From positions 124,001-188,000 of the forward strand of contig CP024912.1 of the NCBI GenBank assembly GCA_002813895.1: a DNA stretch of 64,000 nucleotides. Direction: 5' to 3'. Numbering within the stretch: the stretch's first letter is position 1; every line of letters starts with the position of its first letter. Of this stretch, positions 1 through 64,000 are shown one piece after another. The stretch is from Cyanobacterium sp. HL-69. Its GTDB lineage: Bacteria; Cyanobacteriota; Cyanobacteriia; Cyanobacteriales; Cyanobacteriaceae. The notes below the pieces were generated by a model. That model was given only the letters and a program-made list of their open reading frames with translations, was not told where the DNA came from and ran no database searches. Position numbers and translations under genes: made by a program.

Positions 1-13
1 ATAGTTATTTATT

Positions 14-1147
14 TTAAATCCGAGGTAATCTATGTTTAAAACCACATAATATTTCCCATGAAATTGTCCCGATAGTATTTGCCCAGTCATCGGCACTTAC
101 TGCTATATCTTCATCTCTGCCGATTAAAGTTACTATATCTCCTACCTTACACTCAGGAAAATCCGTAATATCTAACATAATTTGATCCATGGTAATATTG
201 CCTATTTGTTGTACATATTTACCGTTAATTATTACTTTCATTTTATTAGATAAAAGTCGAGGAACTCCATCGGCGTACCCGATTCCGATGACGGCAATGG
301 TGGAGGGGCGATCGCACTTAAAACTATGCCCATAACTAACTCCCGTACCCATGGGAACTTTTTTGATGTGGGTAATACGGGTTTTTACTTCCATCACAGG
401 CTTGAGAGAAACTTTATCTCGAAGATGGGGTGCAGGATATAACCCATACAACGCCAAACCAACCCTAACCATATCATAGTGCAACTCTTGACCCACCATT
501 GTTCCCGCCGAATTAGCTAGATGCACCATGGGAATGTTGATATTATTCGCTTTTAGGTCGTTAATAGCCTCTTTAAAACGCTCATGTTGTAAGTTCATTA
601 CCGTGGGGTCAAGGTCATCAGCGGTAGCCAAGTGAGAATAAAGACTCTTAATGTGTACATGGGGAGATTTTTTTATTTCCTTGACAAAAGTAACGGTTTC
701 ATGCCACAGCGTACCTAGTCTGGACATCCCTGTATCAATTTTTAAATGTACAGGTAAACTTACCCCCAAATCAGAGAGAGTTTTCGCAAAAATAGCTCCC
801 TGTTCAGGGTTACAAATAGTAGGCTCTAACTTCCATTGGATAATCTCCTTTATTTCATCGGGAGTATTGATAGCACCTAAAATCATCATGGGATGGTTAA
901 TTCCCCCTTGCCTGAGTTCTATGCCCTCGGATAAAGTTGCGATCGCCAAGTAGTCTGCCCCAGACTCCAAAACTGTTTTGGCCACAGTAATGGCTCCATG
1001 ACCATAGGCATCAGCTTTAATGACAGTCATTAATTTAGTTTCAGGGGCAAGGATACCTTTAAGGGTGCGTACATTATGAGCTAGGGCTTGATGGTCAATT
1101 TTTACCCAAGCTCTTCGGGTTTGAAAGTTGAAATCTTGATTACTCAC
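14..1147 (-). CDS. alr: Alanine racemase
   Basis: PLP-dependent enzyme interconverting L- and D-alanine in the cytoplasm, supplying D-Ala for peptidoglycan. The 377-residue protein has the usual family length. The PLP-lysine motif TVIKADAYGHGA puts the Schiff-base lysine at about K44, and the second catalytic tyrosine lies in GVSYGHSF at about Y272. The C-terminal beta domain (about 250-377) contains the conserved NITMDQIMLD stretch. An ATG start directly precedes a conserved-looking N-terminus. The gene is complete, with its stop 14 bases inside the window edge, and lies 55 bp downstream of rodA on the same strand. A shared cell-wall transcript is plausible but not shown. Confidence 0.97.
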   Translation of the reverse strand: MSNQDFNFQTRRAWVKIDHQALAHNVRTLKGILAPETKLMTVIKADAYGHGAITVAKTVLESGADYLAIATLSEGIELRQGGINHPMMILGAINTPDEIKEIIQWKLEPTICNPEQGAIFAKTLSDLGVSLPVHLKIDTGMSRLGTLWHETVTFVKEIKKSPHVHIKSLYSHLATADDLDPTVMNLQHERFKEAINDLKANNINIPMVHLANSAGTMVGQELHYDMVRVGLALYGLYPAPHLRDKVSLKPVMEVKTRITHIKKVPMGTGVSYGHSFKCDRPSTIAVIGIGYADGVPRLLSNKMKVIINGKYVQQIGNITMDQIMLDITDFPECKVGDIVTLIGRDEDIAVSADDWANTIGTISWEILCGFKHRLPRI

Positions 1148-1202
1148 TATTTAGATGGACGATAAAAAAACAATGAATTTTGAACAATTACAATGTGAGG
1201 AA

Positions 1203-2492
1203 TTAATCTCTGATCATAAATGATGGAAAATTATTTTTAGCCGTCTTCTTAATTTTCTTCGATACCTTAAAACTAGCAATGGATTCTACGATACCAAAGG
1301 CGAGAAAGTTGGTAAGTAAAGACGAGCGCCCATAGCTGATAAAAGGTAGAGGAATCCCCGTAATGGGGGCGAGTCCCACCGTCATGGCAATGTTGATAAT
1401 AGCCTGAAAAGCAATCATCGCTAAAACCCCAATGGCAATTAAAGAGCCAAAATTATCTTTTGCTCTGGTGGCAATGTACACCAAACGCCAACATACCAGC
1501 CAGATTAACACTAATACTACCGCAGAACCGACAAAACCGAACTGATCGGCGATCGCACTGAAAATGAAGTCCGTATGTTGTTCGGGAACAAAATCAAGTT
1601 GAGTTTGACTGCCATTCATAAAACCGTTGCCCCATAGCCCCCCAGAGCCGATGGCAATGCGGGATTGAATTAGATGGTACCCCCCCCCTAAAGGGTCTTG
1701 TTCGGGGTCAAGGAAGAGCGTAATTCGGGCTTTCTGATAATCTTTGAGCAGATTCCACAAAAAACCGCCCAATTTTCCAGCGCTGTAATTAATAAATAAT
1801 ACTAAAATACTCCATAAGGCGCGATCAGGTAAAGTAAACCAAGCAATTAAGACCATTAGAGCCGTAAAAACCACCCAACCAGGCAAAAACAAGTTAAACA
1901 AAAAGGCACAAAATAAAGGTGAAATCATCAACAGAATCCAACCAAAGTTGGCATTAGCCCAATAAAGCATTGCCAAAGTTACCACCCCAAAAACTAAGGA
2001 TGTACCTAAATCTGGTTGAATAAAAATTAATGCCCAAGGCACAATTACCACCGCCAATGCTTTAAAAATACTAGATAACTTCGAGGCATCTTGATGATGG
2101 AGGATAGCGGCAAGGGTGATAATAAGACCTAATTTTGCAAATTCGGAAGGTTGCACATTAAAACCAGCAATGTTAATCCAACGAGGGGCGCCATTGACGG
2201 TTATTCCCGCAAAAATAACCACTAGCAATGATATATTAGTCAGTGCATATAATAGCCAATGGAATTTTAAGAGGGAGTCATATCGCCAACGACTTAAACC
2301 AATGAGACAGCCTAAGCCAATGATGCCCATGATTAACTGCTGTTGCCAGTTATCCCCTTGTTCATAAACTTGGGTGGTGTAGATAGTGACACAGCTAATG
2401 GCGGTTAAAATTACTGTCAGGATGATTAAAAACCAATCTTTTGATCTTTGAGAAGTTATCATTTTATGATTAATGTGTGGGGAATAGCCCAT
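1203..2492 (-). CDS. rodA: SEDS-family rod-shape protein RodA
   Basis: Polytopic peptidoglycan glycosyltransferase of the SEDS family (RodA/FtsW/SpoVE), acting in the cytoplasmic membrane with a class B PBP. The 429 residues form about ten membrane segments. Family signatures include the NGAPRWI and QPSEFAKLG region after the third segment, DPEQDPLGGGYHLIQSRIAIGSGGLWG in the large loop, and LPFISYGRSSLLTNF near the C-terminus. The retained QPSEFAK and PEQHTDFIF motifs favour RodA over FtsW. Two in-frame ATGs are possible (2492 and 2462); neither has a strong Shine-Dalgarno. It lies between mrp and alr on the same strand. Confidence 0.93.
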   Translation of the reverse strand: MGYSPHINHKMITSQRSKDWFLIILTVILTAISCVTIYTTQVYEQGDNWQQQLIMGIIGLGCLIGLSRWRYDSLLKFHWLLYALTNISLLVVIFAGITVNGAPRWINIAGFNVQPSEFAKLGLIITLAAILHHQDASKLSSIFKALAVVIVPWALIFIQPDLGTSLVFGVVTLAMLYWANANFGWILLMISPLFCAFLFNLFLPGWVVFTALMVLIAWFTLPDRALWSILVLFINYSAGKLGGFLWNLLKDYQKARITLFLDPEQDPLGGGYHLIQSRIAIGSGGLWGNGFMNGSQTQLDFVPEQHTDFIFSAIADQFGFVGSAVVLVLIWLVCWRLVYIATRAKDNFGSLIAIGVLAMIAFQAIINIAMTVGLAPITGIPLPFISYGRSSLLTNFLAFGIVESIASFKVSKKIKKTAKNNFPSFMIRD

Positions 2493-2635
2493 GGAAATTT
2501 AGTTTTTACAAGGTCAATTTAAACCTGATGTTTTGTAGTTCAATACTAATTAGCTAGATGGTAGCGAATAATTAGAGTTATTGTGGTGTTTTCTAATTAT
2601 TATTCTGGGCAGAATGTTTGTTATATCGGAGATAT

Positions 2636-2653
2636 AAGGGGTTTTAACCCCTT
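2636..2653. repeat. Palindrome of the AAGGGGTTTTAACCCCTT type
   Basis: A perfect 18-bp inverted repeat between mrp and rodA. Closely related palindromes (CAAGGGGTTTAAACCCCTTG) occur at 18581, 23091, 44840 and 51553. As RNA it would form a stable hairpin and could act as a terminator or processing site for the mrp transcript, but no long T-run follows. Confidence 0.7.
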
Positions 2654-2702
2654 GTAATACATTAGGTTTTGTTTTTTTTATCTAATGTACAGTTTTAGAT
2701 AA

Positions 2703-3764
2703 TTATGCTAACGCCATTATGGATACTTTAGCGGCTATTTGTTGAGAAATTTTGACAAGGGCTTTGGCTGATTCTGACTCAGGATGGGCGACGGTGACGG
2801 GAATACCATTATCTCCTCCTTCCCTCACGGACATTTCGATGGGGATACAGCCGAGTAAGGGTACTTGTAATTCTTTGGAGGCTTTTTCTCCTCCCCCAGA
2901 GCCAAAAATATCATAACTACGGTTTTCCATATCGGGGGGAATAAAATAACTCATATTCTCAACGATACCGAGGATATTAGTTCCTAATTGCTCAAACATT
3001 TTCAAACCACGACGGGCATCTTGTAAGGAAACAGTTTGCGGAGTCGTGACAATGACGGCGCCTGCGAGGGGTACTGCTTGGGCGAGGGTTAGTTGGGCAT
3101 CCCCTGTGCCGGGGGGCATATCCACGATTAAATAATCTAATTCCCCCCAGTTGACTTGATAAAGGAATTGACGGATAATACCGTTTAACATGGGGCCACG
3201 CCACATGACGGGTTGATCTGGATCGATTAAAAAGCCCATGGATACCATCTTAATGCCATGGTTGAAGAGAGGTTCTAAAATGTCTCCTGCGGGGGATTTG
3301 GTGACGTTGATGGGGGCATTTACTAACCCTAACATGGTGGGGGCATTGGGCCCGTATATATCTGCGTCCAATAGACCAACTTTTGATCCTGCTTGGGCAA
3401 GGGCGATCGCCACGTTAACGGCTACGGTACTTTTACCTACTCCCCCTTTACCGCTGGAAATGGCAATAATATTCTTTACTTTATCAACGGAGGTGCGATC
3501 GGGCAAAGGTTTTTGGGAAGGGGTTTCGGCGGTTACTTCTACCGATACTTTTTCCACCCCCGACAAGGTTTTAACGGCTTTTTCACAATCTTCTACAATA
3601 AACTCTCTTAAAGGGCAAGAAGGGGTAGTTAATACTAGGGTAAAACTGACATCTCCCCCCTCTACTTTTACGTTGCGAATCATGTTCAATTCCACTAAAC
3701 TTTTTTGTAGTTCTGGATCTTGAACTGGTTTTAAAACTTCTAAAACAGATTGGGTATCAACCAT
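2703..3764 (-). CDS. mrp: Mrp/ApbC-type P-loop Fe-S cluster carrier ATPase
   Basis: Cytoplasmic P-loop NTPase of the Mrp/NBP35 family, thought to carry and transfer Fe-S clusters. Residues 1 to about 90 form a DUF59/MIP18-like domain (LKPVQDPELQKSLVELNMI). The ParA-like ATPase domain begins with the deviant Walker A SGKGGVGKST at about 104-113, followed by LLDADIYGPN and DYLIVDMPPGTGD. At 353 residues it matches cyanobacterial homologues, and the ATG start gives a complete DUF59 domain. It is followed on the same strand by rodA after 210 bp. The DUF59 fusion supports Mrp rather than MinD. Confidence 0.95.
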   Translation of the reverse strand: MVDTQSVLEVLKPVQDPELQKSLVELNMIRNVKVEGGDVSFTLVLTTPSCPLREFIVEDCEKAVKTLSGVEKVSVEVTAETPSQKPLPDRTSVDKVKNIIAISSGKGGVGKSTVAVNVAIALAQAGSKVGLLDADIYGPNAPTMLGLVNAPINVTKSPAGDILEPLFNHGIKMVSMGFLIDPDQPVMWRGPMLNGIIRQFLYQVNWGELDYLIVDMPPGTGDAQLTLAQAVPLAGAVIVTTPQTVSLQDARRGLKMFEQLGTNILGIVENMSYFIPPDMENRSYDIFGSGGGEKASKELQVPLLGCIPIEMSVREGGDNGIPVTVAHPESESAKALVKISQQIAAKVSIMALA

Positions 3765-3910
3765 GGTTTAATAAATATTCTCTTATAGTTCTGAAATGTT
3801 AAATCATTCCCCTATAAGTAAATATATCATCGTTGAGAATTGATAATTGAGAATTGATAATGAATTTTCATATCATCAGGGTTGAACACTATTCAACCCC
3901 TACGGACTAA

Positions 3911-5338
3911 TTAACTGTCAAAGTTGCTGATAATGGCATCGGCAAATTCAGAACATTTCAAAGGAGGTTCGACAGGGGGAGTCATCATCCTTGCTAAATC
4001 ATAGGTTACTTGCCTAGAGGCGATCGCACGGCTAATGCCATCACGAATCAAATCAGCAGCTTCCTGCCACCCCATAAACTCCAGCATCATTACCCCCGAA
4101 AGAATTACCGAACCGGGATTAATTCTATCTAATCCAGCGTGTTTAGGGGCTGTGCCATGGGTAGCTTCAAAAATAGCACAATTATCCCCAATATTGGCAC
4201 CAGGACCCATACCCAAACCACCCACAATGGCCGCTGCCGCATCAGAAAGATAATCTCCGTTGAGGTTCATGGTAGCTAAGATAGAATACTCATCAGGACG
4301 GGTTTGGATTTGTTGAAAAATACTGTCGGCGATGCGATCGTTTACCATTACCTTATCCTGCCACTTACCATCCCCATGGGTATCCCAGATAGAAGCCAAA
4401 ACTCCCTCCACCTCAGCACATATCGCCTCTTTTTTCTCGGGGGTTAAGCCATCATACCCGGGGTCAATTTTACGAGCATTATCTTCGATGGAAATATCAG
4501 AATTAGCCTCCTTATTACCCAAAATCCAAGACTCTCTTTCGGTTACACACACATCACGAAATTCCGTCACCGCAAGTTCATAACCCCAATCACGGAAAGC
4601 CCCTTCAGTGTATTTCATAATATTACCCTTATGCACCAAAGTAACCATTTGTTTCTCCTTGGGCAGACGGAGAGCGTTTTCCATGGCACGACGCACCAAA
4701 CGCTGAGAGCCAGTTTTACTAATGGGTTTAATCCCAATCCCTGCATCGAGGGGAATTTTTTTATTTTTATGCTCAGGGGTAGCAGGAATCAAGTCATCAT
4801 TGAGTATGCCAATCAACTTTAGACCAATTTCCGAACCTTCCTTCCATTCAATCCCTAAATAAATATCCTCTGTGTTTTCCCGATATACAATTACATCTAA
4901 TTTTTCAGGGCTTTTGTGGGGGGAAGGAGTACCCTGATAGTAACGACAAGGGCGTACACAGGCATATAAATCAAAAATTTGTCGTAGAGCAACGTTTAAA
5001 GAGCGAATACCACCTCCTACGGGGGTTGTAAGGGGTCCTTTGATGGCGATACCATACTCCCGAATAGCCGTTAAAGTGTCCTCTGGTAAATATTGAAAAG
5101 TACCGTACTTTTCACAGGCTTCATCCCCTGCATAGATTTTAAACCAGTTGATTTTACGTTTACCGCCGTAAGCCTTAGCCACAGCGGCATCAATAACTTT
5201 CTCTGAAGCAGGCCAAATATCTACCCCTGTACCATCTCCACGGATAAAGGGAATAATGGGATCATCAGGAACAATGGGTTTACCATTTTCAAACTTAACT
5301 TTAGTACCTTCTTGAGGGGGGGTCAATTTTTCAAACAT
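3911..5338 (-). CDS. icd: NADP-dependent isocitrate dehydrogenase
   Basis: Oxidatively decarboxylates isocitrate to 2-oxoglutarate, the carbon skeleton for ammonium assimilation in cyanobacteria. Motifs include PFIRGDGTG near the N-terminus, the substrate-binding [28 protein letters not shown], and the NADP-site [19 protein letters not shown]. The reading frame extends to a TTG at 5356, but the ATG at 5338 gives the typical cyanobacterial N-terminus MFEKLTPP and a 475-residue protein, with an AAGG element just upstream. The gene appears monocistronic. A possible -35-like TTGACA lies at 5413-5418 (minus strand), with no convincing NtcA box seen. Confidence 0.97.
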
Positions 5339-5672
5339 ATTCGGTTGCCTTATCAAAAGTTATAAATTGCGTGATTACAAGATCATAATATATCAAGGGT
5401 TTGTCATTTAAATGTCAAAATTAAACTTCTTTTTTTTGATCTTGTGAAATTGCAAAGGTATTTTCTCAATTCATCATTCCCTAATATTATCAACTAAATG
5501 GAAGCATCAAATTTTCACCATTCCCCATTGCCTATTCCCCATTCCCTACTAAATAATTGACAATGGACAATAGACAATGGACAATGGACAATTAATTTCT
5601 AATCCATATTGTTTGCTTGCTTCTTGTATCGGTAGCAATTATTGATTATTTCTTTCTATTATTCTTTTTGTT
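5339..5672. other. Divergent intergenic region with heptamer repeats
   Basis: The region lies between icd (minus) and the next gene (plus). It holds the presumed icd promoter, an imperfect repeat of the CCATTCCCCATT type at about 5517-5549, and five tandem heptamers. No further coding sequence or structured RNA is recognised. Confidence 0.6.
5557..5591. repeat. Short tandem heptamer repeat (TGGACAA)n
   Basis: Five consecutive 7-bp units TTGACAA, TGGACAA, TAGACAA, TGGACAA, TGGACAA. Such heptamer arrays are characteristic of cyanobacterial genomes. The same unit recurs at about 30930 and, inverted, at about 32217. Confidence 0.85.
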
Positions 5673-6605
5673 ATGTCCATTAAAAATGTCGGTTTAATTA
5701 TTGAAATTCCTTTGGCTATTTCTTCTTTTATTTTTGCGAAAGTAAATAAATTTTTGATCGGCAATCTTTACACTATTTATTTAAAGGTTAATCAAAAAAA
5801 AGCTAATCAATGGCGGGTAATTGATAATCAATTGGTGTCTTCTGCTATTAATATGGGGGTACTGATGACTAAAGCACCCCGTTGGAATACCCATGCTATT
5901 ATCGGAACTTTGGGCCCTTTTATGGTGGAAAATGACCTTAGTTTAGAGGTAGCTTCGGCGAACAATTCCGCTAAATCTTGGTTTGCGATTTTTTATAGTT
6001 TTCCCAATTACGATACCATCGACACTATTGCTTCAAAGGTTGATAATCAGGAGCAGTGGCAATCAATTAAACTAAAAAAAGGAAAATATACCATCGGCTT
6101 AAGGTATTACAATTATGGAGAAAAATTAACCTTACCTGCGGTAAGAATAGACGGTAAAGAATTTACTCCTACCAAGAAAATACCTAATGATAGTAATGGT
6201 TTTTATAAAACTATAATTCAGAAAAAAAACTGGTATTTTTTAGCTATTCATTATTACATTTATACTGTTTTAAAACTGAAAATATATTTGCCTGATTCCT
6301 TTGTTAAGTATGAATTTTTACCCGTAGGGGCGATCGATACCAAATTTTATTATGATGCTTTAGATAAAGGGGAAATCCTGACTATTGAAGTTGATCAAAA
6401 TACCCTTAATAAATATGATATTTATATTACCATCTACGATCGCACTAGCCTTCCCATACAATGGTTTCAATTAAAAGATTTGACAGAAAAAACTAAACCA
6501 GTAACAAACAAAGGCTACTATCTAATTAGGGTGAGAAATCAAGGAAAACCACCCCAAGAATTTACCGATTTGCACATTACTTTAAATACATCTTTTAACA
6601 AATAA
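5673..6605 (+). CDS. Conserved cyanobacterial protein of unknown function (DUF6208-like)
   Basis: A 310-residue protein with one hydrophobic N-terminal stretch (about 8-33) followed by a mainly beta-rich soluble part. The segment TKAPRWNTHAIIGTLGPFMV is reminiscent of proteins grouped as DUF6208 in cyanobacteria; that assignment is from memory and tentative. No catalytic motif is visible. Four bases separate its stop from the next gene's start, so the two are probably co-transcribed. Membrane attachment by the N-terminal segment is an inference. Confidence 0.75.
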   Translation: MSIKNVGLIIEIPLAISSFIFAKVNKFLIGNLYTIYLKVNQKKANQWRVIDNQLVSSAINMGVLMTKAPRWNTHAIIGTLGPFMVENDLSLEVASANNSAKSWFAIFYSFPNYDTIDTIASKVDNQEQWQSIKLKKGKYTIGLRYYNYGEKLTLPAVRIDGKEFTPTKKIPNDSNGFYKTIIQKKNWYFLAIHYYIYTVLKLKIYLPDSFVKYEFLPVGAIDTKFYYDALDKGEILTIEVDQNTLNKYDIYITIYDRTSLPIQWFQLKDLTEKTKPVTNKGYYLIRVRNQGKPPQEFTDLHITLNTSFNK

Positions 6606-6609
6606 ATCC

Positions 6610-7122
6610 ATGCAAATATTAACTCAAAATAATTTTCCTGATGTTGCTTTTATTGCTGATAACGCCTCTGTCATGGGGGATGTCACCCTCGGAGAAGGAG
6701 TTAGTATCTGGTATTCTGCCGTAGTCAGGGCGGATGTGGAGAAAATAATAATTGGTGATTATACTAACATTCAAGATGGAGCCGTATTGCATGGAGACCC
6801 AGGCAAAGTTACTATCTTAGAAGAATATGTCACCGTAGGGCATCGGGCGGTAATTCATTCTGCCCACATTGGGAAGGGATGTTTAATCGGCATTGGGGCG
6901 GTGGTTTTAGATGGAGTCACCGTGGGAGAAGGTAGTATTATTGGTGCTGGTTGTATCGTCACCAAAGATGTACCACCCTATTCTTTAATGGTAGGTATTC
7001 CTGCCAAAAAAGCGAAGGATGTGACTTCTACTCAACAAAAAGAATTAATTGAACACGCTATGAAGTATTATCAATTAGGGTTATATCATCGAGGTAGAAG
7101 TAACCATAAGGGTTTTGAGTAA
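6610..7122 (+). CDS. Gamma-class carbonic anhydrase-like hexapeptide-repeat protein
   Basis: A left-handed beta-helix trimer protein of the YrdA/PaaY/gamma-CA superfamily, 170 residues. Imperfect hexapeptide repeats run through the first 135 residues. The three metal-ligand histidines are seen as H61 (GAVLHGD), H78 and H83 (VTVGHRAVIHSAHIG). The family binds zinc or iron. Carbonic anhydrase activity is known for some members but not predictable here, and the short form lacks the Rubisco-small-subunit-like domains of CcmM. It directly follows the preceding hypothetical gene and converges on the transporter gene. Confidence 0.9.
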   Translation: MQILTQNNFPDVAFIADNASVMGDVTLGEGVSIWYSAVVRADVEKIIIGDYTNIQDGAVLHGDPGKVTILEEYVTVGHRAVIHSAHIGKGCLIGIGAVVLDGVTVGEGSIIGAGCIVTKDVPPYSLMVGIPAKKAKDVTSTQQKELIEHAMKYYQLGLYHRGRSNHKGFE

Positions 7123-7161
7123 GGATTATTAGTTGTCATTGGTGATTTTTTCCAGCGCACC

Positions 7162-8505
7162 TTAACCGTTAAGTAAAAAATAAACACTAATATAAATAGC
7201 TGAAACCATTAATTGAGCAATGGTAATGGGTAAACCATAACGCAAAAAAGTACCATAAGAAATCGTTTTCCCGTGCAACTCAGCCACCCCAGCCCCCACA
7301 ATATTAGCAGAAGCCCCTACTAGGGTGGCATTTCCCCCCAAAGTAGCCCCAAACATCATCGCAAAAAATAAAGGCAACACCACCGAAGGATAATTGCCAC
7401 TAAAATCATTTTGTAGCACCTCTGCCCCTACTAATCCTGCACTAAATAAATATTCTTTTAACAGAGGTATCATCCCTACCACCAGAGGAATATTAGGTAT
7501 AACCGCCGATAAAGCACCCACTACAAAGATTAAAACAATAGAAGCCATAAAAATATTTTGCCCCAACAAAAAACCAAAAATATTGGAAATGTTACTAATA
7601 ACCCCTGTTTTTTCCAATCCCCCAATTAAGACAAATACGGACATGAAAAAAAGTAAGGTACTCCAATCTACATCCTTTAAGATATTTTGTACCGTGTCAA
7701 TTTTACTTTGATGGGCTAACAATAAAGCTAAAGTTGCCCCCATTAAAGCAACAGCTGCGGGGGAAAGGGGTATGGGTAATAAATCTCCAAATATAAAAAA
7801 TAGCAGTACAAAAACCATGATTAAAGTACCTGCTACTAAAACACGAGGGTGATTAATTTCAGGCATGGGTAATTGGTCAAAATTGGTAAATTTACTATGC
7901 CATATTTCTTTAAACAGAAAAGGAGTCATGATAATCACGGTGCCGACAGCTAAAACTCCAGCAAAACTCATGGAAGTGAGGTAATCAAAAAAACTCATAT
8001 TAATAGAATCTCCTACTATAAAAGTAGCAGGATCTCCCACGATGGTTAATAATCCCGCACTATTAGACACAATGACCATCAAAATAATTAAAGGAACAAA
8101 ATTAATACCTATTTCCTCTGCCAAAGGAGGAATTAAAGGGGCAAGAAGGGTTACGGTGGTAGCATTGGGAAGTACTGCACAAATAGGGGCAGTAATACCG
8201 ATAATACCTAATAGTAAATAATTACCCCTACCCTTTGACCATAAAACAATTTTGGTTGCTAAATAAGCAAAAATATTGGTAGGTTCAAATGCCCTAACTA
8301 AAACCATTACACCAAAAAATAAGCCTAGGGTAGCGTGACTTCTACTAATATATTCTACCGCTTCCCCTAGGGTCATAATATGGGCAAATACCAAAACCAA
8401 AGAACCCAATAAAGCTGCCACGGTAAGATGTACCTTTTCCGACATGATAAGGGCAATAACAGCGACGAAAACGCCTCCTGCCACTAAGCTAGACAAATTG
8501 ATCAT
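7162..8505 (-). CDS. ArsB/NhaD (SLC13-type) ion transporter under a c-di-AMP riboswitch
   Basis: A 447-residue integral membrane protein of the ion transporter superfamily that includes ArsB, NhaD and SLC13 permeases. About eleven membrane segments are visible. Two pseudo-symmetric re-entrant motifs can be seen: APICAVLPNATTVTLLAPL with VSNSAGLLTIVGDPATFIVG in the first half, and ALSAVIPNIPLVVGMIPLL with GATLGGNATLVGASANIVG in the second. The GDP and GGNATLVG motifs are typical. Substrate is uncertain: Na+/H+ antiport or a small anion. The long leader contains a ydaO-type riboswitch, pointing to osmotic or ionic homeostasis as the likely role. Confidence 0.9.
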   Translation of the reverse strand: MINLSSLVAGGVFVAVIALIMSEKVHLTVAALLGSLVLVFAHIMTLGEAVEYISRSHATLGLFFGVMVLVRAFEPTNIFAYLATKIVLWSKGRGNYLLLGIIGITAPICAVLPNATTVTLLAPLIPPLAEEIGINFVPLIILMVIVSNSAGLLTIVGDPATFIVGDSINMSFFDYLTSMSFAGVLAVGTVIIMTPFLFKEIWHSKFTNFDQLPMPEINHPRVLVAGTLIMVFVLLFFIFGDLLPIPLSPAAVALMGATLALLLAHQSKIDTVQNILKDVDWSTLLFFMSVFVLIGGLEKTGVISNISNIFGFLLGQNIFMASIVLIFVVGALSAVIPNIPLVVGMIPLLKEYLFSAGLVGAEVLQNDFSGNYPSVVLPLFFAMMFGATLGGNATLVGASANIVGAGVAELHGKTISYGTFLRYGLPITIAQLMVSAIYISVYFLLNG

Positions 8506-8832
8506 TATTTTTTTTAAGATTGAATAAGGTTTAATGTGATGAAGAGATGCGTCTTATTCGGATACCTAAATTGATTATAGTTTTCTCACAGAACACTACT
8601 TTTTTGGTCTCCTCCCAATGCTTACGAGGTTAGCTGACGGGCTAGGACTGAGAGATGTCCTTCTTTAAATTACCTTTAAAGATAAGCCCCAAAATTGGTT
8701 CCCCCGCTCCTCTTTTTTTAATAAAATTAATACAAACTTTATTTGAGGACTAAGCTGACTTTCTCTACAAGAAATATTAACAGATTCAATTTTATTTTGT
8801 GGTGTTTTGCGTAACAAAAATTATTCAATTTT
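8506..8832. other. Long 5' leader of the transporter gene
   Basis: This 327-bp gap between two minus-strand genes holds the riboswitch and about 115 further bases before the transporter start. No small open reading frame or other structured element was recognised. Confidence 0.7.
8620..8755 (-). promoter_or_regulatory. ydaO/yuaA-type cyclic di-AMP riboswitch
   Basis: On the minus strand the transporter leader contains, in order, GCTTA (8755-8751), a hairpin closed by CCTC/GAGG, GGGGGAACC, TTTTGGGGCTTATC, a hairpin TTTAAAGGTAATTTAAAG, a hairpin GGACATCTCTCAGTCC, and CCCGTCAGCTAACCTCG followed by TAAGC. GCTTA pairs with TAAGC to close P1. Order and conserved blocks match the known ydaO c-di-AMP riboswitch (compare GGAGGAACC, GGGGUUAAUC and CCCGACAGCUAAC in the Thermoanaerobacter example). 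The element ends about 115 bases before the ATG at 8505. I see no clear terminator helix, so the mode of control is open. Confidence 0.87.
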
Positions 8833-10368
8833 TTAGTTGTCCATTTGCCTTAATGCTCTAGTTTCGTCAAGGAGAGCTTCAATTTCTTCGTCGGAGGGTT
8901 GTCTGACGTAGTTAATTTTTATTTCTTCGAGTAGATCATATAACAGAGATTCTACAACTTCAAGGTTATGTTTTGCACCTACGGAAAGGGTTAGAGTGGA
9001 GCCTGATTTTGTAATAATTTTTTCCACATGGTCATCAAATACGGGATCTTCTTTTAACATTTGTTGAATAGTTTTTAATAGTATTGAATATACTTGGGTA
9101 GATGTTCTTTGACTAATATTTTGAGGAAATTTTGCTAAACCAGGAAGATGAGCGACACTTTGATAAGCGGGAGATTCGGTAATACTTTTTTCGATAAGGT
9201 AGTTTAGTAAGTCTTCTACTTCGGGGCGGATTTCTGGTAATACTTGATTGGCTACTAATTCAATAACTAATTTGAAAATTTCTCCAATTTCGTTAGTATC
9301 GTTTATGTCGATATATTCTTTTTGAGTATTTTCAGGAGATAAAGAATTTTCTATGTAACCATCTTTGATAACGTTTTGTAATTGATTGAGAATTCTTAAA
9401 ATAATTACTTCGGTAATATCCCCTGCAATACTGGCAACAAATCCTTGACTGGCTTGTCTTTTAATAGATTTTAAGGAAATTAATTTACTTTCATCAAGTC
9501 TGACTGCTACGGGGATTATTCTTAACCATCGTAGGGTTGGTAAAAAGAATATTAGATCATACCAACGCCAAAAAATTGCGTCTTGGATTTTGATTCCGTG
9601 ATAGCGTAGGCTAATGACAAATGACCTTAGCAAGAAGTCAGCAAATATTATGACAATAAAGGGAAAATCTATTAAGCCGAAATAATCTACAAATTGACCA
9701 TTTTCACCGATGGGACGATAATAATTAGTGTTAATTAAGGGGGCAATTTCTCTTTCAAAAAAGGTTAATTCTTCGTCTATTTGTCCTTCTAAGTGATCCG
9801 AGTTCCAAAAGTTTTCAAAGGCTACGGTGGCAGAGTCACGAGGATTTGAGATGGGATCTGCCATGCGATCGCGCATTATATTTTTAATCTTTTCTAAGTT
9901 ACCACTTTTATTGGCTAACTGAAAAGGGTCTTGAGAAATCATTTCGGCACTCATTTCCCGTAACATTGCCAATACTTCCCTTGTTTGAGGAGAATCTAAA
10001 CCAGAGGCATCAATGGTATTTTGCAATTCAACAACGGTATCTAAATATTGTTGGGTATCTCGATAAGGCTCAATTCCTTTGACAGCATCATACTCAATTA
10101 CCGTTTCTCGCACTGATTTTGGCACAATGGTAAGTCTGTAACCGTCGTACTCGTAAGGGCCAACTTTGAAATTGCCTACTGTAATCACTCCATTTAGCCA
10201 TATATCACGGAAGGGAATATAGGTTAAATCAAAGGCAACTACTCCCAAGTTAGCAAGGGAAACGAGCGCCATTAGTTTAGCCACATAGATATTATCAAAC
10301 CAGAAATTATAAATCCAAGATACTGGTTTGGTGGTTTTTTTGATATTTTTAACAATGGGACTTTTCAT
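8833..10368 (-). CDS. Membrane protein of unknown function with an ion-channel-like core
   Basis: A 511-residue protein not matched to a named family. One hydrophobic segment lies at about 33-55. After a soluble stretch of about 150 residues comes a hydrophobic block (about 235-300) that includes IDFPFIVIIFADFLLRSFVIS and DLIFFLPTLRWLRIIPVAVRL. The latter, with arginines after a hydrophobic run, vaguely resembles an S4/S5 region of voltage-gated channels. The C-terminal 200 residues are hydrophilic and helical. No pore signature was seen. It is upstream of, and on the same strand as, the riboswitch-controlled transporter, but 327 bp apart with its own upstream region. Confidence 0.75.
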   Translation of the reverse strand: MKSPIVKNIKKTTKPVSWIYNFWFDNIYVAKLMALVSLANLGVVAFDLTYIPFRDIWLNGVITVGNFKVGPYEYDGYRLTIVPKSVRETVIEYDAVKGIEPYRDTQQYLDTVVELQNTIDASGLDSPQTREVLAMLREMSAEMISQDPFQLANKSGNLEKIKNIMRDRMADPISNPRDSATVAFENFWNSDHLEGQIDEELTFFEREIAPLINTNYYRPIGENGQFVDYFGLIDFPFIVIIFADFLLRSFVISLRYHGIKIQDAIFWRWYDLIFFLPTLRWLRIIPVAVRLDESKLISLKSIKRQASQGFVASIAGDITEVIILRILNQLQNVIKDGYIENSLSPENTQKEYIDINDTNEIGEIFKLVIELVANQVLPEIRPEVEDLLNYLIEKSITESPAYQSVAHLPGLAKFPQNISQRTSTQVYSILLKTIQQMLKEDPVFDDHVEKIITKSGSTLTLSVGAKHNLEVVESLLYDLLEEIKINYVRQPSDEEIEALLDETRALRQMDN

Positions 10369-10724
10369 TGGTTTTGATAATTGTTGTTGATAAATAATAA
10401 TTTATTCAAAATAAATATTATCCTATAACCCTTAATAAACAAGTATTTCAACCTAATACCTGCACGGATTTAGCATTCTGGCTCATCCACCACTTGCCCC
10501 ATTAAAGCACTTTTTCACCAAATCCCATTTGATACCTTTAAAGATTTCACTACTGACATAGCAATGTTTTATTACACTTTATAAAGTTTTTAAAGAAAAT
10601 ACTCTATAGTAGATAATAAAATAATATACTTTAATCAATAGTTGTCTCCTGTTAGGGCTGAGAAATAACAATCTAAATACTAGCCATAGCAAGGAATAAA
10701 GAAAAAAAATTGAGCAATATACTT
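10369..10724. other. Divergent intergenic region, no gene seen
   Basis: About 355 bp between the hypothetical membrane gene (minus) and pyrC (plus). It is AT-rich near both ends and more mixed at about 10450-10560. No small photosystem peptide, tRNA or recognisable riboswitch was found; it presumably holds both promoters. Confidence 0.6.
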
Positions 10725-12038
10725 ATGACATCAGATTTATTGATTAGACAAGCTGAAATATTTTTACCTGATGGGGATATTTTACTAGGAGACGTACGGG
10801 TAAAACAAGGTAAAATTGCAGAAATCGGCACAGATTTAGAAGTGGGAGACGAAAGAATAATCGATGCTCAGGGGTTAACTCTTTTACCTGGAGTAATTGA
10901 TCCTCAAGTACATTTCAGAGAGCCTGGTTTGGAGTATAAAGAAGACTTGTTTACCGCTTCTTGTGCCTGTGTCATGGGGGGAGTTACCTCTTTTCTGGAA
11001 ATGCCTAATACTCGCCCCCTAACCACTACCCAAGAGGCTTTGAATGATAAGTTATACAGGGCTTCTCAAAAGTCTTTGGTCAATTACGGCTTTTTTATGG
11101 GTGCCACGGCGGATAATTTGGATGATTTGCGAGATGCTAACCCCAGTTGTGGTATTAAAATATTTATGGGTTCATCCCATGGGGCTTTGTTGGTGAGTAC
11201 GGAAGAACAAATTGAGCCGATTTTTGCCAAAGGAAGCCGTTTAATTGCGGTTCATGCGGAGGATCAGGGTAGAATTGTAGAAAGAAAAAAAGAGTTTCAT
11301 GGTATTACAAAACCTGCTATCCATTCCACCATTCAGGATGAGACGGCGGCGTTAAATGCCACTAAGTTGGCTTTGAAGTTGTCCAAGAAGTATCAGCGTC
11401 GGTTACATATTCTCCATTTGAGTACGGGCATTGAGGCGGAATATTTACGGGAGCATAAGCCTAGTTGGGTTTCTACGGAAGTAACCCCCCAACATTTATT
11501 GTTAAATACCGATGCCTATGAAACCATTGGCACTTTTGCCCAGATGAATCCCCCGTTGCGATCGCCCGAAAACAATGATATATTATGGAAGGCGTTAATG
11601 GATGGTGTGATCGATTGCATTGCTACTGACCATGCACCCCACACTTTGGAGGAAAAAGCGAAGGAATATCCTAATAGTCCTTCGGGAATGCCGGGGGTAG
11701 AAACTTCTTTGCCTTTGATGTTGACGGAGCATAAAAAAGGACGGTGTACCCTTGCCCATGTGGTCAAATGGATGTGTAGCGCCCCTGCTAAATTATATAA
11801 TATACCGAATAAAGGTGCGATCGCCCTTGATTATGATGCCGATATAATCTTGGTGGATTTAAAAAATCATCGTCCTGTGTTACGTGAAAACCTGCAAACT
11901 AAATGCGGTTGGAGTCCTTTTGAGGGTTGGAGTTTAACAGGCTTTCCAGTTTATACCATCGTTGGTGGTCAAGTCGCCATGGAAAAAGGTATTATTAACA
12001 CTGAGGTAAGAGGTAAAGCCCTTTCTTTTGATGCTTAG
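10725..12038 (+). CDS. pyrC: Dihydroorotase
   Basis: Zinc amidohydrolase closing carbamoyl-aspartate to dihydroorotate in pyrimidine synthesis. Motifs are LLPGVIDPQVHFREPG, FLEMPNTRP, KIFMGSSHGALL, the HAEDQ region, LHILHLSTG, and the terminal CIATDHAPHTLEEK with the catalytic aspartate. The first metal histidine of the common HxH is replaced by Gln (PQVHF); my recollection is that this is normal in the DDQVHFREPG subgroup of dihydroorotases. The frame opens at a TTG (10710), but the ATG at 10725 gives the usual N-terminus MTSDLLIRQ and is preferred; it makes 437 residues. Confidence 0.94.
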   Translation: MTSDLLIRQAEIFLPDGDILLGDVRVKQGKIAEIGTDLEVGDERIIDAQGLTLLPGVIDPQVHFREPGLEYKEDLFTASCACVMGGVTSFLEMPNTRPLTTTQEALNDKLYRASQKSLVNYGFFMGATADNLDDLRDANPSCGIKIFMGSSHGALLVSTEEQIEPIFAKGSRLIAVHAEDQGRIVERKKEFHGITKPAIHSTIQDETAALNATKLALKLSKKYQRRLHILHLSTGIEAEYLREHKPSWVSTEVTPQHLLLNTDAYETIGTFAQMNPPLRSPENNDILWKALMDGVIDCIATDHAPHTLEEKAKEYPNSPSGMPGVETSLPLMLTEHKKGRCTLAHVVKWMCSAPAKLYNIPNKGAIALDYDADIILVDLKNHRPVLRENLQTKCGWSPFEGWSLTGFPVYTIVGGQVAMEKGIINTEVRGKALSFDA

Positions 12039-12237
12039 ATGTTGGGAATTAAGTGTTATTAAGTTCGGATAAATCTTTACCATGAGAAATCCCCCAGAAT
12101 TGGGGGATGTTTTGCGGACGAAAAACCGATCCTCTTCATAACTGATTACTCAAACATGATATTAGGTTGTGGGAAAATACAAGAATGTAAGTAAACTTTA
12201 ATTATCCATTCTCAATTATCCATTATCCATTAAGATT

Positions 12238-12432
12238 ATGATTTCTGTAAAAGTTCCCTCCATTGCCTGTGAAGTATGTGCTGAAACTATTACCAAGGCT
12301 ATCATCAATAGTGAGCCAAAAGCTCAAGTTACGGTGGATATACCTAATAAAATAGTTAATGTGGAAACTCTAGCTAGTGTAGATATTATTAAAGGTGCGA
12401 TCGCCCAGGCTGGTCATGAGTGCGCTGATTAG
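12238..12432 (+). CDS. atx1: Atx1-type copper chaperone (HMA domain)
   Basis: A 64-residue single heavy-metal-associated domain. The metal site is CEVC (C11, C14) in the loop after the first beta strand, preceded by the conserved PSIA. A histidine at about position 60 in AQAGHE matches the position of the histidine known to affect copper binding in the Synechocystis Atx1 protein. Length and layout match that chaperone, which carries Cu(I) to the CtaA and PacS ATPases for thylakoid plastocyanin and oxidase. No copper ATPase gene is in this window. A terminator hairpin follows immediately. Confidence 0.88.
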   Translation: MISVKVPSIACEVCAETITKAIINSEPKAQVTVDIPNKIVNVETLASVDIIKGAIAQAGHECAD

Positions 12433-12446
12433 CTAAATCTTTTTTA

Positions 12447-12475
12447 CCCCTCTACTTCACTGGAGGGGATTTTTT
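12447..12475 (+). terminator. Rho-independent terminator after atx1
   Basis: A hairpin with CCCCTC (12447-12452) pairing to GAGGGG (12463-12468) and a T-rich tail begins 15 bases after the atx1 stop codon. Confidence 0.85.
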
Positions 12476-12783
12476 GTGTATCGATTTGTAACAAAATTAC
12501 CTTTCCTTCTTGTTTTGGGGCTTTTTTTGAGCTAATATAAGACTATGTTTAATATAGTAGAAATCTGACTGTTTGTACTTAAAAAACTTTAGCTTTCTAT
12601 TGTTTTACAGGATAACATAAAAGTACCCCCCGAACAATAAAGAATCTATTTTTCGAGAAAAAATTAATACTTCGACACAAAAAAACAGAAAAAAGGGAAG
12701 GAACATTTTAAGATAAAATCAAATTCGGGCAAAAGTAGATAATTGCCTAAATTATTTGATTAATTTCCCCGAAGCAAAATAGA
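12476..12783. other. Upstream region of speB, no gene seen
   Basis: About 310 bp of AT-rich sequence before speB. The distance suggests a long leader or upstream promoter, but I recognise no structured RNA or conserved peptide. Confidence 0.5.
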
Positions 12784-13662
12784 ATGAAGCAGTTTTTAGA
12801 ATCAGAAGTTATATCTAATTACCAAGAATCAGAAGTAGTTATTTTACCGATTCCCTATGAAGTAACCACCACCTATCGTAAAGGTTGTGAATATGGTCCA
12901 GATGCGGTGTTGGAAGCCTCTGATCAATTAGAATGCTATGATGAGGAGCTAGGTATTGAAACTTGTTTTTGTACTAAAATTTTTACGGGCGATCGCATTG
13001 CAGACACAAGAAAAAATCCTGAACTAACCGCAGAGCAAATGTTAGAAGCGACCAAAGAAGCGGTAAAAAAAATGGTGGCAGACGGTAAATTTGTAATCGG
13101 TATTGGGGGAGAACACGCCATCACCACAGGATTAGTACAAGGTTATTTAGAAAGTATTAATGAACCTTTTACAGTAGTACAAATAGATGCCCATGGAGAT
13201 ATGCGCCATGAGTTTGAGGGTTCTATTCATAATCACGCCTGTGTGATGAGGAGAGTATTAGAACTAGGATTACCAACCCTTCCCGTGGGCATTCGGGCTA
13301 TCTGTCAGGAAGAAGCAGATTTAATCAAAGAAAAAAACATTCCTGTCATCTGGGCAAGGGATATTTATTACAACCCCCACTGGATAAACCAAGCCTTAGA
13401 AAAAATCACCACCAAAAAAGTATTTATAACCATGGATTTAGATGGTTTAGATCCTAATTTTATGCCAGGAGTTGGTACCCCTGAACCGGGGGGGCTTGAC
13501 TGGTATCAAATTTTGGCATTTATGAAGGCGATTTTTAATGGTTTTGAGGTGATTGGTTGCGATGTGATGGAATTAGCTCCCACTAAAGATTCAGTGGTAT
13601 CAGAGTTTACCGCCGCTAAGTTAATTTATAAGTTAATAGGTTATTGGTACGTTAGTAAGTGA
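12784..13662 (+). CDS. speB: Agmatinase/arginase-family ureohydrolase
   Basis: Dimanganese hydrolase of the ureohydrolase family, most likely releasing urea from agmatine on the way to putrescine. The metal ligands are all visible: H111 in GGEHAITTG, D135, H137 and D139 in DAHGDMR, and D218/D220 in MDLDGLDPNFMPG. At 292 residues it is typical of SpeB. Some cyanobacterial members of this family act on guanidine or guanidino acids with accessory Ni chaperones; none is adjacent, so agmatinase is favoured but substrate is inferred. The gene stands alone and converges on the VKOR gene. Confidence 0.85.
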   Translation: MKQFLESEVISNYQESEVVILPIPYEVTTTYRKGCEYGPDAVLEASDQLECYDEELGIETCFCTKIFTGDRIADTRKNPELTAEQMLEATKEAVKKMVADGKFVIGIGGEHAITTGLVQGYLESINEPFTVVQIDAHGDMRHEFEGSIHNHACVMRRVLELGLPTLPVGIRAICQEEADLIKEKNIPVIWARDIYYNPHWINQALEKITTKKVFITMDLDGLDPNFMPGVGTPEPGGLDWYQILAFMKAIFNGFEVIGCDVMELAPTKDSVVSEFTAAKLIYKLIGYWYVSK

Positions 13663-13744
13663 GGAAATAGGGCATAAGGAATGCTCAGGTAATCAGGAGT
13701 TGTTAACAAAAGATCAAGTAATAGGCAGACACAATATAAATAAC

Positions 13745-13776
13745 AAAGAAAAAGCCCCTCGCCTGTGGGGGAGGGG
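13745..13776 (-). terminator. Terminator downstream of the VKOR gene
   Basis: On the minus strand, AACCCCTC and GAGGGGCTTTTT form a GC-rich stem followed by a T-run, just beyond the end of the VKOR gene. It sits in the convergent gap with speB and might serve both genes. Confidence 0.7.
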
Positions 13777-13803
13777 TTAGGTGGAAAATAAAATAAATTA
13801 GAT

Positions 13804-14811
13804 TTAACGGCCAGGTAAAGTGTATTTAAAATCGGTGTTGCCTGTGTATCCCGTTAACTGGGCTAAACGCTCAAGGGTTTGAGTACCCTCATAAACTTCC
13901 CCATCAATTAACCAAGTGGGAAATGCTCTCACAACTCCTTCGCATTTTTGAGGTTCACCATTTAAACCATCGGGGGTACATTCCACATGGGGTACGATAT
14001 TATAGGCTTCTTCCCCAAATAGTTGTTTTTGGTCATAACAGTGGGGACACCAGTAGGCAGTGTATTTTGTAGCACCTACGGAAGCCAAATGTTCGGCCAG
14101 TTCAATTTCCGCTGGCCCTGAGGTGGTGGTAATATCCCATCCTGTGGGGGGTTGAGGGGCGCTGTTGGGGCGAGAAATGGGAATTTTTTCTCCTGGGGCA
14201 ACGGGGGTTTCTTGATTGGCAATGGGGGCATTAACGTTGGAATATACTCCGATCGCCCCTACAATGGTTACAAGAACGACAATGGCACCAACAAATAAAA
14301 TTTGTCCTAAATCATCCCAATCATGACCCACAAAAGTCATGATAAGAAAACTGAGGGAGAATATTGCTGAACCAATACAATAATAACAAGCGGTTTGTAA
14401 CTCAAAGGCGAGAACATACATTAAATAACCGCTAAAGGTAGCCATGGCGAAACTTAGGGCAAGAATTAGTAACCAGCTATTGGCTTCTAGCTTTTGTCTT
14501 AATTTTTTCTTGTTTTCTGAAGAAATGCCGAGGGGAGCAAGGGATAAAACACCCATGGTAAGATACCCTAGCATACCAAATACGCTGAGGGGAGGCCCTG
14601 TTTTCCCAGCCGGATCGAGGGGATAGGCATAGGCACTGTCTAGAACGCTACCACAAGCCCCCGCTTCTTCTCCTGTGCAAACCACTTCACCGCCACCAAG
14701 GGAGGTTATTGTTAAGTATGAAGTTAATATAAGACCTATAAGGGCGATCGCACCTATAATTAAACGTGAATTTTTTTGTATCCACGGTACATTGCGACGA
14801 CGACGAATCAT
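13804..14811 (-). CDS. VKOR-thioredoxin fusion, disulfide-forming protein
   Basis: A 335-residue fusion of a vitamin K epoxide reductase-like quinone reductase (about 15-195) and a thioredoxin-like domain (about 240-335), as in the structurally known Synechococcus VKOR. Active cysteines are the loop pair C45/C53 (VVCTGEEAGACG), the quinone-site pair C142/C145 (TACYYC), and the thioredoxin CPHC at C255/C258. Membrane segments are seen at about 17-37, 76-96, 112-138, 143-162 and 170-190. The protein should oxidise thylakoid-lumen or periplasmic thiols and pass electrons to a quinone. It is not in an obvious operon. Confidence 0.94.
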   Translation of the reverse strand: MIRRRRNVPWIQKNSRLIIGAIALIGLILTSYLTITSLGGGEVVCTGEEAGACGSVLDSAYAYPLDPAGKTGPPLSVFGMLGYLTMGVLSLAPLGISSENKKKLRQKLEANSWLLILALSFAMATFSGYLMYVLAFELQTACYYCIGSAIFSLSFLIMTFVGHDWDDLGQILFVGAIVVLVTIVGAIGVYSNVNAPIANQETPVAPGEKIPISRPNSAPQPPTGWDITTTSGPAEIELAEHLASVGATKYTAYWCPHCYDQKQLFGEEAYNIVPHVECTPDGLNGEPQKCEGVVRAFPTWLIDGEVYEGTQTLERLAQLTGYTGNTDFKYTLPGR

Positions 14812-14906
14812 AATATTTTCTCTATATTTATTTAGATCTGAATTTTAGCAATTATTTTTTATTTCAGGTATCAAGGGGCAAAAGACAAAAAAGCCATTGT
14901 CCATTA

Positions 14907-15743
14907 TTAACTCCTCATCTCCTTAACTTTTTCGGGCTTTTTTTCTACAACTTCTCCTGCCGCCTCCACAAACTGAGATACCCTAGTAGGGTCAATGGTT
15001 TCATTTATATCACCTTTTCTTTTGATTGAACTTGCCACAATCACTCCATCGGCAGACCCCATCAATTCACTAATGTTATCTATGTCTGCACCACTACCTA
15101 TTAATACAGGAGTGCCGTTAGCCGCCTGTTGAGCCAGTTCCAAATCTTCGAGATTGGGGGGTAAACCAGTGGCCCAACCTGAAAGAATTACCGCATCAGC
15201 AAGACCTCTTTCAATGGTATCCTTAACAGCGTTGGTTAAATTAGGACTACCTAAAGGACGGGCGTGTTTTACCAACACATCAGCAAAAATGGCTATATCC
15301 TGCCCCAATTCTCGGCGGTAGCGTTGAATGTCGTGGGCTTTACCCTCTATCAACCCTTGGTCTGTAGCCATTACTCCTGTATAGACATTGACTCGGATAA
15401 ATTTTGCTCCCACACAAGAGGCGATCGCCAATGCGGTCATGGCATCATTACGCAAAACATTCAACCCGATGGGCAACATAACCAAATTCATAATGCGGTC
15501 AACTATAAGCGTCATGGCGCTTACCACCGCAGGATCTACTTTATCTTTAGTAAAAGGAGCATCAAAAAAATTTTCAATAATAATACCATCAACACCCCCA
15601 GCAGCCAAAGCCGTGGCCTCTTGCTCTGCCCTTTCCATGACGGCTTCTAAGTCTCCCCCCCATCGGGCAGAAGTAGGCAAAGGTAATAGATGTACTACTC
15701 CGATGATGGGATTTTTTTTGCCAAATATTTGTTCAGTGATCAT
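14907..15743 (-). CDS. btpA: BtpA family photosystem I biogenesis protein
   Basis: A 278-residue alpha/beta-barrel protein of the BtpA family. In Synechocystis BtpA is a peripheral thylakoid protein needed for stable accumulation of PSI reaction-centre proteins. The N-terminus IIGVVHLLPLPTSARWGG and the segments GVDGIIIENFFDAPF, GAKFIRVNVYTG and VLIGSGADIDNISELMG are characteristic. The C-terminal 20 residues are lysine- and glutamate-rich. The ATG start is at 15743. No operon partner is evident. Confidence 0.92.
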   Translation of the reverse strand: MITEQIFGKKNPIIGVVHLLPLPTSARWGGDLEAVMERAEQEATALAAGGVDGIIIENFFDAPFTKDKVDPAVVSAMTLIVDRIMNLVMLPIGLNVLRNDAMTALAIASCVGAKFIRVNVYTGVMATDQGLIEGKAHDIQRYRRELGQDIAIFADVLVKHARPLGSPNLTNAVKDTIERGLADAVILSGWATGLPPNLEDLELAQQAANGTPVLIGSGADIDNISELMGSADGVIVASSIKRKGDINETIDPTRVSQFVEAAGEVVEKKPEKVKEMRS

Positions 15744-15937
15744 AAAAATTTAATATATAGTCTGTCCTTGGTGAGCCGAAGTAGAGTCAGATTAATTTAT
15801 ATTCTTAGCAAGTTATTATTTTAATGGTGCGTGGTAACTTAGCCAAATATTTCTCTGTTTGGTGCCATACAAATCACAACCATCCTGATAGAATAAAGCA
15901 AATTATATTTACATGATCTATAGCTAATAATCTATCA

Positions 15938-17161
15938 ATGAATCAAGTTTTTTTTACCCATAAATGGTTCTCTTTTCGTCCATTAAAACTATTATCTTTG
16001 TTTTTTGCCTCTTATTTCACAATTCTTGTGATCGGTGGTTGGAGTATTCCTGTATTTTCTCAAAATACATCGGAAATTAGGGCAGTATGGTTAACCACGA
16101 GCGATACGGATACGATATTTGATCGTCCAAAAATGAAAGAGGCGATCGCCAATTTAGCCTCCATGAATTTTAATACTATTTATCCTGTGGTGTGGAATTC
16201 AGGCTACGCTCTCTATCCTAGCCCTGTGGCACAAAGAGCAGGAATACAACCTTTTGTCCATAGGGGATTTCAAGGACAAGAGCCTTTAGCAGAATTAGTA
16301 CAAGAAGCCCATCGTCATCGATTACTGGTGTTACCATGGTTTGAGTTTGGTTTTATGGCGCCTCCTACCTCGGAATTAGCCCTAAATCACCCCCATTGGC
16401 TAACTCAAGCCCAAGATGGTAGTCAAACCACTTCTAGTGCTGCGGGGGAGGTTGTGTGGCTCAATCCATTCCATCCAGAGGTACAAAAATTGATCACTGA
16501 TTTGGTGATGGAGGTGATGAATCGTTATGATATTGATGGCATTCAATTTGATGACCATTTAGCTTTACCTGTTGCTCTGGGTTATGACACTTATACTCGT
16601 AATCTTTATCGCCAAGAAACCAACGAAAATCCCCCTACTGATTTTCGGGATGCGGCTTGGGTGCGCTGGCGGGCGGATAAAATAACCAATTTTGTAGAAC
16701 AACTGAACCGGCAAATTAAGGCAAGAAAACCCAATGCCATTTTTTCTGTGTCTCCCAATCCTTACAGTACGGCGTATAATTCCTTTTTGCAAGATTGGTT
16801 AGACTGGGTAAGAAAAGACTTAATCAATGAGTTGGTGGTGCAAGTCTATCGGGCAGATTCTTCCGCTTTTCTTCGAGAAATTACCACCCCCGAAATTCGT
16901 GAAGCAAGACAAAAAATTCCTGTGGGAATTGGTATTTTAACGGGGTTAGGCAATCGTATTAAACCCATTGAATTTATCAGAGAAAAAGCCTTGGCAGCTA
17001 GACGGGAAAGGTTAGGAATTGCTTTCTTTTTCTACGGTAGTATGTGGAATAGAACTCCTGAACTAAAAGCCGAGAGAAAATCCCATTTCCGTGCGCTATT
17101 TCCCCGTCAATCCCATCGCACTGCTACTAATATAAATCCTTTGCCCCGTCACGGGATTTAA
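15938..17161 (+). CDS. Exported GHL10-type glycoside hydrolase-like protein
   Basis: A 407-residue protein with a signal or anchor segment at about 14-40 (LKLLSLFFASYFTILVIGGW) followed by a (beta/alpha)8-like catalytic domain starting EIRAVWLTTSDTDTIFDRP. This matches the DUF187/GHL10 family related to glycoside hydrolases. Conserved acidic motifs include LPWFEFGF, DGIQFDDHLALP and SPNPYSTAY. Likely exported and acting on a polysaccharide or peptidoglycan-linked sugar; substrate unknown. Its stop overlaps by a few bases the stop of the convergent phosphatase gene. Confidence 0.87.
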   Translation: MNQVFFTHKWFSFRPLKLLSLFFASYFTILVIGGWSIPVFSQNTSEIRAVWLTTSDTDTIFDRPKMKEAIANLASMNFNTIYPVVWNSGYALYPSPVAQRAGIQPFVHRGFQGQEPLAELVQEAHRHRLLVLPWFEFGFMAPPTSELALNHPHWLTQAQDGSQTTSSAAGEVVWLNPFHPEVQKLITDLVMEVMNRYDIDGIQFDDHLALPVALGYDTYTRNLYRQETNENPPTDFRDAAWVRWRADKITNFVEQLNRQIKARKPNAIFSVSPNPYSTAYNSFLQDWLDWVRKDLINELVVQVYRADSSAFLREITTPEIREARQKIPVGIGILTGLGNRIKPIEFIREKALAARRERLGIAFFFYGSMWNRTPELKAERKSHFRALFPRQSHRTATNINPLPRHGI

Positions 17162-18126
17162 TTGTTTTCTTGGCTAATGGCTTGGATAACGGTGTCATGG
17201 ATTTCTCCATTGGTTACTACAACCCCACGGTTATCATTCATTTTGGAGGCGGTGGCAAAGTCTAGGGGTTTACCATACATATCCGTTACTTTGCCCCCTG
17301 CTTCTTCCACCACGATCGCCCCGGCGGCATGATCCCAAATATTTTCTCTATAATTAGGATATTTTGGAGAAGGTAGGCGTAAATAAAGGGCAGCTTCCCC
17401 AGAGGAGACGATGCCATATTTGGCTTGGGAGTCCACCCGCACTGATTCGGTGGTAATGCCTACGGATTGGGCGATGGTATTTTGCAGAGATTGGTTTCCA
17501 TGACTGGCTTCGACACTTTCAACGAAACGAAAACGACTAACGTCTTCTTTGGTGACTACCTGTTGTTTGGTCATTTCACCCCCTGCTATGGGCATTCTAT
17601 AAGCCCCTTTGCCTCTCTGGGCGATAAATAACCATCCCATATCCCCTTGGCTTAATTGAAGGGCAGGGCAACCCAATAAGCCTAATTTTACCTCTCCTTC
17701 CACAATGAGGGCAAGGGCGATCGCATATTGATCTTGACGTAAAAACCCTTTTGTGCCATCAATGGGATCTAGTGTCCAGAAACAATCTCCTACAGTACCA
17801 TTACCGTAGTCTATCCAGTTCAAAACTTCCTCGGTGGTAGCAGAGGGAATAATATTTTTTACATATCCTGTAATTTTGTTAATGGTATCTTTGGATTCGG
17901 ATTTTCTTAATTCCGTGGCATCTTCTTCGCCGACGATGGGAATATCGGGAAAAGCCTCTTTCAATGCTTTACAAATCAGGGCTTGAGAGCCAAAATCAGC
18001 AACAGTTACGGGGCTTTTATCTTCCTTTTCTATGGCTTTGGGAATATTTTTTCTGACTTCCTCGCACAATGTCGCTGATTGTTGGATAGATGCGATCGCT
18101 ACTTCTGTAAGTCGATTATAGTTCAT
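17158..18126 (-). CDS. 3'(2'),5'-bisphosphate nucleotidase (HAL2/SAL1-like)
   Basis: Metal-dependent, lithium-sensitive phosphatase superfamily. Motifs are VGEEDA (about 66-70), LDPIDGTKGFLR (about 119-130) and WDHAAGAIVVEEAGGKVTD (about 262-280), all with intact metal ligands. The GTKGFLR extension and 322-residue length favour a HAL2/SAL1-type PAP phosphatase over simple inositol monophosphatase, so it probably removes the 3' phosphate from the PAP left by sulfate assimilation; dual specificity is possible. It converges on the GHL10 gene with a short stop-codon overlap. Confidence 0.85.
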   Translation of the reverse strand: MNYNRLTEVAIASIQQSATLCEEVRKNIPKAIEKEDKSPVTVADFGSQALICKALKEAFPDIPIVGEEDATELRKSESKDTINKITGYVKNIIPSATTEEVLNWIDYGNGTVGDCFWTLDPIDGTKGFLRQDQYAIALALIVEGEVKLGLLGCPALQLSQGDMGWLFIAQRGKGAYRMPIAGGEMTKQQVVTKEDVSRFRFVESVEASHGNQSLQNTIAQSVGITTESVRVDSQAKYGIVSSGEAALYLRLPSPKYPNYRENIWDHAAGAIVVEEAGGKVTDMYGKPLDFATASKMNDNRGVVVTNGEIHDTVIQAISQENN

Positions 18127-18727
18127 TGAATGTAGTAAATTATTAATATGTGCCTAATAATTATTAACTATAATTGTTCAATATAGTAGTCTTAAATCAT
18201 TTATGACAAAATAAAACCCCTAACTATTCGCAGACGAGCAGTTTAATCCCCTTGCTCAATAATATATTAATGATTAATTATGTATCAATAAATTACCATC
18301 AATAGTTTTAGGATAAGAGATTTCAATATTCTGTTAGATATTATTATTGAATTTATTTAGTATTTTATAACCCTGCATAAATAAAAAATTTATTACTTAT
18401 TTTGAGTATTCTTTTTACAAGAAATACTTATAATTTATTTATCCACAAAAAAAGTATATTTTTTACTGGCAAAGGGTTCTAAAATTATCATCTATATCGA
18501 CTTCATTCTTGAACAATAAAACTGGGTAAGTAGGTTGGCGAAATTAATCATAGCTCTTATTTTATTAAGACTCTTATGAATAAGGGGTTTAAACCCCTTG
18601 CCTAAATCGATTTAATTATGCCTACTTACTTAATATAGTTCTAAAAATCTAAAATCAATGAAAAATATACCTTATCCGATAGATTATTATTTTATTCTTT
18701 TAGCTATCAAAATCTTTTTTTAGTTTT
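18127..18727. other. 600-bp intergenic region with a MITE-like element
   Basis: The region separates the divergent phosphatase and GGDEF-EAL genes. It is strongly AT-rich. Apart from the 102-bp repeat element at 18527-18628 and promoters presumed for both genes, nothing is recognised. Confidence 0.6.
18527..18628 (+). repeat. 102-bp MITE-like element, copy 1
   Basis: The element begins TAAGTAGG and ends CCTACTTA, giving 8-bp terminal inverted repeats with TA at both ends. Its centre carries the palindrome TAAGGGGTTTAAACCCCTTG (18581-18600). A copy at 44812-44913 in the opposite orientation is the same length and differs at about two positions by eye. The structure suggests a non-autonomous element with TA target preference. 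Confidence 0.82.
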
Positions 18728-21700
18728 ATGTATTTCTTTTGGTCATTAATTTTATCGTTAGTCGTTATTAATTTCTTTTTAACTTACTTTTTAGTAAAAC
18801 AAAAAAGAGAAGGTACAACCCTAAAACATAAACTAGATTTAAAATCCTATGAAGTTTTATCTTTTCAGGAGAAAAATAATTTACTAGATAAAAAATATCA
18901 ATATCAACAAATAGTTGTCAAAGAGTCAAAAAATCTTGCCCTCATCAAAAGTCCTTATTATTATGGTCATCTAATCAAAGTTATTAATGATGTCCTAAAT
19001 ATTTCCCATAGTTATTATTTCAAATATAATCCGAAAGATAATGTATTCAAATTAAAGCATCTCACGGGTTGGAGTCAAAAAAAATATAAAAATTTGACGG
19101 TAAATAATAATGATAATGAGTTGGCTTATCTATGGCAATCTGATTGTAATTATTTGTTTATTGATAATCTAAAAAAAGACAATAAATTTAAATTAAGTTT
19201 TCCTTTAGAACAAGACCATTTAGTATCGGGAATTATCTTTTCTGTAGCTCATCCCGATAACCAAGAAAGAATTGGTATATTAGGATTTTATAGTCCAAGA
19301 CAAGATTCGTTTAATGAAGATGAAATAGATTTAATTCAAAATTTAATCATTCTTCTACAGCAAAATATTAGCTTTCTTAGTGAAAATAAAACTTTATATT
19401 TATTAGAGCAAGGAATTAATTTTAACTCCCATGGTATCGTTATTATGGATGCTCAAAAAATAGACTATCCTATTGTTTATGTTAATGATTGTTTTTTGAA
19501 GTTAACTGGCTATAGTCAAAGTGCTATTTTAGGTAAAAATTATCTTTCTTTTTTTAATCAAAAATTTCAACAATATGGTTTACAAAATTTACAAAATGCG
19601 ATCGCCCTTGCACAAGAAACAAGAATTATTGTTGAAAAAAACCGTAAAAATGACGGAAATTATTGGGGTGAAATTAATTTACATCCTATTTATAATCAAG
19701 GAATTTTAACTAATTTTATTATCATTGAAAAAGATGTTACTGACCAATATCATGATCAAATATCTTTTAACATTGAAACAGGACACTCTAATTTATTTGA
19801 AGAAAAACTACAAAAAATTAATACTATTAGTTATGATTTAAACCAAGATCTTAGTTACAATTTAAGGGAATGTTTAATCAATGCTTGTGATATATTGGGA
19901 ATGCAAATAGGCGTAGTAATGGAAGTATCAGAATATAGATCTTTTATTACTAGTCAATATTTTTCTTTTTCAGATACTTTATTTTTTGACCAAGATAATT
20001 CCTTGATTAATATTCTTTCCCGAGAAATATGTTATGCCAGAGATACTATTTATAATGGTTTATCAATTCATTTTAATTCCCTTACAGAAAACAATTTTAT
20101 TAACAATTTTACTGTCACTAATTATTTAGCTACTCCTATTTGGATTAATGGCGTAATATATGGCACAATACATCTTTTTGATACAGAAAATAATGTACAT
20201 TATTTGAGAGAACAAAAGTATCTATTAGAGGCGATCGCCCATAACATTGGAAAAGTAATTATTGCCGAAGAAAAAGAGCTAGAAAAAGAACATATTAGAA
20301 TAGCCTTAGAAGAAAGTCAAGAAAGATTAAAAGGGGTATTATTTTCCCTAGAAGACGTAATTTGGTCTATACATCCTAAGACATTACAGCTAATTTATAT
20401 TAACACCGCCGCCACTATTTTATATGAGTGTGAATTGTCATTATTTTTTCAAAAAAGATGTTTTTGGTTAGACTTAGTACACCCCGAAGATAAAGAAAGA
20501 GTCAAAGATTATTATAGTAAAATTTTGAATATTGCCATCCTAGATAATGATGCTAATAGCCATGATATAGAATATCGCATTATTTCTTATAATGGAGAGG
20601 AAAAATATGTAAGAGATAGAGCCTATTTAGTTTTTGATAATCAAAATAATCTTATTAGAATTGACGGCATAATAACTGATATAACCAAAAAATATTTAAC
20701 TCAAAAAGCCCTTAAAAAAAGTCAGCAAGAATTGCAACTAATCTTTGAATTAGCACCTATTGGTATGATGATTACCAATAAAAAAGGTATCATTCAAAAA
20801 ACTAATAATTCTCTATGTAAACTACTTAATTATTCCGCCTTAGAATTAATTGATAAAGACGAAAAAATACTTCATCATCCCGATGATGTTTCTACAAATT
20901 ATTTTTTTCTACAAAATATTCTCAAAAATAATCAAAAACAATACACCCAAGAAAGAAGATATATCAGTAAAAACGGTACTGTAATTCATAGTATTGTTGA
21001 CACTACTATTTTACGCAACAGTCATGGAGAGATTTTACAATTAATTCAACAAATTGTTGATATTTCCGAAATTAAAAATATGCAGGAACAAATCTTGCAT
21101 AATAGTATGTATGATGACCTAACAGGATTGGCAAATCGTTTTCTATTGATGGATAGATTAGCTCAAACTCTCAAAAGGTGCCATCGTAATCCGAGCGAAT
21201 TATGTGCCATACTATTGGTGGATATTGATAATTTTAAAAAAGTAAATGATACCATAGGACATCATATTGGGGATCAACTTTTAGCAACTATCGGCAGTAA
21301 AATCGCATCCTCCGTCACCGAAAAAGATACCGTTGCCCGAATTAGTGGTGATGAGTTTGCCATTCTTTTAGAAGACTTAGACTCACCTAATCAAGCACAG
21401 AAAATAGCAGAAAATATCATCAATATTTGTAATACCAATTATCATTTAGAAAATAACTACATAGCTTCATCTGTAAGTATAGGTATTACCCTAAGTTCTA
21501 TTGGTTATAAACACGCCGAAGAAATGATAAGGGATGCTGATTTAACCATGCACGAAGCCAAAACCATGGGCAAAAATTGCTATCAATTATTTAAGCCTAT
21601 TATGCACACAGAATTGGTGCAAAAATTAAAGTTAGAATCCTATCTTAGACAGGCATTAGAAAATGATGAATTAGAATTATTTTATCAACCAATTATTGAC

Positions 21701-22396
21701 TTAAAAACAGATAAGATAGCTGGTTTTGAGGCCTTAATTCGTTGGTTTAATCCCGAATTAGGATTTATTTCTCCCGTCACATTTATTCCTATCGCCGAAG
21801 AAAATGGTTTGATTGTATCCCTTGGGGATTGGATATTTTGTACCGCTGCCCGTCAGGCAAAAGTGTGGCAAAATAAGTATCCTCATCTTAATTTATCCAT
21901 TGCTATTAATGTTTCTAGTAAGCAGTTATTAGAGTCTGATTTTCTTGCTAAAATAGACCGTTTTTTGACGGAAATAGAAGTAAATCCGAATAGGCTTAAG
22001 TTAGAAATTACGGAAAGTGTTTTAATGGATAATTTCCACACTGCTAAATATATTCTTGATAATATTCAAGCACGAAATCTTAAAATTTCTTTAGATGATT
22101 TTGGTACAGGTTATTCCTCTTTGAGTTATTTACACACTTTACCTTTTAATACCTTGAAAATTGATAGAGCTTTTATCGAGTCAATTAATGTAACGACTCC
22201 TCGAAATGCTATTGTGGAGGCGATTATATCTCTTGCTCATAATCTCTCCCTTGATGTGGTAGCAGAAGGTATTGAGTTACCTATTCAGGAGGAAATTTTG
22301 AAGGAAATTGGTTGTGATTATGGTCAAGGATACTATTATTCTAAGCCTATGGGGGCTTCTTTGGCGGATGCTTTTATTGGAAAATGGAATCAATAA
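18728..22396 (+). CDS. Multi-sensor GAF/PAS diguanylate cyclase-phosphodiesterase
   Basis: A 1222-residue signalling protein that makes and/or degrades c-di-GMP. One N-terminal membrane segment (2-24) precedes GAF (about 70-215), PAS (about 225-345), GAF (about 365-515), two PAS domains with PAC motifs (about 530-665 and 665-790), GGDEF (about 795-955) and EAL (about 965-1215). The cyclase signature is SGDEF (873-877), a usually tolerated variant. The EAL motif begins at E1001 and the DDFGTGYSSL loop at D1123, so the phosphodiesterase half looks active. No bilin-binding cysteine motif was evident in either GAF. Transcribed alone after a 600-bp gap. Confidence 0.93.
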   Translation: MYFFWSLILSLVVINFFLTYFLVKQKREGTTLKHKLDLKSYEVLSFQEKNNLLDKKYQYQQIVVKESKNLALIKSPYYYGHLIKVINDVLNISHSYYFKYNPKDNVFKLKHLTGWSQKKYKNLTVNNNDNELAYLWQSDCNYLFIDNLKKDNKFKLSFPLEQDHLVSGIIFSVAHPDNQERIGILGFYSPRQDSFNEDEIDLIQNLIILLQQNISFLSENKTLYLLEQGINFNSHGIVIMDAQKIDYPIVYVNDCFLKLTGYSQSAILGKNYLSFFNQKFQQYGLQNLQNAIALAQETRIIVEKNRKNDGNYWGEINLHPIYNQGILTNFIIIEKDVTDQYHDQISFNIETGHSNLFEEKLQKINTISYDLNQDLSYNLRECLINACDILGMQIGVVMEVSEYRSFITSQYFSFSDTLFFDQDNSLINILSREICYARDTIYNGLSIHFNSLTENNFINNFTVTNYLATPIWINGVIYGTIHLFDTENNVHYLREQKYLLEAIAHNIGKVIIAEEKELEKEHIRIALEESQERLKGVLFSLEDVIWSIHPKTLQLIYINTAATILYECELSLFFQKRCFWLDLVHPEDKERVKDYYSKILNIAILDNDANSHDIEYRIISYNGEEKYVRDRAYLVFDNQNNLIRIDGIITDITKKYLTQKALKKSQQELQLIFELAPIGMMITNKKGIIQKTNNSLCKLLNYSALELIDKDEKILHHPDDVSTNYFFLQNILKNNQKQYTQERRYISKNGTVIHSIVDTTILRNSHGEILQLIQQIVDISEIKNMQEQILHNSMYDDLTGLANRFLLMDRLAQTLKRCHRNPSELCAILLVDIDNFKKVNDTIGHHIGDQLLATIGSKIASSVTEKDTVARISGDEFAILLEDLDSPNQAQKIAENIINICNTNYHLENNYIASSVSIGITLSSIGYKHAEEMIRDADLTMHEAKTMGKNCYQLFKPIMHTELVQKLKLESYLRQALENDELELFYQPIIDLKTDKIAGFEALIRWFNPELGFISPVTFIPIAEENGLIVSLGDWIFCTAARQAKVWQNKYPHLNLSIAINVSSKQLLESDFLAKIDRFLTEIEVNPNRLKLEITESVLMDNFHTAKYILDNIQARNLKISLDDFGTGYSSLSYLHTLPFNTLKIDRAFIESINVTTPRNAIVEAIISLAHNLSLDVVAEGIELPIQEEILKEIGCDYGQGYYYSKPMGASLADAFIGKWNQ

Positions 22397-22523
22397 ACTA
22401 GGGTGTCATGAAAAAGTAGAGTTATGAAGGCGAAAAATATAGGTAAGGGTAAAAAGCATTGTAACCTAAAAAAATATGAGGACTTAGCCATGCTAAATCC
22501 TCTACCATCTAACTCTCAATACC

Positions 22524-23042
22524 TTAACTCTGTAAGGACTGCAAACGGGCAAATTCTTGATCAAATATTTGTAAGTCAATATTATCATCTTCTTGTTCAA
22601 AGAGCGATCGCCTTAATTGTCCCAAATAAATAGGATAAGTAAAACCATCTCCATGATATTGCGCCCTAGCCCTAACAGTTAAGTTGGCATCTCCATCGGT
22701 GGCACTTCTACCATAGGAAAATAAATCGATGGCGGCTTGTTGGAGGGTAGCTTCCAATTGCTCTTTAGTAATATCAGTGGATACCGCAATCACCGCTTGA
22801 TTTGCTCCATTATCATAAACAACGTTAAATCTGACGGCATTGGGGATGCTAGGGCGCCCAAATAAGCCCAAACTTAGACCAAATAAACCAATGGTTAGGA
22901 CTATCATAAAACCCGTTGCGCCGATAAAGCGAAAGCGAAAACCCCATTTAAAAATAAATCCGACGATGGCTAAAACAAAAAATGCGATGGTGCCATAGGC
23001 AGACCATAATGTATAAGTGGCAAAATCTAATGTAGATTCCAT
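22524..23042 (-). CDS. ycf51: Ycf51-family membrane protein (DUF2518)
   Basis: A 172-residue protein with two or three membrane segments in the first 65 residues (about 14-34 and 40-62) and a soluble C-terminal domain. The segment FKWGFRFRFIGATGFMIVLTIGLFGLSLGL resembles Ycf51, conserved in cyanobacteria and some plastids with no established function. It lies about 115 bp downstream of pgk on the same strand, with a palindrome between. A short plus-strand frame overlapping its 3' end is considered spurious. Confidence 0.82.
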   Translation of the reverse strand: MESTLDFATYTLWSAYGTIAFFVLAIVGFIFKWGFRFRFIGATGFMIVLTIGLFGLSLGLFGRPSIPNAVRFNVVYDNGANQAVIAVSTDITKEQLEATLQQAAIDLFSYGRSATDGDANLTVRARAQYHGDGFTYPIYLGQLRRSLFEQEDDNIDLQIFDQEFARLQSLQS

Positions 23043-23090
23043 AAATATAATTGATGATTAAGGGAATGGGGAATAATTATTAATCAAAGG

Positions 23091-23110
23091 CAAGGGGTTT
23101 AAACCCCTTG
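23091..23110. repeat. Palindrome CAAGGGGTTTAAACCCCTTG
   Basis: A perfect 20-bp inverted repeat between pgk and ycf51. It belongs to the dispersed family also seen at 2636, 18581, 44840 and 51553, here without the rest of the 102-bp element. It may form an RNA hairpin ending or trimming the pgk transcript. Confidence 0.75.
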
Positions 23111-23157
23111 TTAAATAATGGTGAATATCGAAAACTAATTACTGTTTATTTAATTAA

Positions 23158-24360
23158 TTAGGCTTCATTTAAAGCAGCAATACCAGGTAATACTTTACCT
23201 TCTAATAGTTCTAAACTTGCACCACCACCTGTGGAAATGTGGCTCATTTTTTCAGCTACACCGACTTTTTCTACCGCCGCTACAGAGTCTCCACCGCCGA
23301 TGATAGTAATTGTACCACCTTCAGTTAATCCTGCGAGGGTATGGGCGATCGCCTCTGTACCTTGAGCAAATTTATCAAACTCAAATACACCCATAGGCCC
23401 ATTCCATATAACACTACCACAATCAGCGAGCGCATCTTGGAAAGTTTTGATAGAATCAGGCCCAATATCTAAGCCCATCCAACCATCAGGAATGCTATCA
23501 ATGGCAACGGTTTTCGCATTAGCATCAGGGGCAAAATTATCAGCTACAACCACATCGGTAGGTAATAAAAATTCCACACCTCTTTCTTTCGCCTTAGCTT
23601 CTAAAGCCTTAGCTAAATCTAACTTATCTTCCTCAACCAAAGACTTACCCACAGCCAAACCACGGGCTTTATAGAAAGTGAAAATCATTCCACCACCCAC
23701 AATGAGTTTGTCGCATTTTTCCAGTAAAGTTTCAATTACCCCAATTTTACTAGAAACCTTAGAACCACCAATAATGGCTACTAGAGGACGTTTGGGGGCT
23801 TCAATAGCTTTTTGTAAAAATTCTAATTCTTTCTCTATTAATAAACCAGCTACAGAAGTAGAAAGATGGTGAGTAACCCCCTCAGTGGAAGCATGGGCGC
23901 GGTGGGCAGTACCAAAAGCATCGTTTACATATAAATCAGCATTACTAGCTAATTTTTTGGCAAATTCAGCGTCATTGGCTTCCTCTTCTTTGTAGAAACG
24001 GAGATTTTCGAGTAATGCCACATCACCATTATTTAAACCATTAACAGCAGTGGTTACAGCATCACCGATACAATCATCACATTTAACAACATTTTTACCC
24101 AGTAACTCAGATAAACGTACACCCACAGCGGTTAAACGTAAACTGTCTTTAACTTCACCCTTGGGGCGCCCCATGTGACTACATAATACAACTTTTGCAC
24201 CTTTGGAGGTTAATTCGTTGATGGTGGGTAAAGCCGCTCTAATGCGGGTATCATCGGTGATTTTTCCACCGTCCATGGGTACATTAAAATCAACCCTAAC
24301 TAATACTCTTTTTCCTTCTAAATCTGATGCGGTTAAATTCGCAATAGTTTTTTTTGCCAT
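23158..24360 (-). CDS. pgk: Phosphoglycerate kinase
   Basis: Interconverts 1,3-bisphosphoglycerate and 3-phosphoglycerate with ATP in glycolysis and the Calvin cycle. The 400 residues include the signature [16 protein letters not shown], the substrate site [11 protein letters not shown], the hinge [18 protein letters not shown], and the nucleotide-binding [13 protein letters not shown] near the C-terminus. Complete, with ATG at 24360. Confidence 0.98.
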
Positions 24361-24661
24361 GGATATATGTCCTTTTGTTTATCAGAAATTTAATATATTT
24401 AAAGTAAAAAATCTTACTCTTTGCAAATTTTACAATGACACTGGACAATACACAATTGATACCTGTGCTTGAATGACAATTTTAAGGTTGATTAGCGATG
24501 AAGCATCGGTAAAAAAAATAGACAGGAAAATTATATCTCCTGCCCTATTATTATTCAATTTTGCTTTTACTTGTTTGCGTCTCTATTTTGAAAAAGAGAA
24601 TATCTATGAATTAGATACTGAAAGTAAAAAATTAATTCTCAATTTTCAATTCTTAATTACT
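24361..24661. other. Intergenic region between pgk and psb27
   Basis: About 300 bp. A short plus-strand frame at 24473-24679 runs into psb27 antisense and shows no family resemblance, so it is not called. The pgk promoter presumably lies here. Confidence 0.5.
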
Positions 24662-25069
24662 CTAGTATCCTTTGTTTAAGGCAAATTCTACCTGCTTAAA
24701 CTCTTGAGTTAAGCGTTTTTGTAATTTATCAGGAATGGGGCGATTTCCGTAAGAGGTGTAATAACCAGCAAGGGAATTGAGGGCAGTTTGCATTGTCGTA
24801 AAAGATTTTAAACCACCATAATTACTATTTTTGCGGTAGCGGGAAATGTAATCGTTAATTTGCGCTCTGGTTTCATTTTGGATTTCCTTCTTTTCTTCGA
24901 TGCTGATTTCAGTGGGAAGGGCGATCGCAACTTGGACTTTTTCTAGTACAGTCATCGTATCTTGGGTATAATTACCAGTCAAACCAGTGGTACTACCACA
25001 ACCAACTAAACCTACAACTACAACGAGGATAAGAGCTAGTAGCTTAGAAAAATAAGATTTTATAATCAT
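24662..25069 (-). CDS. psb27: Photosystem II assembly lipoprotein Psb27
   Basis: Lumenal lipoprotein that binds CP43 in PSII assembly and repair intermediates before the manganese cluster forms. The frame opens upstream at 25129, but the ATG at 25069 gives the proper signal peptide MIIKSYFSKLLALILVVVVG and lipobox LVGC with the lipidated cysteine at C24. The mature part (about 110 residues) forms a four-helix bundle; YTQDTMTVLEKVQVAIALP and SLAGYYTSYGNRPIP are characteristic. Total 135 residues with the chosen start. Monocistronic by position. Confidence 0.93.
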   Translation of the reverse strand: MIIKSYFSKLLALILVVVVGLVGCGSTTGLTGNYTQDTMTVLEKVQVAIALPTEISIEEKKEIQNETRAQINDYISRYRKNSNYGGLKSFTTMQTALNSLAGYYTSYGNRPIPDKLQKRLTQEFKQVEFALNKGY

Positions 25070-25360
25070 AAAATTATCTAATATTGTTTTATTATTTACA
25101 CTATCCGATTTTACCAGCATTAAACCCATTTTCCAATTAGATCAAACCTTCAAAAAATTAAGATAATAGAAAATAAGATGATAAATAAACAAGACAATAT
25201 CAATTTAATTTTTATTATCCGTTAGCAATTTTGTATAGTTCATTAAAAAAGCCCATCATTAATGGTCAATTGCTAAAATTATCGATGCCCATTCGTTCCG
25301 AGATATTGATATGATATTAAAAGCACTAATAAACATCATATATTTTAGTTATAAATACTC

Positions 25361-25690
25361 ATGTCAACCACTATTACAACAGGATGGACAAAAGCAGAAA
25401 TACAAATAACTGAACAAGTTTTAAAAAAAGCCTACGAGCGAGAAACAAAAACTCTAGTTCAACAAGTTAAAGATAAAATAAACAATCTCGAAGATATGGA
25501 AGAACTTTGGCAAGTCCATGATCTTCTTAGCTCAAAACGCTATGATCTTGATGGTAAATACGATAACAGAGAACCCATGTTAGTATTTACTTTTGCCGAA
25601 CTTCTTAAAGAGGGTTGGATAAAACTAGAAGAATTAGCTGGGTTGGATAAAGGCAAATTAGCACAAATATCTTCTCTATCCAGAATGTAG
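25361..25690 (+). CDS. Conserved-looking helical protein of unknown function
   Basis: A 109-residue, mostly helical, charged protein without signal peptide or membrane segment. The N-terminal half (WTKAEIQITEQVLKKAYERET) and the C-terminal half (EPMLVFTFAELLKEGWIKLEELAGLDKGKLAQI) look like two compact helical parts joined at about residue 65. Base composition and codon use fit its neighbours. I do not recognise a family or function. It stands alone between psb27 (divergent) and uppS. Confidence 0.75.
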   Translation: MSTTITTGWTKAEIQITEQVLKKAYERETKTLVQQVKDKINNLEDMEELWQVHDLLSSKRYDLDGKYDNREPMLVFTFAELLKEGWIKLEELAGLDKGKLAQISSLSRM

Positions 25691-25879
25691 ATTAACGGGG
25701 ATGGGCTTTGCCCACCCTACACAGAATCCTTTTATCGTAGTCAAAGGGATACCAATGGTTTTTTTACAAAATTTTTAATCTCCTCATTAAATTCAAATAT
25801 ATGTTCAACTTACGTATATTTCTGGTACTTTTACTTATTAGTAATGAACGTTATATAATTGCTTGAGAGTTAACTTTGA

Positions 25880-26635
25880 ATGAATGTGGAGCAAAGTTTG
25901 ATCGAATTACCTTCTGATTTAGTTCCCGAAAAAATGCCCCGTCATGTGGCAGTAATTATGGACGGTAACGGGCGATGGGCAAAAAAACGTGCCTTACCCC
26001 GTGTAGTGGGACATCAAAAGGGTGTTGATGCTCTCAAAAATTTGCTTAGGTGTTGTGATGATTGGGGTGTGGATGTTTTAACAGCCTATGCTTTTTCTAC
26101 GGAAAACTGGGGAAGACCTCGTTTAGAGGTAGATTTTTTAATGACTTTGTTTGAGGGGGTTTTGCGCCGAGAGTTGGCGGAAATGATGACGGAAAAAATA
26201 AAAATTCGATTTGTAGGAGATTTGAGCGTTTTACCAACTTCTTTACAACGGGAAATTGCTCACGCGATGGATACCACGGCTAATAATACGGGTATTCAGT
26301 TTAATGTAGCCACTAATTATGGTGGTCGTCAAGAAATTATCCATGCTTGTCGTCATATTGCCCGTCAGGTACAAGAAGGTAAGTTGGAGGTGGAGGATAT
26401 TGATGAGGAAATTTTTGAGAGTCATCTTTATACTAAGGGAATTATTAATCCTGATTTGCTGATTCGCACGAGCGGAGAAATGCGTCTAAGCAATTTTTTG
26501 TTGTGGCAAATGGCCTATGGGGAAATGTATGTTACGCCTACTCTTTGGCCTGATTTTAACCGTCAAGAGTTTTATCAAGCTCTTCTGGACTATCAAAAGC
26601 GCGATCGCCGTTTTGGCAAAGTAAAAGAGGAGTAG
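25880..26635 (+). CDS. uppS: Isoprenyl transferase (undecaprenyl diphosphate synthase type)
   Basis: cis-Prenyltransferase that elongates farnesyl diphosphate with isopentenyl units to make the lipid carrier for peptidoglycan. The signature [28 protein letters not shown] contains the catalytic aspartate. Other family motifs are [14 protein letters not shown] and [22 protein letters not shown]. At 251 residues it is typical of cyanobacterial UppS. A weaker possibility is a shorter-chain cis-prenyl product. It precedes pdhA on the same strand by about 125 bp, without clear functional linkage. Confidence 0.95.
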
Positions 26636-26759
26636 AATTATCTTGTGAAAATTGTCAATCAACTTTTGCTGACAATATAACTATTGAGGAAAGCTATTGT
26701 TCATTGCTAATTGAACAAGGATATTTGATAATTAAGATAAATAAATATAGTAATGTGAT

Positions 26760-27785
26760 ATGGCAGAAGAAAGAATCTTACCAAAATTTGATCATTCTAC
26801 GGTAGAAATATCTAAAGAAGAAAGTTTAGTTTATTACGAAGATATGGTTTTAGGACGCTTATTTGAGGATAAGTGTGCTGAGATGTATTACAGGGGCAAA
26901 ATGTTCGGTTTTGTTCACCTCTACAATGGACAAGAGGCGGTTTCGAGCGGTATTGTTAAGTCTTTGAGAGCCAATGAGGATTATGTCTGTAGTACCTACA
27001 GAGATCATGTTCACGCCCTCAGTAGCAATGTCCCTGCTAGGGAAGTAATGGCGGAGCTATTTGGTAAATCCACGGGTTGTAGTAAAGGACGTGGTGGCTC
27101 TATGCACATGTTTTCTGCGGAGCATAAATTGTTGGGTGGATATGCCTTTGTGGCTGAAGGAATTCCTGTGGCAACGGGCGCGGCTTATCAAAGTATGTAT
27201 CGCCGTAGGGCTTTGGGTGATGAAAGTTCTGATCAGGTGACGGTATGTTTCTTTGGTGATGGGGCTAGTAATAATGGACAGTTTTTTGAATGTCTCAATA
27301 TGGCTGCTTTATGGAAGTTGCCTGTGATTTATGTGGTAGAAAACAATAAATGGGCTATTGGTATGGCTCATGAGCGTGCTACTTCTCAACCTGAAATTTA
27401 TAAAAAAGCCAGTGTCTTTAATATGGAAGGTTATGAGGTAGATGGCATGGATGTTTTGGCGGTACGTGATGTGGCTCAAAAGGCGATCGCCCGTGCTAGA
27501 GCAGGAGAAGGTCCCACCCTTATCGAAGCGCTAACCTACCGTTTCCGTGGTCACTCCTTGGCAGATCCTGACGAATTAAGGGATGCGAAGGAAAAAGAAT
27601 TCTGGAATGCTAGGGATCCTATCAAAAAATTTGCCCAGTATCTAACGGAAAATAACATTGTTACTCAAGCAGAATTAGATGCGATCGACAAAAAAGTGAT
27701 GGAAACCATCGATGATGCTGTTAAATTCGCCGAAGAAAGCCCAGAACCAGATCCCAGCGAATTATATGACTACATTTTCGCTTAA
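26760..27785 (+). CDS. pdhA: Pyruvate dehydrogenase E1 component, alpha subunit
   Basis: Thiamine-diphosphate subunit of the pyruvate dehydrogenase complex that feeds acetyl-CoA to fatty-acid synthesis. The ThDP/Mg motif is [36 protein letters not shown]. The regulatory-loop region [15 protein letters not shown] is present. At 341 residues it matches cyanobacterial and plastid PdhA. The beta subunit is not adjacent, as is common in cyanobacteria. A strong terminator follows directly. Confidence 0.97.
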
Positions 27786-27800
27786 TTAATTATCGATCTA

Positions 27801-27826
27801 AGAGACCTAAAATGGTCTCTTTTTTT
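27801..27826 (+). terminator. Rho-independent terminator after pdhA
   Basis: AGAGACC (27801-27807) pairs with GGTCTCT (27814-27820) around a 6-base loop and is followed by a run of T. It starts 15 bases after the pdhA stop. Confidence 0.9.
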
Positions 27827-27888
27827 ATTAAAAGTAAAATATATTGTTAAAGGTTTTAGGCTAAAAACAATCTTAGAGATAAATTAAA

Positions 27889-28863
27889 ATGGAAATAAAA
27901 AGACTGTGGGAAACAATAAATTATTTCGAGATATTTCCGTGGTTAAACTGTTTAACAAATATTTTTAATCTTTCAGAAAAAAGCAATACTAAACCTAATG
28001 TACCCATGAATTTAATTTTAATTACTCCTTCACAAAGCAATTTAGCACAACACACTATTAACTATCTCAGAGAGAAAAACTTAAACTTTACGACTATAAA
28101 TAATATAGAGAAAATAGAAATATCAGACCTAGAAAGAGTTACTAATATAATCTGTTTTTCCGAAAATAATAATCAATCATTATTTGACCTAATTAATAAT
28201 AACTTAAAGCCAGAAGAAACACTCCTTTTTGACTTTCATAACCCTACCCCAGAAATAAAAAACCTATGGGGAGCAGTGGATGATGTGGTTATGGGGGGAG
28301 TGAGTCAAAGTAGCGTAAAAATGGGCGATCGCAACATACTCTTTACTGGCATGGTATCCACAGCCAATAATGGCGGCTTTGCCTCGGTACGCACCAAAAA
28401 TTTCTCCCAACCTTGGGATTTATCAAACTATCAAGGTATTCGCCTAAAAGTACGAGGAGATGGCAAACGCTATAAATTTATTACCCGTTGTGAAGGAAAA
28501 TGGGATGGTTTGAGTTATTGTTACTCTTTTGATACCGATGGAAATGACAATATAATTGAGATTAAATTTGATGATTTAATTCCAGTATTCAGAGCCAAAA
28601 CTGTGCCAGAAGCCGATAAATTTGACTCTAAACAAATGTACTCTATGCAATTAATGCTTAGTAAATTTGAATATGACGGAGGTTATAACCCCACCTTTGA
28701 AGATGGTAATTTTGCGTTAGAAATCGAATCTATCACCGCCTATGGAGCGGAAAATGTACCCCAAATTATTCTGATGGGAAATTCTAATGAGTGGGAAAAT
28801 ATTAATCTTCATAGCTCATTTTTGAGAACTTATGCCGAAATGCCTGAAGATTTAAATCTGTAG
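27889..28863 (+). CDS. CIA30-family protein with reduced N-terminal domain
   Basis: A 324-residue protein whose C-terminal part (about 120-305) is a CIA30 domain, known from complex I intermediate-associated proteins: WGAVDDVVMGGVSQSSVKM, GMVSTANNGGFASVRTKNF and YQGIRLKVRGDGKRYKF. Cyanobacterial homologues often carry a full NAD(P)-binding domain. Here residues 40-110 begin like one (MNLILITPSQSNLAQHTINYL) but lack a glycine-rich nucleotide loop. The upstream ATG at 27889 adds a 41-residue extension, and a start at the internal Met (about residue 42) is possible. A role in NDH-1 or photosynthetic complex assembly is only inferred. Confidence 0.85.
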   Translation: MEIKRLWETINYFEIFPWLNCLTNIFNLSEKSNTKPNVPMNLILITPSQSNLAQHTINYLREKNLNFTTINNIEKIEISDLERVTNIICFSENNNQSLFDLINNNLKPEETLLFDFHNPTPEIKNLWGAVDDVVMGGVSQSSVKMGDRNILFTGMVSTANNGGFASVRTKNFSQPWDLSNYQGIRLKVRGDGKRYKFITRCEGKWDGLSYCYSFDTDGNDNIIEIKFDDLIPVFRAKTVPEADKFDSKQMYSMQLMLSKFEYDGGYNPTFEDGNFALEIESITAYGAENVPQIILMGNSNEWENINLHSSFLRTYAEMPEDLNL

Positions 28864-28937
28864 CTCTGATCATTAAGTCATAAACTATCAATAATATATC
28901 TAGTTAATTTAAAGCTAAAAAAATAATTAAATCAATA

Positions 28938-29105
28938 ATGGAAAGAAAAAAATTAGTAGCCGTAATCACAGGAATTATGTCGGTACTGCTAGGGGTTGTT
29001 TACCTAGTTTTAGTCCAGTTGTTGGACTCACGGGGGGCGATGATACCAGCACCCATAGAAGATTTATCCGTTTTAACTCAAACAATAATTGGCTTTTTAG
29101 GGTAA
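28938..29105 (+). CDS. Small single-span membrane protein
   Basis: A 55-residue frame: MERKKLVAV, then a hydrophobic span (about 7-28, ITGIMSVLLGVVYLVLVQLL), then DSRGAMIPAPIEDLSVLTQTIIGFLG. The basic N-terminus suggests an N-in orientation. It looks like a conserved small cyanobacterial protein, but I cannot name it. It sits 74 bp after the CIA30 gene on the same strand, so co-transcription is possible. Confidence 0.65.
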   Translation: MERKKLVAVITGIMSVLLGVVYLVLVQLLDSRGAMIPAPIEDLSVLTQTIIGFLG

Positions 29106-29145
29106 ACTAAATAGAAGAAAGGGCGATCGCCTCGCCCTACAAAAA

Positions 29146-29868
29146 TTATCTGAATCGAGGTTGATGTTGAATCAAGTTCAAGAATTCCTCACGGGTTTTA
29201 TCTTCATCTTGGAAAACCCCAACCATGGCACTGGTAACAGTCCAAGAGCCTGGTTTTTGTACCCCACGCATAGACATACACATATGACTAGCTTCCATGA
29301 CCACAGCCACTCCACGGGGGTCAAGGATAGTTTGTACTGCTTCGGCAATTTGACGGGTAAGCCTTTCTTGTACCTGTAAGCGACGAGAATACATTTCCAC
29401 AATACGAGCAAGTTTACTCAATCCCACTACTTTTTGATTAGGAATATAAGCAACATGAGCTCGTCCCATAAAAGGTAACATATGATGCTCACAAAGGCTA
29501 AAAAAGTCAATGTCTCTGACTAAGACCATTTCATTGTGTCCTTCGTCAAAAATAGCTCCATTAACAAGCTGTTCTAAGGATTGACTATAACCTTGGGTGA
29601 GAAACTGCATAGCTTCAGCTACCCTTTTAGGAGTTTTGAGCAATCCTTCCCGTTCTGGATCTTCTCCCAGACACTCTAACATTTGGTGTACCGAATCCAT
29701 CATTTTCTGTTTGTTTTCTTCTTTGATGGCCTGAACTTGAGCTTCTTTGCCGTCGTGGGTGTTGCGATCTGGACGACTGCCAACATTGTTGAATACTTCA
29801 GTGACGATGGATTGAGAGTTTAGAGAATTTTCTTTAAGAGAGTCAGAACCGTTGGAAAATACTGTCAT
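29146..29868 (-). CDS. folE: GTP cyclohydrolase I
   Basis: Converts GTP to 7,8-dihydroneopterin triphosphate, first step of folate and pterin synthesis. The catalytic core (about 60-235) includes the zinc-site motif [46 protein letters not shown], and [17 protein letters not shown] with the third zinc cysteine. The first 50 residues are variable and polar, as in many cyanobacterial forms. Complete, 240 residues, ATG at 29868. Confidence 0.97.
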
Positions 29869-29997
29869 GATTAAAGTTTTAAGATTACTGTATGGTTTTA
29901 TTTGGGTTAACTATCGACAAAATAGTTAAACAAAGTTAGATTTTGATTTAAAGATGGGTTTTGATTTTTATAAATAATTCTTTAAATCTACAGGGGT

Positions 29998-30726
29998 TTA
30001 CAACGCGCCCAAACTGGGGGTAACAGTCAGGTTTTCGATTACTGCTGACTGAGGTAGTAAGGCGGCGTGAAGGATGGTTTCGGCAACGATTTCGGGGGTT
30101 AACATGGCAGAACGGTTAAGATCTGCGTTAACGGTGTCAGTATCCCAAATGGGAGTGTTTACGGCTCCAGGGGAAACTGTGGTTACTCTAATACCGTTAC
30201 TTCTTTCTTCCATGGCTAAAGATTGCCCTAGGGTTACCATGGCTGCTTTGCTGACGGCATAGGTTCCCCATTCGGGAAAAGGACTATTGGCGGCGATGGA
30301 TGCCACATTAATAATTGTTCCTTGTTGTTGTTTTCTCATGGTTGGTAATACTCCCATGATACATTGAAAGACGCTGGTTAGGTTTAGATTGATTACTCTT
30401 TGCCAATCTTCTAGGGGGGTTTCCCTTAATAAATTGGTGTAAGCAATACCAGCATTGTTGACTAAAATATCGATCCCACCCCATTGGGTTACAATATTGG
30501 CGATCGCCCCTTGAACCTGTGACACCTCCTCCAGGTCAAAGGGATGAGTTTTTACTTGTACCCCATAATCGGCAACTATTTTGGCTACTTCGTCTAGTTT
30601 TTGGGTAGAACGAGCTATTAAACATACATCAATCCCCGCTTGGGCAAATTTGATGGCTACTGCTTTTCCTATCCCGCTACTAGCACCCGTAATGATAGCT
30701 CGTTTTTGATTGGGGGAATTTTCCAT
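29998..30726 (-). CDS. Short-chain dehydrogenase/reductase
   Basis: Classical SDR fold: cofactor loop TGASSGIG at the N-terminus, NNAG motif (DILVNNAGIAYTN), active-site Ser and YxxxK (YAVSKAA) and VSPGAVNTP. The frame extends upstream to a TTG at 30834, but the ATG at 30726 (MENSPNQKRAIITGAS) gives a normal 242-residue SDR and is preferred. The lack of an acidic residue right after beta-2 together with a nearby Arg (LIARSTQKL) hints at NADP use. Substrate cannot be predicted. Immediately downstream of folE's start side; divergence or co-regulation is not evident. Confidence 0.9.
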   Translation of the reverse strand: MENSPNQKRAIITGASSGIGKAVAIKFAQAGIDVCLIARSTQKLDEVAKIVADYGVQVKTHPFDLEEVSQVQGAIANIVTQWGGIDILVNNAGIAYTNLLRETPLEDWQRVINLNLTSVFQCIMGVLPTMRKQQQGTIINVASIAANSPFPEWGTYAVSKAAMVTLGQSLAMEERSNGIRVTTVSPGAVNTPIWDTDTVNADLNRSAMLTPEIVAETILHAALLPQSAVIENLTVTPSLGAL

Positions 30727-31157
30727 GATATTATTTAATCTTTGTACAACATTTGGGTTGAATGATGATCCTTCAGGTGGGCTGATATTACTTTCCCTGA
30801 TTGCTTCATCTTCTTTTAACCCTATCCACAGCAACGGTTACACCGAAACTGCTTTTATGAAGTTTTGTAACAAAATTCACAATTAAAATTATAACAGTTT
30901 CTGATCCCAGAAAACACGGATTCAATGACAATGGACAATGGATAATTAATTTTTGGTTTGGGTGGGGAATGGGGAACAGGGAATGGGCAATGGTAGTAAT
31001 ATGGGATATTTATTATAATTTGATAATATTTCATACCATGATTAAGGAACGCTTAATTTTTATGGTGTTGTGAGCAATTTTGCAAATTCTCATGGCATAT
31101 GAAAAATAAATTGTGGGATTAAGAATAGTTCAAAACCATTCCCTATTCCCCTACAGT
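30727..31157. other. Intergenic region with dispersed heptamer-type repeats
   Basis: About 430 bp between the SDR gene's start and the accA stop. It contains ACAATGGACAATGG (about 30929-30945) and a run of GGGAATGGG-type units (about 30965-30990), both of the repeat families common near cyanobacterial genes. The first 100 bases could encode an N-terminal extension of the SDR if the TTG start were used. No other gene seen. Confidence 0.55.
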
Positions 31158-32135
31158 TTAATGTTCTAGGAATACGCCGATTTTGCGGAATTTATCATAA
31201 CGGAGATTTTTTCGTTGCTCTGCACTAAGGCTAGAAAGATATTCTAAGTTATCTAAAATGGCTTTTTTAAGAATATCCGCTGCCCCAAGGGGATCTGAAT
31301 GGGCGCAGTTGGGGGGTTCTGGTAAAATTTGATCGACAATGCCCAATTCCAACAAATCCTTGGCGGTAATCTTGAGGGCGAGGGCGGCTTGTTCAGATTT
31401 TTTGGCATCTTTCCACAAAATAGCGGCACAGGCTTCGGGACTAGCGACGGTATAAACAGAGTGTTCAAAGATCATTAACTTCTCGGCTACCCCAATGCCC
31501 AAAGCTCCTCCAGAGCCTCCTTCACCGATGACGGTGGTAATAATAGGTACATCGAGACTAAACATTTCTCGCAGGTTATAGGCGATCGCCTCTCCTTGCC
31601 CTAATTTTTCTGCATCCAGTCCAGCATAAGCCCCTGGGGTATCGATAAAGGTAATAATGGGCAAAGAAAAACGGTTAGCGTGTTCCATCAACCGCATCGC
31701 CTTACGGTATCCCCCGGGGGAAGCCATACCAAAATTACGGGCTACATTATCCTTGGTATCCCTTCCTTTTTGATGCCCAATGATCATTACCCCCCGTCCA
31801 TCGAGTCGGGCAATACCTCCGATAAGGGCTGGATCATCGTTCCCGCGGCGATCGCCATGGAGTTCAAACCAATCATCGGTCATGGCTTGAACATAATCTA
31901 GGGTAGAAGGACGGCGAGGGTGACGCGCTATCTGTAACTTTTGAGAAGGGGTTAAACTACTAAAAATTTCTAACCTTAGTTGCTCTGCCTTGGACTCCAA
32001 CTCATTTACCTGTCCAGAGACATCAACATTGGTTTCCTCTGCTAACTCCCTAATTTGGTCAATTCTTGCCTGTAATTCCACTAAGGGCTTTTCAAACTCT
32101 AACAGGAAAGTACGTTTTTTTTCGGTTTTTACCAT
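31158..32135 (-). CDS. accA: Acetyl-CoA carboxylase carboxyltransferase subunit alpha
   Basis: Alpha subunit of the carboxyltransferase that makes malonyl-CoA for fatty-acid synthesis. Motifs include the N-terminal [18 protein letters not shown] helix, [54 protein letters not shown] and [14 protein letters not shown]. At 325 residues it is typical. Complete, with an ATG at 32135. The beta subunit is not adjacent. Confidence 0.97.
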
Positions 32136-32216
32136 ATCAGTATCTTAAATTTTCTATCCTTCGATCTTAGAATATTCGGTATTTATTTATAAATGATTAA
32201 TTATTGACTAATTAAA

Positions 32217-32244
32217 TTGTCCATTGTTCATTGTTCATTGTCAA
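32217..32244. repeat. Heptamer repeat at the 3' end of lspA
   Basis: Four 7-bp units, TTGTCCA, TTGTTCA, TTGTTCA and TTGTCAA, the inverse complement of the TGGACAA family. The last unit overlaps the lspA stop codon, so repeat growth has abutted or altered the extreme C-terminus. Confidence 0.75.
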
Positions 32245-32690
32245 TTTTCCTGAAACATCCCATAAATCAGAAACACAATGCCGATATTGATACAAACATC
32301 AGCAATGTTAAACACAGGAAAATTAATCCAACGAAAATCTAAAAAATCTACCACATAGCCAAAAATAAAACGATCTACACCATTGCCAAAAGCCCCCGCT
32401 AGTATCAAGCCATAGCCCCACTGTTCGGGATTGGGCAACTTTTCCCATAATCCATAAACAATCAATACCAAACTAACAAACAAAGACAACCACCTTAACC
32501 AAAATGCTCCACCACTAAAAAAACTGAAAGCTGCCCCTGTATTTTGTATATAGGTAAAGTGAAATACTCCTTCCCAAATAGGGATAGTATCATTAACATT
32601 TTCAAAGGTTAAAATAGTCCAAACTTTAGTGAGTTGATCAATTATTAAACCAACGATTGCCACTGACCAAAAATAAAAGTTTTTCCTCAT
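32241..32690 (-). CDS. lspA: Lipoprotein signal peptidase (signal peptidase II)
   Basis: Membrane aspartyl protease that removes signal peptides from lipidated prolipoproteins, such as Psb27 in this window. Four membrane segments occur in 149 residues. Catalytic motifs are NTGAAFSFFSG, GAFGNGVDRFIFGYVVDF with the first Asp, and FPVFNIADVCINIG with the second. Complete, ATG at 32690. It follows bioY on the same strand after about 160 bp. Confidence 0.96.
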   Translation of the reverse strand: MRKNFYFWSVAIVGLIIDQLTKVWTILTFENVNDTIPIWEGVFHFTYIQNTGAAFSFFSGGAFWLRWLSLFVSLVLIVYGLWEKLPNPEQWGYGLILAGAFGNGVDRFIFGYVVDFLDFRWINFPVFNIADVCINIGIVFLIYGMFQEN

Positions 32691-32851
32691 AGTTTAGGCG
32701 GTTTTATGAACCATTAATAGATAAAATATTGTTGTTTATAAATTATATAAAAACGTGCTTTAAATTATTTTTAATGCTTTTAACATTGTTTATGAAAACT
32801 TTTAGATACTTTTTTCCCTTGTGCAAGTTAATAATAAAAAAATGCTAGAGA

Positions 32852-33481
32852 TTAATAAAATAAGATAACTCTAATAATAAAAGCAATTATGGCAATAAGG
32901 GGGATAAGAAGCATTTGAGACAGAAAAGGAGTGATGGTATAAAGATTAATGGCATCAGTAAGGTAATTTGGGTCTAAATCATTGCCAAATATAGGAGTAA
33001 TGAAAGTATAGCCCACCAGATAGAGAATGCCACAGAGATGAACTACCAACAAACCAAAAAAGATGGCATAGACAAATATTTCTAATTTTCTTTTACCTGG
33101 AATAGCTAGATAACCACATAACCAAGCCCCTGGAATGAACCCAAGGATATACCCAAAACTGGGTTGATCTAAATACTCAAAAGTACCCCCTTGATAAAAT
33201 ACAGGTAACTTAAATAAACCTAGAACCAAGTAAGCAATTTGGGCATAAGCTCCAGCATTTTTTCCAGCGAGGCAACCCGTTAAAAAAACCCCCACTAATT
33301 GATAAGTAACACCAAGGGAAGTGGGGTTAAAATCTTCTAGGGCGGTGCCTTGGGGAATGACGAAAAAAACTTCTACAAACGTACCAAATATTGTGAGCAT
33401 TAAACCTGTCAATGCCCACACAAACTCATATATAGGATTAATTTTGAGTTCTTCTTGGTCGTCTTTAGCCAATGGATTCAT
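32852..33481 (-). CDS. bioY: Biotin transporter BioY (ECF S-component)
   Basis: Substrate-binding membrane subunit for biotin uptake. The 209 residues form about six membrane segments. Typical features are GVTYQLVGVFLTGCLAGKNAGAYAQIAYLVLGLFKLPVF and the following GGTFEYLDQPSFGYILGFIPGAWLCGYLA. Its ATG lies inside the bioB 3' end (17-bp overlap), so it is translationally coupled to bioB. ECF ATPase and T-component genes are absent here; solitary BioY or a shared module are both possible. Confidence 0.94.
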   Translation of the reverse strand: MNPLAKDDQEELKINPIYEFVWALTGLMLTIFGTFVEVFFVIPQGTALEDFNPTSLGVTYQLVGVFLTGCLAGKNAGAYAQIAYLVLGLFKLPVFYQGGTFEYLDQPSFGYILGFIPGAWLCGYLAIPGKRKLEIFVYAIFFGLLVVHLCGILYLVGYTFITPIFGNDLDPNYLTDAINLYTITPFLSQMLLIPLIAIIAFIIRVILFY

Positions 33482-34562
33482 CTTGGTAGGGAACAGGGGC
33501 TTCTCCCCCCTCTAAGCCTAAAGATTTTAACATGGCTTGGTCTTCTTGGGGGGATTGTCCGAGGGTAGTTAAATAGTTACCGATTAACATAGCATTAATT
33601 CCCGAAATTAAACCTTGTTTTTGCCATTCTCCCATGACAGTTTCTCTGCCCCCTGCATAGCGGAGGATTTGTTGGGGTAGAATAAAACGGAAAAGGGCGA
33701 TCGCCTTCAGGGCTTGTAAAGGAGTAAGTTTGTTCTGCTCTCCTAGGGGAGTACCTTCTCTGGGGTTGAGGAGATTAATAGGCACTGATTCTACTTCTAA
33801 CTCTCGCAAAGAAAGGGCTAAATCGACCCTATCTTCCCAACTTTCACCCATACCCATGATACCTCCTGTACAGGCTTGGATACCTACAGCCTTAAGGTTT
33901 CTGACTGTATCTACTCGATCTTGCCAAGTGTGGGTAGTGACGATTTTTTCGTAAAAATTGGCTGATGCCTCAAGGTTATGATTATAACGGGTTACTCCAG
34001 CCTCTTTTAGTTCCTGAGCTTGTTCTTGGGTAATTTCCCCTAGGGCGCAACAGGGCTTAACGTTTGTTTCGGTGATGATGCGACGAACTGTAGAGATAAT
34101 TTCGGCAAACTCGTTATTTTTAGGACTATTATATTTTACGCCCCGTCCTTGGGACACTAAACAAAATCTTTTTGCCCCCGCCGCTTCCGCTGCTTTAGCA
34201 TATTCTAAAATTTCATCTTCACTTTTGAGACCATAAACGGGGGAATCTTTACCCTGATGGTGTACCGACTGTGAGCAAAAACTACAGTTTTCTGAACAAT
34301 TACCCGATTTTACATTAACGATGCTACATAGATCGACCACATTACCACAACAGGCCTGACGAATACGATCCGCATTTTCACATAGAAGGAGAATATTTTC
34401 CTCCCCCTCAATGGTGGTAATTTGTAGGGCTTCCTCTTTGGTAATTTTATCTCCCCCTATGATGCGATCGCCCAATTCCCTTAACCATACAGCAAGAGAA
34501 TTATTATTATCGGTGGAAATATTCTTAATGTTTTGTTCTGGCTTACTGATGGTGTTTACCAC
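33465..34562 (-). CDS. bioB: Biotin synthase
   Basis: Radical-SAM enzyme inserting sulfur into dethiobiotin. The [4Fe-4S] motif is SGNCSENCSFCSQ, with later conserved segments NHNLEAS and CTGGIMGMGESWEDR for the second cluster and substrate. The frame runs up to a TTG at 34616. I prefer the GTG at 34562, which has GAGGGG about 9 bases upstream and gives about 365 residues, close to other cyanobacterial BioB proteins. bioY overlaps its 3' end, forming a bioB-bioY make-or-import operon. Confidence 0.93.
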   Translation of the reverse strand: MVNTISKPEQNIKNISTDNNNSLAVWLRELGDRIIGGDKITKEEALQITTIEGEENILLLCENADRIRQACCGNVVDLCSIVNVKSGNCSENCSFCSQSVHHQGKDSPVYGLKSEDEILEYAKAAEAAGAKRFCLVSQGRGVKYNSPKNNEFAEIISTVRRIITETNVKPCCALGEITQEQAQELKEAGVTRYNHNLEASANFYEKIVTTHTWQDRVDTVRNLKAVGIQACTGGIMGMGESWEDRVDLALSLRELEVESVPINLLNPREGTPLGEQNKLTPLQALKAIALFRFILPQQILRYAGGRETVMGEWQKQGLISGINAMLIGNYLTTLGQSPQEDQAMLKSLGLEGGEAPVPYQDESIG

Positions 34563-34880
34563 AAATACCGTCCCCTCATAAATATGTATATTCTTTGACA
34601 ATCTCACCCAACCCAATGGTTGAAAATGATGAAATAACCCCCTAAATTATACCCTAAAAACCCATGGACAATGGATAATAAACATTCAAAAATTGACCTT
34701 CATAGGCTTCTTTTTACGAGGTTGCCACCTTAGCCGTGATTTTGCCCTAACTGTGTGTGAAAATACCTAAAAAAATCTAAATTTAAAGAAAAAACGAACA
34801 AAACAGAAATTATCAGGTAGAATCATAACGAAATATTATGATTAAACTTTATTTTTAAATAAAATCGGGAGGTCAAGGCT
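34563..34880. other. Divergent bioB-murA intergenic region
   Basis: About 318 bp that should hold both promoters. A less AT-rich block at about 34700-34765 may have structure but matches no RNA family I know. A short TGGACAATGG unit lies at about 34663. If the murA start is further upstream than supposed, its first codons would lie here. Confidence 0.5.
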
Positions 34881-36206
34881 ATCACTACTTCTATTCAGAC
34901 AAATTCATCAGCGACATTTACCCAAGACTACAATCATGTTGCCCTAGAAATCATCGGTAGAAAACCCCTCAAAGGGGAAGTAAGAATCAGTGGAGCAAAA
35001 AATTCTGCCCTCGCTATCTTGGCAGGTACTCTTTTATGCAGTGAAGAATGTCGTTTAACCAACGTTCCCACCCTCAAAGATGTGCAATTTATGGGTCAGG
35101 TATTAAATGCTCTTGGGGTAAAAATCGAACAAAATCAAGATGTGTGGGATATTGATGCCCGTCAACTAAAAGACGCTCAAGCCCCTTACGAATTAGTGTC
35201 TCAACTACGAGCTAGTTTCTTTGTAATAGGACCTATTCTTACCCGTTTAGGGGTTGCCCATGTGCCTTTACCAGGGGGATGTGCGATCGGTTCTCGTCCC
35301 GTAGATCTTCACGTCAGAGGACTTCAAGCCATGGGTGCTGACGTAATTATCGATCACGGCATTGTTAACGCCTCCGTAAAAGGCAACAAAAAAAGACTTC
35401 AAGGAGCAAATATATTTCTTGACTATCCCAGCGTCGGTGCCACCGAAACCATCATGATGGCAGCCACCCTCGCCGAAGGAGAAACCATCATCAAAAATGC
35501 TGCCCAAGAACCCGAAATCGTTGACCTTGCCAACTTCTGCAATAGCATGGGAGCAAAAATAAAAGGAGCAGGAACTAATACCATTACCATCGAAGGGGTA
35601 AAAAGTCTTCATAGTACCGATTATGCCATTATTCCCGATCGCATCGAAGCAGGTACATTTTTAGTAGCCGGGGCCATTACTCACTCTCCCATTACCCTTA
35701 CCGCTGTTAACCGTGAGCATCTAATTCCCGTCATCGCTAAATTAGAAGAAATTGGCGTAAAAGTAAAACAAGAATCCCCCACCAGCCTTACCGTAGTGCC
35801 AGGAGAACTTCGTGCCACCGACATAGAAACCTCCCCTCACCCTGGTTTTCCTACGGATATGCAAGCCCAATTTATGGCACTACTTACCGTTAGCCAAGGT
35901 AATAGCTTGATTACCGAAACAGTATTTGAAAATCGTTTACGTCATGTAGCCGAACTAAAACGCATGGGGGCAGACATCAAAGTAAAAGGTAACTGTGCCA
36001 TGGTAAAAGGTATTTATCGTTTATCTGGCGCCCCTGTTATGGCAACGGATTTGAGAGCATCCGCAGCTCTTGTTATTGCGGCTCTTGCGGCCGACGGTAC
36101 CAGCTTAATTCAAGGATTACAACACCTTGATCGAGGTTACGAAAATATTGAACAAAAACTACAAAGTCTAGGCACCCAAATTAAGCGCATTCAGTATCTT
36201 AGCTAG
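34881..36206 (+). CDS. murA: UDP-N-acetylglucosamine 1-carboxyvinyltransferase, probable non-AUG start
   Basis: First committed enzyme of peptidoglycan synthesis, adding enolpyruvate to UDP-GlcNAc. Motifs: [11 protein letters not shown] with the conserved Lys-Asn (K40 from the chosen start), the reactive-loop cysteine in [16 protein letters not shown], and [18 protein letters not shown]. The open frame begins after a stop at 34860 and has no ATG or GTG before the motif. The only usual start codon upstream of the body is a TTG at 35019, which would delete the catalytic SGAKNSAL. A strong GGGAGGT (34867-34873) sits 7 bases before an ATC at 34881 followed by ACT ACT TCT. I therefore place the start at that ATC (441 residues). 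A sequencing error for ATG is the alternative. Confidence 0.85.
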
Positions 36207-36391
36207 ATTTTTTTTCCTACACATTACAATTTTTTTTGAGCGTTGAGCCTACAGAGTGATACTGAAAGCAAAACGCTTTAATTTTTTTTGATTCAATGAC
36301 AACGATCCAATAAACTCGACAAAGTGATGAATAATGGATAGTGAGTAATTAAAAAAAATATAAAAAATTAATTATCAATTATCACGTTCCT

Positions 36392-36757
36392 ATGAAAAAA
36401 ATTTTACTCGTAGAAGACAGTAAAACCACCAGAGAAATAATTAGTAATTTACTCACCAAACAAGGATTGTTAGTACAAAGCGTCACTAACGGTGAGGATG
36501 CTCTAACGATCATGAAAAGTACCATTCCTGATTTAGTAATTTTAGATATAATCTTGCCTAAAATGAATGGTTATGAAGTTTGTCGTCATATTAAATCTGA
36601 ACAAAAAACTCAAAATGTTCCCGTAATTCTTTGTTCCTCAAAAAAAGAAGAATTTGATCGTTACTGGGGTATGAAACAAGGTGCCGACGCTTACATTAGT
36701 AAACCATTTCAAGCTAGTGAACTAATGAAAATGATTAAGCAACTACTCAGAAAATAA
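36392..36757 (+). CDS. pilH: Single-domain response regulator (PilH/CheY-like)
   Basis: A 121-residue receiver domain alone. The acidic pair E8/D9, phosphoacceptor D52 (LVILDIILPKMNGYE) and K104 (YISKPF) are intact. It opens a cluster with CheW- and MCP-type genes on the same strand, like the Pil/Tax3 taxis loci of Synechocystis, so it probably controls type IV pilus motility. The gene name rests on this context rather than unique sequence features. Confidence 0.9.
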   Translation: MKKILLVEDSKTTREIISNLLTKQGLLVQSVTNGEDALTIMKSTIPDLVILDIILPKMNGYEVCRHIKSEQKTQNVPVILCSSKKEEFDRYWGMKQGADAYISKPFQASELMKMIKQLLRK

Positions 36758-36892
36758 TTGTTTATAATTTATTTTCTAATGGGAATAATACACTATAATT
36801 AATGGTTAGTTATACTTCTCCTAATTTTTATTGTTTAATTCCCATAATATTTACAGAAGTTATACTCTAATTTCATCTCAACAGCATCGAAA

Positions 36893-37435
36893 ATGGTAGA
36901 TAATCAAAACAAATCCCCATCTATTGACGAATCGCCTTATTCCCTCGCCCTTGATACAGAATTTACCGAAGATGTAGAGGCCTTAGAAGGAGAATCCCAT
37001 CTTCGTTTTTTTCTTCCATCTGGAAATGAATTTGCCCTCTCTGCCATGGGAATTAGAGAAATTATGCAACAGGAACCAGGGAATATTACCCCTGTACCGA
37101 ATGCCTCTCCTTTACTGCTCGGCACAATCAACCTTCGAGGAGAAATTATCTGGGTAGCCGATCTCGGACAATTCCTTGGCTATCCCAATATGTTAAACAC
37201 TGATCGGGGAGAGGTGCCCGTGATTGCGGTGGAAGAGCAAGACATAATCTTAGGATTGGCAGTAAAATCCCTAGGAGCAATTCATTGGCTTGAGGTGGAT
37301 AAATTGCAAATACCCCAAAATATTCCGGACCACATTGCGCCTTATGTTCAAGGGGAATGGGTAGAAGGAAGAAATCATCATATTAGGGTATTAGATCACA
37401 TTGCGATTTTACGCTCGGCTCGTTGGGTAGCTTAA
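36893..37435 (+). CDS. pilI: CheW-like adaptor (PilI-like)
   Basis: A 180-residue CheW domain coupling chemoreceptor to histidine kinase. After a 35-residue acidic N-terminus comes the fold FFLPSGNEFALSAMGIREIM, PVPNASPLLLGTINLRGEIIWVADLGQFLG and a terminal HIRVLDHIAIL. Located between the CheY-like and MCP genes with 67 bp to the latter. Works at the cytoplasmic face of the membrane. Confidence 0.92.
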   Translation: MVDNQNKSPSIDESPYSLALDTEFTEDVEALEGESHLRFFLPSGNEFALSAMGIREIMQQEPGNITPVPNASPLLLGTINLRGEIIWVADLGQFLGYPNMLNTDRGEVPVIAVEEQDIILGLAVKSLGAIHWLEVDKLQIPQNIPDHIAPYVQGEWVEGRNHHIRVLDHIAILRSARWVA

Positions 37436-37502
37436 TCTGAGAGTCGTTATATGATAGACACATTGAGTTTAAACTTAGAATGCAACTGACGGAGAAGTAA
37501 AG

Positions 37503-40169
37503 ATGGCATCAGAAACTGATTATCAAAAAAGATACGCTCAAGCACAAAACGCATATTTAGAGGGAAATTTGCCAGAGGCTCGTGATATTACCGATATTCT
37601 TGTTAATGATTACCCTAAAGATCCTGCTGTCTTATTACTTCAAGGTCATATTTGCTTACAACAAGATGAGCATGATAGTGCCAAAGCCAGTTATGAGAAG
37701 GTGTTGAAACTGAGCGATCGCCCCGACATCATCAATTTAGCCCATCAAGGTTTAGAACAAATCAACGAGCAAGAAAATAGCATTTATCCCATGGAACTAG
37801 AAGATCCCAACTTCGGAGATGAGGTAGAAGAGTTTGAAGAAGATGAAAGCGAAAACTGGACCAATAGTCTTTCCTTAGATAACCTAGACTGGGATCCCTC
37901 CGACTTAGAAGACGAAGAAATCGAAGATCCAACCTTACAACAAAACCCCTCCTTTACCAATAGTCGAGACAAAGTATCTAGTCACGAAAATAATCCCTTT
38001 GAAATCAGTGAAGATGATGATTTTGACGAGGAGGAGTTAACCGCCACCAACTTTGACTCCCTTTCTCAACCCTTTGATTTTGACCCCACCAACAGTACCG
38101 ATGACGATGACTTTGAATTTGGAGTAACCAATCTCAAAGATTTAGACGTTAATCTAAGCAGTTCGGACATTGATTATGACGACTTACCCCCTCTTAATCT
38201 CGATGAGGATGACGAATCAGATGATATAACAGGTAGCCCTACCTTTGTGGTATCTTCCGAAAATCAAGGAAACTCCCAAGAATCTGACCTAGTAGATTTA
38301 GAAGAAATGCTCACCAGCACGGGAGGAGACTTTCTCGATGATTTGAGTGATGATGATTATGGAGACTATAGTTCTGCCCTAGAACCTTTAACCACCCCGT
38401 CAGGTTCCTTTGCCACCAAAAATCAAACCAACTCCATGGATGAGGATGATGAGGATCAACCCTTAGCATTTGGAGATGACGAGAAATTTTTCCTTGCTCC
38501 CGATGATCTTGACGATATTCCTGACATTTCATCCGATAGTATCCCTTCCTCCATCTTTCCCCAACCTCAACAAGCCCAAGCCAATGATGGTTTTGATGAG
38601 GAAGACGAAAGCAGTAGTTTTACCTTTAACACCTCCGATCTCAATAGCATCGATTTAGGCGGCGAAGACGGCATCGGCACCAGTGCTTCTTTCTCTCCTT
38701 ACACAACCCCTGCTTACCAAGCTATGCCCTCGGAATTGGAGATTCATTCCAGCAAATTTGGTAAATATTACAACCTCTCAACTTTTAATAAGCAACTGTT
38801 CCACGGTTTACTCACGGGGGCAGTCTCTTTTATTGCGGTAATATTGATTACCTCTTTTCAGGGGGGGGCTGTGGAAGGAGAAAGACAAGGCTTGGGATGG
38901 GGAAATAAATTCATCCTTGGTTTATTAACAGGAGTAGCCGCCGGGGGGACTACGGCGGGGGCGGGTTTGGTGATGGCAAAACACGTGGAACGTTATACCA
39001 ACGATCTTCAAAACCAGTTTGATTCTATTTATCAGGGTAATTATGATGTGAAAACTAGCGTCTATTCCCAAGATGAATTCGGTACCCTCGCTTCTAGTTT
39101 TAATCACATGGCGAAAATGATTAAAATGACCACCACGGAAGCGAAAAAAAGAGCAGAGGATACGGAAAAGGCTAGGGAAGATTTCCAAAAACAAGTGGTT
39201 AAGTTCCTTGATGACGTAGAAGGTGCGGCACGGGGTGATTTGACGGTTCAAGCGGAGGTTACTTCTGATGTACTAGGGGCGGTGGCAGATGCTTTTAACT
39301 TAATCATCAAAAATGTTCGTACCATCGTAACTCAGGTAAAACAAGCAGCAATTCAGGTAAACAAGGGAAGTACCGATAGTGAAGTGTTTGCTCGTAGTCA
39401 GTCTAGTGACGCTTTGAGAATGGCGGAGGAGTTGGCGGTAACTCTTAACTCGGTACAGATGATGACCGACTCTATCCAAAGGGTGGCAGAAAATGCTCGA
39501 GAAGCCGAAGAGGTGGCCCGTTCTTCTAGTGTTACCGCCCTCAAGGGGGGGGATGCGGTAGAGCGCACCGTAGCTGGTATTTTACAGATTAGGGAGACGG
39601 TATCGGAAACCACTCGGAAGGTAAAAAGGTTGGCTGAGGCCTCCCAAAAGATCTCTACCATTGTGGCGGTAATCTCTAACATCGCTTCTCGTACTAACCT
39701 TTTGGCGCTTAATGCCTCGGTACAGGCGGCACGGGCAGGGGAAGCGGGTAGAGGTTTCTCCATCGTAGCGGCGGAGGTACGACAGTTGGCGGATAGATCA
39801 GCTAAATCTTTGCAGGAAATTGAGCAGATTGTATTACAAATTCAAACGGAAACTGGCTCGGTAATGACGGCTATGGAGGAGGGGATACAACAGGTAATGG
39901 ATGTTACCCGCCGTTCGGAAGATGCAAAACGTTCTCTTGAGGATATTATTCAGGTTGCTAACCGTATTGATGCTTTGGTGCGATCGATTACGGCGGATAC
40001 CGATGAGCAACGGGAAAATTCTAAAGGGGTGGCAAAGGTTATGCAGAATGTGGAGTTAACGGCGCAGGAAACCTCTCAAGAGTCTCAACGGGTGGCGGGT
40101 TCTTTACAGAATTTAGTTACCATTGCTAGGGATTTAATTGCCTCTGTGGATATGTTTAAGGTTGAGTAG
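37503..40169 (+). CDS. pilJ: Methyl-accepting taxis protein, PilJ-like
   Basis: An 888-residue chemoreceptor of unusual layout. Residues 1-85 look TPR-like (AYLEGNLPEARDITDILVNDYP, then LLLQGHICLQQDEHDSAKASYEKVL). Residues about 90-400 are very acidic, Asp/Glu/Ser rich, and probably disordered. Two membrane segments follow at about 428-450 and 463-487 with almost no periplasmic loop, then HAMP domains (about 490-620) and the MCP signalling domain (about 640-885) with the hairpin IASRTNLLALNASVQAARAGEAGRGFSIVAAEVRQLADRS. The sensor input is therefore likely cytoplasmic or in the membrane. Synechocystis PilJ has a comparable design. Confidence 0.92.
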   Translation: MASETDYQKRYAQAQNAYLEGNLPEARDITDILVNDYPKDPAVLLLQGHICLQQDEHDSAKASYEKVLKLSDRPDIINLAHQGLEQINEQENSIYPMELEDPNFGDEVEEFEEDESENWTNSLSLDNLDWDPSDLEDEEIEDPTLQQNPSFTNSRDKVSSHENNPFEISEDDDFDEEELTATNFDSLSQPFDFDPTNSTDDDDFEFGVTNLKDLDVNLSSSDIDYDDLPPLNLDEDDESDDITGSPTFVVSSENQGNSQESDLVDLEEMLTSTGGDFLDDLSDDDYGDYSSALEPLTTPSGSFATKNQTNSMDEDDEDQPLAFGDDEKFFLAPDDLDDIPDISSDSIPSSIFPQPQQAQANDGFDEEDESSSFTFNTSDLNSIDLGGEDGIGTSASFSPYTTPAYQAMPSELEIHSSKFGKYYNLSTFNKQLFHGLLTGAVSFIAVILITSFQGGAVEGERQGLGWGNKFILGLLTGVAAGGTTAGAGLVMAKHVERYTNDLQNQFDSIYQGNYDVKTSVYSQDEFGTLASSFNHMAKMIKMTTTEAKKRAEDTEKAREDFQKQVVKFLDDVEGAARGDLTVQAEVTSDVLGAVADAFNLIIKNVRTIVTQVKQAAIQVNKGSTDSEVFARSQSSDALRMAEELAVTLNSVQMMTDSIQRVAENAREAEEVARSSSVTALKGGDAVERTVAGILQIRETVSETTRKVKRLAEASQKISTIVAVISNIASRTNLLALNASVQAARAGEAGRGFSIVAAEVRQLADRSAKSLQEIEQIVLQIQTETGSVMTAMEEGIQQVMDVTRRSEDAKRSLEDIIQVANRIDALVRSITADTDEQRENSKGVAKVMQNVELTAQETSQESQRVAGSLQNLVTIARDLIASVDMFKVE

Positions 40170-40178
40170 TAAGGGAGC

Positions 40179-40631
40179 ATGGATAAAAAGCAAAGATCAG
40201 CTTATTCTCAAGGAGGTTTTTTTGCTCAGACCTATTATGGTTTATTGGGTTTACATCCTTCTGCTTCGGTGGTGGAAATTCGTCGTGCTTATCGGGAGTT
40301 GAGTAAGTTTTATCATCCTGATACCACTTCTTTACCCCTTGAGGAGGCTAAAACAAAATTTCAATGTTTAAATGAAGCCTATGGAGTATTAGCTAGTCCT
40401 GAGAGGCGATCGCTCTATGACCTACAAATAGGTTACTCCCGTTGGAATGTAATTCAATCCCCCCTTAATTTTTATCAAGATGATCAAGAGGAAGATTATA
40501 AAAGTTCCGCCTACCTAGATCCTACCGATAGACCTTTATCATCAGGGGAATTATTTGCCCTCTTACTTATGGGTATCACTCTTCTTGCTTGTCTTATCCT
40601 CGCATTATCCCTCGCTTGGCTAAGGGGCTGA
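40179..40631 (+). CDS. Membrane-anchored J-domain protein
   Basis: A 150-residue protein with an N-terminal J domain (about 18-85): YYGLLGLHPSASVVEIRRAYRELSKFYHPD with the HPD motif at 46-48 needed to stimulate DnaK. A hydrophobic C-terminal anchor lies at about 127-147. There is no G/F or zinc-finger region, so it is a class III J-protein. It starts 9 bases after pilJ, where a CheA-type kinase gene might be expected, and is likely co-transcribed with it. Confidence 0.88.
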   Translation: MDKKQRSAYSQGGFFAQTYYGLLGLHPSASVVEIRRAYRELSKFYHPDTTSLPLEEAKTKFQCLNEAYGVLASPERRSLYDLQIGYSRWNVIQSPLNFYQDDQEEDYKSSAYLDPTDRPLSSGELFALLLMGITLLACLILALSLAWLRG

Positions 40632-40682
40632 CTTTTTTTTGGTAAAATTGTGGTGCAATAAATTCTAATTATATCGATAAAC

Positions 40683-40955
40683 ATGGCTTCACTATCACCC
40701 ACTAGCCCCCTTTATAGTTACCCCCTACCTGCGATCGAAGACTGGTTAAAATCCATGGGATGTCAACAAAATACTCAACAACTAAATTGCTGGTATCTAA
40801 GCAAAGAACACTGGGAAGCAGAAATAACCCTTGAAACCGAAGACATTAACATTAACTACCTCCAAGCAGGAGCCGATGGCACAGACATCAAAAGAGCATT
40901 TCGTTACTCCCTTTCCCGACAAGATATAGAAGACGCTATTTTTTCAGGACCCTAG
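40683..40955 (+). CDS. DUF3143-family protein
   Basis: A 90-residue small soluble protein. Segments SPLYSYPLPAIEDWLKSMGCQQ, WYLSKEHWEAEITLETEDININYL and RAFRYSLSRQDIEDAIFSGP match the cyanobacterial DUF3143 family of unknown function. It is 51 bp from the J-protein gene on the same strand. In other cyanobacteria, as I recall, this family is often next to a J-domain gene, which would suggest a functional link. Confidence 0.85.
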   Translation: MASLSPTSPLYSYPLPAIEDWLKSMGCQQNTQQLNCWYLSKEHWEAEITLETEDININYLQAGADGTDIKRAFRYSLSRQDIEDAIFSGP

Positions 40956-41117
40956 TTAGGTTTTAGGATAATATTTATTCAAAATAAATAATATCTTAAT
41001 TTTCTGTTTGCCTTATTGTGTGGGGTAGGGAAGCAATATATTTTGTATAAAAACAATACATATACCACATCCCTACGGTATTTTGTAATAGGATTTTTCA
41101 ACTATTGAGAGAGTTGA

Positions 41118-41234
41118 TTAGGCCTCTGCTTCAATTTGTAAAAATAATAGTGCCATAACCACTGCAGGCATAACTAAACCAACAGCAGGAACTAAAATAG
41201 ATGGTAAGAAAGAAGCTGCGTATTCTCCAAGCAT
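41118..41234 (-). CDS. psaI: Photosystem I subunit VIII
   Basis: A 38-residue peptide too short for routine prediction. Its sequence [20 protein letters not shown] begins the typical PsaI pattern: a lumenal or stromal short N-terminus, a single hydrophobic span (about 9-32), then LFLQIEAEA. PsaI contacts PsaL and supports PSI trimers. Unlike the common psaI-psaL tandem, here it is divergent from psaL, with 185 bp between the two starts. Confidence 0.95.
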
Positions 41235-41419
41235 GATTGTTATTATCCTTATGCTAAACAATAAAATTAACTACCATGGATATTACAGCGAACCTAAGCA
41301 AAAAGGGGCGAAATATAAAGATTCTTAACAAAAAAACTTTGAGAATCAAATCTCAAGTTAGAGTAAGCTACAAACAACAATTTTTGTAAAAAAAATATAA
41401 GGAGCTTGAATAAAAGTCC

Positions 41420-41905
41420 ATGAGTACTAACGTAGTTCATTCTGGTGGCGATCCTCAAGTAGGAAATCTTAGCACTCCTATCAACGGATCTGGTTTTACA
41501 AAAGCATTTATTAACGGTTTACCTGCTTATCGCAAAGGTTTATCCCCCAATCGTCGTGGCTTAGAAATTGGCATGGCCCATGGTTATTTTCTTTATGGAC
41601 CTTTTGCATTACTAGGACCCTTAAGAGATACAGATTTTGGAGCTCAGGCAGGTTTACTCGCAACCATTGGCTTAGTTGCCATCTTAACAATTTGTTTATC
41701 TATTTATAGTGCAGTGGGTGTTGGTAAACCTACTGAAACCTTGACCACTCCTCAAGTTCCCGCCGAATTGGCTACTAAGGAAGGTTGGAGCGAGTTTGCT
41801 TCTGGATTCCTTCTTGGTGCTTCTGGTGGTGCTTTCTTTGCTTTCTTCCTTTGCCAAACCTCTTACTTACAGCCTTTAATTGAAGCGGCCAAAAATGTTT
41901 GGTAA
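41420..41905 (+). CDS. psaL: Photosystem I reaction centre subunit XI
   Basis: A 161-residue membrane subunit at the PSI trimer centre. NGLPAYRKGLSPNRRGLEIGMAHGYFLYGPFALLGPLRDTD contains the chlorophyll-ligand region and first membrane span. Two more spans follow at about 85-107 and 130-152. Good GGAG ribosome site 12-15 bases before the ATG. Divergent from psaI, so the two presumably share a regulatory region. A terminator follows. Confidence 0.97.
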   Translation: MSTNVVHSGGDPQVGNLSTPINGSGFTKAFINGLPAYRKGLSPNRRGLEIGMAHGYFLYGPFALLGPLRDTDFGAQAGLLATIGLVAILTICLSIYSAVGVGKPTETLTTPQVPAELATKEGWSEFASGFLLGASGGAFFAFFLCQTSYLQPLIEAAKNVW

Positions 41906-41951
41906 TTTTTAAGTTTCTCTTAATTGTCAGGAAGAAATTAAAATTCATCAG

Positions 41952-41981
41952 GCAAGGGGATACATTTCCTCTTGCTTTTTT
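41952..41981 (+). terminator. Rho-independent terminator after psaL
   Basis: GCAAGGGGA (41952-41960) pairs with TCCTCTTGC (41967-41975), allowing one G-U pair, followed by six T residues. Confidence 0.85.
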
Positions 41982-42073
41982 GGTGGCTTACAACTGATAC
42001 TGGATTTCTAAAAAGTATATTAATAAAACGAACAATGAGCTTAAGCCCATTGTCAATAAAAAATTAACTAAAA

Positions 42074-42087
42074 CAACAAAAATGTTG
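42074..42087. promoter_or_regulatory. SufR-type operator, distal site
   Basis: CAACAAAAATGTTG fits CAAC-N6-GTTG, the inverted repeat bound by the Fe-S repressor SufR in cyanobacteria. The flanking AA and TT extend the dyad. It lies 81 bases before the sufB start and 40 bases from a second identical core. Confidence 0.88.
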
Positions 42088-42113
42088 TTTAAATGTCCTA
42101 AAATAGACTTTAG

Positions 42114-42127
42114 CAACAAAAATGTTG
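42114..42127. promoter_or_regulatory. SufR-type operator, proximal site
   Basis: Same core, CAACAAAAATGTTG, 40 bases (about four helical turns) downstream of the distal site. It abuts a -10-like TATATAA at about 42134, so a bound repressor would block RNA polymerase at the sufB promoter. Confidence 0.88.
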
Positions 42128-42167
42128 TTAAACTATATAAGTAGTCAGTCTATAAAAACTAATTAAC

Positions 42168-43607
42168 ATGAGTGCCACTGTAAAAACTTTAGTCAATCAA
42201 CCTTATAAATACGGATTTATCACTGATATTGAATCTGATAGTATTCCCAAAGGATTAAGTGAAGAAGTCGTTAGGTTAATTTCTGCCAAGAAAAACGAAC
42301 CTGAATTCATGTTGGAATTTCGCCTCAAAGCCTATCGCCAATGGTTGAAAATGACTGAACCACAGTGGGCTCATGTGGGCTATCCTAAAATTGACTATCA
42401 AAATATTATTTACTATTCTGCTCCAAAACAGGGTAAAGAAAAGCTTAAAAGTTTGGATGATGTCGATCCTACTTTGCTAGATACCTTTGAAAAATTAGGT
42501 ATTCCCCTATCAGAGCAAAAAAGATTGAGCAATGTTGCCGTTGATGCTATTTTTGATAGCGTTTCTATTGGTACTACCTTCAAGGAAAAATTAGCAGAAG
42601 ATGGGGTTATTTTTTGTTCTATATCTGAAGCACTACAAGACCATCCTGATTTAGTTCAAAAATACTTGGGTACTGTTGTACCTACCGCTGATAACTTTTT
42701 CGCGGCTCTCAATTCCGCTGTATTTAGTGATGGTTCTTTTGTTTTTATTCCTAAAGGGGTAAAATGTCCCATGGAATTATCTACCTATTTCCGCATCAAT
42801 AACGGAGATACAGGACAATTCGAGCGCACCTTAATTGTAGCAGAAAAGGGGGCATCAGTAAGTTATTTAGAAGGGTGTACCGCCCCCATGTACGACAGTA
42901 ACCAACTCCATGCCGCCGTAGTAGAATTAGTCGCCCTTGACAATGCAGACATCAAATATTCCACCGTCCAAAACTGGTTTGCCGGGGATGAAAAAGGCAA
43001 AGGGGGTATTTATAACTTTGTAACCAAACGGGGATTATGTAAAGGAGTTAACTCCAAAATCTCTTGGACTCAAGTAGAAACTGGCTCGGCGATTACTTGG
43101 AAATATCCCAGTTGTGTATTAGTAGGCGATAACTCCGTTGGCGAATTTTACTCCATTGCCCTTACCAACAATATGCAACAGGCAGATACAGGTACAAAAA
43201 TGGTTCATATCGGCAAAAATACCCGTAGCACCATCATCTCTAAAGGTATCTCCGCGGGAAACTCCAAAAATAGTTACCGTGGCTTAGTAAAAATGGGTAA
43301 CAAAGCCAAAGGTGCAAGAAACTACTCTCAATGTGATTCCATGCTTATTGGTGACAATGCCGAAGCCAATACTTTCCCTTACATTCAGGTAGATAATAAT
43401 ACCGCAAGATTAGAGCATGAAGCCTCTACCTCCAAAATTGGAGAAGATCAACTGTTCTATTTTGCTCAAAGGGGTATTTCCGAAGAAGATGCTATCTCGA
43501 TGTTGGTGAGTGGTTTTTGTAAAGATGTACTCAATGAATTACCCATGGAATTTGCCGCTGAAGCTGATAAATTATTAAGCCTCAAATTAGAAGGCACAGT
43601 GGGTTAA
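42168..43607 (+). CDS. sufB: Fe-S cluster assembly scaffold SufB
   Basis: Part of the SufBCD scaffold that builds Fe-S clusters, important for photosystem I. The 479-residue protein has family-typical segments [55 protein letters not shown] and [27 protein letters not shown]. It is normally followed by sufC, sufD and sufS in cyanobacteria. Here an unrelated minus-strand gene follows, and sufR, usually divergent from sufB, is not adjacent. Two SufR-type sites remain upstream. Confidence 0.97.
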
Positions 43608-43768
43608 TCTTTCCACAAATCATAATGGTGGGCAATGCCCACCCTACAAAATAATTGAGAATGAATAGTTAAGAATAAAACTTTCAAATTTGAAAGTAAA
43701 GTCTTATTTATCATTTATTGGCAATGGGCTTAAGCCCATTGTTTCTTTTATTCGTATATTTTTCTTTA

Positions 43769-44548
43769 CTATTCAACCCTTACCCTTTGGGTAATCATAG
43801 TTGTGCCATCTTCACGGATAAAAATAGCAGAGTACCAATGATCTCCTTCCCTGATGGTAACTCGTTTGAAGATTCCCCCGGCGGATAGGGCATCTAATTC
43901 CATGGGTTGTGGATTCGTAAATAAAGCGGGATTTACTCGTTCTTCTTTTACCCCTCCTAATATTAAACCATTACCGATGGGATCTTCTACGATCGCATCT
44001 AAATCGAATGCTTGACCTGATCTAACTGTTTGAGGTAATCTGAAAGTAATTTCAGGGGGATTTTCTCCTGTAGTAACACGGGTTTTTTCCGTTAGAATTT
44101 CTTGGGAAATTAGTTGTTGATTTTCAAAAGTTTGAAGGGCTGTAATTTCGGAAACCATATTGACAGTCTCCCCATTTTCTTGTTTGCTACCTTCTACAGT
44201 GGTGGTAGTGTTGAGAATTAACTGTGTTTGATTTTGTTCGCTGGAGTTGATGGTGGTAGTGTATTTCAGATTCGGATAGGTATTCCAAAGCTGTGCAAGG
44301 GAACTTAAAAAAGTCTCATTATCTAAGCCATCTTCGTTGCTGAATTGAGGAGAAATATACTGCTGTAAAGTTTCTATGTCTTGATTATTACTAGCAACAT
44401 CAATTCTGGTAATAAGTTCGATGATTTCTGTATTAGTGTTATTTTGTGCCGTAGCGGGGTTATGTTTCTGTAGGGAAAAATAAAAACTAACAATAAATAA
44501 CAAGGAAAAGTTTAATATTCTTTTTATTTTTTTCTTTCTTTTAATCAT
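43769..44548 (-). CDS. Exported protein of unknown function with an NTF2-like region
   Basis: A 259-residue protein with a basic N-terminus and hydrophobic core (KRILNFSLLFIVSFYFSL) ending near ATAQN, typical of a Sec signal peptide with cleavage after the AxA at about 32-34. Residues 38-150 (IIELITRIDVASNNQDIETLQQYISPQF) resemble an SnoaL/NTF2-like fold in pattern only. The C-terminal part (about 160-259) is beta-rich with DHWYSAIFIREDGTTMI. I recognise no named family. It converges on sufB. Confidence 0.8.
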   Translation of the reverse strand: MIKRKKKIKRILNFSLLFIVSFYFSLQKHNPATAQNNTNTEIIELITRIDVASNNQDIETLQQYISPQFSNEDGLDNETFLSSLAQLWNTYPNLKYTTTINSSEQNQTQLILNTTTTVEGSKQENGETVNMVSEITALQTFENQQLISQEILTEKTRVTTGENPPEITFRLPQTVRSGQAFDLDAIVEDPIGNGLILGGVKEERVNPALFTNPQPMELDALSAGGIFKRVTIREGDHWYSAIFIREDGTTMITQRVRVE

Positions 44549-45115
44549 TATCTGATTTTATTTGATTGATACTTCATAGTGATGACAATAATTATAACAA
44601 TCAAAACCTTGACTATTTAAGATGAGTTGAAAAAATGCTTTTTTTGGAAGTGTTGGTGATAATCAGGGATTCAAAATATTATCACCATTCCCTATTACCC
44701 ACTTAAACTAAAAATAATATCTAAATTTAGTAATGAACTTTCGTCAAATATCTGTAATTTTACGTGTTTAACTGTTTTTTTACTCAGGAAAAATCTCTTT
44801 GGTATTCTAAGTAAGTAGGCATAATTAAATCGATTTAGGCAAGGGGTTTAAACCCCTTGTTCATAAGAGTCTTAATAAAATAAGAGCTATAATTAATTTC
44901 GCCAACCTACTTATCTATTATTTGTAGTATGTATAATTATTTTATATTATTTTAATGTTTTAATAATTGCTAATTATTTCTAAAATATGAGCCAATACAG
45001 TGAGTACTTTTACTTAATAATAAAGGAGAAATATTACATTTAATAAACAAAGGTGTTTTTACTAAAAAAGTTTTGATAATTTAGATAAAGAGTGAATGAA
45101 CAAAGACGATTAAAA
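44549..45115. other. Intergenic region with the second MITE-like copy
   Basis: About 570 bp between two divergent genes. Besides the 102-bp element at 44812-44913, it is AT-rich with no further gene or RNA that I recognise. Confidence 0.6.
44812..44913 (-). repeat. 102-bp MITE-like element, copy 2
   Basis: Reverse-complement copy of the element at 18527-18628, with the same length, the same TAAGTAGG/CCTACTTA ends and the palindrome CAAGGGGTTTAAACCCCTTG at 44840-44859. About two mismatches by eye in 102 bases. Confidence 0.82.
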
Positions 45116-45430
45116 ATGATCAAACATTTTTCAGAAGATTGGATTAAAGAATGGTGTAACGAAAATGGTTGGACGGACTTATTTTTAAATCGCCGAGATT
45201 ACTGGGCTTTTCCTCCTAATGGGGTAATGCCTTTACCTATTCCGAGGGAGATATTATTAGATATTAAGGCAGAAAAAGGATTTTCTGATCAAGAAAAAAT
45301 TTGGGTATCTGCTACTTTAATTGTTAGTCTTCTGGGGGTTATATTTAGCTATTGGTTAAATTCTCCGATGCCTTTAGTTTTTGCTTTTGCTTTTTGTGCC
45401 ATGGTAGTGGGAAATTTTGACATTGATTAG
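45116..45430 (+). CDS. Small membrane protein of unknown function
   Basis: A 104-residue protein from the ATG at 45116; an upstream GTG at 45092 would add eight residues. The hydrophilic N-terminal half contains aromatic motifs SEDWIKEWCNENGWTDLF and RRDYWAFPPNGVMPLPIP. Two membrane segments follow (about 68-85 and 89-104), separated only by a short loop. The pattern looks conserved in cyanobacteria but I cannot name it. Confidence 0.75.
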   Translation: MIKHFSEDWIKEWCNENGWTDLFLNRRDYWAFPPNGVMPLPIPREILLDIKAEKGFSDQEKIWVSATLIVSLLGVIFSYWLNSPMPLVFAFAFCAMVVGNFDID

Positions 45431-45604
45431 ATAATTATTTTTTACATTGTTGAGTTTAGAGATAATTTTTCGGGGGTTGCTTAATACTCAAATATTATTA
45501 AACTATCATAAACATTCAATATCTTATGATATTGTTACGATCGCCCCTTATCCACCTAAACTAAAAATAAGATCTAAATTCAGCAATACCATTTTTCTTT
45601 TAGA

Positions 45605-46267
45605 ATGACTGACCAAACCATTAACCTAAGTCCTGAGCTATATAGTTATTTGTTGTCTGTATCTTTGAGGGAAAATCCCGTTTTAGGGGAGTTGCGAAAG
45701 GAAATGAAAAGTCATCCTGTGGGTAGGATGCAAATTTGCCCCGAACAAGGGCAGTTTATGGCTTTATTATTAAAGTTGATGGGTGCAAGGAAGGTATTAG
45801 AAATAGGGGTTTTTACGGGTTATAGTTCAACCATTATGGCTTTGGCTTTGCCTGACGATGGTAAGTTGATTGGTTGTGATAGTTGTAAGGCGGATACGGA
45901 CATTGCTAGGAAGTATTGGCGTAAGGCAGGAGTGGAGGATAAAATTGAGCTTTTTTTGGCTCCTGCGCTAGATACCCTTAATGATTTAATAGAGCAGGGG
46001 GAAAAGGAAACTTTTGATTTTTGTTTTATTGATGCAGATAAGAGTAATTATCTTAATTATTATGAAAAGTGTCTGTGGTTGGTGCGTAGAGGGGGGCTAA
46101 TGGCGATCGATAATGTGCTTTGGTATGGTAGGGTTGCAGACAAAAATATTGATGATAAAAGGACAAACAAAATTAGGGAATTTAATCAATTTTTAAAGGA
46201 AGATGATCGTATTGATCTTAGTTTAATTCCCATCGGAGATGGTTTAACATTGGCTCGTAAAAAATAA
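45605..46267 (+). CDS. SAM-dependent O-methyltransferase (CCoAOMT-like, family 3)
   Basis: A 220-residue class I methyltransferase. SAM-binding motif I is VLEIGVFTGYSSTIMALALP, the metal-site aspartate lies in FCFIDADKSNYLNYYEKCL, and the DNVLWYGRVAD segment contributes the second ligand. These are typical of the small, cation-dependent OMT family that methylates catechol-type phenols. In cyanobacteria its substrate is unknown. It is monocistronic by position. Confidence 0.92.
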   Translation: MTDQTINLSPELYSYLLSVSLRENPVLGELRKEMKSHPVGRMQICPEQGQFMALLLKLMGARKVLEIGVFTGYSSTIMALALPDDGKLIGCDSCKADTDIARKYWRKAGVEDKIELFLAPALDTLNDLIEQGEKETFDFCFIDADKSNYLNYYEKCLWLVRRGGLMAIDNVLWYGRVADKNIDDKRTNKIREFNQFLKEDDRIDLSLIPIGDGLTLARKK

Positions 46268-46347
46268 TTGGGCGTTGCTGATTTTAGATATAGTTTCTCA
46301 TTTAAGCAGAGAATAGGGAACAAAAAATGCCAATAATTTTATATTTT

Positions 46348-47448
46348 TCAAGATAAATAAAAATAGAAAGTTGCTCCCTGATTAACTTGGGCATCATACC
46401 AAATTTCGCCGTTATGTCGTTGAATGATTCGCTTCACGGTGGACAAACCAACCCCAGTACCTCTAAATTCTTTCTCGGTATGTAGGCGATGAAAGGGAGT
46501 AAAAAGTTTTTCAGCTGTTTGGGGATCAAATCCGGCTCCATTATCTTTGATAAAGTAGATGTTTTTGATACCTTTTTTTATAATTCCAAATTCGATGCGG
46601 GATTTTTTTACTTTGGCAGTGTACTTATAAGCATTTTCCAAGAGATTTTCTAAAACAATTCTCATCAAATTCAGATCTCCTCGACAGTAAAGGTTTGGAG
46701 TAATGATAAAATCAACGGTGCGATCGCAATTTTTGACTTTAAACTTATCGCTAATTTCGGAAACTACCTCGCTGATGTTGAAATTAGAGTATTCTATATC
46801 GATATTTTGTACTTGAGATAAACGCAATAAATCTCGAATTACCTCCGCCATTCTTTTTCCTTCATCTTGGATATATTGAAAATATTCTTTAACATCGGGA
46901 TCAAATTTATGGGCAAACTCTTGAGCTATTAGTTGACTAAAACCATTGATGACATGAATTTTGTTCTTTAAATCATGGGATACTCGATGACTGAATGCTT
47001 CTAAATCTTGGTTTAATAGCATTAGTTCCTTGTTTTTGCGTTCAATTTCCCTTTGCATATTGAGTAAACGCAATTGATTTTCGACTCGGATAACTACTTC
47101 TTCAATTTGAAACGGCTTCGTGATGTAATCAACACCGCCCACATTAAAAGCGTGTACTTTGTCAAAGGTATCGTTAAGGGCGCTCAGAAAGATGACGGGG
47201 ATATGTTTGCTCTTTTCTTGGGATTTGAGAATTTTACATACTTCATAACCATCTAATTTGGGCATTTTGATGTCTAGCAAAATTAAATCAGGGGCTTCGA
47301 TGTCAACAACCTGCAAAGCCTGTCGCCCACTTAAAACTCTTCGTACATCATAATCATGATCTGTGAGCATGGTAAATAATAATTGCAAGTTTTCGGGGAC
47401 ATCATCGACGATGAGAATGTCTCCTTTTTTAGAGGTTAAATTATTCAT
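46348..47448 (-). CDS. Response regulator-histidine kinase hybrid (REC-HK)
   Basis: A 366-residue protein with an N-terminal receiver (D59 in LILLDIKMPKLDG) and a histidine kinase: HisKA-like H158 in FSHRVSHDLKNKI, then an ATPase with LLENAYKYTAK, DNGAGFDPQ and GTGVGLSTVKRI. The ATG at 47448 is preferred over a GTG at 47457; AAGGTG lies just upstream. It overlaps the 3' end of the phytochrome gene by 8 bases, so it is translated from the same message and likely receives or forwards the light signal. Confidence 0.92.
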   Translation of the reverse strand: MNNLTSKKGDILIVDDVPENLQLLFTMLTDHDYDVRRVLSGRQALQVVDIEAPDLILLDIKMPKLDGYEVCKILKSQEKSKHIPVIFLSALNDTFDKVHAFNVGGVDYITKPFQIEEVVIRVENQLRLLNMQREIERKNKELMLLNQDLEAFSHRVSHDLKNKIHVINGFSQLIAQEFAHKFDPDVKEYFQYIQDEGKRMAEVIRDLLRLSQVQNIDIEYSNFNISEVVSEISDKFKVKNCDRTVDFIITPNLYCRGDLNLMRIVLENLLENAYKYTAKVKKSRIEFGIIKKGIKNIYFIKDNGAGFDPQTAEKLFTPFHRLHTEKEFRGTGVGLSTVKRIIQRHNGEIWYDAQVNQGATFYFYLS

Positions 47449-50437
47449 TAGTATCACCTTGGGTTAGGTTGATTATTTGATCAAAAAATAAGTTGTTGAG
47501 CATATGATTAAGATGATGGGCAAGGAAATTATATTCTGGGGGAATCTCAGCTATTAATGTTTTAATTTTTGCTTCTCTGGCACTCAATGCCGCTTGATGG
47601 AGTTGATTTATCCATAGGGAGGGCATTTTTTGTAACTGTGTTTGTGTTTGTTGTGTGTCTGGGGTGGGAGGTTGGATTTTATTTTGGTTTTTATCTCGCT
47701 TTTCTTGATAGATGTATTTAACGCCCAGATATTTTTCCATCATTTCAAAGATGACTTTTTCTTGGAAGGGTTTGCTCACAAAATCATTACATCCTACTTG
47801 AAGAATGGCTTCTCTTTCTTCGTCGAAGACGGTGGCGGTGAGGGCGAGAATGGGTACTGGTGGTTTGTCTTCCATGGTTTCTAGGTTACGGATATGACGA
47901 CTGGCTTGATAGCCGTCCATGATTGGCATTCTCATGTCCATCCAAATTAGGTTGGGTTGCCATGTTTGCCAAAGTGCGATCGCCTCTTTTCCATTACAAG
48001 CAGTTTGCACATCAAAACCCATGGACTGCAACATTTTTTCCATCAACAGGCGATTATCCTCCACATCTTCTACTACCAAAATACGATAAACAGGTTGTGA
48101 CTGTTGTAAACCAATTATCTGACGAGAATTACTTTGGGATTTTTGCTCAATCTTTTCGGGAAGAGTCATGGCAATACGACAAGTAAAAATAGAACCTTCT
48201 CCCCACCTACTTCTAACCGTTATATCACCATCCATCAACCGGGCAAATTGACGACTAATAGACAATCCTAACCCTGTACCCTCCCGAGAATGAACATTAT
48301 TATCAGTTTGCTTAAAAGGCTCAAAAATACTCTCTAAATTATCTTCCTCAATGCCTATTCCCGTATCCTTAACCTCAATCAACAATTGCACCTGTCTGCC
48401 CACCAAATTATCCGACGATAATAAAGATAAAAATAAATCCACATGACCTTCATCGGTAAATTTAATGGCATTACCCACTAAATTAACAATAACCTGGCGT
48501 AACTTACTCTCATCTCCCTCCAAAAATTGCGGTAAATCATCATCCTGATACACACGAAAAGATAAACCCTTAGAATTAGATTTTATAGTTAACAACTCCT
48601 GCACCGATTTAATCAAATCATGAAGATTAAAACAAGTTTGGTGGAGAGTAATCTGCCCCGCCTCAATGCGAGACATTTCCAAAACATCATTAATCAAAGA
48701 CAGCAAATGCTCCCCACTACGATTTATAATGCCCAAATATTCCTGTTGTGCTTCCGAAAGAGAGCAATCCCTGTTCATCATTTGAGTAAAGCCCAAAATT
48801 GCATTAAGGGGAGTGCGCAATTCATGACTCATTTTTGCCAGAAACTGACTTTTTGCCAAGTTAGCTGCATTGGCTTGTTTTGTTGTCTCCTCCAAAATAT
48901 GTTGAGAATATTGAGAAAACTCTAGGGCTGTTAGTAGTAATACTTTCCTTAACTCCTGCGCCGCTTCAATTTCCACAGACTCCCAAGGAAAAGATTTATT
49001 TCTCACCGTCTCTTTCCACATCGCAAAAGAATGACGGGGAGTAAGCTGGGAAATATTATCAATCTTTTCAATACTCACATCATAAGGATTACCACCCCAA
49101 GGCACTTCGTAAGATTGCTCAGGTCGAAACCAAATTAAATGATAGGTATGATTAGTTAAAAACAAAGATATGCTTAAAATTCCGCACCCTGTATCTTTAA
49201 ACTCTCTCCCTAGTGGATAAATCATAGACAAAGAGTCTGTAAAAAATATCTCTTGTTGACTTTGATTAAGAAATTCTTTGATTAAATTATTTACCTGACA
49301 TTGGCTAGGGGTATTTCCCATCAGGTGAACATCATTATCTAAACAAACCGCTAAACCTTGGGACTTAGTAAGGTTGATTAAACTATTTTTATTTCGCATA
49401 AAAACTTCTTTTATCAAGTCTGGACTCCTTAATAAACCATGCCTGAGTCGATTTTGAATTCCCTGTATTTGCAAACGATAATTTTTAAATTTTTGTTCTT
49501 GTTTACAGAATAGGTGCGCTGATAAAAATTGCCCTAAAAATTCCCCCGCCTTTCTGGTTTCGTAATTAATATACTTCGGAGAATAGTGATGACAGGCGAT
49601 TAACCCCCAAAGTTTATTTTGATTGAGGAGAGATATGGACATAGAAGCCTTTACTCCCATATTTTTTAGATATTCGATATGACAGGGAAAAACACTTCTT
49701 AGGATAGAGTGACTTAAATCTAACTCTTGGTTTTTGAGGGGATGTTGACAGGGAATAATATCAACAGGGGGGGCAGACACATCACAAATAATCCTTAACC
49801 AACTTCGTTCATAAAATTCACGGGCAGGGGAGGGAATGTCATAGGAGGGATAATGTAAACCTAGATAGCTTTCAATACCTTCTTTTTTATCCTCGGCAAT
49901 TACCACTCCGCTATTGTCAAAGTTGAAACGATAAATTAAAACCCGATCAAATTGAGTGATTTTTCTGATTTCTTTGGTAATAACTTGATAGGTTTCTTCT
50001 AAGCTATAACTATAGCTAGTATTAAGAATGGCATTATTTAAAAGACTATATAAATCTGGTAAATATTTCTGTTCAGCAAAGTGTAGAGGTTCAAGTTCTA
50101 AGATAATACTATCTTGGATCGTGTGAATAGTACCTTGAAATTTAATTTTATCCTTAGATTTTTTGGTTTTAATAATCTCAAAAAAATCATGATTGTTATC
50201 TTTTAAAGATGCTAAAATATTTTCTATTTGCTTAGGATAAAGCAACTCTTTTAAGGGCTTTTCTAATAGGTCTAAAGGCGCTACATCTAGGAAATTTTGG
50301 ACATTATTACTGATTTGAATAATTTTCAGGGTTTCAAGGTCAATAACTATCAAGATTCCGTGGGCTTGAATCGAACCAGGATACCTAATTTCATATTGTT
50401 CGTGGTATTGTTGTTCGCCAGTCGTTAGATTAATCAT
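47441..50437 (-). CDS. Cph1-type phytochrome hybrid histidine kinase
   Basis: A 998-residue red/far-red photoreceptor kinase: PAS (about 15-125), GAF (about 140-315), PHY (about 325-505), HisKA-HATPase (about 525-765) and a C-terminal receiver (about 780-910). The GAF has the DIP motif (200-202), the bilin-lyase Cys at C252 in SVFPCHIEYLKNMG, and GLIACHH. The PHY tongue PRxSF is at 467-471. Phosphoacceptor H538 lies in MSHELRTPLN. No bacteriophytochrome-type Cys precedes the PGSIQAHG knot motif, so the bilin should attach to C252, as with phycocyanobilin in Cph1. The last 80 residues form a histidine-rich helical tail. Confidence 0.94.
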   Translation of the reverse strand: MINLTTGEQQYHEQYEIRYPGSIQAHGILIVIDLETLKIIQISNNVQNFLDVAPLDLLEKPLKELLYPKQIENILASLKDNNHDFFEIIKTKKSKDKIKFQGTIHTIQDSIILELEPLHFAEQKYLPDLYSLLNNAILNTSYSYSLEETYQVITKEIRKITQFDRVLIYRFNFDNSGVVIAEDKKEGIESYLGLHYPSYDIPSPAREFYERSWLRIICDVSAPPVDIIPCQHPLKNQELDLSHSILRSVFPCHIEYLKNMGVKASMSISLLNQNKLWGLIACHHYSPKYINYETRKAGEFLGQFLSAHLFCKQEQKFKNYRLQIQGIQNRLRHGLLRSPDLIKEVFMRNKNSLINLTKSQGLAVCLDNDVHLMGNTPSQCQVNNLIKEFLNQSQQEIFFTDSLSMIYPLGREFKDTGCGILSISLFLTNHTYHLIWFRPEQSYEVPWGGNPYDVSIEKIDNISQLTPRHSFAMWKETVRNKSFPWESVEIEAAQELRKVLLLTALEFSQYSQHILEETTKQANAANLAKSQFLAKMSHELRTPLNAILGFTQMMNRDCSLSEAQQEYLGIINRSGEHLLSLINDVLEMSRIEAGQITLHQTCFNLHDLIKSVQELLTIKSNSKGLSFRVYQDDDLPQFLEGDESKLRQVIVNLVGNAIKFTDEGHVDLFLSLLSSDNLVGRQVQLLIEVKDTGIGIEEDNLESIFEPFKQTDNNVHSREGTGLGLSISRQFARLMDGDITVRSRWGEGSIFTCRIAMTLPEKIEQKSQSNSRQIIGLQQSQPVYRILVVEDVEDNRLLMEKMLQSMGFDVQTACNGKEAIALWQTWQPNLIWMDMRMPIMDGYQASRHIRNLETMEDKPPVPILALTATVFDEEREAILQVGCNDFVSKPFQEKVIFEMMEKYLGVKYIYQEKRDKNQNKIQPPTPDTQQTQTQLQKMPSLWINQLHQAALSAREAKIKTLIAEIPPEYNFLAHHLNHMLNNLFFDQIINLTQGDTNE

Positions 50438-50600
50438 GACAGTTTATTTAATGAAAAGAGGGGGATTTTGAGGTAGCTATTTTTTATTTTTAATCAATGT
50501 AAACTGACTTTTTTTCATAATTGAAGTAAGTTTATTTTAGCTATTTTTCTCAAAATCTAGTGATGATTATTTAACAATTATTCATGAATGTTTAGAAAAG

Positions 50601-51401
50601 TTAAATATCCCAGTCTTCTTCTTCAAAATCATCAAATTCTTGATCTTGTTCATAGGCTGGGGTAATAACTCGATAGGTGGCGTCATAAATTCCCCCTTCC
50701 ATGGTACGAGAAGGCTGACGGGGAGGTATTTTGGCACTTTTAGGTAATATTTCTGTCCTCTCTCTGGATTGGTATGAGTAAGGGGCTGCTTGACGGGGTT
50801 TTTGATTAGTTTCTAATTCTGGTTCTGGTTTATCGGCAGGATCTATTTTTATTTCTGGTTCCGGTTTTTCTATAATTTCTGGTTCGGGAGTTATATCTAT
50901 GGTTTTATCTTCTTCTTTATATTCTAAAATATCTTGATTTTTTTCTAATATAATTGGTTCTTGAGGAGTATTATTATTAATATCTTCTATTTCTTTATTT
51001 TCAATTTTTTCTGATTCAGTAGTTTCTGGATAAGGTACTGGCTCTCTATCTAAATCATCGGGATAAATTGGATCTTCTTTGTATTTTGGTTGATAGTATG
51101 GGTGATATTTTTCTTCTATCTTTTTTGAATATTGGCTTTCTCCAGAGGGTTGTGGATTGTTGGGGTTATTAGGATTATAGTTGGAATATTTAGGAGTTTT
51201 GGGTGTAGATAATTTGATAAAAAAGTTAATCATTAGGGTAGAAATTATTCCTCCAAAAAAGCCACTAAAAATAATAATTGATAGGGGAATATTAATAGGT
51301 GAGCTTCCTAATATGATAATAGGAATAGCTTGAGAATTTTGTATTAATAATAAAATTAAAACTAGAAAAAAGATAATTAATATTAAACTTTTGAAGTTCA
51401 T
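50601..51401 (-). CDS. LapA-domain membrane protein with long acidic tail
   Basis: A 266-residue protein. Residues 1-68 contain two membrane segments separated by SQAIPIIILGSSPINIPLS, the pattern of the LapA/DUF1049 domain. The rest is low-complexity: Tyr/Pro/Asn-rich (about 72-130), then Pro/Glu/Lys-rich repeats of the type PEPEI (about 150-205), and finally an acidic end EFDDFEEEDWDI. The tail is probably a disordered cytoplasmic platform. Function unknown. Confidence 0.82.
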   Translation of the reverse strand: MNFKSLILIIFFLVLILLLIQNSQAIPIIILGSSPINIPLSIIIFSGFFGGIISTLMINFFIKLSTPKTPKYSNYNPNNPNNPQPSGESQYSKKIEEKYHPYYQPKYKEDPIYPDDLDREPVPYPETTESEKIENKEIEDINNNTPQEPIILEKNQDILEYKEEDKTIDITPEPEIIEKPEPEIKIDPADKPEPELETNQKPRQAAPYSYQSRERTEILPKSAKIPPRQPSRTMEGGIYDATYRVITPAYEQDQEFDDFEEEDWDI

Positions 51402-51780
51402 GGTCAGGTAAATGTGGCAGGGATATGGTTGGTATTTTTAGTGGTAGTAATATTTAATGATTTATGGCATATTCAAGGGTATTACATATAACTTGAGTTC
51501 GGGATAAAATTTATAGTATTGTAAAGGTGTCAGGTATTGGGTATGAGGGGGGCAAGGGGTTTAAACCCCTTGTTAAAAATTCACAAAAACTATGTGTTAA
51601 TTAATTTTTATATGGTGGGCGATGCCCACCGTTAATTATTTGTGTTTTTTCGGAGATATAGCAATTATAATAGTTACGGGGTACAAAATGATCCCCCTAA
51701 ATCCCCCTTAATAAGGGGGACTTGAAAATCATAAATATATCTCATAATTATAAAAAACGCTATAAAATTAATAATAAATA
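51402..51780. other. Repeat-rich intergenic region
   Basis: About 380 bp with three dispersed repeat types in succession: CAAGGGGTTTAAACCCCTTG (51553-51572), a GGTGGGCGATGCCCACC palindrome at about 51614-51630 (also as GGTGGGCAATGCCCACC near 43627), and a CCCCCTTAATAAGGGGG hairpin at about 51703-51719. No gene seen. Confidence 0.7.
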
Positions 51781-52659
51781 TTATTTTTCTAGGGGGAAAT
51801 AAACGAGGGGAAACCAACTACGATGGAGGATTTCTTGGGCAAAACTTTTCACTGTCCAGTTTAGCAGAATATTATCACGATCATCAGCAATGGCGATCGC
51901 ACTTACATCATAATTAAGGGCAATATCAAGGATTTCCATAATGGGATCACCTTTTTTCACTATAGATTGAACCTCTAAACCCAAATCTTTTAATTCTTGT
52001 TCCACTTTTGCTAAATCTTTTTGGGCGTTTTCAAGCCTATTTTCTAATAATAAAGAAGAACGAGAAACCTCTTCTACTACAGTTAATAATAATATTTGAT
52101 GTTGAGTTTTCAGAGACTCTTTTTGACAATATTCTTTGACTTTATTAATAAGATAACGAGAAGACTTACCACCTTTGTAAGGTACTAGCCAAAAACGATT
52201 GAGATGCTTACATCTTAGGGCTAATTCCTCATCTCGATAAACAGAGATTAATTGAGGGCGTAAAATCATAAAAGGGACTTTTAATTTTTTGGTTAATTTG
52301 GTAGCGGTTGAGCCAAATATACCTTCTTGAATAGCAGTTTTTACCGTGGTACCAAGAATTACAAAATCTATATTATATTTTTCTACAGTTTCAATTATGT
52401 TGGCGGTAGGTTCTCCTGATACCACTTCTAAATTGACTTTAATGGAGTCTGGAACATTCTCGAATTGAGAAGATAGAAAACTTTTAACCTCATCAATTCT
52501 ATCTTGATCGATGCGAGGAATTTCCCCTTCTGTCCAGAGAGGAACACTATGTAAAAAGGTAATTTCCTTTAGACCACTATGTTCAAAACTACTTACAAAA
52601 CGGGCTAGTTTTTGTAATCCGTCTTTTAAGTCTGTACAAATCAGGCAACGCTGGAGCAT
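51781..52659 (-). CDS. Tandem universal stress protein
   Basis: A 292-residue protein made of two UspA-like halves. The first (about 1-140) contains LEVVSGEPTANIIETVEKYNIDFVILGTTVKTAIQEGIFGSTATKLTKKLKVPFMILRP, with a partial ATP-binding glycine pattern. The second (about 155-292) is more divergent and ends NILLNWTVKSFAQEILHRSWFPLVYFP. Cytoplasmic, with no membrane segment. A general stress role is inferred from the family. It follows cbiT on the same strand after about 100 bp. Confidence 0.88.
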   Translation of the reverse strand: MLQRCLICTDLKDGLQKLARFVSSFEHSGLKEITFLHSVPLWTEGEIPRIDQDRIDEVKSFLSSQFENVPDSIKVNLEVVSGEPTANIIETVEKYNIDFVILGTTVKTAIQEGIFGSTATKLTKKLKVPFMILRPQLISVYRDEELALRCKHLNRFWLVPYKGGKSSRYLINKVKEYCQKESLKTQHQILLLTVVEEVSRSSLLLENRLENAQKDLAKVEQELKDLGLEVQSIVKKGDPIMEILDIALNYDVSAIAIADDRDNILLNWTVKSFAQEILHRSWFPLVYFPLEK

Positions 52660-52762
52660 ATATTTTTCTTTAGTAATATTTTATTTTAGGGTAACATTTA
52701 ATCATATTAATTATTGATTAAACTTTAGATGATAGTGATAAATATTATTTATTAATATTATT

Positions 52763-53353
52763 TTAAATCTTTTCCCCACTGAGGATAAATACAGGGGCGA
52801 TCGCCGCAAAAACTTGACTGATACCCCTTGTTTCTAGGCGATTAATAGATGATTGTACTACCTCGATATTTCGAGCGTGTAATTGGGCTAGACCTTCGGA
52901 GAGTTGGTAAAGATTTTCAAGGTTAGATGCGATCGCCACTACCCGACCACCCCCTTGTAAATTATCCCAAACTTCTGTCAAAACAGCCTTCACCGACTTA
53001 CTACCCCCAATAAAAACTCGATCAGGTTTAGATTTGATCTCCCCAAGACAATCAGGGGCGCAACCCTCCATTACTGTAACATTAGTTACTTTAAACTTTT
53101 TACTATTTTTTTTAATTAAAGAAACAATTTCGGGATCCCTTTCAATGGCAAGAATTTCGCTCTGGGGGCATAACAAACCCATTTCAATGGACACTGTACC
53201 AGTACCGGCACCTATATCCCAAATTACTGATTTATCCTCCAACCGTAAAGCCGACAAAATCAATAATCTGACCTCTCTTTTCGTCAGGGGAATTCCCGGT
53301 AAACGCTCAAAAAGTTCATCGGGGATGCCTGAAGTTTTATATTTCCACACCAT
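52763..53353 (-). CDS. cbiT: Cobalt-precorrin-6B/7 decarboxylating methyltransferase CbiT
   Basis: A 196-residue methyltransferase of corrin synthesis acting at C15 with decarboxylation at C12. The N-terminal GIPDELFERLPGIPLTKREVRLLILSAL is typical, followed by SAM motif IWDIGAGTGTVSIEMGLLCP and the RVFIGGSKSVKAVL segment. It is the free-standing CbiT equivalent of the C-terminal half of CobL; the CbiE partner is not adjacent. ATG at 53353. Confidence 0.93.
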   Translation of the reverse strand: MVWKYKTSGIPDELFERLPGIPLTKREVRLLILSALRLEDKSVIWDIGAGTGTVSIEMGLLCPQSEILAIERDPEIVSLIKKNSKKFKVTNVTVMEGCAPDCLGEIKSKPDRVFIGGSKSVKAVLTEVWDNLQGGGRVVAIASNLENLYQLSEGLAQLHARNIEVVQSSINRLETRGISQVFAAIAPVFILSGEKI

Positions 53354-53884
53354 AATTTAAAAATTTATTATATTTACAATCAAAATAATGTCTTTAGGGA
53401 GTAGGGGGCAAAACCAAACTATATATATAAAAAGAATAAACATTGACAAAATCAGCAAAATATTGTCTTTTTTCTTCTTTATGCTCTAATCCCCATATTA
53501 CATGACAAGCTGTCAAGACAACTTACCTCTTAATCCTTTCAAGAAAAAAAACATAATATTCCTTCTTGCCTACTCCATTGATGCCACCCTTTAAGAATTG
53601 AAACGTATTCAAACAAATCATACACCCTGACCACAAAAGAAACATGATTTCCACCATGGAGATGTGAGAGTAAGACAAATGCCAAAACTAAATAAATTTA
53701 TAGAAGGATACTTATGTTGTTACAGAACAAAAGAACAAGAAACTTAGTAGAAGTCATAGATCTTCAATCATTACTGACCCCAATGACAGTACGATTTTAA
53801 TCCAAATACAAGCGGGGGAAGACTTGCCCATCTGTTGGTTAGATGTCAATTACACAAAATCATAATTTTTTTGAGGTAAAGAAA
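53354..53884. other. 500-bp gap with possible decayed coding sequence
   Basis: The gap precedes the stress-gene block. At about 53715-53862 two short overlapping frames read LVEVIDLQSLLTPMTVRF and, in another frame, ILIQIQAGEDLPICWLDVN. They look protein-like but are interrupted, suggesting a frameshifted remnant. A single TTTAAGAATTGAAAC at about 53592 recalls the end of cyanobacterial CRISPR repeats but is not repeated. Nothing else is seen. Confidence 0.4.
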
Positions 53885-54049
53885 ATGATTTCATTTCGAC
53901 ACATTCGTAGATTTTTTATGATTATGAGTTTAGCTGTAACAGTGGCAGTTACAGGAACCTTGGCTCTTGGCTCTTCCAATAGTTGGGCTAACGCACTCGA
54001 GCCTAACCAAATTGTAGGACAATTGCCGAATTTGTCGCCTCTTTTCTAG
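53885..54049 (+). CDS. Small exported peptide of unknown function
   Basis: A 54-residue frame with GAGG 8 bases before the ATG at 53885. It begins with a basic stretch and a clear signal peptide (RRFFMIMSLAVTVAVTGTLALG), with probable cleavage near SNSWANA, leaving only about 17 residues (LEPNQIVGQLPNLSPLF). Either a tiny exported peptide or the 5' remnant of a larger gene broken near 54050. It lies 16 bp before the next gene, in another frame. Confidence 0.55.
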   Translation: MISFRHIRRFFMIMSLAVTVAVTGTLALGSSNSWANALEPNQIVGQLPNLSPLF

Positions 54050-54065
54050 CCGTAAAACTGAGTCT

Positions 54066-54929
54066 ATGAGTCAGCGAGAAGATTTGAGCGAAGAACAAGT
54101 CAATCAAGCCATCGACCAGATACAATCTGCCGTTCGTAATGTAGTCAAAGCTCCCCGTCGTTTGGCAAACCGTGTCCAAAAAGAGGCGGTTGATTTTAAA
54201 ACGAATTTAGAAGAGTATCTGCAAAACACTGATAAAGAAGAATTAAATCCTGATGGCATTAAGCGTGATTTACAACTTCTGTTGCAACATCCTCGTGCAG
54301 GGTTAAGTAGTCTGGGCGATCGCACTTCTGAATTCGATCGTCAAACCTTTGTCGCCCTTTTGGCTCAACGGGAAGATTTGAGTGAGGAGGAAGCCAATCA
54401 AATTGCTGATCAGGTGGAATCTAACTTTAAGGCCATCATTGAACAAGTCCAGCAAGTACAACAGGCCATCCAGTCAAAGATTGATAAAGGATTTGATAAT
54501 GTTCGCAACTATCTCAATGGTTTGGAACTCCCTGAACTCAACTATGAAGGCATCAAGCAAGACTTTGGCACACTGTTTAATGATCCTCAGATGGGTTTGG
54601 AGGCTCTGCGCGATCGCTTGACTCAGTTCGACAGAGAAACCCTCGTGGCGATTCTGAGTTCCCGTGATGACATCTCTGAAGCAGATGTTCACCGAGTTAT
54701 CGAGCAGGTAGAAAGCGCACGGGATAACGTTTTACACAAAGTTGAAAAGATTCAGCAGGAAACACAAAAACGCCTTGAGTCTGTCAAACACGAAGCACAA
54801 AAACAAGTACGAGAAACTCGAAAAATGGCGGCCGGTGCTGCTTGGTGGGTATTTAGCTCGGCTTTATCATCCTTGGCAGCCTCGGCGATCGCTGGTTATC
54901 TAGCGGTTACTCGGTTCGCCATTTTATAA
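54066..54929 (+). CDS. Repeat-containing coiled-coil membrane protein, possibly 5'-truncated
   Basis: A 287-residue protein with about 2.5 copies of an approximately 100-residue unit. The unit core is REDLSEEQVNQAIDQIQS (also QREDLSEEEANQIADQVES and SRDDISEADVHRVIEQVES), preceded by FDRQTFVALLA or FDRETLVAILS. A coiled coil (about 220-260) and one C-terminal membrane anchor (about 262-283) follow. The first copy starts abruptly at SQREDLSEEQ without its FDRxTxVALL lead-in, so the gene appears to have lost its 5' part. I know no function. It heads a block of stress genes on the same strand. Confidence 0.75.
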   Translation: MSQREDLSEEQVNQAIDQIQSAVRNVVKAPRRLANRVQKEAVDFKTNLEEYLQNTDKEELNPDGIKRDLQLLLQHPRAGLSSLGDRTSEFDRQTFVALLAQREDLSEEEANQIADQVESNFKAIIEQVQQVQQAIQSKIDKGFDNVRNYLNGLELPELNYEGIKQDFGTLFNDPQMGLEALRDRLTQFDRETLVAILSSRDDISEADVHRVIEQVESARDNVLHKVEKIQQETQKRLESVKHEAQKQVRETRKMAAGAAWWVFSSALSSLAASAIAGYLAVTRFAIL

Positions 54930-54955
54930 ACCATAAACATTACAAGGAAATAAAA

Positions 54956-56053
54956 ATGAATACAAATAACAACACAAAAAAACGGGCGATCGGTACATTC
55001 CCGACTCGCAAAGCGGCTGAACAGAGTCTTCATGAATTAAAAAATTCAGGTTTTGCTATGGATCAGGTGTCTGTAGTGGCTCAAGACTCAAAGCAAAATG
55101 AAACCATTGTTGAGGGAATCAATGTCAGCGATCACGCTGGGAACAAAGCCGACGATGGAGCAAAAATGGGTGCCTTGTCTGGTGGTGCTTTAGGTACTCT
55201 GACGGGATTACTGGTCGGTCTTGGTGTTTTAGCCATTCCAGGTGTGGGCCCTATTTTGATGGCTGGAGCCGTTGCCACCAGTTTGGCGACCACAGTGACA
55301 GGAGGTGCGATCGGAGCCGCGGCAGGGAGCTTGGTAGGGGCATTAATTGGGCTGGGTATTCCTGAAGAAAGAGCTAAAGTCTATAATGATCGGGTTTCTG
55401 CAGGGGAATATCTAGTGATGGTTGATGGAACCGATGCTGAAATTGCCAAGGCCGAAGCCATCTTAAACCATAGCGGTATTGAAGAATGGGGGGTATATGA
55501 CGTTCCTGCAAAGGAATCTGCTACCACAAACCACACTGCTGATACGGCCCCTTCCCATGAAATGAATGATCAAGTCACTCCAAGACCCTCCGAATCTGTT
55601 ACTCATACACCAAAAAGCAATCAGCCCACTTCATCCAATGATGTCAAAAAAGTGAAACTGCACGAAGAACGTATGGTTATGAATAAAGACCGCCAAAAAA
55701 TAGGTGAGGTAGAAATTGGTAAGCGCGTGGAAGTAGAAACGGCTAACGTTGCGGTACCACTCACAAAAGAGCGTCTTGTGATTGTCACAGTTCCCCCAAG
55801 CAGTGAGAAGGTTTCCACCGATAATATTGATGCGTTTCATAACAGTGATACCGTTCGGGTGGAGGTTTACGAAGATACTCCTACTATTCATAAGGAGACT
55901 TTTGTTCGTGAGGAGGTCACCATCGGAAAAGAAGTAACTCAAGAAACGGTTAACGCAGAAGAAAATTTACGTAGAGAAGAACTAGATGTGGATACTCAGG
56001 GCAATCCTTTCATGGATAACAGTTCTAATGGCAGTGATAACCCTCGCCGTTAA
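54956..56053 (+). CDS. General stress protein: YflT-like, glycine-zipper and DUF2382 domains
   Basis: A 365-residue protein. Residues 8-60 (RAIGTFPTRKAAEQSLHELKNSGFAMDQVSVVAQD) resemble the YflT/GSP17M stress domain. Residues 70-135 form a glycine-zipper hydrophobic block (GALSGGALGTLTGLLVGLGVLAIPGVGPIL), probably membrane-inserting. A polar linker (about 180-225) leads to a DUF2382/YsnF domain (about 228-345) with VKLHEERMVMNKDRQKIGEVEI. DUF2382 proteins include the akinete marker AvaK. Good ribosome site (AAGGAA) before the ATG. Confidence 0.87.
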   Translation: MNTNNNTKKRAIGTFPTRKAAEQSLHELKNSGFAMDQVSVVAQDSKQNETIVEGINVSDHAGNKADDGAKMGALSGGALGTLTGLLVGLGVLAIPGVGPILMAGAVATSLATTVTGGAIGAAAGSLVGALIGLGIPEERAKVYNDRVSAGEYLVMVDGTDAEIAKAEAILNHSGIEEWGVYDVPAKESATTNHTADTAPSHEMNDQVTPRPSESVTHTPKSNQPTSSNDVKKVKLHEERMVMNKDRQKIGEVEIGKRVEVETANVAVPLTKERLVIVTVPPSSEKVSTDNIDAFHNSDTVRVEVYEDTPTIHKETFVREEVTIGKEVTQETVNAEENLRREELDVDTQGNPFMDNSSNGSDNPRR

Positions 56054-56271
56054 CCCCCTAAATTAAAGAAAAACTCAAATTAAAAGGGAGTTCAGTGCCT
56101 AAGTGCTGGACTTCCTATTTTTATGACTGTAACCCCCTAAAAAGTTAAGAGTTGAAACTTATTGATACAAGATATACATTCTCATAACATATCAAACACG
56201 ATTTAACCCGCCCGAATGTCATGGTGTAGAAAGTCAGAAGACTAAACAGAATAATATATTTTGAAGTAACA

Positions 56272-56763
56272 ATGATGAAAAATAACGCACCAAAGATTAA
56301 AAAACCCCTTGATCCTAACGAAGTTAGGACACAACCCGTTTCACTAGCTGATGCTGAAACAGTGAAGTTGTACGAAGAGCGCATGATTGCCGATAAAGAA
56401 CGCATCAAAACAGGGGAGGTGGTCATTGATAAGCACACGGAATCAGAAACTGCCCGTGTTTCCATGCCCATTGAAAAGGAGCATATTGTGATTGAAAGGG
56501 TTCCTATGAATGGCGACACGGTTGCTACGGATAATGTTGATGCCTTTCATGATGATGATACTGTTCCCATGGAAGTTTATGAAGATACCCCAGATATTCG
56601 TAAAGAAGTTTTTGTTCATGAGGAAGTCACCATCGGAAAAGAGGTGAACCAAGAAACCATTAACGCCGAAGAAAATCTACGTCGGGAAGAACTAGATGTG
56701 GATACTCAGGGAAATCCTGCTATTGACAACCGTTCTAATCGCGCTGAAAACCGCCCCATTTAA
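56272..56763 (+). CDS. DUF2382 (YsnF/AvaK-type) protein
   Basis: A 163-residue protein that is little more than a DUF2382 domain: VKLYEERMIADKERIKTGEVVIDKHTE through VHEEVTIGKEVNQETINAEENLRREELDV. Its C-terminal 60 residues are nearly the same as those of the preceding gene, and the DNA is visibly similar from about 56600 to 56720. It therefore looks like a tandem partial duplication lacking the YflT and glycine-zipper parts. Acidic, presumably soluble. Function unknown beyond its stress association. Confidence 0.87.
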   Translation: MMKNNAPKIKKPLDPNEVRTQPVSLADAETVKLYEERMIADKERIKTGEVVIDKHTESETARVSMPIEKEHIVIERVPMNGDTVATDNVDAFHDDDTVPMEVYEDTPDIRKEVFVHEEVTIGKEVNQETINAEENLRREELDVDTQGNPAIDNRSNRAENRPI

Positions 56764-56852
56764 AGACTTTCCCACTGACTGCATTATCATTTTTATTTTG
56801 CAATCAGTATGGCTCAGCACTTCGCCCATCATGAAATTAAGGAGATTTATCC

Positions 56853-57389
56853 ATGGAAACAATCAATATCGGACTGACAGATAAACAACGTCAAGGGGTG
56901 ATCAATTTGCTCAATCAAAGTTTGGCAGACACCTATGTACTGTTGGTGAAAACGAAAAAATATCATTGGGATATTGTGGGACCGCAGTTTATGACTCTGC
57001 ATAAGCTATGGCACGCTCATTACGAAGCTCTCACTATCAATGTAGATGTTATTGCCGAACGCATCAGAACCTTGGCAGGGTATCCCGTAGGAACCATGAA
57101 AGGATTTCTCAAAATTTGTTCTCTCAAAGAGCATCCTGGTGATGTCCCTAGTGCGACGGAGATGGTATCGCAACTGCTAGAAGACCATGAAAAGGTTGTG
57201 CGAAATTTGCGTGAACAGGTTAAGAAATGTAGCAAGGAGTTTAAGGATGAAGGAACTGCTGATTTTCTCACTGGGTTGATGGAGCAACATGAGGAAATAG
57301 CTTGGATGTTACGTTCTTTTATTGAGGGAGAAGCTCTCCAAGGGAATGGCTTGAAACCAAAGGGAGACAAAAAGGTGGTAGGGGTTTAG
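56853..57389 (+). CDS. dps: Dps family DNA-protecting ferritin
   Basis: Dodecameric miniferritin that oxidises and stores iron and protects DNA. The 178-residue protein carries the ferroxidase motif KYHWDIVGPQFMTLHKLWHAHYEALTINVDVIAERI, with inter-subunit ligands His, Asp and Glu intact, and LEDHEKVVRNLREQ and MEQHEEIAWMLRSFIEG helices. AAGGAG before the ATG. Placed among stress genes. Confidence 0.95.
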   Translation: METINIGLTDKQRQGVINLLNQSLADTYVLLVKTKKYHWDIVGPQFMTLHKLWHAHYEALTINVDVIAERIRTLAGYPVGTMKGFLKICSLKEHPGDVPSATEMVSQLLEDHEKVVRNLREQVKKCSKEFKDEGTADFLTGLMEQHEEIAWMLRSFIEGEALQGNGLKPKGDKKVVGV

Positions 57390-57455
57390 CAAATCGTTTG
57401 TCTTGAAGGAGTTTCGGTAAATATTAAACCACGAAATTATGGAGGGAAATAATTC

Positions 57456-57755
57456 ATGATATTAACTGTCCATTTATTGGCAATGCTCAGAACAAGAATT
57501 GTTGAACTTGATCGAAAACTAGCTTTACGCCATGGCGATCGCTACGACAAAATCAAGCATCAATTGGACGAGGCAAAAAAGTGGTATCAAACCACAAAAT
57601 CGGAAGCCCAAAGCAGTAACACCATCCCCCTGGAGCAAAAGCAGGAGGAAACAACGGATCAATTTGCCAAAGCTGGATCAGGTGCTGCCCGTCAAGAAGA
57701 TGTTATCAAGCAGAAGTTAAAAAAACTTTTGAACAATCGAATCAAGGCTAAATAA
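57456..57755 (+). CDS. Small helical, charged protein of unknown function
   Basis: A 99-residue hydrophilic protein with GGAGGG before its ATG at 57456. The first 50 residues form a likely long helix (LLAMLRTRIVELDRKLALRHGDRYDKIKHQLDEAKKWYQTT). The middle is Gln/Ser/Glu-rich and the end is basic (KQKLKKLLNNRIKAK). It lies 66 bp after dps on the same strand. No family recognised; context suggests a stress role. Confidence 0.75.
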   Translation: MILTVHLLAMLRTRIVELDRKLALRHGDRYDKIKHQLDEAKKWYQTTKSEAQSSNTIPLEQKQEETTDQFAKAGSGAARQEDVIKQKLKKLLNNRIKAK

Positions 57756-57807
57756 CAATTTATCTATTTCTTTTCTTATTCATTTAATAAAATTTACATT
57801 AAAAACC

Positions 57808-57990
57808 ATGAAATTACTATATATCGTTCTCGGCATTCTGCTTCCCCCTGTGGCTGTTTTCCTAAAGTTTGGGGTTGGCTCAACACTATTCATCAATATT
57901 GGGCTAACCATACTCGGTTGGATTCCAGGCAGTATTCATGCAGTATGGGCGATCGCAAAAGAAGACCAAGAACTGAACGGAACTGTTTAA
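57808..57990 (+). CDS. Pmp3/YqaE-family membrane peptide
   Basis: A 60-residue two-span membrane peptide. The pattern VLGILLPPVAVFLKFGVGSTLFINIGLTILGWIPGSIHAVWAIAK is the Pmp3/YqaE signature. Family members are induced by salt and cold and affect membrane potential. Third small gene of the stress block, 52 bp after the previous stop. Confidence 0.93.
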   Translation: MKLLYIVLGILLPPVAVFLKFGVGSTLFINIGLTILGWIPGSIHAVWAIAKEDQELNGTV

Positions 57991-58094
57991 AAAGAAGCAG
58001 TTAATCCATCTAAAAGCTCTAATGGGTGAGCGCTTAACATCAAAATTGCTCAAGCAAAACTCATTGTTACCACGTCGTTTATTGGATTAAAAAT

Positions 58095-58496
58095 ATGAAT
58101 AATATCATCGGATATCTAGTTACTACTTTAGCAACAGCATTAGGTTTACTGATCGTTGATTTAGTTGTGCCAGGGGTAAACATTGCCAACTTTCCTAGCG
58201 CATTAGTGGCAGGGGTTGTCATCGGATTCGTCAATTCTGTCATTCGACCAGTGCTTTCTACCCTATCACTACCCATTAATTTTGTGACCCTAGGGCTATT
58301 TTCCTTAGTCGTCAACGGCTTTTGTTTTTGGTTAGCCTCTTTATTTGCCCCCGGTTTTATGGTAAGTGGTTTATTGGCATTCATCCTAGGGCCAGTTATC
58401 TTATCATTTGCTAGTACCTTCTTAAATACTTATTTTGCGGAAAAGAATATTGGTCAATTCTCTTCTTCACCCACCATTGAAAACTCCCCCCATTAA
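58095..58496 (+). CDS. Phage holin-4 superfamily (YvlD-like) membrane protein
   Basis: A 133-residue protein with four membrane segments (about 5-27, 33-54, 62-84 and 92-116). IGFVNSVIRPVLSTLSLPINFVTLGLFSLVVNGFCFWLAS is characteristic of the family once named for holins (YvlD/PF04020). In bacteria these are chromosomal envelope-stress proteins, so it does not imply a prophage. It closes the stress block. Confidence 0.9.
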   Translation: MNNIIGYLVTTLATALGLLIVDLVVPGVNIANFPSALVAGVVIGFVNSVIRPVLSTLSLPINFVTLGLFSLVVNGFCFWLASLFAPGFMVSGLLAFILGPVILSFASTFLNTYFAEKNIGQFSSSPTIENSPH

Positions 58497-58705
58497 ATTT
58501 TCCTGATTTCCTATGGTTGAGTTAAGAGCCTTTACAAAAGGAAAGTCCTTTCCTAAAGTAGTATATGTATAATCTTAGCTTTACCAAAGTTTTGAGGGTA
58601 TATTCCATCATGAAGACATTTATTGCGATGCCCTCATCAATGGCTTGAAACCCAAATTTTTGGTAAAAGATGGTTTCTTTATCTTATCAATTTATCAAAA
58701 AAAAT

Positions 58706-59054
58706 ATGGCGATCGCAACTTTGATCAAAAGTATCCAAGACATTATGCGCAAAGATGTGGGGGTTGACGGCGACGCGCAGCGCATTAGTCAATTAGTATG
58801 GATGCTATTTTTAAAAATATTTGATGATAAAGAACAAGAATGGGAATTTACCATAGACCATTACCAATCCCCATTACCAGAGCGTTTTCGTTGGTCATCT
58901 TGGGCAAAAAATGACGAAGGCATCACAGGTGATGAGTTAATCGATTTTGTCAATAACGAGTTATTTCCTACCCTCAAAGCATTGGCCACCGCTTCGGGAG
59001 TTTCTGAGCAGGGCCGGGTAATCGGTTCGGTGTTTGAAGATGCCTATAACTATA
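58706..59054 (+). pseudogene. hsdM: hsdM 5' fragment (interrupted)
   Basis: N-terminal part (about 116 residues) of a type I restriction-modification methyltransferase. IQDIMRKDVGVDGDAQRISQLVWMLFLKIFDDKEQEWE and RFRWSSWAKNDEGITGDELIDFVNNELFPTLK belong to the HsdM N-terminal helical domain. The ATG at 58706 (MAIATLIKS) is preferred over the frame's opening at 58670. Coding sequence stops matching at GSVFEDAYNY, where an IS element begins; its product would end in about 80 IS-derived residues. Confidence 0.92.
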
Positions 59055-59070
59055 GAACCCATTTGGTATC

Positions 59071-59640
59071 TCAGGAAGCAGTGAGTCTTTTTAAAAGTAA
59101 TCGAATAAAACATAAGTTAACTTTTTGGGTGGAGTTGAATAAGGTTCTTTCAAAGTTTTTGACCAAATTTTTACATCTTTCCATCCAAGCATTAGATCTT
59201 TCAATGATCCATCTTGCTTTGACTACCACAAATCCTTTTTTTCCTTCTGATTTTTTTTGTTCAGAAGAGATTTTGCCTGATTTTTCCATACGAATTTTCT
59301 TTCCAATTTGTGGATAAACTTTTTCTAATTCCCTCATGATAAAATCAGGATGATAACCCGAATCCACGAGGATCGTAATTTTATGAACATTCATGGGTTT
59401 GGCACGAAAATAATCTATGTTCTCACTCAACATCATGATTAATCCTCGATCATCGGAAACACTTGCCTTTGTGCAACAAGTGAAAAAAGGAAATCCCAGA
59501 CTATCCACTGCTAAATGTCTTTTAATACCATTGGTGAGTTTATACCTACAAAATCCTTTACTCTCTACTCCTGCACTACAAGTATTTTGTACTGCTTGAG
59601 AATCAATGATTATTAATCGAGTCCAAGTGGATTTTTTTTT
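59071..59640 (-). CDS. IS5-family transposase, ORF B (catalytic part)
   Basis: Read in the frame entered by -1 slippage on the A9 run at 59640-59632; about 189 residues. DDE elements seen: Asp in LIIIDSQAVQN, Asp in ILVDSGYHPDF, and Glu in RWIIERSNAW. An internal Met could start at 59508, but that would lose the first Asp, so the fused product is the likely active form. It ends 16 bases from the IS end. Confidence 0.9.
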   Translation of the reverse strand, partial: KKKSTWTRLIIIDSQAVQNTCSAGVESKGFCRYKLTNGIKRHLAVDSLGFPFFTCCTKASVSDDRGLIMMLSENIDYFRAKPMNVHKITILVDSGYHPDFIMRELEKVYPQIGKKIRMEKSGKISSEQKKSEGKKGFVVVKARWIIERSNAWMERCKNLVKNFERTLFNSTQKVNLCFIRLLLKRLTAS

Positions 59641-59909
59641 ACTTTTTCCCTTAGTTGCTTATGAAGCTCACACATCACCATTTCAAAGATACCCTCTTTT
59701 TTCCAGTTTTTATAATGCCAGTAAACTGTAGAATAAGGCGGTAAATCCTTGGGTAAATCAGACCAATTACAGCCATTTTTGAGTTGATAAAAAATACCAT
59801 CCCAAATTTGTCTTTTAGACCACTTTGGTGGACAAGTTCGTTTCTTTTTTGGTAACAGAGGTTTGATTACTTCCCATTCTTCATCACTTAGACTGCTAGA
59901 ATATGCCAT
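59613..59909 (-). CDS. IS5-family transposase, ORF A (N-terminal part)
   Basis: A 98-residue DUF4096-type N-terminal domain: SLSDEEWEVIKPLLPKKKR, WDGIFYQLKNGCNWSDLPKDLPPYSTVYWHYKNWKKEG. The frame ends shortly after a run of nine A on the coding strand (GTAAAAAAAAATCC), where a -1 shift would join it to ORF B. Confidence 0.9.
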   Translation of the reverse strand: MAYSSSLSDEEWEVIKPLLPKKKRTCPPKWSKRQIWDGIFYQLKNGCNWSDLPKDLPPYSTVYWHYKNWKKEGIFEMVMCELHKQLREKVKKNPLGLD

Positions 59910-59964
59910 CCTTCTATTTCTCTATGTTTTCATCTCAATATTCTACTAGATACCAAATGGGTTC

Positions 59965-61065
59965 TATATGAAATCGGGTACTTTATTACGTCAAGTCATC
60001 AACACCATCCAAGAAGACTTAGATTTTAACTCCTCAGACGATCGCCACTTATTCAATGACATCTACGAAAAAATCCTTGCGGACTTACAATCAGCGGGGA
60101 ATGCAGGGGAATATTACACCCCCCGTGCTGTGACTCGATTTATGGTGGATATTCTTAACCCTCAGTTGGGGGAAACAATTCTCGATCCTGCCTGTGGTAC
60201 TGGTGGTTTCTTGACCTGCACCATCGATCATTTACAAAAACAAGTCAAAAACCCCGATGATCAAAAAACCATCGAAAATACCATCCAAGGGGTAGAGAAA
60301 AAACCCTTACCCCATATGTTGGCAATGACCAATATCATGTTGCATGGTATTGATATACCTACCAAAATTCGCCACGATAACACCCTCTCTCGTCCTCTCA
60401 GGGATTATACAACCGAAGATAAGGTGGATATCATCCTCACTAATCCGCCCTTTGGAGGGGTAGAAGAAGACGGCATCGAGAACAATTTTCCCAAGAAATA
60501 CCAAACCAGAGAAACCGCCGATTTATTTATGGCGTTGATTATGCACCTATTAAAAAAAGATACGGGGCGAGGTGCGATCGTTTTGCCAGACGGGTTTTTA
60601 TTTGGGGAAGGGGTGAAAACAGCTATCAAACAAGAACTTTTAACCAATTTTAATCTCCATACCATCATCCGTTTACCCAAGGGGGTATTTAGTCCTTATA
60701 CCAGCATTTCTACCAACATTTTATTTTTTGATCGCACCCAACCCACCGAAAAAATTTGGTTTTTTGAACATCCCTATCCTCAAGGTTATAAATCCTATTC
60801 TCGCTCAAAACCCCTGACCATTAAAGAATTTGACAGGGAAAAGGCATGGTGGCAGAAACGGGAAGAAAACGAATTTGCTTGGGCGGTATCTGTGGAGGAA
60901 ATTATCGCTAAAAATTATAATCTTGATTCTAAAAATCCTTATCAAGAGTCTATTAATCATGGTAAACCCGAAGATTTGATGGAAGAATTTACCCAGTTAT
61001 CCCAACAGGTTAAAAAAATTCAGGATGAGTTAAAAACAGAATTAACAGAATCTTTAAAAAATTAA
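59965..61065 (+). pseudogene. hsdM: hsdM 3' fragment with methyltransferase motifs
   Basis: About 365 residues resuming exactly where the 5' fragment stops (MKSGTLLRQVINTIQED). SAM motif DPACGTGGFL and catalytic NPPFGGVEED are intact, as is PDGFLFGEGVKTAIKQELL. An ATG happens to lie at the junction (59968), so this piece could be translated alone. It would lack the N-terminal domain needed for HsdS contact and target recognition. Together with the 5' part the gene would encode about 480 residues. Confidence 0.92.
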
Positions 61066-61228
61066 AATTTATTATATTTGATCCCCCCTAATCCCCTTAT
61101 TACACAGGTTTTTTTCATTCTCAAAATTTGGTTTAATTGAAAAGTATAATTGATAAAAAATCTAGCTATTTTTACTGATTAAAAAATCAATTTTTATGAA
61201 AAACCATGATATTTTTCAAGCAAATTCA

Positions 61229-61276
61229 GTTCAATTTATTGAACGGTATCTATTAGACGTGTAATTCATTACACGT
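61229..61276. repeat. REP-like palindrome pair, A then B
   Basis: Palindrome A, GTTCAATTTATTGAAC (61229-61244), then B, ACGTGTAATTCATTACACGT (61257-61276); centres 30 bp apart. Both share the core AAT-NN-ATT. The order is reversed relative to the copies at 63240 and 63780. Confidence 0.85.
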
Positions 61277-61304
61277 TGAGATAATGGTTATGAATCCTCA
61301 TCTC

Positions 61305-61354
61305 GCTTTGCAATAAATTGACAAAGCTAACAGTTTTAGTTCAATGAATTGAAC
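61305..61354. repeat. REP-like palindrome pair, degenerate B then A
   Basis: A decayed B-type dyad, GCTTTG...CAAAGC around CAATAAATTG (61305-61327), then A, GTTCAATGAATTGAAC (61339-61354); centres 31 bp apart. It faces the preceding pair, making an inverted double unit. Confidence 0.75.
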
Positions 61355-61473
61355 TTACGAAATACAATTTTACCCCGACTTTGAAAAACCTTGTTTACTA
61401 AAGGGGGGAAAAGACAATGGGTGAAGGTCTGGTATAGTTACAGAATCAATCGTTATGGGGTACAAAAATTTCT

Positions 61474-63192
61474 ATGACAATCTCTAAAAGTAAAACTGCC
61501 ACGATCAAACTTTTAGATCAATATTTTACTACCGCTTTTTCTGCACCCGAAGGGATACCCAAGTTACGGGAGTTGATTCTTTCTTTGGCAATGCGAGGGC
61601 AACTTGTACCCCAAAACCCTGATGATATACCTGCACGGGATTTGTTAAAGGACATTGAAACGGAAAAACAACGGTTAATTGATGAGAAAAAGCTCAAAAA
61701 ATCAAAACCCCTCCCAGAAATTACCGCTGATGAAATTCCCTATGATATTCCTGATAGTTGGCAGTGGGTGAGACTGGGAGATATTTTTCAACTAAAAAGT
61801 GGGTATTCTTTTTCCAAACAAGATGAGATTGAAACTGGAGATTTTATATATTTAAAAGTAGGAGAAATGAACTTAGTTGAAAATGAGATTTATATTAAAA
61901 CATCGTCAATTTATTTAAAGGAATCAGAAAAAGTCTTAAGTTCATTAATTCCAGCTAACAGTATCATATTTCCAAAAAGAGGAGGGGCTATTGCAACAAA
62001 TAAAAAACGTTTAGTAACTCAGCCTATTTGCGTTGATACAAATATCATGTCAATGATTTGTCCTCGTCTAATAGATTTACAATTTGCTTATCATTGGATT
62101 TTGTCAATAGATCTTGCTAGATTAAATTCAGGAACAAGTGTTCCACAAATCAATAATAAAGATCTCAATCCACTACTATTCCCCTTACCTCCATTAGAAG
62201 AACAAGAGAGAATAGTAGAGAAAATAGAGACATTGATGGAAAAGTGCGATCGCCTCGAAAAACTCCATCAAGAAAAAGAAGCAAAAAGATTAAAAATCCA
62301 AATAGCAGTAGGTGACAAACTCTTAAAGGCAACTGATAAAAAGGGTTTTGATGATGCTTGGCAATTTATGCGAGACAACTTCGAGACAATTTACAGCGTC
62401 AAAGAAAACGTTAAACAATTACGGCAAATCATTCTACAATTAGCCGTCATGGGTAAATTAGCGCCCCAAGATGACAATGATAAACCCGCCCAACAATTAT
62501 TAAAAGACATTGAAGCCGAAAAGCAACAGTTAATCAAGGAAGGAAAGATTAAAAAGCAAAAACCCTTACCAGAAATTACTCCTGATGAAATTCCCTATGA
62601 TATTCCCGATAGTTGGGAGTGGGTGAGATTAGGTGATTCTATGCTCAAAGTTACTGATGGTACTCATAAGTCACCCATTAATATTCAAAAAGGTGATTTT
62701 TTATATATTTCAGCAAAAAACATTAAAAATGAGGGAATATCATTAGATAATGTGACATACGTTACCAAAGAAATTCATGAAACAATTTATTCCCGATGTA
62801 ATCCAGAATTTGGAGATATTTTATATATAAAAGATGGTGCAACTACTGGGATAGCGACTATAAATAATTTAAAAGAGCAATTTTCAATGTTGTCTAGTGT
62901 CGCATTAATTAAACAGCCGAGACAAATTTATAATAAGTTTTTATTACTTAGTTTAAAGTCACCTTTTTTTTATAAAGAAATACGAGCAGATATGTCAGGA
63001 GTCGCTATTACTCGTGTGACATTAAAAAAAATAAAAGCTTTCATTGTTCCTTTACCACCATTAGAAGAACAAAGGAGAATAGTAGAAAAAGTAGATAAAA
63101 TGATGAAACTATGTGATGAATTAGAGGAAAAAATAACCAACCAAACAGAAAAACAAACCAGCCTTTTAAACGCCCTTATTGCTCAAATTTAA
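61474..63192 (+). CDS. hsdS: Type I restriction-modification specificity subunit
   Basis: A 572-residue protein that sets the DNA sequence read by a type I enzyme. Two target-recognition domains (about 105-250 and 390-535) each end in a conserved coiled-coil segment: FPLPPLEEQERIVEKIETLMEKCDRLE and VPLPPLEEQRRIVEKVDKMMKLCDELE. Each is preceded by a repeated lead-in, EIPYDIPDSWQWVRLGD and EIPYDIPDSWEWVRLGD, 285 codons apart with nearly identical DNA (61732 and 62587). The frame is intact although hsdM is disrupted. hsdR is not in the window. Confidence 0.94.
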   Translation: MTISKSKTATIKLLDQYFTTAFSAPEGIPKLRELILSLAMRGQLVPQNPDDIPARDLLKDIETEKQRLIDEKKLKKSKPLPEITADEIPYDIPDSWQWVRLGDIFQLKSGYSFSKQDEIETGDFIYLKVGEMNLVENEIYIKTSSIYLKESEKVLSSLIPANSIIFPKRGGAIATNKKRLVTQPICVDTNIMSMICPRLIDLQFAYHWILSIDLARLNSGTSVPQINNKDLNPLLFPLPPLEEQERIVEKIETLMEKCDRLEKLHQEKEAKRLKIQIAVGDKLLKATDKKGFDDAWQFMRDNFETIYSVKENVKQLRQIILQLAVMGKLAPQDDNDKPAQQLLKDIEAEKQQLIKEGKIKKQKPLPEITPDEIPYDIPDSWEWVRLGDSMLKVTDGTHKSPINIQKGDFLYISAKNIKNEGISLDNVTYVTKEIHETIYSRCNPEFGDILYIKDGATTGIATINNLKEQFSMLSSVALIKQPRQIYNKFLLLSLKSPFFYKEIRADMSGVAITRVTLKKIKAFIVPLPPLEEQRRIVEKVDKMMKLCDELEEKITNQTEKQTSLLNALIAQI

Positions 63193-63239
63193 GGTTAATT
63201 TTTGTTTTATTAAGAAGGTTTAAGGGTGATTTTATCCCA

Positions 63240-63288
63240 CCGTGTAATAAATTACACGGCTAATAGAATTACGTTCAATGAATTGAAC
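63240..63288. repeat. REP-like palindrome pair, B then A
   Basis: B, CCGTGTAATAAATTACACGG (63240-63259), then A, GTTCAATGAATTGAAC (63273-63288); perfect or near-perfect dyads, centres 31 bp apart. The intervening sequence CTAATAGAATTAC closely resembles that of the 63780 copy. Confidence 0.9.
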
Positions 63289-63313
63289 TAAGATGTTATT
63301 TTTTAAGGTTAAG

Positions 63314-63757
63314 TTTATTGTATGGCGATATTAGGAGATAATCATTTAATATTTGCATGGGGTTAAGGGCGCTGGTTTTTACGATGATTAATGATGAAAA
63401 AGTTTAATTTATTAAACGAAATTGCGGTAGCCGTGAAATTTATTGCATGGGGATATTAGGAGATAATCATTTAATATTTGTATGGGGTTAAGGGCGCTGG
63501 TTTTTAGGATGATTAATGATGAGCAAGTTTAATTTATTAAACGAAATTGCGATAGCCGTGAAATTTATTGCACGGCGATATTAAGGGTTAATCATTTAAT
63601 ATTTGTATGGGGTTAAGGGCGCTGGTTTTTAGGATGATTAATGATGAGCAAGTTTAATTTATTAAACGAAATTGCGGTAGCCGTGAAATTTATTGTACGG
63701 CGATATTAAGGGATAATCATTTAATATTTGTATGGGGTTAAGGGCGCTGGGTTTTTT
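63314..63757. repeat. 125-bp tandem repeat, about 3.5 copies
   Basis: The word TTAAGGGCGCTGG recurs at 63363, 63488, 63613 and 63738, exactly 125 bp apart, and surrounding sequence aligns with few changes. Each unit contains GTTTAATTTATTAAAC (63402, 63527, 63652) followed, 31 bp centre to centre, by a CCGTGAAATTTATTGCACGG-type dyad (63431, 63556, 63681). These are diverged A and B palindromes in A-B order. Confidence 0.93.
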
Positions 63758-63779
63758 ACAGTTTTATAGCATTTTCCCA

Positions 63780-63828
63780 CCGTGTAATGAATTACACGGC
63801 TAATAAGATTACGTTCAATGAATTGAAC
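63780..63828. repeat. REP-like palindrome pair, B then A, beside the transposase
   Basis: B, CCGTGTAATGAATTACACGG (63780-63799), and A, GTTCAATGAATTGAAC (63813-63828), both perfect dyads apart from the central two bases, centres 31 bp apart. It ends 13 bases from the stop codon of the Y1 transposase gene. Confidence 0.9.
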
Positions 63829-63841
63829 TAAGATATTATTC

Positions 63842-64000
63842 TTAAGGGCTAAATTTTTCTAATTCAGTAATGGTAGTTTTATTTTGATGATGCTGTTTTT
63901 GATTTTTTACATAGTTAATAGCAATGGGTAAATTTTGAACTCCGACGCTAAATATCCCATAACCATCTTGCCAATAAAAGCTGTTATTGTAATTTTTACC
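63842..64000 (-). CDS. Y1 transposase (IS200/REP-associated type), C-terminal part
   Basis: The last 52 codons of a gene running off the window. FYWQDGYGIFSVGVQNLPIAINYVKNQKQHHQNKTTITEL matches the C-terminal signature of Y1 HUH transposases (W-Q-x-GYG-x-FSV ... Y-I/V-x-NQ-x-x-HH). The tyrosine in INYVKNQ is the probable nucleophile. Such proteins cut single-stranded DNA at hairpins in IS200/IS605 elements or mobilise REP palindromes (RAYTs). The HUH motif lies beyond the window, so the subclass cannot be decided here. Confidence 0.88.
   Translation of the reverse strand, partial: GKNYNNSFYWQDGYGIFSVGVQNLPIAINYVKNQKQHHQNKTTITELEKFSP

What the first reader, a model, noticed from the sequence alone, without database searches (positions are those of the whole stretch)
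61229..64000. Palindrome-pair family around hsdS next to a Y1 transposase: a candidate cyanobacterial REP/RAYT system
Four palindrome pairs plus three degenerate pairs in a tandem array lie within 2.6 kb. Each pair has one A dyad (GTTCAATGAATTGAAC type) and one B dyad (CCGTGTAATGAATTACACGG type), with centres 30-31 bp apart, in either orientation. The two pairs at 61229-61354 face each other, as in REPINs. The final pair abuts a gene with the C-terminal Y1 signature. Y1 proteins are known to act on hairpins and REP doublets. That this enzyme mobilises these pairs, and that they are an unnamed family, is inference. The 31-bp spacing (about three helical turns) could also suit a dimeric DNA-binding protein.
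Basis: partly seen in the sequence, partly recalled or inferred. Interest (0 to 1): 0.8.

Follow-up and report, generated by a model that had tools for sequence, protein, structure and literature searches.

The report
Paired-hairpin repeats with a Y1 transposase
Pairs of small DNA hairpins scattered through cyanobacterial genomes sit next to one particular, usually single-copy, IS200-like enzyme gene at nearly all the loci examined, which suggests a REP-type mobile repeat system built on an enzyme group reported to have no such repeats.

Summary
Four A/B palindrome pairs and three degenerate ones lie at 61229-63828, centres 30-31 bp apart, beside a Y1 transposase gene (complete: 133 aa, window 63842 to 64243). 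The pairs are dispersed in this genome (21-22 copies) and were found in 189 of 291 sampled genomes of the order.

The enzyme is not a classical RAYT. It fits TnpA-Y1 'subclass 1.2', an IS200-related, low-copy group printed as having no REPs. Pairs flank it nonetheless: a covariance model finds them at 33 of 35 and at 75 of 80 orthologue loci (overlapping sets), and at 0 of 62 loci of other Y1 genes. A model-free finder gives 73 of 80, against 0 of 30 RAYT-profile and 0 of 10 IS200-like loci. A related group with the same catalytic motif carries the same two-hairpin layout, mostly with GTAG instead of TTAG at the foot (11 of 22 loci). Presence/absence of pairs at orthologous sites supports past mobility.

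Against strict dependence: 128 of 230 genomes without a detected gene still have pairs, some many, and many copies ride inside TIR-flanked MITE-like elements.

Best reading: a REP/RAYT-like system with bipartite REPs and a class-1 enzyme. Mobilisation by the enzyme is inferred, not shown.

The parts
61229..61275 (+). Pair 1, A then B (A 61229-61244, B 61258-61275), centres 30 bp apart
61305..61354 (-). Pair 2, inverted to pair 1; B 61305-61327 (bulged, different stem), A 61339-61354
63240..63288 (-). Pair 3 (B 63240-63259, A 63273-63288), centres 31 bp apart
63401..63450 (+). Degenerate array unit 1 (A GTTTAAT..ATTAAAC, GTAG foot, B)
63526..63575 (+). Degenerate array unit 2 (foot ATAG)
63651..63700 (+). 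Degenerate array unit 3 (GTAG foot)
63780..63828 (-). Pair 4, ends 13 bp before the Y1 stop codon, A nearest the gene (B 63780-63799, A 63813-63828)
63842..64000 (-). 3' part of the Y1 (HUH) transposase gene; complete gene 133 aa, to window position 64243 (genome C1:187842-188243). Motifs DHIH, WQ, YVKNQKQHH

Best explanation
The pairs are bipartite REP-like elements of about 58 nt: hairpin A, a short linker, a foot that is mostly TTAG (or TGAG, TAAG, TCAG), hairpin B, then often GGG. They are the substrates of a usually single-copy, domesticated Y1 HUH nuclease of the IS200-related 'subclass 1.2'. The enzyme is inferred to bind the folded hairpins on single-stranded DNA, use the foot as a guide, and cut and rejoin copies into new intergenic sites, singly or as inverted dimers, as RAYTs are thought to do with REPs. 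Shown here: architecture, covariation in the stems, specific gene-repeat adjacency, low copy number of the gene, and presence/absence polymorphism. Inferred: binding, cleavage and mobilisation.
For: Adjacency: R2 finds pairs within 1.5 kb of 33 of 35 orthologue loci (none at L030, L109) and at 75 of 80 protein-selected named loci (71 in the listed rows, 4 more full-length; L276 shows a B half only). The two sets share some genomes. Other Y1 loci: 0 of 12, 0 of 30 RAYT-profile loci, 22 of them over the profile's cut-off, 0 of 20 further beta-group loci; these 62 loci are 61 genes, since L324 and L043 are the same, and some are cut by contig ends. Model-free finder: orthologues 73 of 80, beta group 11 of 22 (GTAG foot at 8), RAYT-profile 0 of 30, IS200-like 0 of 10, shuffled 0. 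Covariation without choosing by palindrome: at 102 distinct TATTAGC sites in protein-selected loci, pairing is 0.53 (B) and 0.55 (A) in register against 0.19-0.32 slid, with several Watson-Crick types at inner positions. Enzyme signature fits subclass 1.2 (against the table of PMC6006769, passages). 56 of 61 gene-bearing genomes list a single match of this group (G016 adds a fragment). All 61 have pairs. Polymorphism in genus g74, by R2 and alignment: pair absent in 9 of 10 relatives at site L161, 7 of 7 at L157, 7 of 8 at L169; at L173 three relatives have one pair where G234 has an inverted dimer. 10 of 10 dispersed G000 sites are intergenic by ORFs of at least 100 aa, one of them an A dyad only.
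Against: 128 of 230 genomes without a detected orthologue still have R2 matches, and G002, G011 and G036 have many with no close orthologue. The co-occurrence test is not corrected for phylogeny, and genomes with only a beta-group gene are also rich in pairs of the R2 type (21 of 23), although R2 finds none beside the beta genes themselves. In the window's genus many copies lie in TIR-flanked elements: of 38 copies 12 show both ends, 19 one, 7 none, allowing two mismatches and without a chance control, so another transposase may have spread them. A stem-level cognate test was weak: own genome best in 3 of 13 (the dispersed copies used were mostly top model scores, a bias). Direction (gain or loss) at the polymorphic sites is unknown, and several other alleles hold other short repeats.
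Confidence: 0.68

Rival explanations
1. The pairs are passengers of TIR elements (MITEs) moved by a DDE transposase; the Y1 gene is a bystander or an independent user of the hairpins.
For: In G000 three copies (L011, L013, L014) share a whole element with ATACCAAATCCG ends. In G002 and G004 31 of 38 copies show one or both ends of a TIR (loose matching). In genus g74 many dimers sit inside a GTAGGGGTTTAGCA..GGTGTCAACTTAA TIR element. G002 has at least 126 pairs and no detected orthologue.
Against: Three different TIR sequences surround the same kind of pair. Some copies show no TIR (7 of 38; several). One member of a dimer is gained or lost at site L173 without a TIR. The TIR account does not explain why pairs flank 75 of 80 orthologues of one Y1 group and none of 62 other Y1 loci.
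Confidence: 0.15
2. The Y1 gene is an ordinary IS200-like insertion sequence that prefers to land beside hairpins, so the adjacency reflects target choice.
For: Sequence and tree place it on the IS200 side. In G000 and G004 it sits inside an array of pairs.
Against: A single match in 56 of 61 genomes, unlike subclass 1.1 (mean 4.8 copies, 99.4% identity; PMC6006769 table). IS200-like loci of the same order show no pairs (0 of 10). The beta group carries its own GTAG variant, which suits a cognate enzyme better than a shared target.
Confidence: 0.09
3. The pair is an operator or an RNA element (terminator, mRNA stabiliser, site for a dimeric DNA-binding protein) with no mobile role.
For: Intergenic placement, strong hairpins, and a fixed spacing near three helical turns.
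Against: Stem sequences vary with compensation while the foot and the stem ends stay, unlike an operator. Presence varies between species at orthologous sites. Adjacency is specific to one enzyme group. A later host use is not excluded.
Confidence: 0.06

Closest known systems
REP/RAYT systems (REPINs, BIMEs, REPtrons; PMC2817692, PMC3116915, PMC3733652)
   Same: Short intergenic hairpins in tens to hundreds of copies, inverted dimers, tetranucleotide foot 5' of the hairpin, adjacency to a low-copy Y1 gene.
   Different: Two hairpins per unit at fixed 30-31 nt spacing; foot mostly TTAG rather than GTAG beside this enzyme; the enzyme is class 1 (IS200 side), not class 2.
TnpA-Y1 subclass 1.2 (PMC6006769)
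   Same: DH[IV]H, WQ and Y---Q--HH motifs, short protein, low copy number, mainly Cyanobacteria.
   Different: That paper lists 'no' REP for the subclass; here 73 of 80 loci of one clade and 11 of 22 of a related group carry bipartite hairpins.
Cyanobacterial GTAG-12/-15/-16 REPs (PMC3733652)
   Same: GTAG-tagged hairpins in filamentous and unicellular cyanobacteria; some dimers lie inside longer palindromes.
   Different: In the passages seen they are described as tagged hairpins, without a second hairpin per unit. The beta-group GTAG elements seen here have a second hairpin 8 nt upstream of the foot. Whether these are the same families could not be checked (figure not held).
IS200/IS605 insertion sequences (IS608, ISDra2)
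   Same: Same enzyme superfamily (phmmer to IS608 TnpA 1.5e-11); hairpins with guide tetranucleotides.
   Different: No multi-copy autonomous element; usually one gene copy.
TIR-bearing MITEs of cyanobacteria (such as Nezha)
   Same: Many pairs lie inside short TIR elements.
   Different: TIRs differ between lineages while the pair stays; copies without visible TIRs also occur.

Membership tests
REP/RAYT system | Dispersed short palindromic repeats, intergenic, many copies | tested here: met
   21-22 in G000; 123, 131 and 134 of 150 scored candidates in three g74 genomes; 10 of 10 dispersed G000 sites intergenic
REP/RAYT system | Repeats flank a low-copy Y1 gene | tested here: met
REP/RAYT system | GTAG/GTGG foot at the hairpin | tested here: not met
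   Foot mostly TTAG, TGAG, TAAG or TCAG beside this enzyme; GTAG in 5 elements at 2 of 80 loci, in array copies of G000 and G004, and in the beta group
REP/RAYT system | Enzyme belongs to the REP-associated (class 2) transposases | tested here: not met
   NF047646 30.5 bits, cutoff 80; trees split class 2, with E. coli RayT, from this side at 100/99 and 100/100
REP/RAYT system | Enzyme cuts or recombines the repeat | not testable with these tools
   needs biochemistry
TnpA-Y1 subclass 1.2 | DH[IV]H, WQ, Y---Q--HH motifs | tested here: met
   DHIH, WQDGYG, YVKNQKQHH, 133 aa
TnpA-Y1 subclass 1.2 | Low intragenomic copy number | tested here: met
   single match in 56 of 61 genomes
TnpA-Y1 subclass 1.2 | No REP reported for the subclass | tested here: not met
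   pairs at 73 of 80 loci and at 11 of 22 beta-group loci; this would revise the published description rather than exclude membership
IS200/IS605 insertion sequence | Multiple near-identical copies with fixed ends | tested here: not met
IS200/IS605 insertion sequence | IS200-type TnpA profile | tested here: met
   NF033573 85 bits, cutoff 55; Pfam Y1_Tnp 103 bits, cutoff 23
TIR MITE | Terminal inverted repeats around the unit | tested here: inconclusive
   present for many copies, not seen for others

The most novel reading that the evidence does not exclude
Each A-B pair is a complete minimal single-strand transposon of about 58 nt. Hairpin A acts as the left-end and hairpin B as the right-end recognition structure, each with its own guide tetranucleotide, and the subclass 1.2 enzyme excises and inserts the pair as a unit. 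TTAG is the commonest tetranucleotide at the base of both hairpins, though at A it includes the first two stem bases, so that half of the evidence is weak. Two enzyme groups would have diverged in their guide code, TTAG against GTAG. This would be an REP-type system that arose on the IS200 branch, separately from class-2 RAYTs.
Probability: 0.3. Interest if true: 0.85.

Novelty: new variant of a known kind. Interest (0 to 1): 0.68.

Why it matters
It gives an orphan enzyme group a candidate substrate, suggests that REP-type domestication of Y1 transposases happened more than once, and characterises a repeat found in 189 of 291 sampled genomes of one cyanobacterial order. Two related enzyme groups with different feet (TTAG and GTAG) offer a natural test of the guide model of single-strand transposition.

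Tried and rejected
Rfam on the locus at E up to 1: one weak hit, a Dictyostelium snoRNA at 29 bits (gathering 70), taken as chance. A stem-level cognate test between gene-flanking and dispersed pairs gave own 0.755 against other 0.707, permutation p 0.01, own best in 3 of 13: weak and biased, not used as support (14 genomes set up, G120 dropped because its gene locus gave no pair by that finder). A strict version of the foot finder saw no GTAG element in the beta group because its B stem is bulged; the relaxed version was used for all groups, with shuffles at zero. In one search the orthologue loci also gave AAAG (69), CAAG (28), GAAG (12) and ATAG (12) feet; 52, 24, 12 and 10 of these overlap a TTAG/TGAG/TAAG/TCAG element on the other strand and are its reverse reading; the rest are unexplained. 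The covariation count on A2 is partly by construction, since rows were chosen by a dyad finder; one search is the independent test. In one search the control set contained L015, which holds the window's own pairs, and TGTTAGC sites showed only weak pairing (0.35). I first took the beta genes for a sister clade; a second tree does not show them as one (two changes, one origin in 30% of bootstrap trees), so I call them a group. All 20 fetched beta genes have the Y---Q--HH motif. No R2 hit at L030, L109, L216, L228 and L277, and only E 0.047 at L287. Clean empty sites: one search gave one contiguous match across joined flanks (G292 at L169, 73% identity); most other alleles hold other short repeats. 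At L161 one relative, G255, carries the dimer. L209 was fetched for site L166 and not used. Literature: searched the open library only. A 2008 paper on very small mobile repeats of cyanobacteria (PMC2527708) is not held, so it may already contain these sequences. PMC6006769, PMC3733652, PMC8266576 and PMC11448079 were read as passages (section 16 of PMC3733652 whole); PMC2817692 and PMC3116915 were seen in listings with the start of their abstracts; what else I say of REP systems, IS608 and ISDra2 is recalled.
Full report
What is there. The window ends in what looks, by its translations, like a type I restriction operon (hsdS confirmed by Pfam). Between hsdS and a downstream hsdR-like gene lie four A/B palindrome pairs, a tandem array of degenerate pairs, and a Y1 gene; pairs 1 and 2 lie just upstream of hsdS. 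A is GTTCAATNNATTGAAC, B mostly CCGTGTAATNNATTACACGG; centres are 30-31 bp apart. Pair 2 has a different, bulged B stem. The array continues on the other side of the gene with two more units. A strict dyad-pair finder sees 21 candidates in the window, 13 beyond 61000, against 4.8 on average in 25 shuffles.

Genome. The exact A dyad occurs at 14 places in the 3.3-Mb genome. A covariance model from 17 units (R1) gives 22 matches, and one from 27 diverse units (R2) gives 21. Nine units lie in about 3.3 kb around the gene (rows). Ten of ten dispersed sites are intergenic, one of them an A dyad without B.

The enzyme. The gene encodes 133 aa. Pfam Y1_Tnp scores 103 bits, NCBIfam IS200 transposase 85 bits (cutoff 55), and the REP-associated transposase family only 30.5 bits (cutoff 80). 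The nearest solved structure by sequence is IS608 TnpA, 1.5e-11. Its motifs, DHIH, WQ and YVKNQKQHH, match subclass 1.2 of PMC6006769 (passages), listed there as low copy and without REPs. In two trees class-2 transposases including E. coli RayT separate at 100/99 and 100/100; the window's clade (here alpha) has 89/89 and 92/88, just under the starred level; the IS200-like genes form one group at 99/100. The related beta genes, which share the Y---Q--HH motif (20 of 20), are not resolved as one clade. The Chloroflexi sequence L287 falls outside alpha.

Adjacency. With an alpha protein as query 61 of 291 genomes have a match I count as alpha (the lowest near-full-length match scores 144 bits and one partial match 132; the best beta match scores 120); five more genomes have fragments only. 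R2 finds pairs near 33 of 35 alpha loci and none of 12 other Y1 loci. A separate scan chosen by protein only gave 80 named loci, some from the same genomes: 71 are in the 300 listed of 340 rows, and four more have weaker full-length hits (L223, L239, L271, L274); L276 shows only the B half, L287 E 0.047, and L216, L228 and L277 none. R2 finds none at 30 RAYT-profile loci, 22 of them over the profile's cut-off, and none at 20 further beta loci. One gene is in two of these sets (L043 and L324). A finder without a model gives alpha 73 of 80, beta 11 of 22, RAYT-profile 0 of 30, IS200-like 0 of 10, and none in shuffles.

Two groups, two feet. In one search alpha loci give TTAG 98, TGAG 66, TAAG 31, TCAG 15 and GTAG 5 (the last at 2 loci); AAAG 69, CAAG 28, GAAG 12 and ATAG 12 are mostly the same elements read on the other strand. 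In the strict version alpha loci give TTAG 58, TGAG 46, TAAG 26, TCAG 10 and none of GTAG, GGAG, CTAG or ATAG. Beta loci give GTAG 14 at 8 loci and eight elements with other feet; the GTAG ones read AGTCC..GGACT or AACCC..GGGTT, 8 nt, GTAG, then CCGCGATTTC..AATCGCCG or close variants. GTAG also occurs in array copies of G000 and G004. So both parts of subclass 1.2 examined appear to have two-hairpin repeats, with the foot as a main difference. Part of the GTAG material may be the published cyanobacterial GTAG families (PMC3733652, passages and section 16), whose figure was not available.

Structure is under selection. To avoid choosing rows by their palindromes, I took the TATTAGC sites in the 80 protein-selected loci: at 102 distinct sites (49 loci) pairing is 0.53 (B) and 0.55 (A) in register and 0.19-0.32 slid, with several Watson-Crick types at inner positions; 30 of the 102 have both stems. 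TGTTAGC sites pair less (0.35). In G234 alone the A arm of the dispersed copies takes at least eight forms, each compensated, while AGT..ACT ends, foot and GGG mostly persist (where rows were required to have an AG-ending foot).

Distribution. R2 matches occur in 189 of 291 sampled genomes, counts being capped at 19 scored candidates. All 61 alpha genomes have pairs, as do 128 of 230 others (Fisher p 1e-13, not corrected for phylogeny). Of 23 genomes with only a beta gene 21 have pairs, of 202 with neither 102. Hence the gene predicts pairs, but pairs do not need the gene now. REPs outliving their RAYT would look the same; so would another mover.

Another mover is plausible for part of the copies. 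In the window's genus the pair often lies in a TATCAAGTCCG element (of 38 copies in G002 and G004, 12 with both ends, 19 with one TIR end of either type, 7 with none, loose matching without a chance control) or an ATACCAAATCCG element, of which three near-identical copies exist in G000. In genus g74 many dimers lie in a third TIR element. The pair is the constant part, the TIRs are not.

Mobility. At orthologous intergenic sites of genus g74 the pair is present in some species and not found in others: not found in 9 of 10 relatives at L161 (G255 has it), 7 of 7 at L157 and 7 of 8 at L169 (G288 has it) (R2; alignments of most of these). At L173, G234 has an inverted dimer and G292, G250 and G293 have one pair. 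At L184 and L176 several species share the spacing of a filled site. Most other alleles contain other short repeats, so exact cut sites and the direction of change are not settled.

Judgement. I read this as a REP/RAYT-like system with bipartite repeats and a class-1 enzyme. It works like a REP system; by the usual tests (enzyme class, GTAG foot) it is not a member of the classical RAYT family. The enzyme's action on the pairs is inferred. What would be new is the link between subclass 1.2 and paired hairpins and the group-specific foot; the searches named listed no paper that I saw to state it, with the caveat that one relevant paper was not held.

Noticed in passing
window 58670-61065: By its translations hsdM appears split: an N-terminal part (58670-59317 frame) and a C-terminal part (59968-61065) are separated by an IS4/5-type DDE transposase on the minus strand, itself in two frames (59071-59508 and 59613-59909).
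   Followed up: no
window 61474-63192 and L015:4151-6535: The pair array and Y1 gene sit between hsdS and a 794-aa hsdR-like helicase gene (by its translation), inside a type I restriction operon.
   Followed up: no
L005, L007, L011, L013, L014 (G000): Pairs inside a MITE-like element with ATACCAAATCCG..CGGATTTGGTAT ends; L010 looks like a related element that keeps the A dyad but has no B dyad.
   Followed up: partly
L325-L364 (G002, G004): Pairs inside a second TIR element, TATCAAGTCCG..CGAACTTGATA, common in the window's genus.
   Followed up: partly
L157-L196 (genus g74): Inverted pair dimers nested in a third TIR element, GTAGGGGTTTAGCA..GGTGTCAACTTAA and its inverse.
   Followed up: partly
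L365-L384, L034, L035: Beta-group Y1 genes carry two-hairpin elements, mostly GTAG-tagged (11 of 22 loci).
   Followed up: yes
L223, L239, L262, L275, L276, L287: Related genes in bins named Desulfamplus, Parabeggiatoa, Marithrix, Desulfobacteraceae and Chloroflexi; four of the six have full-length R2 hits. Transfer or mis-binned contigs.
   Followed up: no
G000:C1:574534-574938 (L312): A RAYT-profile gene (91.7 bits, over the cut-off) with an internal TGA, apparently a relic, in the window's own genome; no R2 pairs near it.
   Followed up: partly
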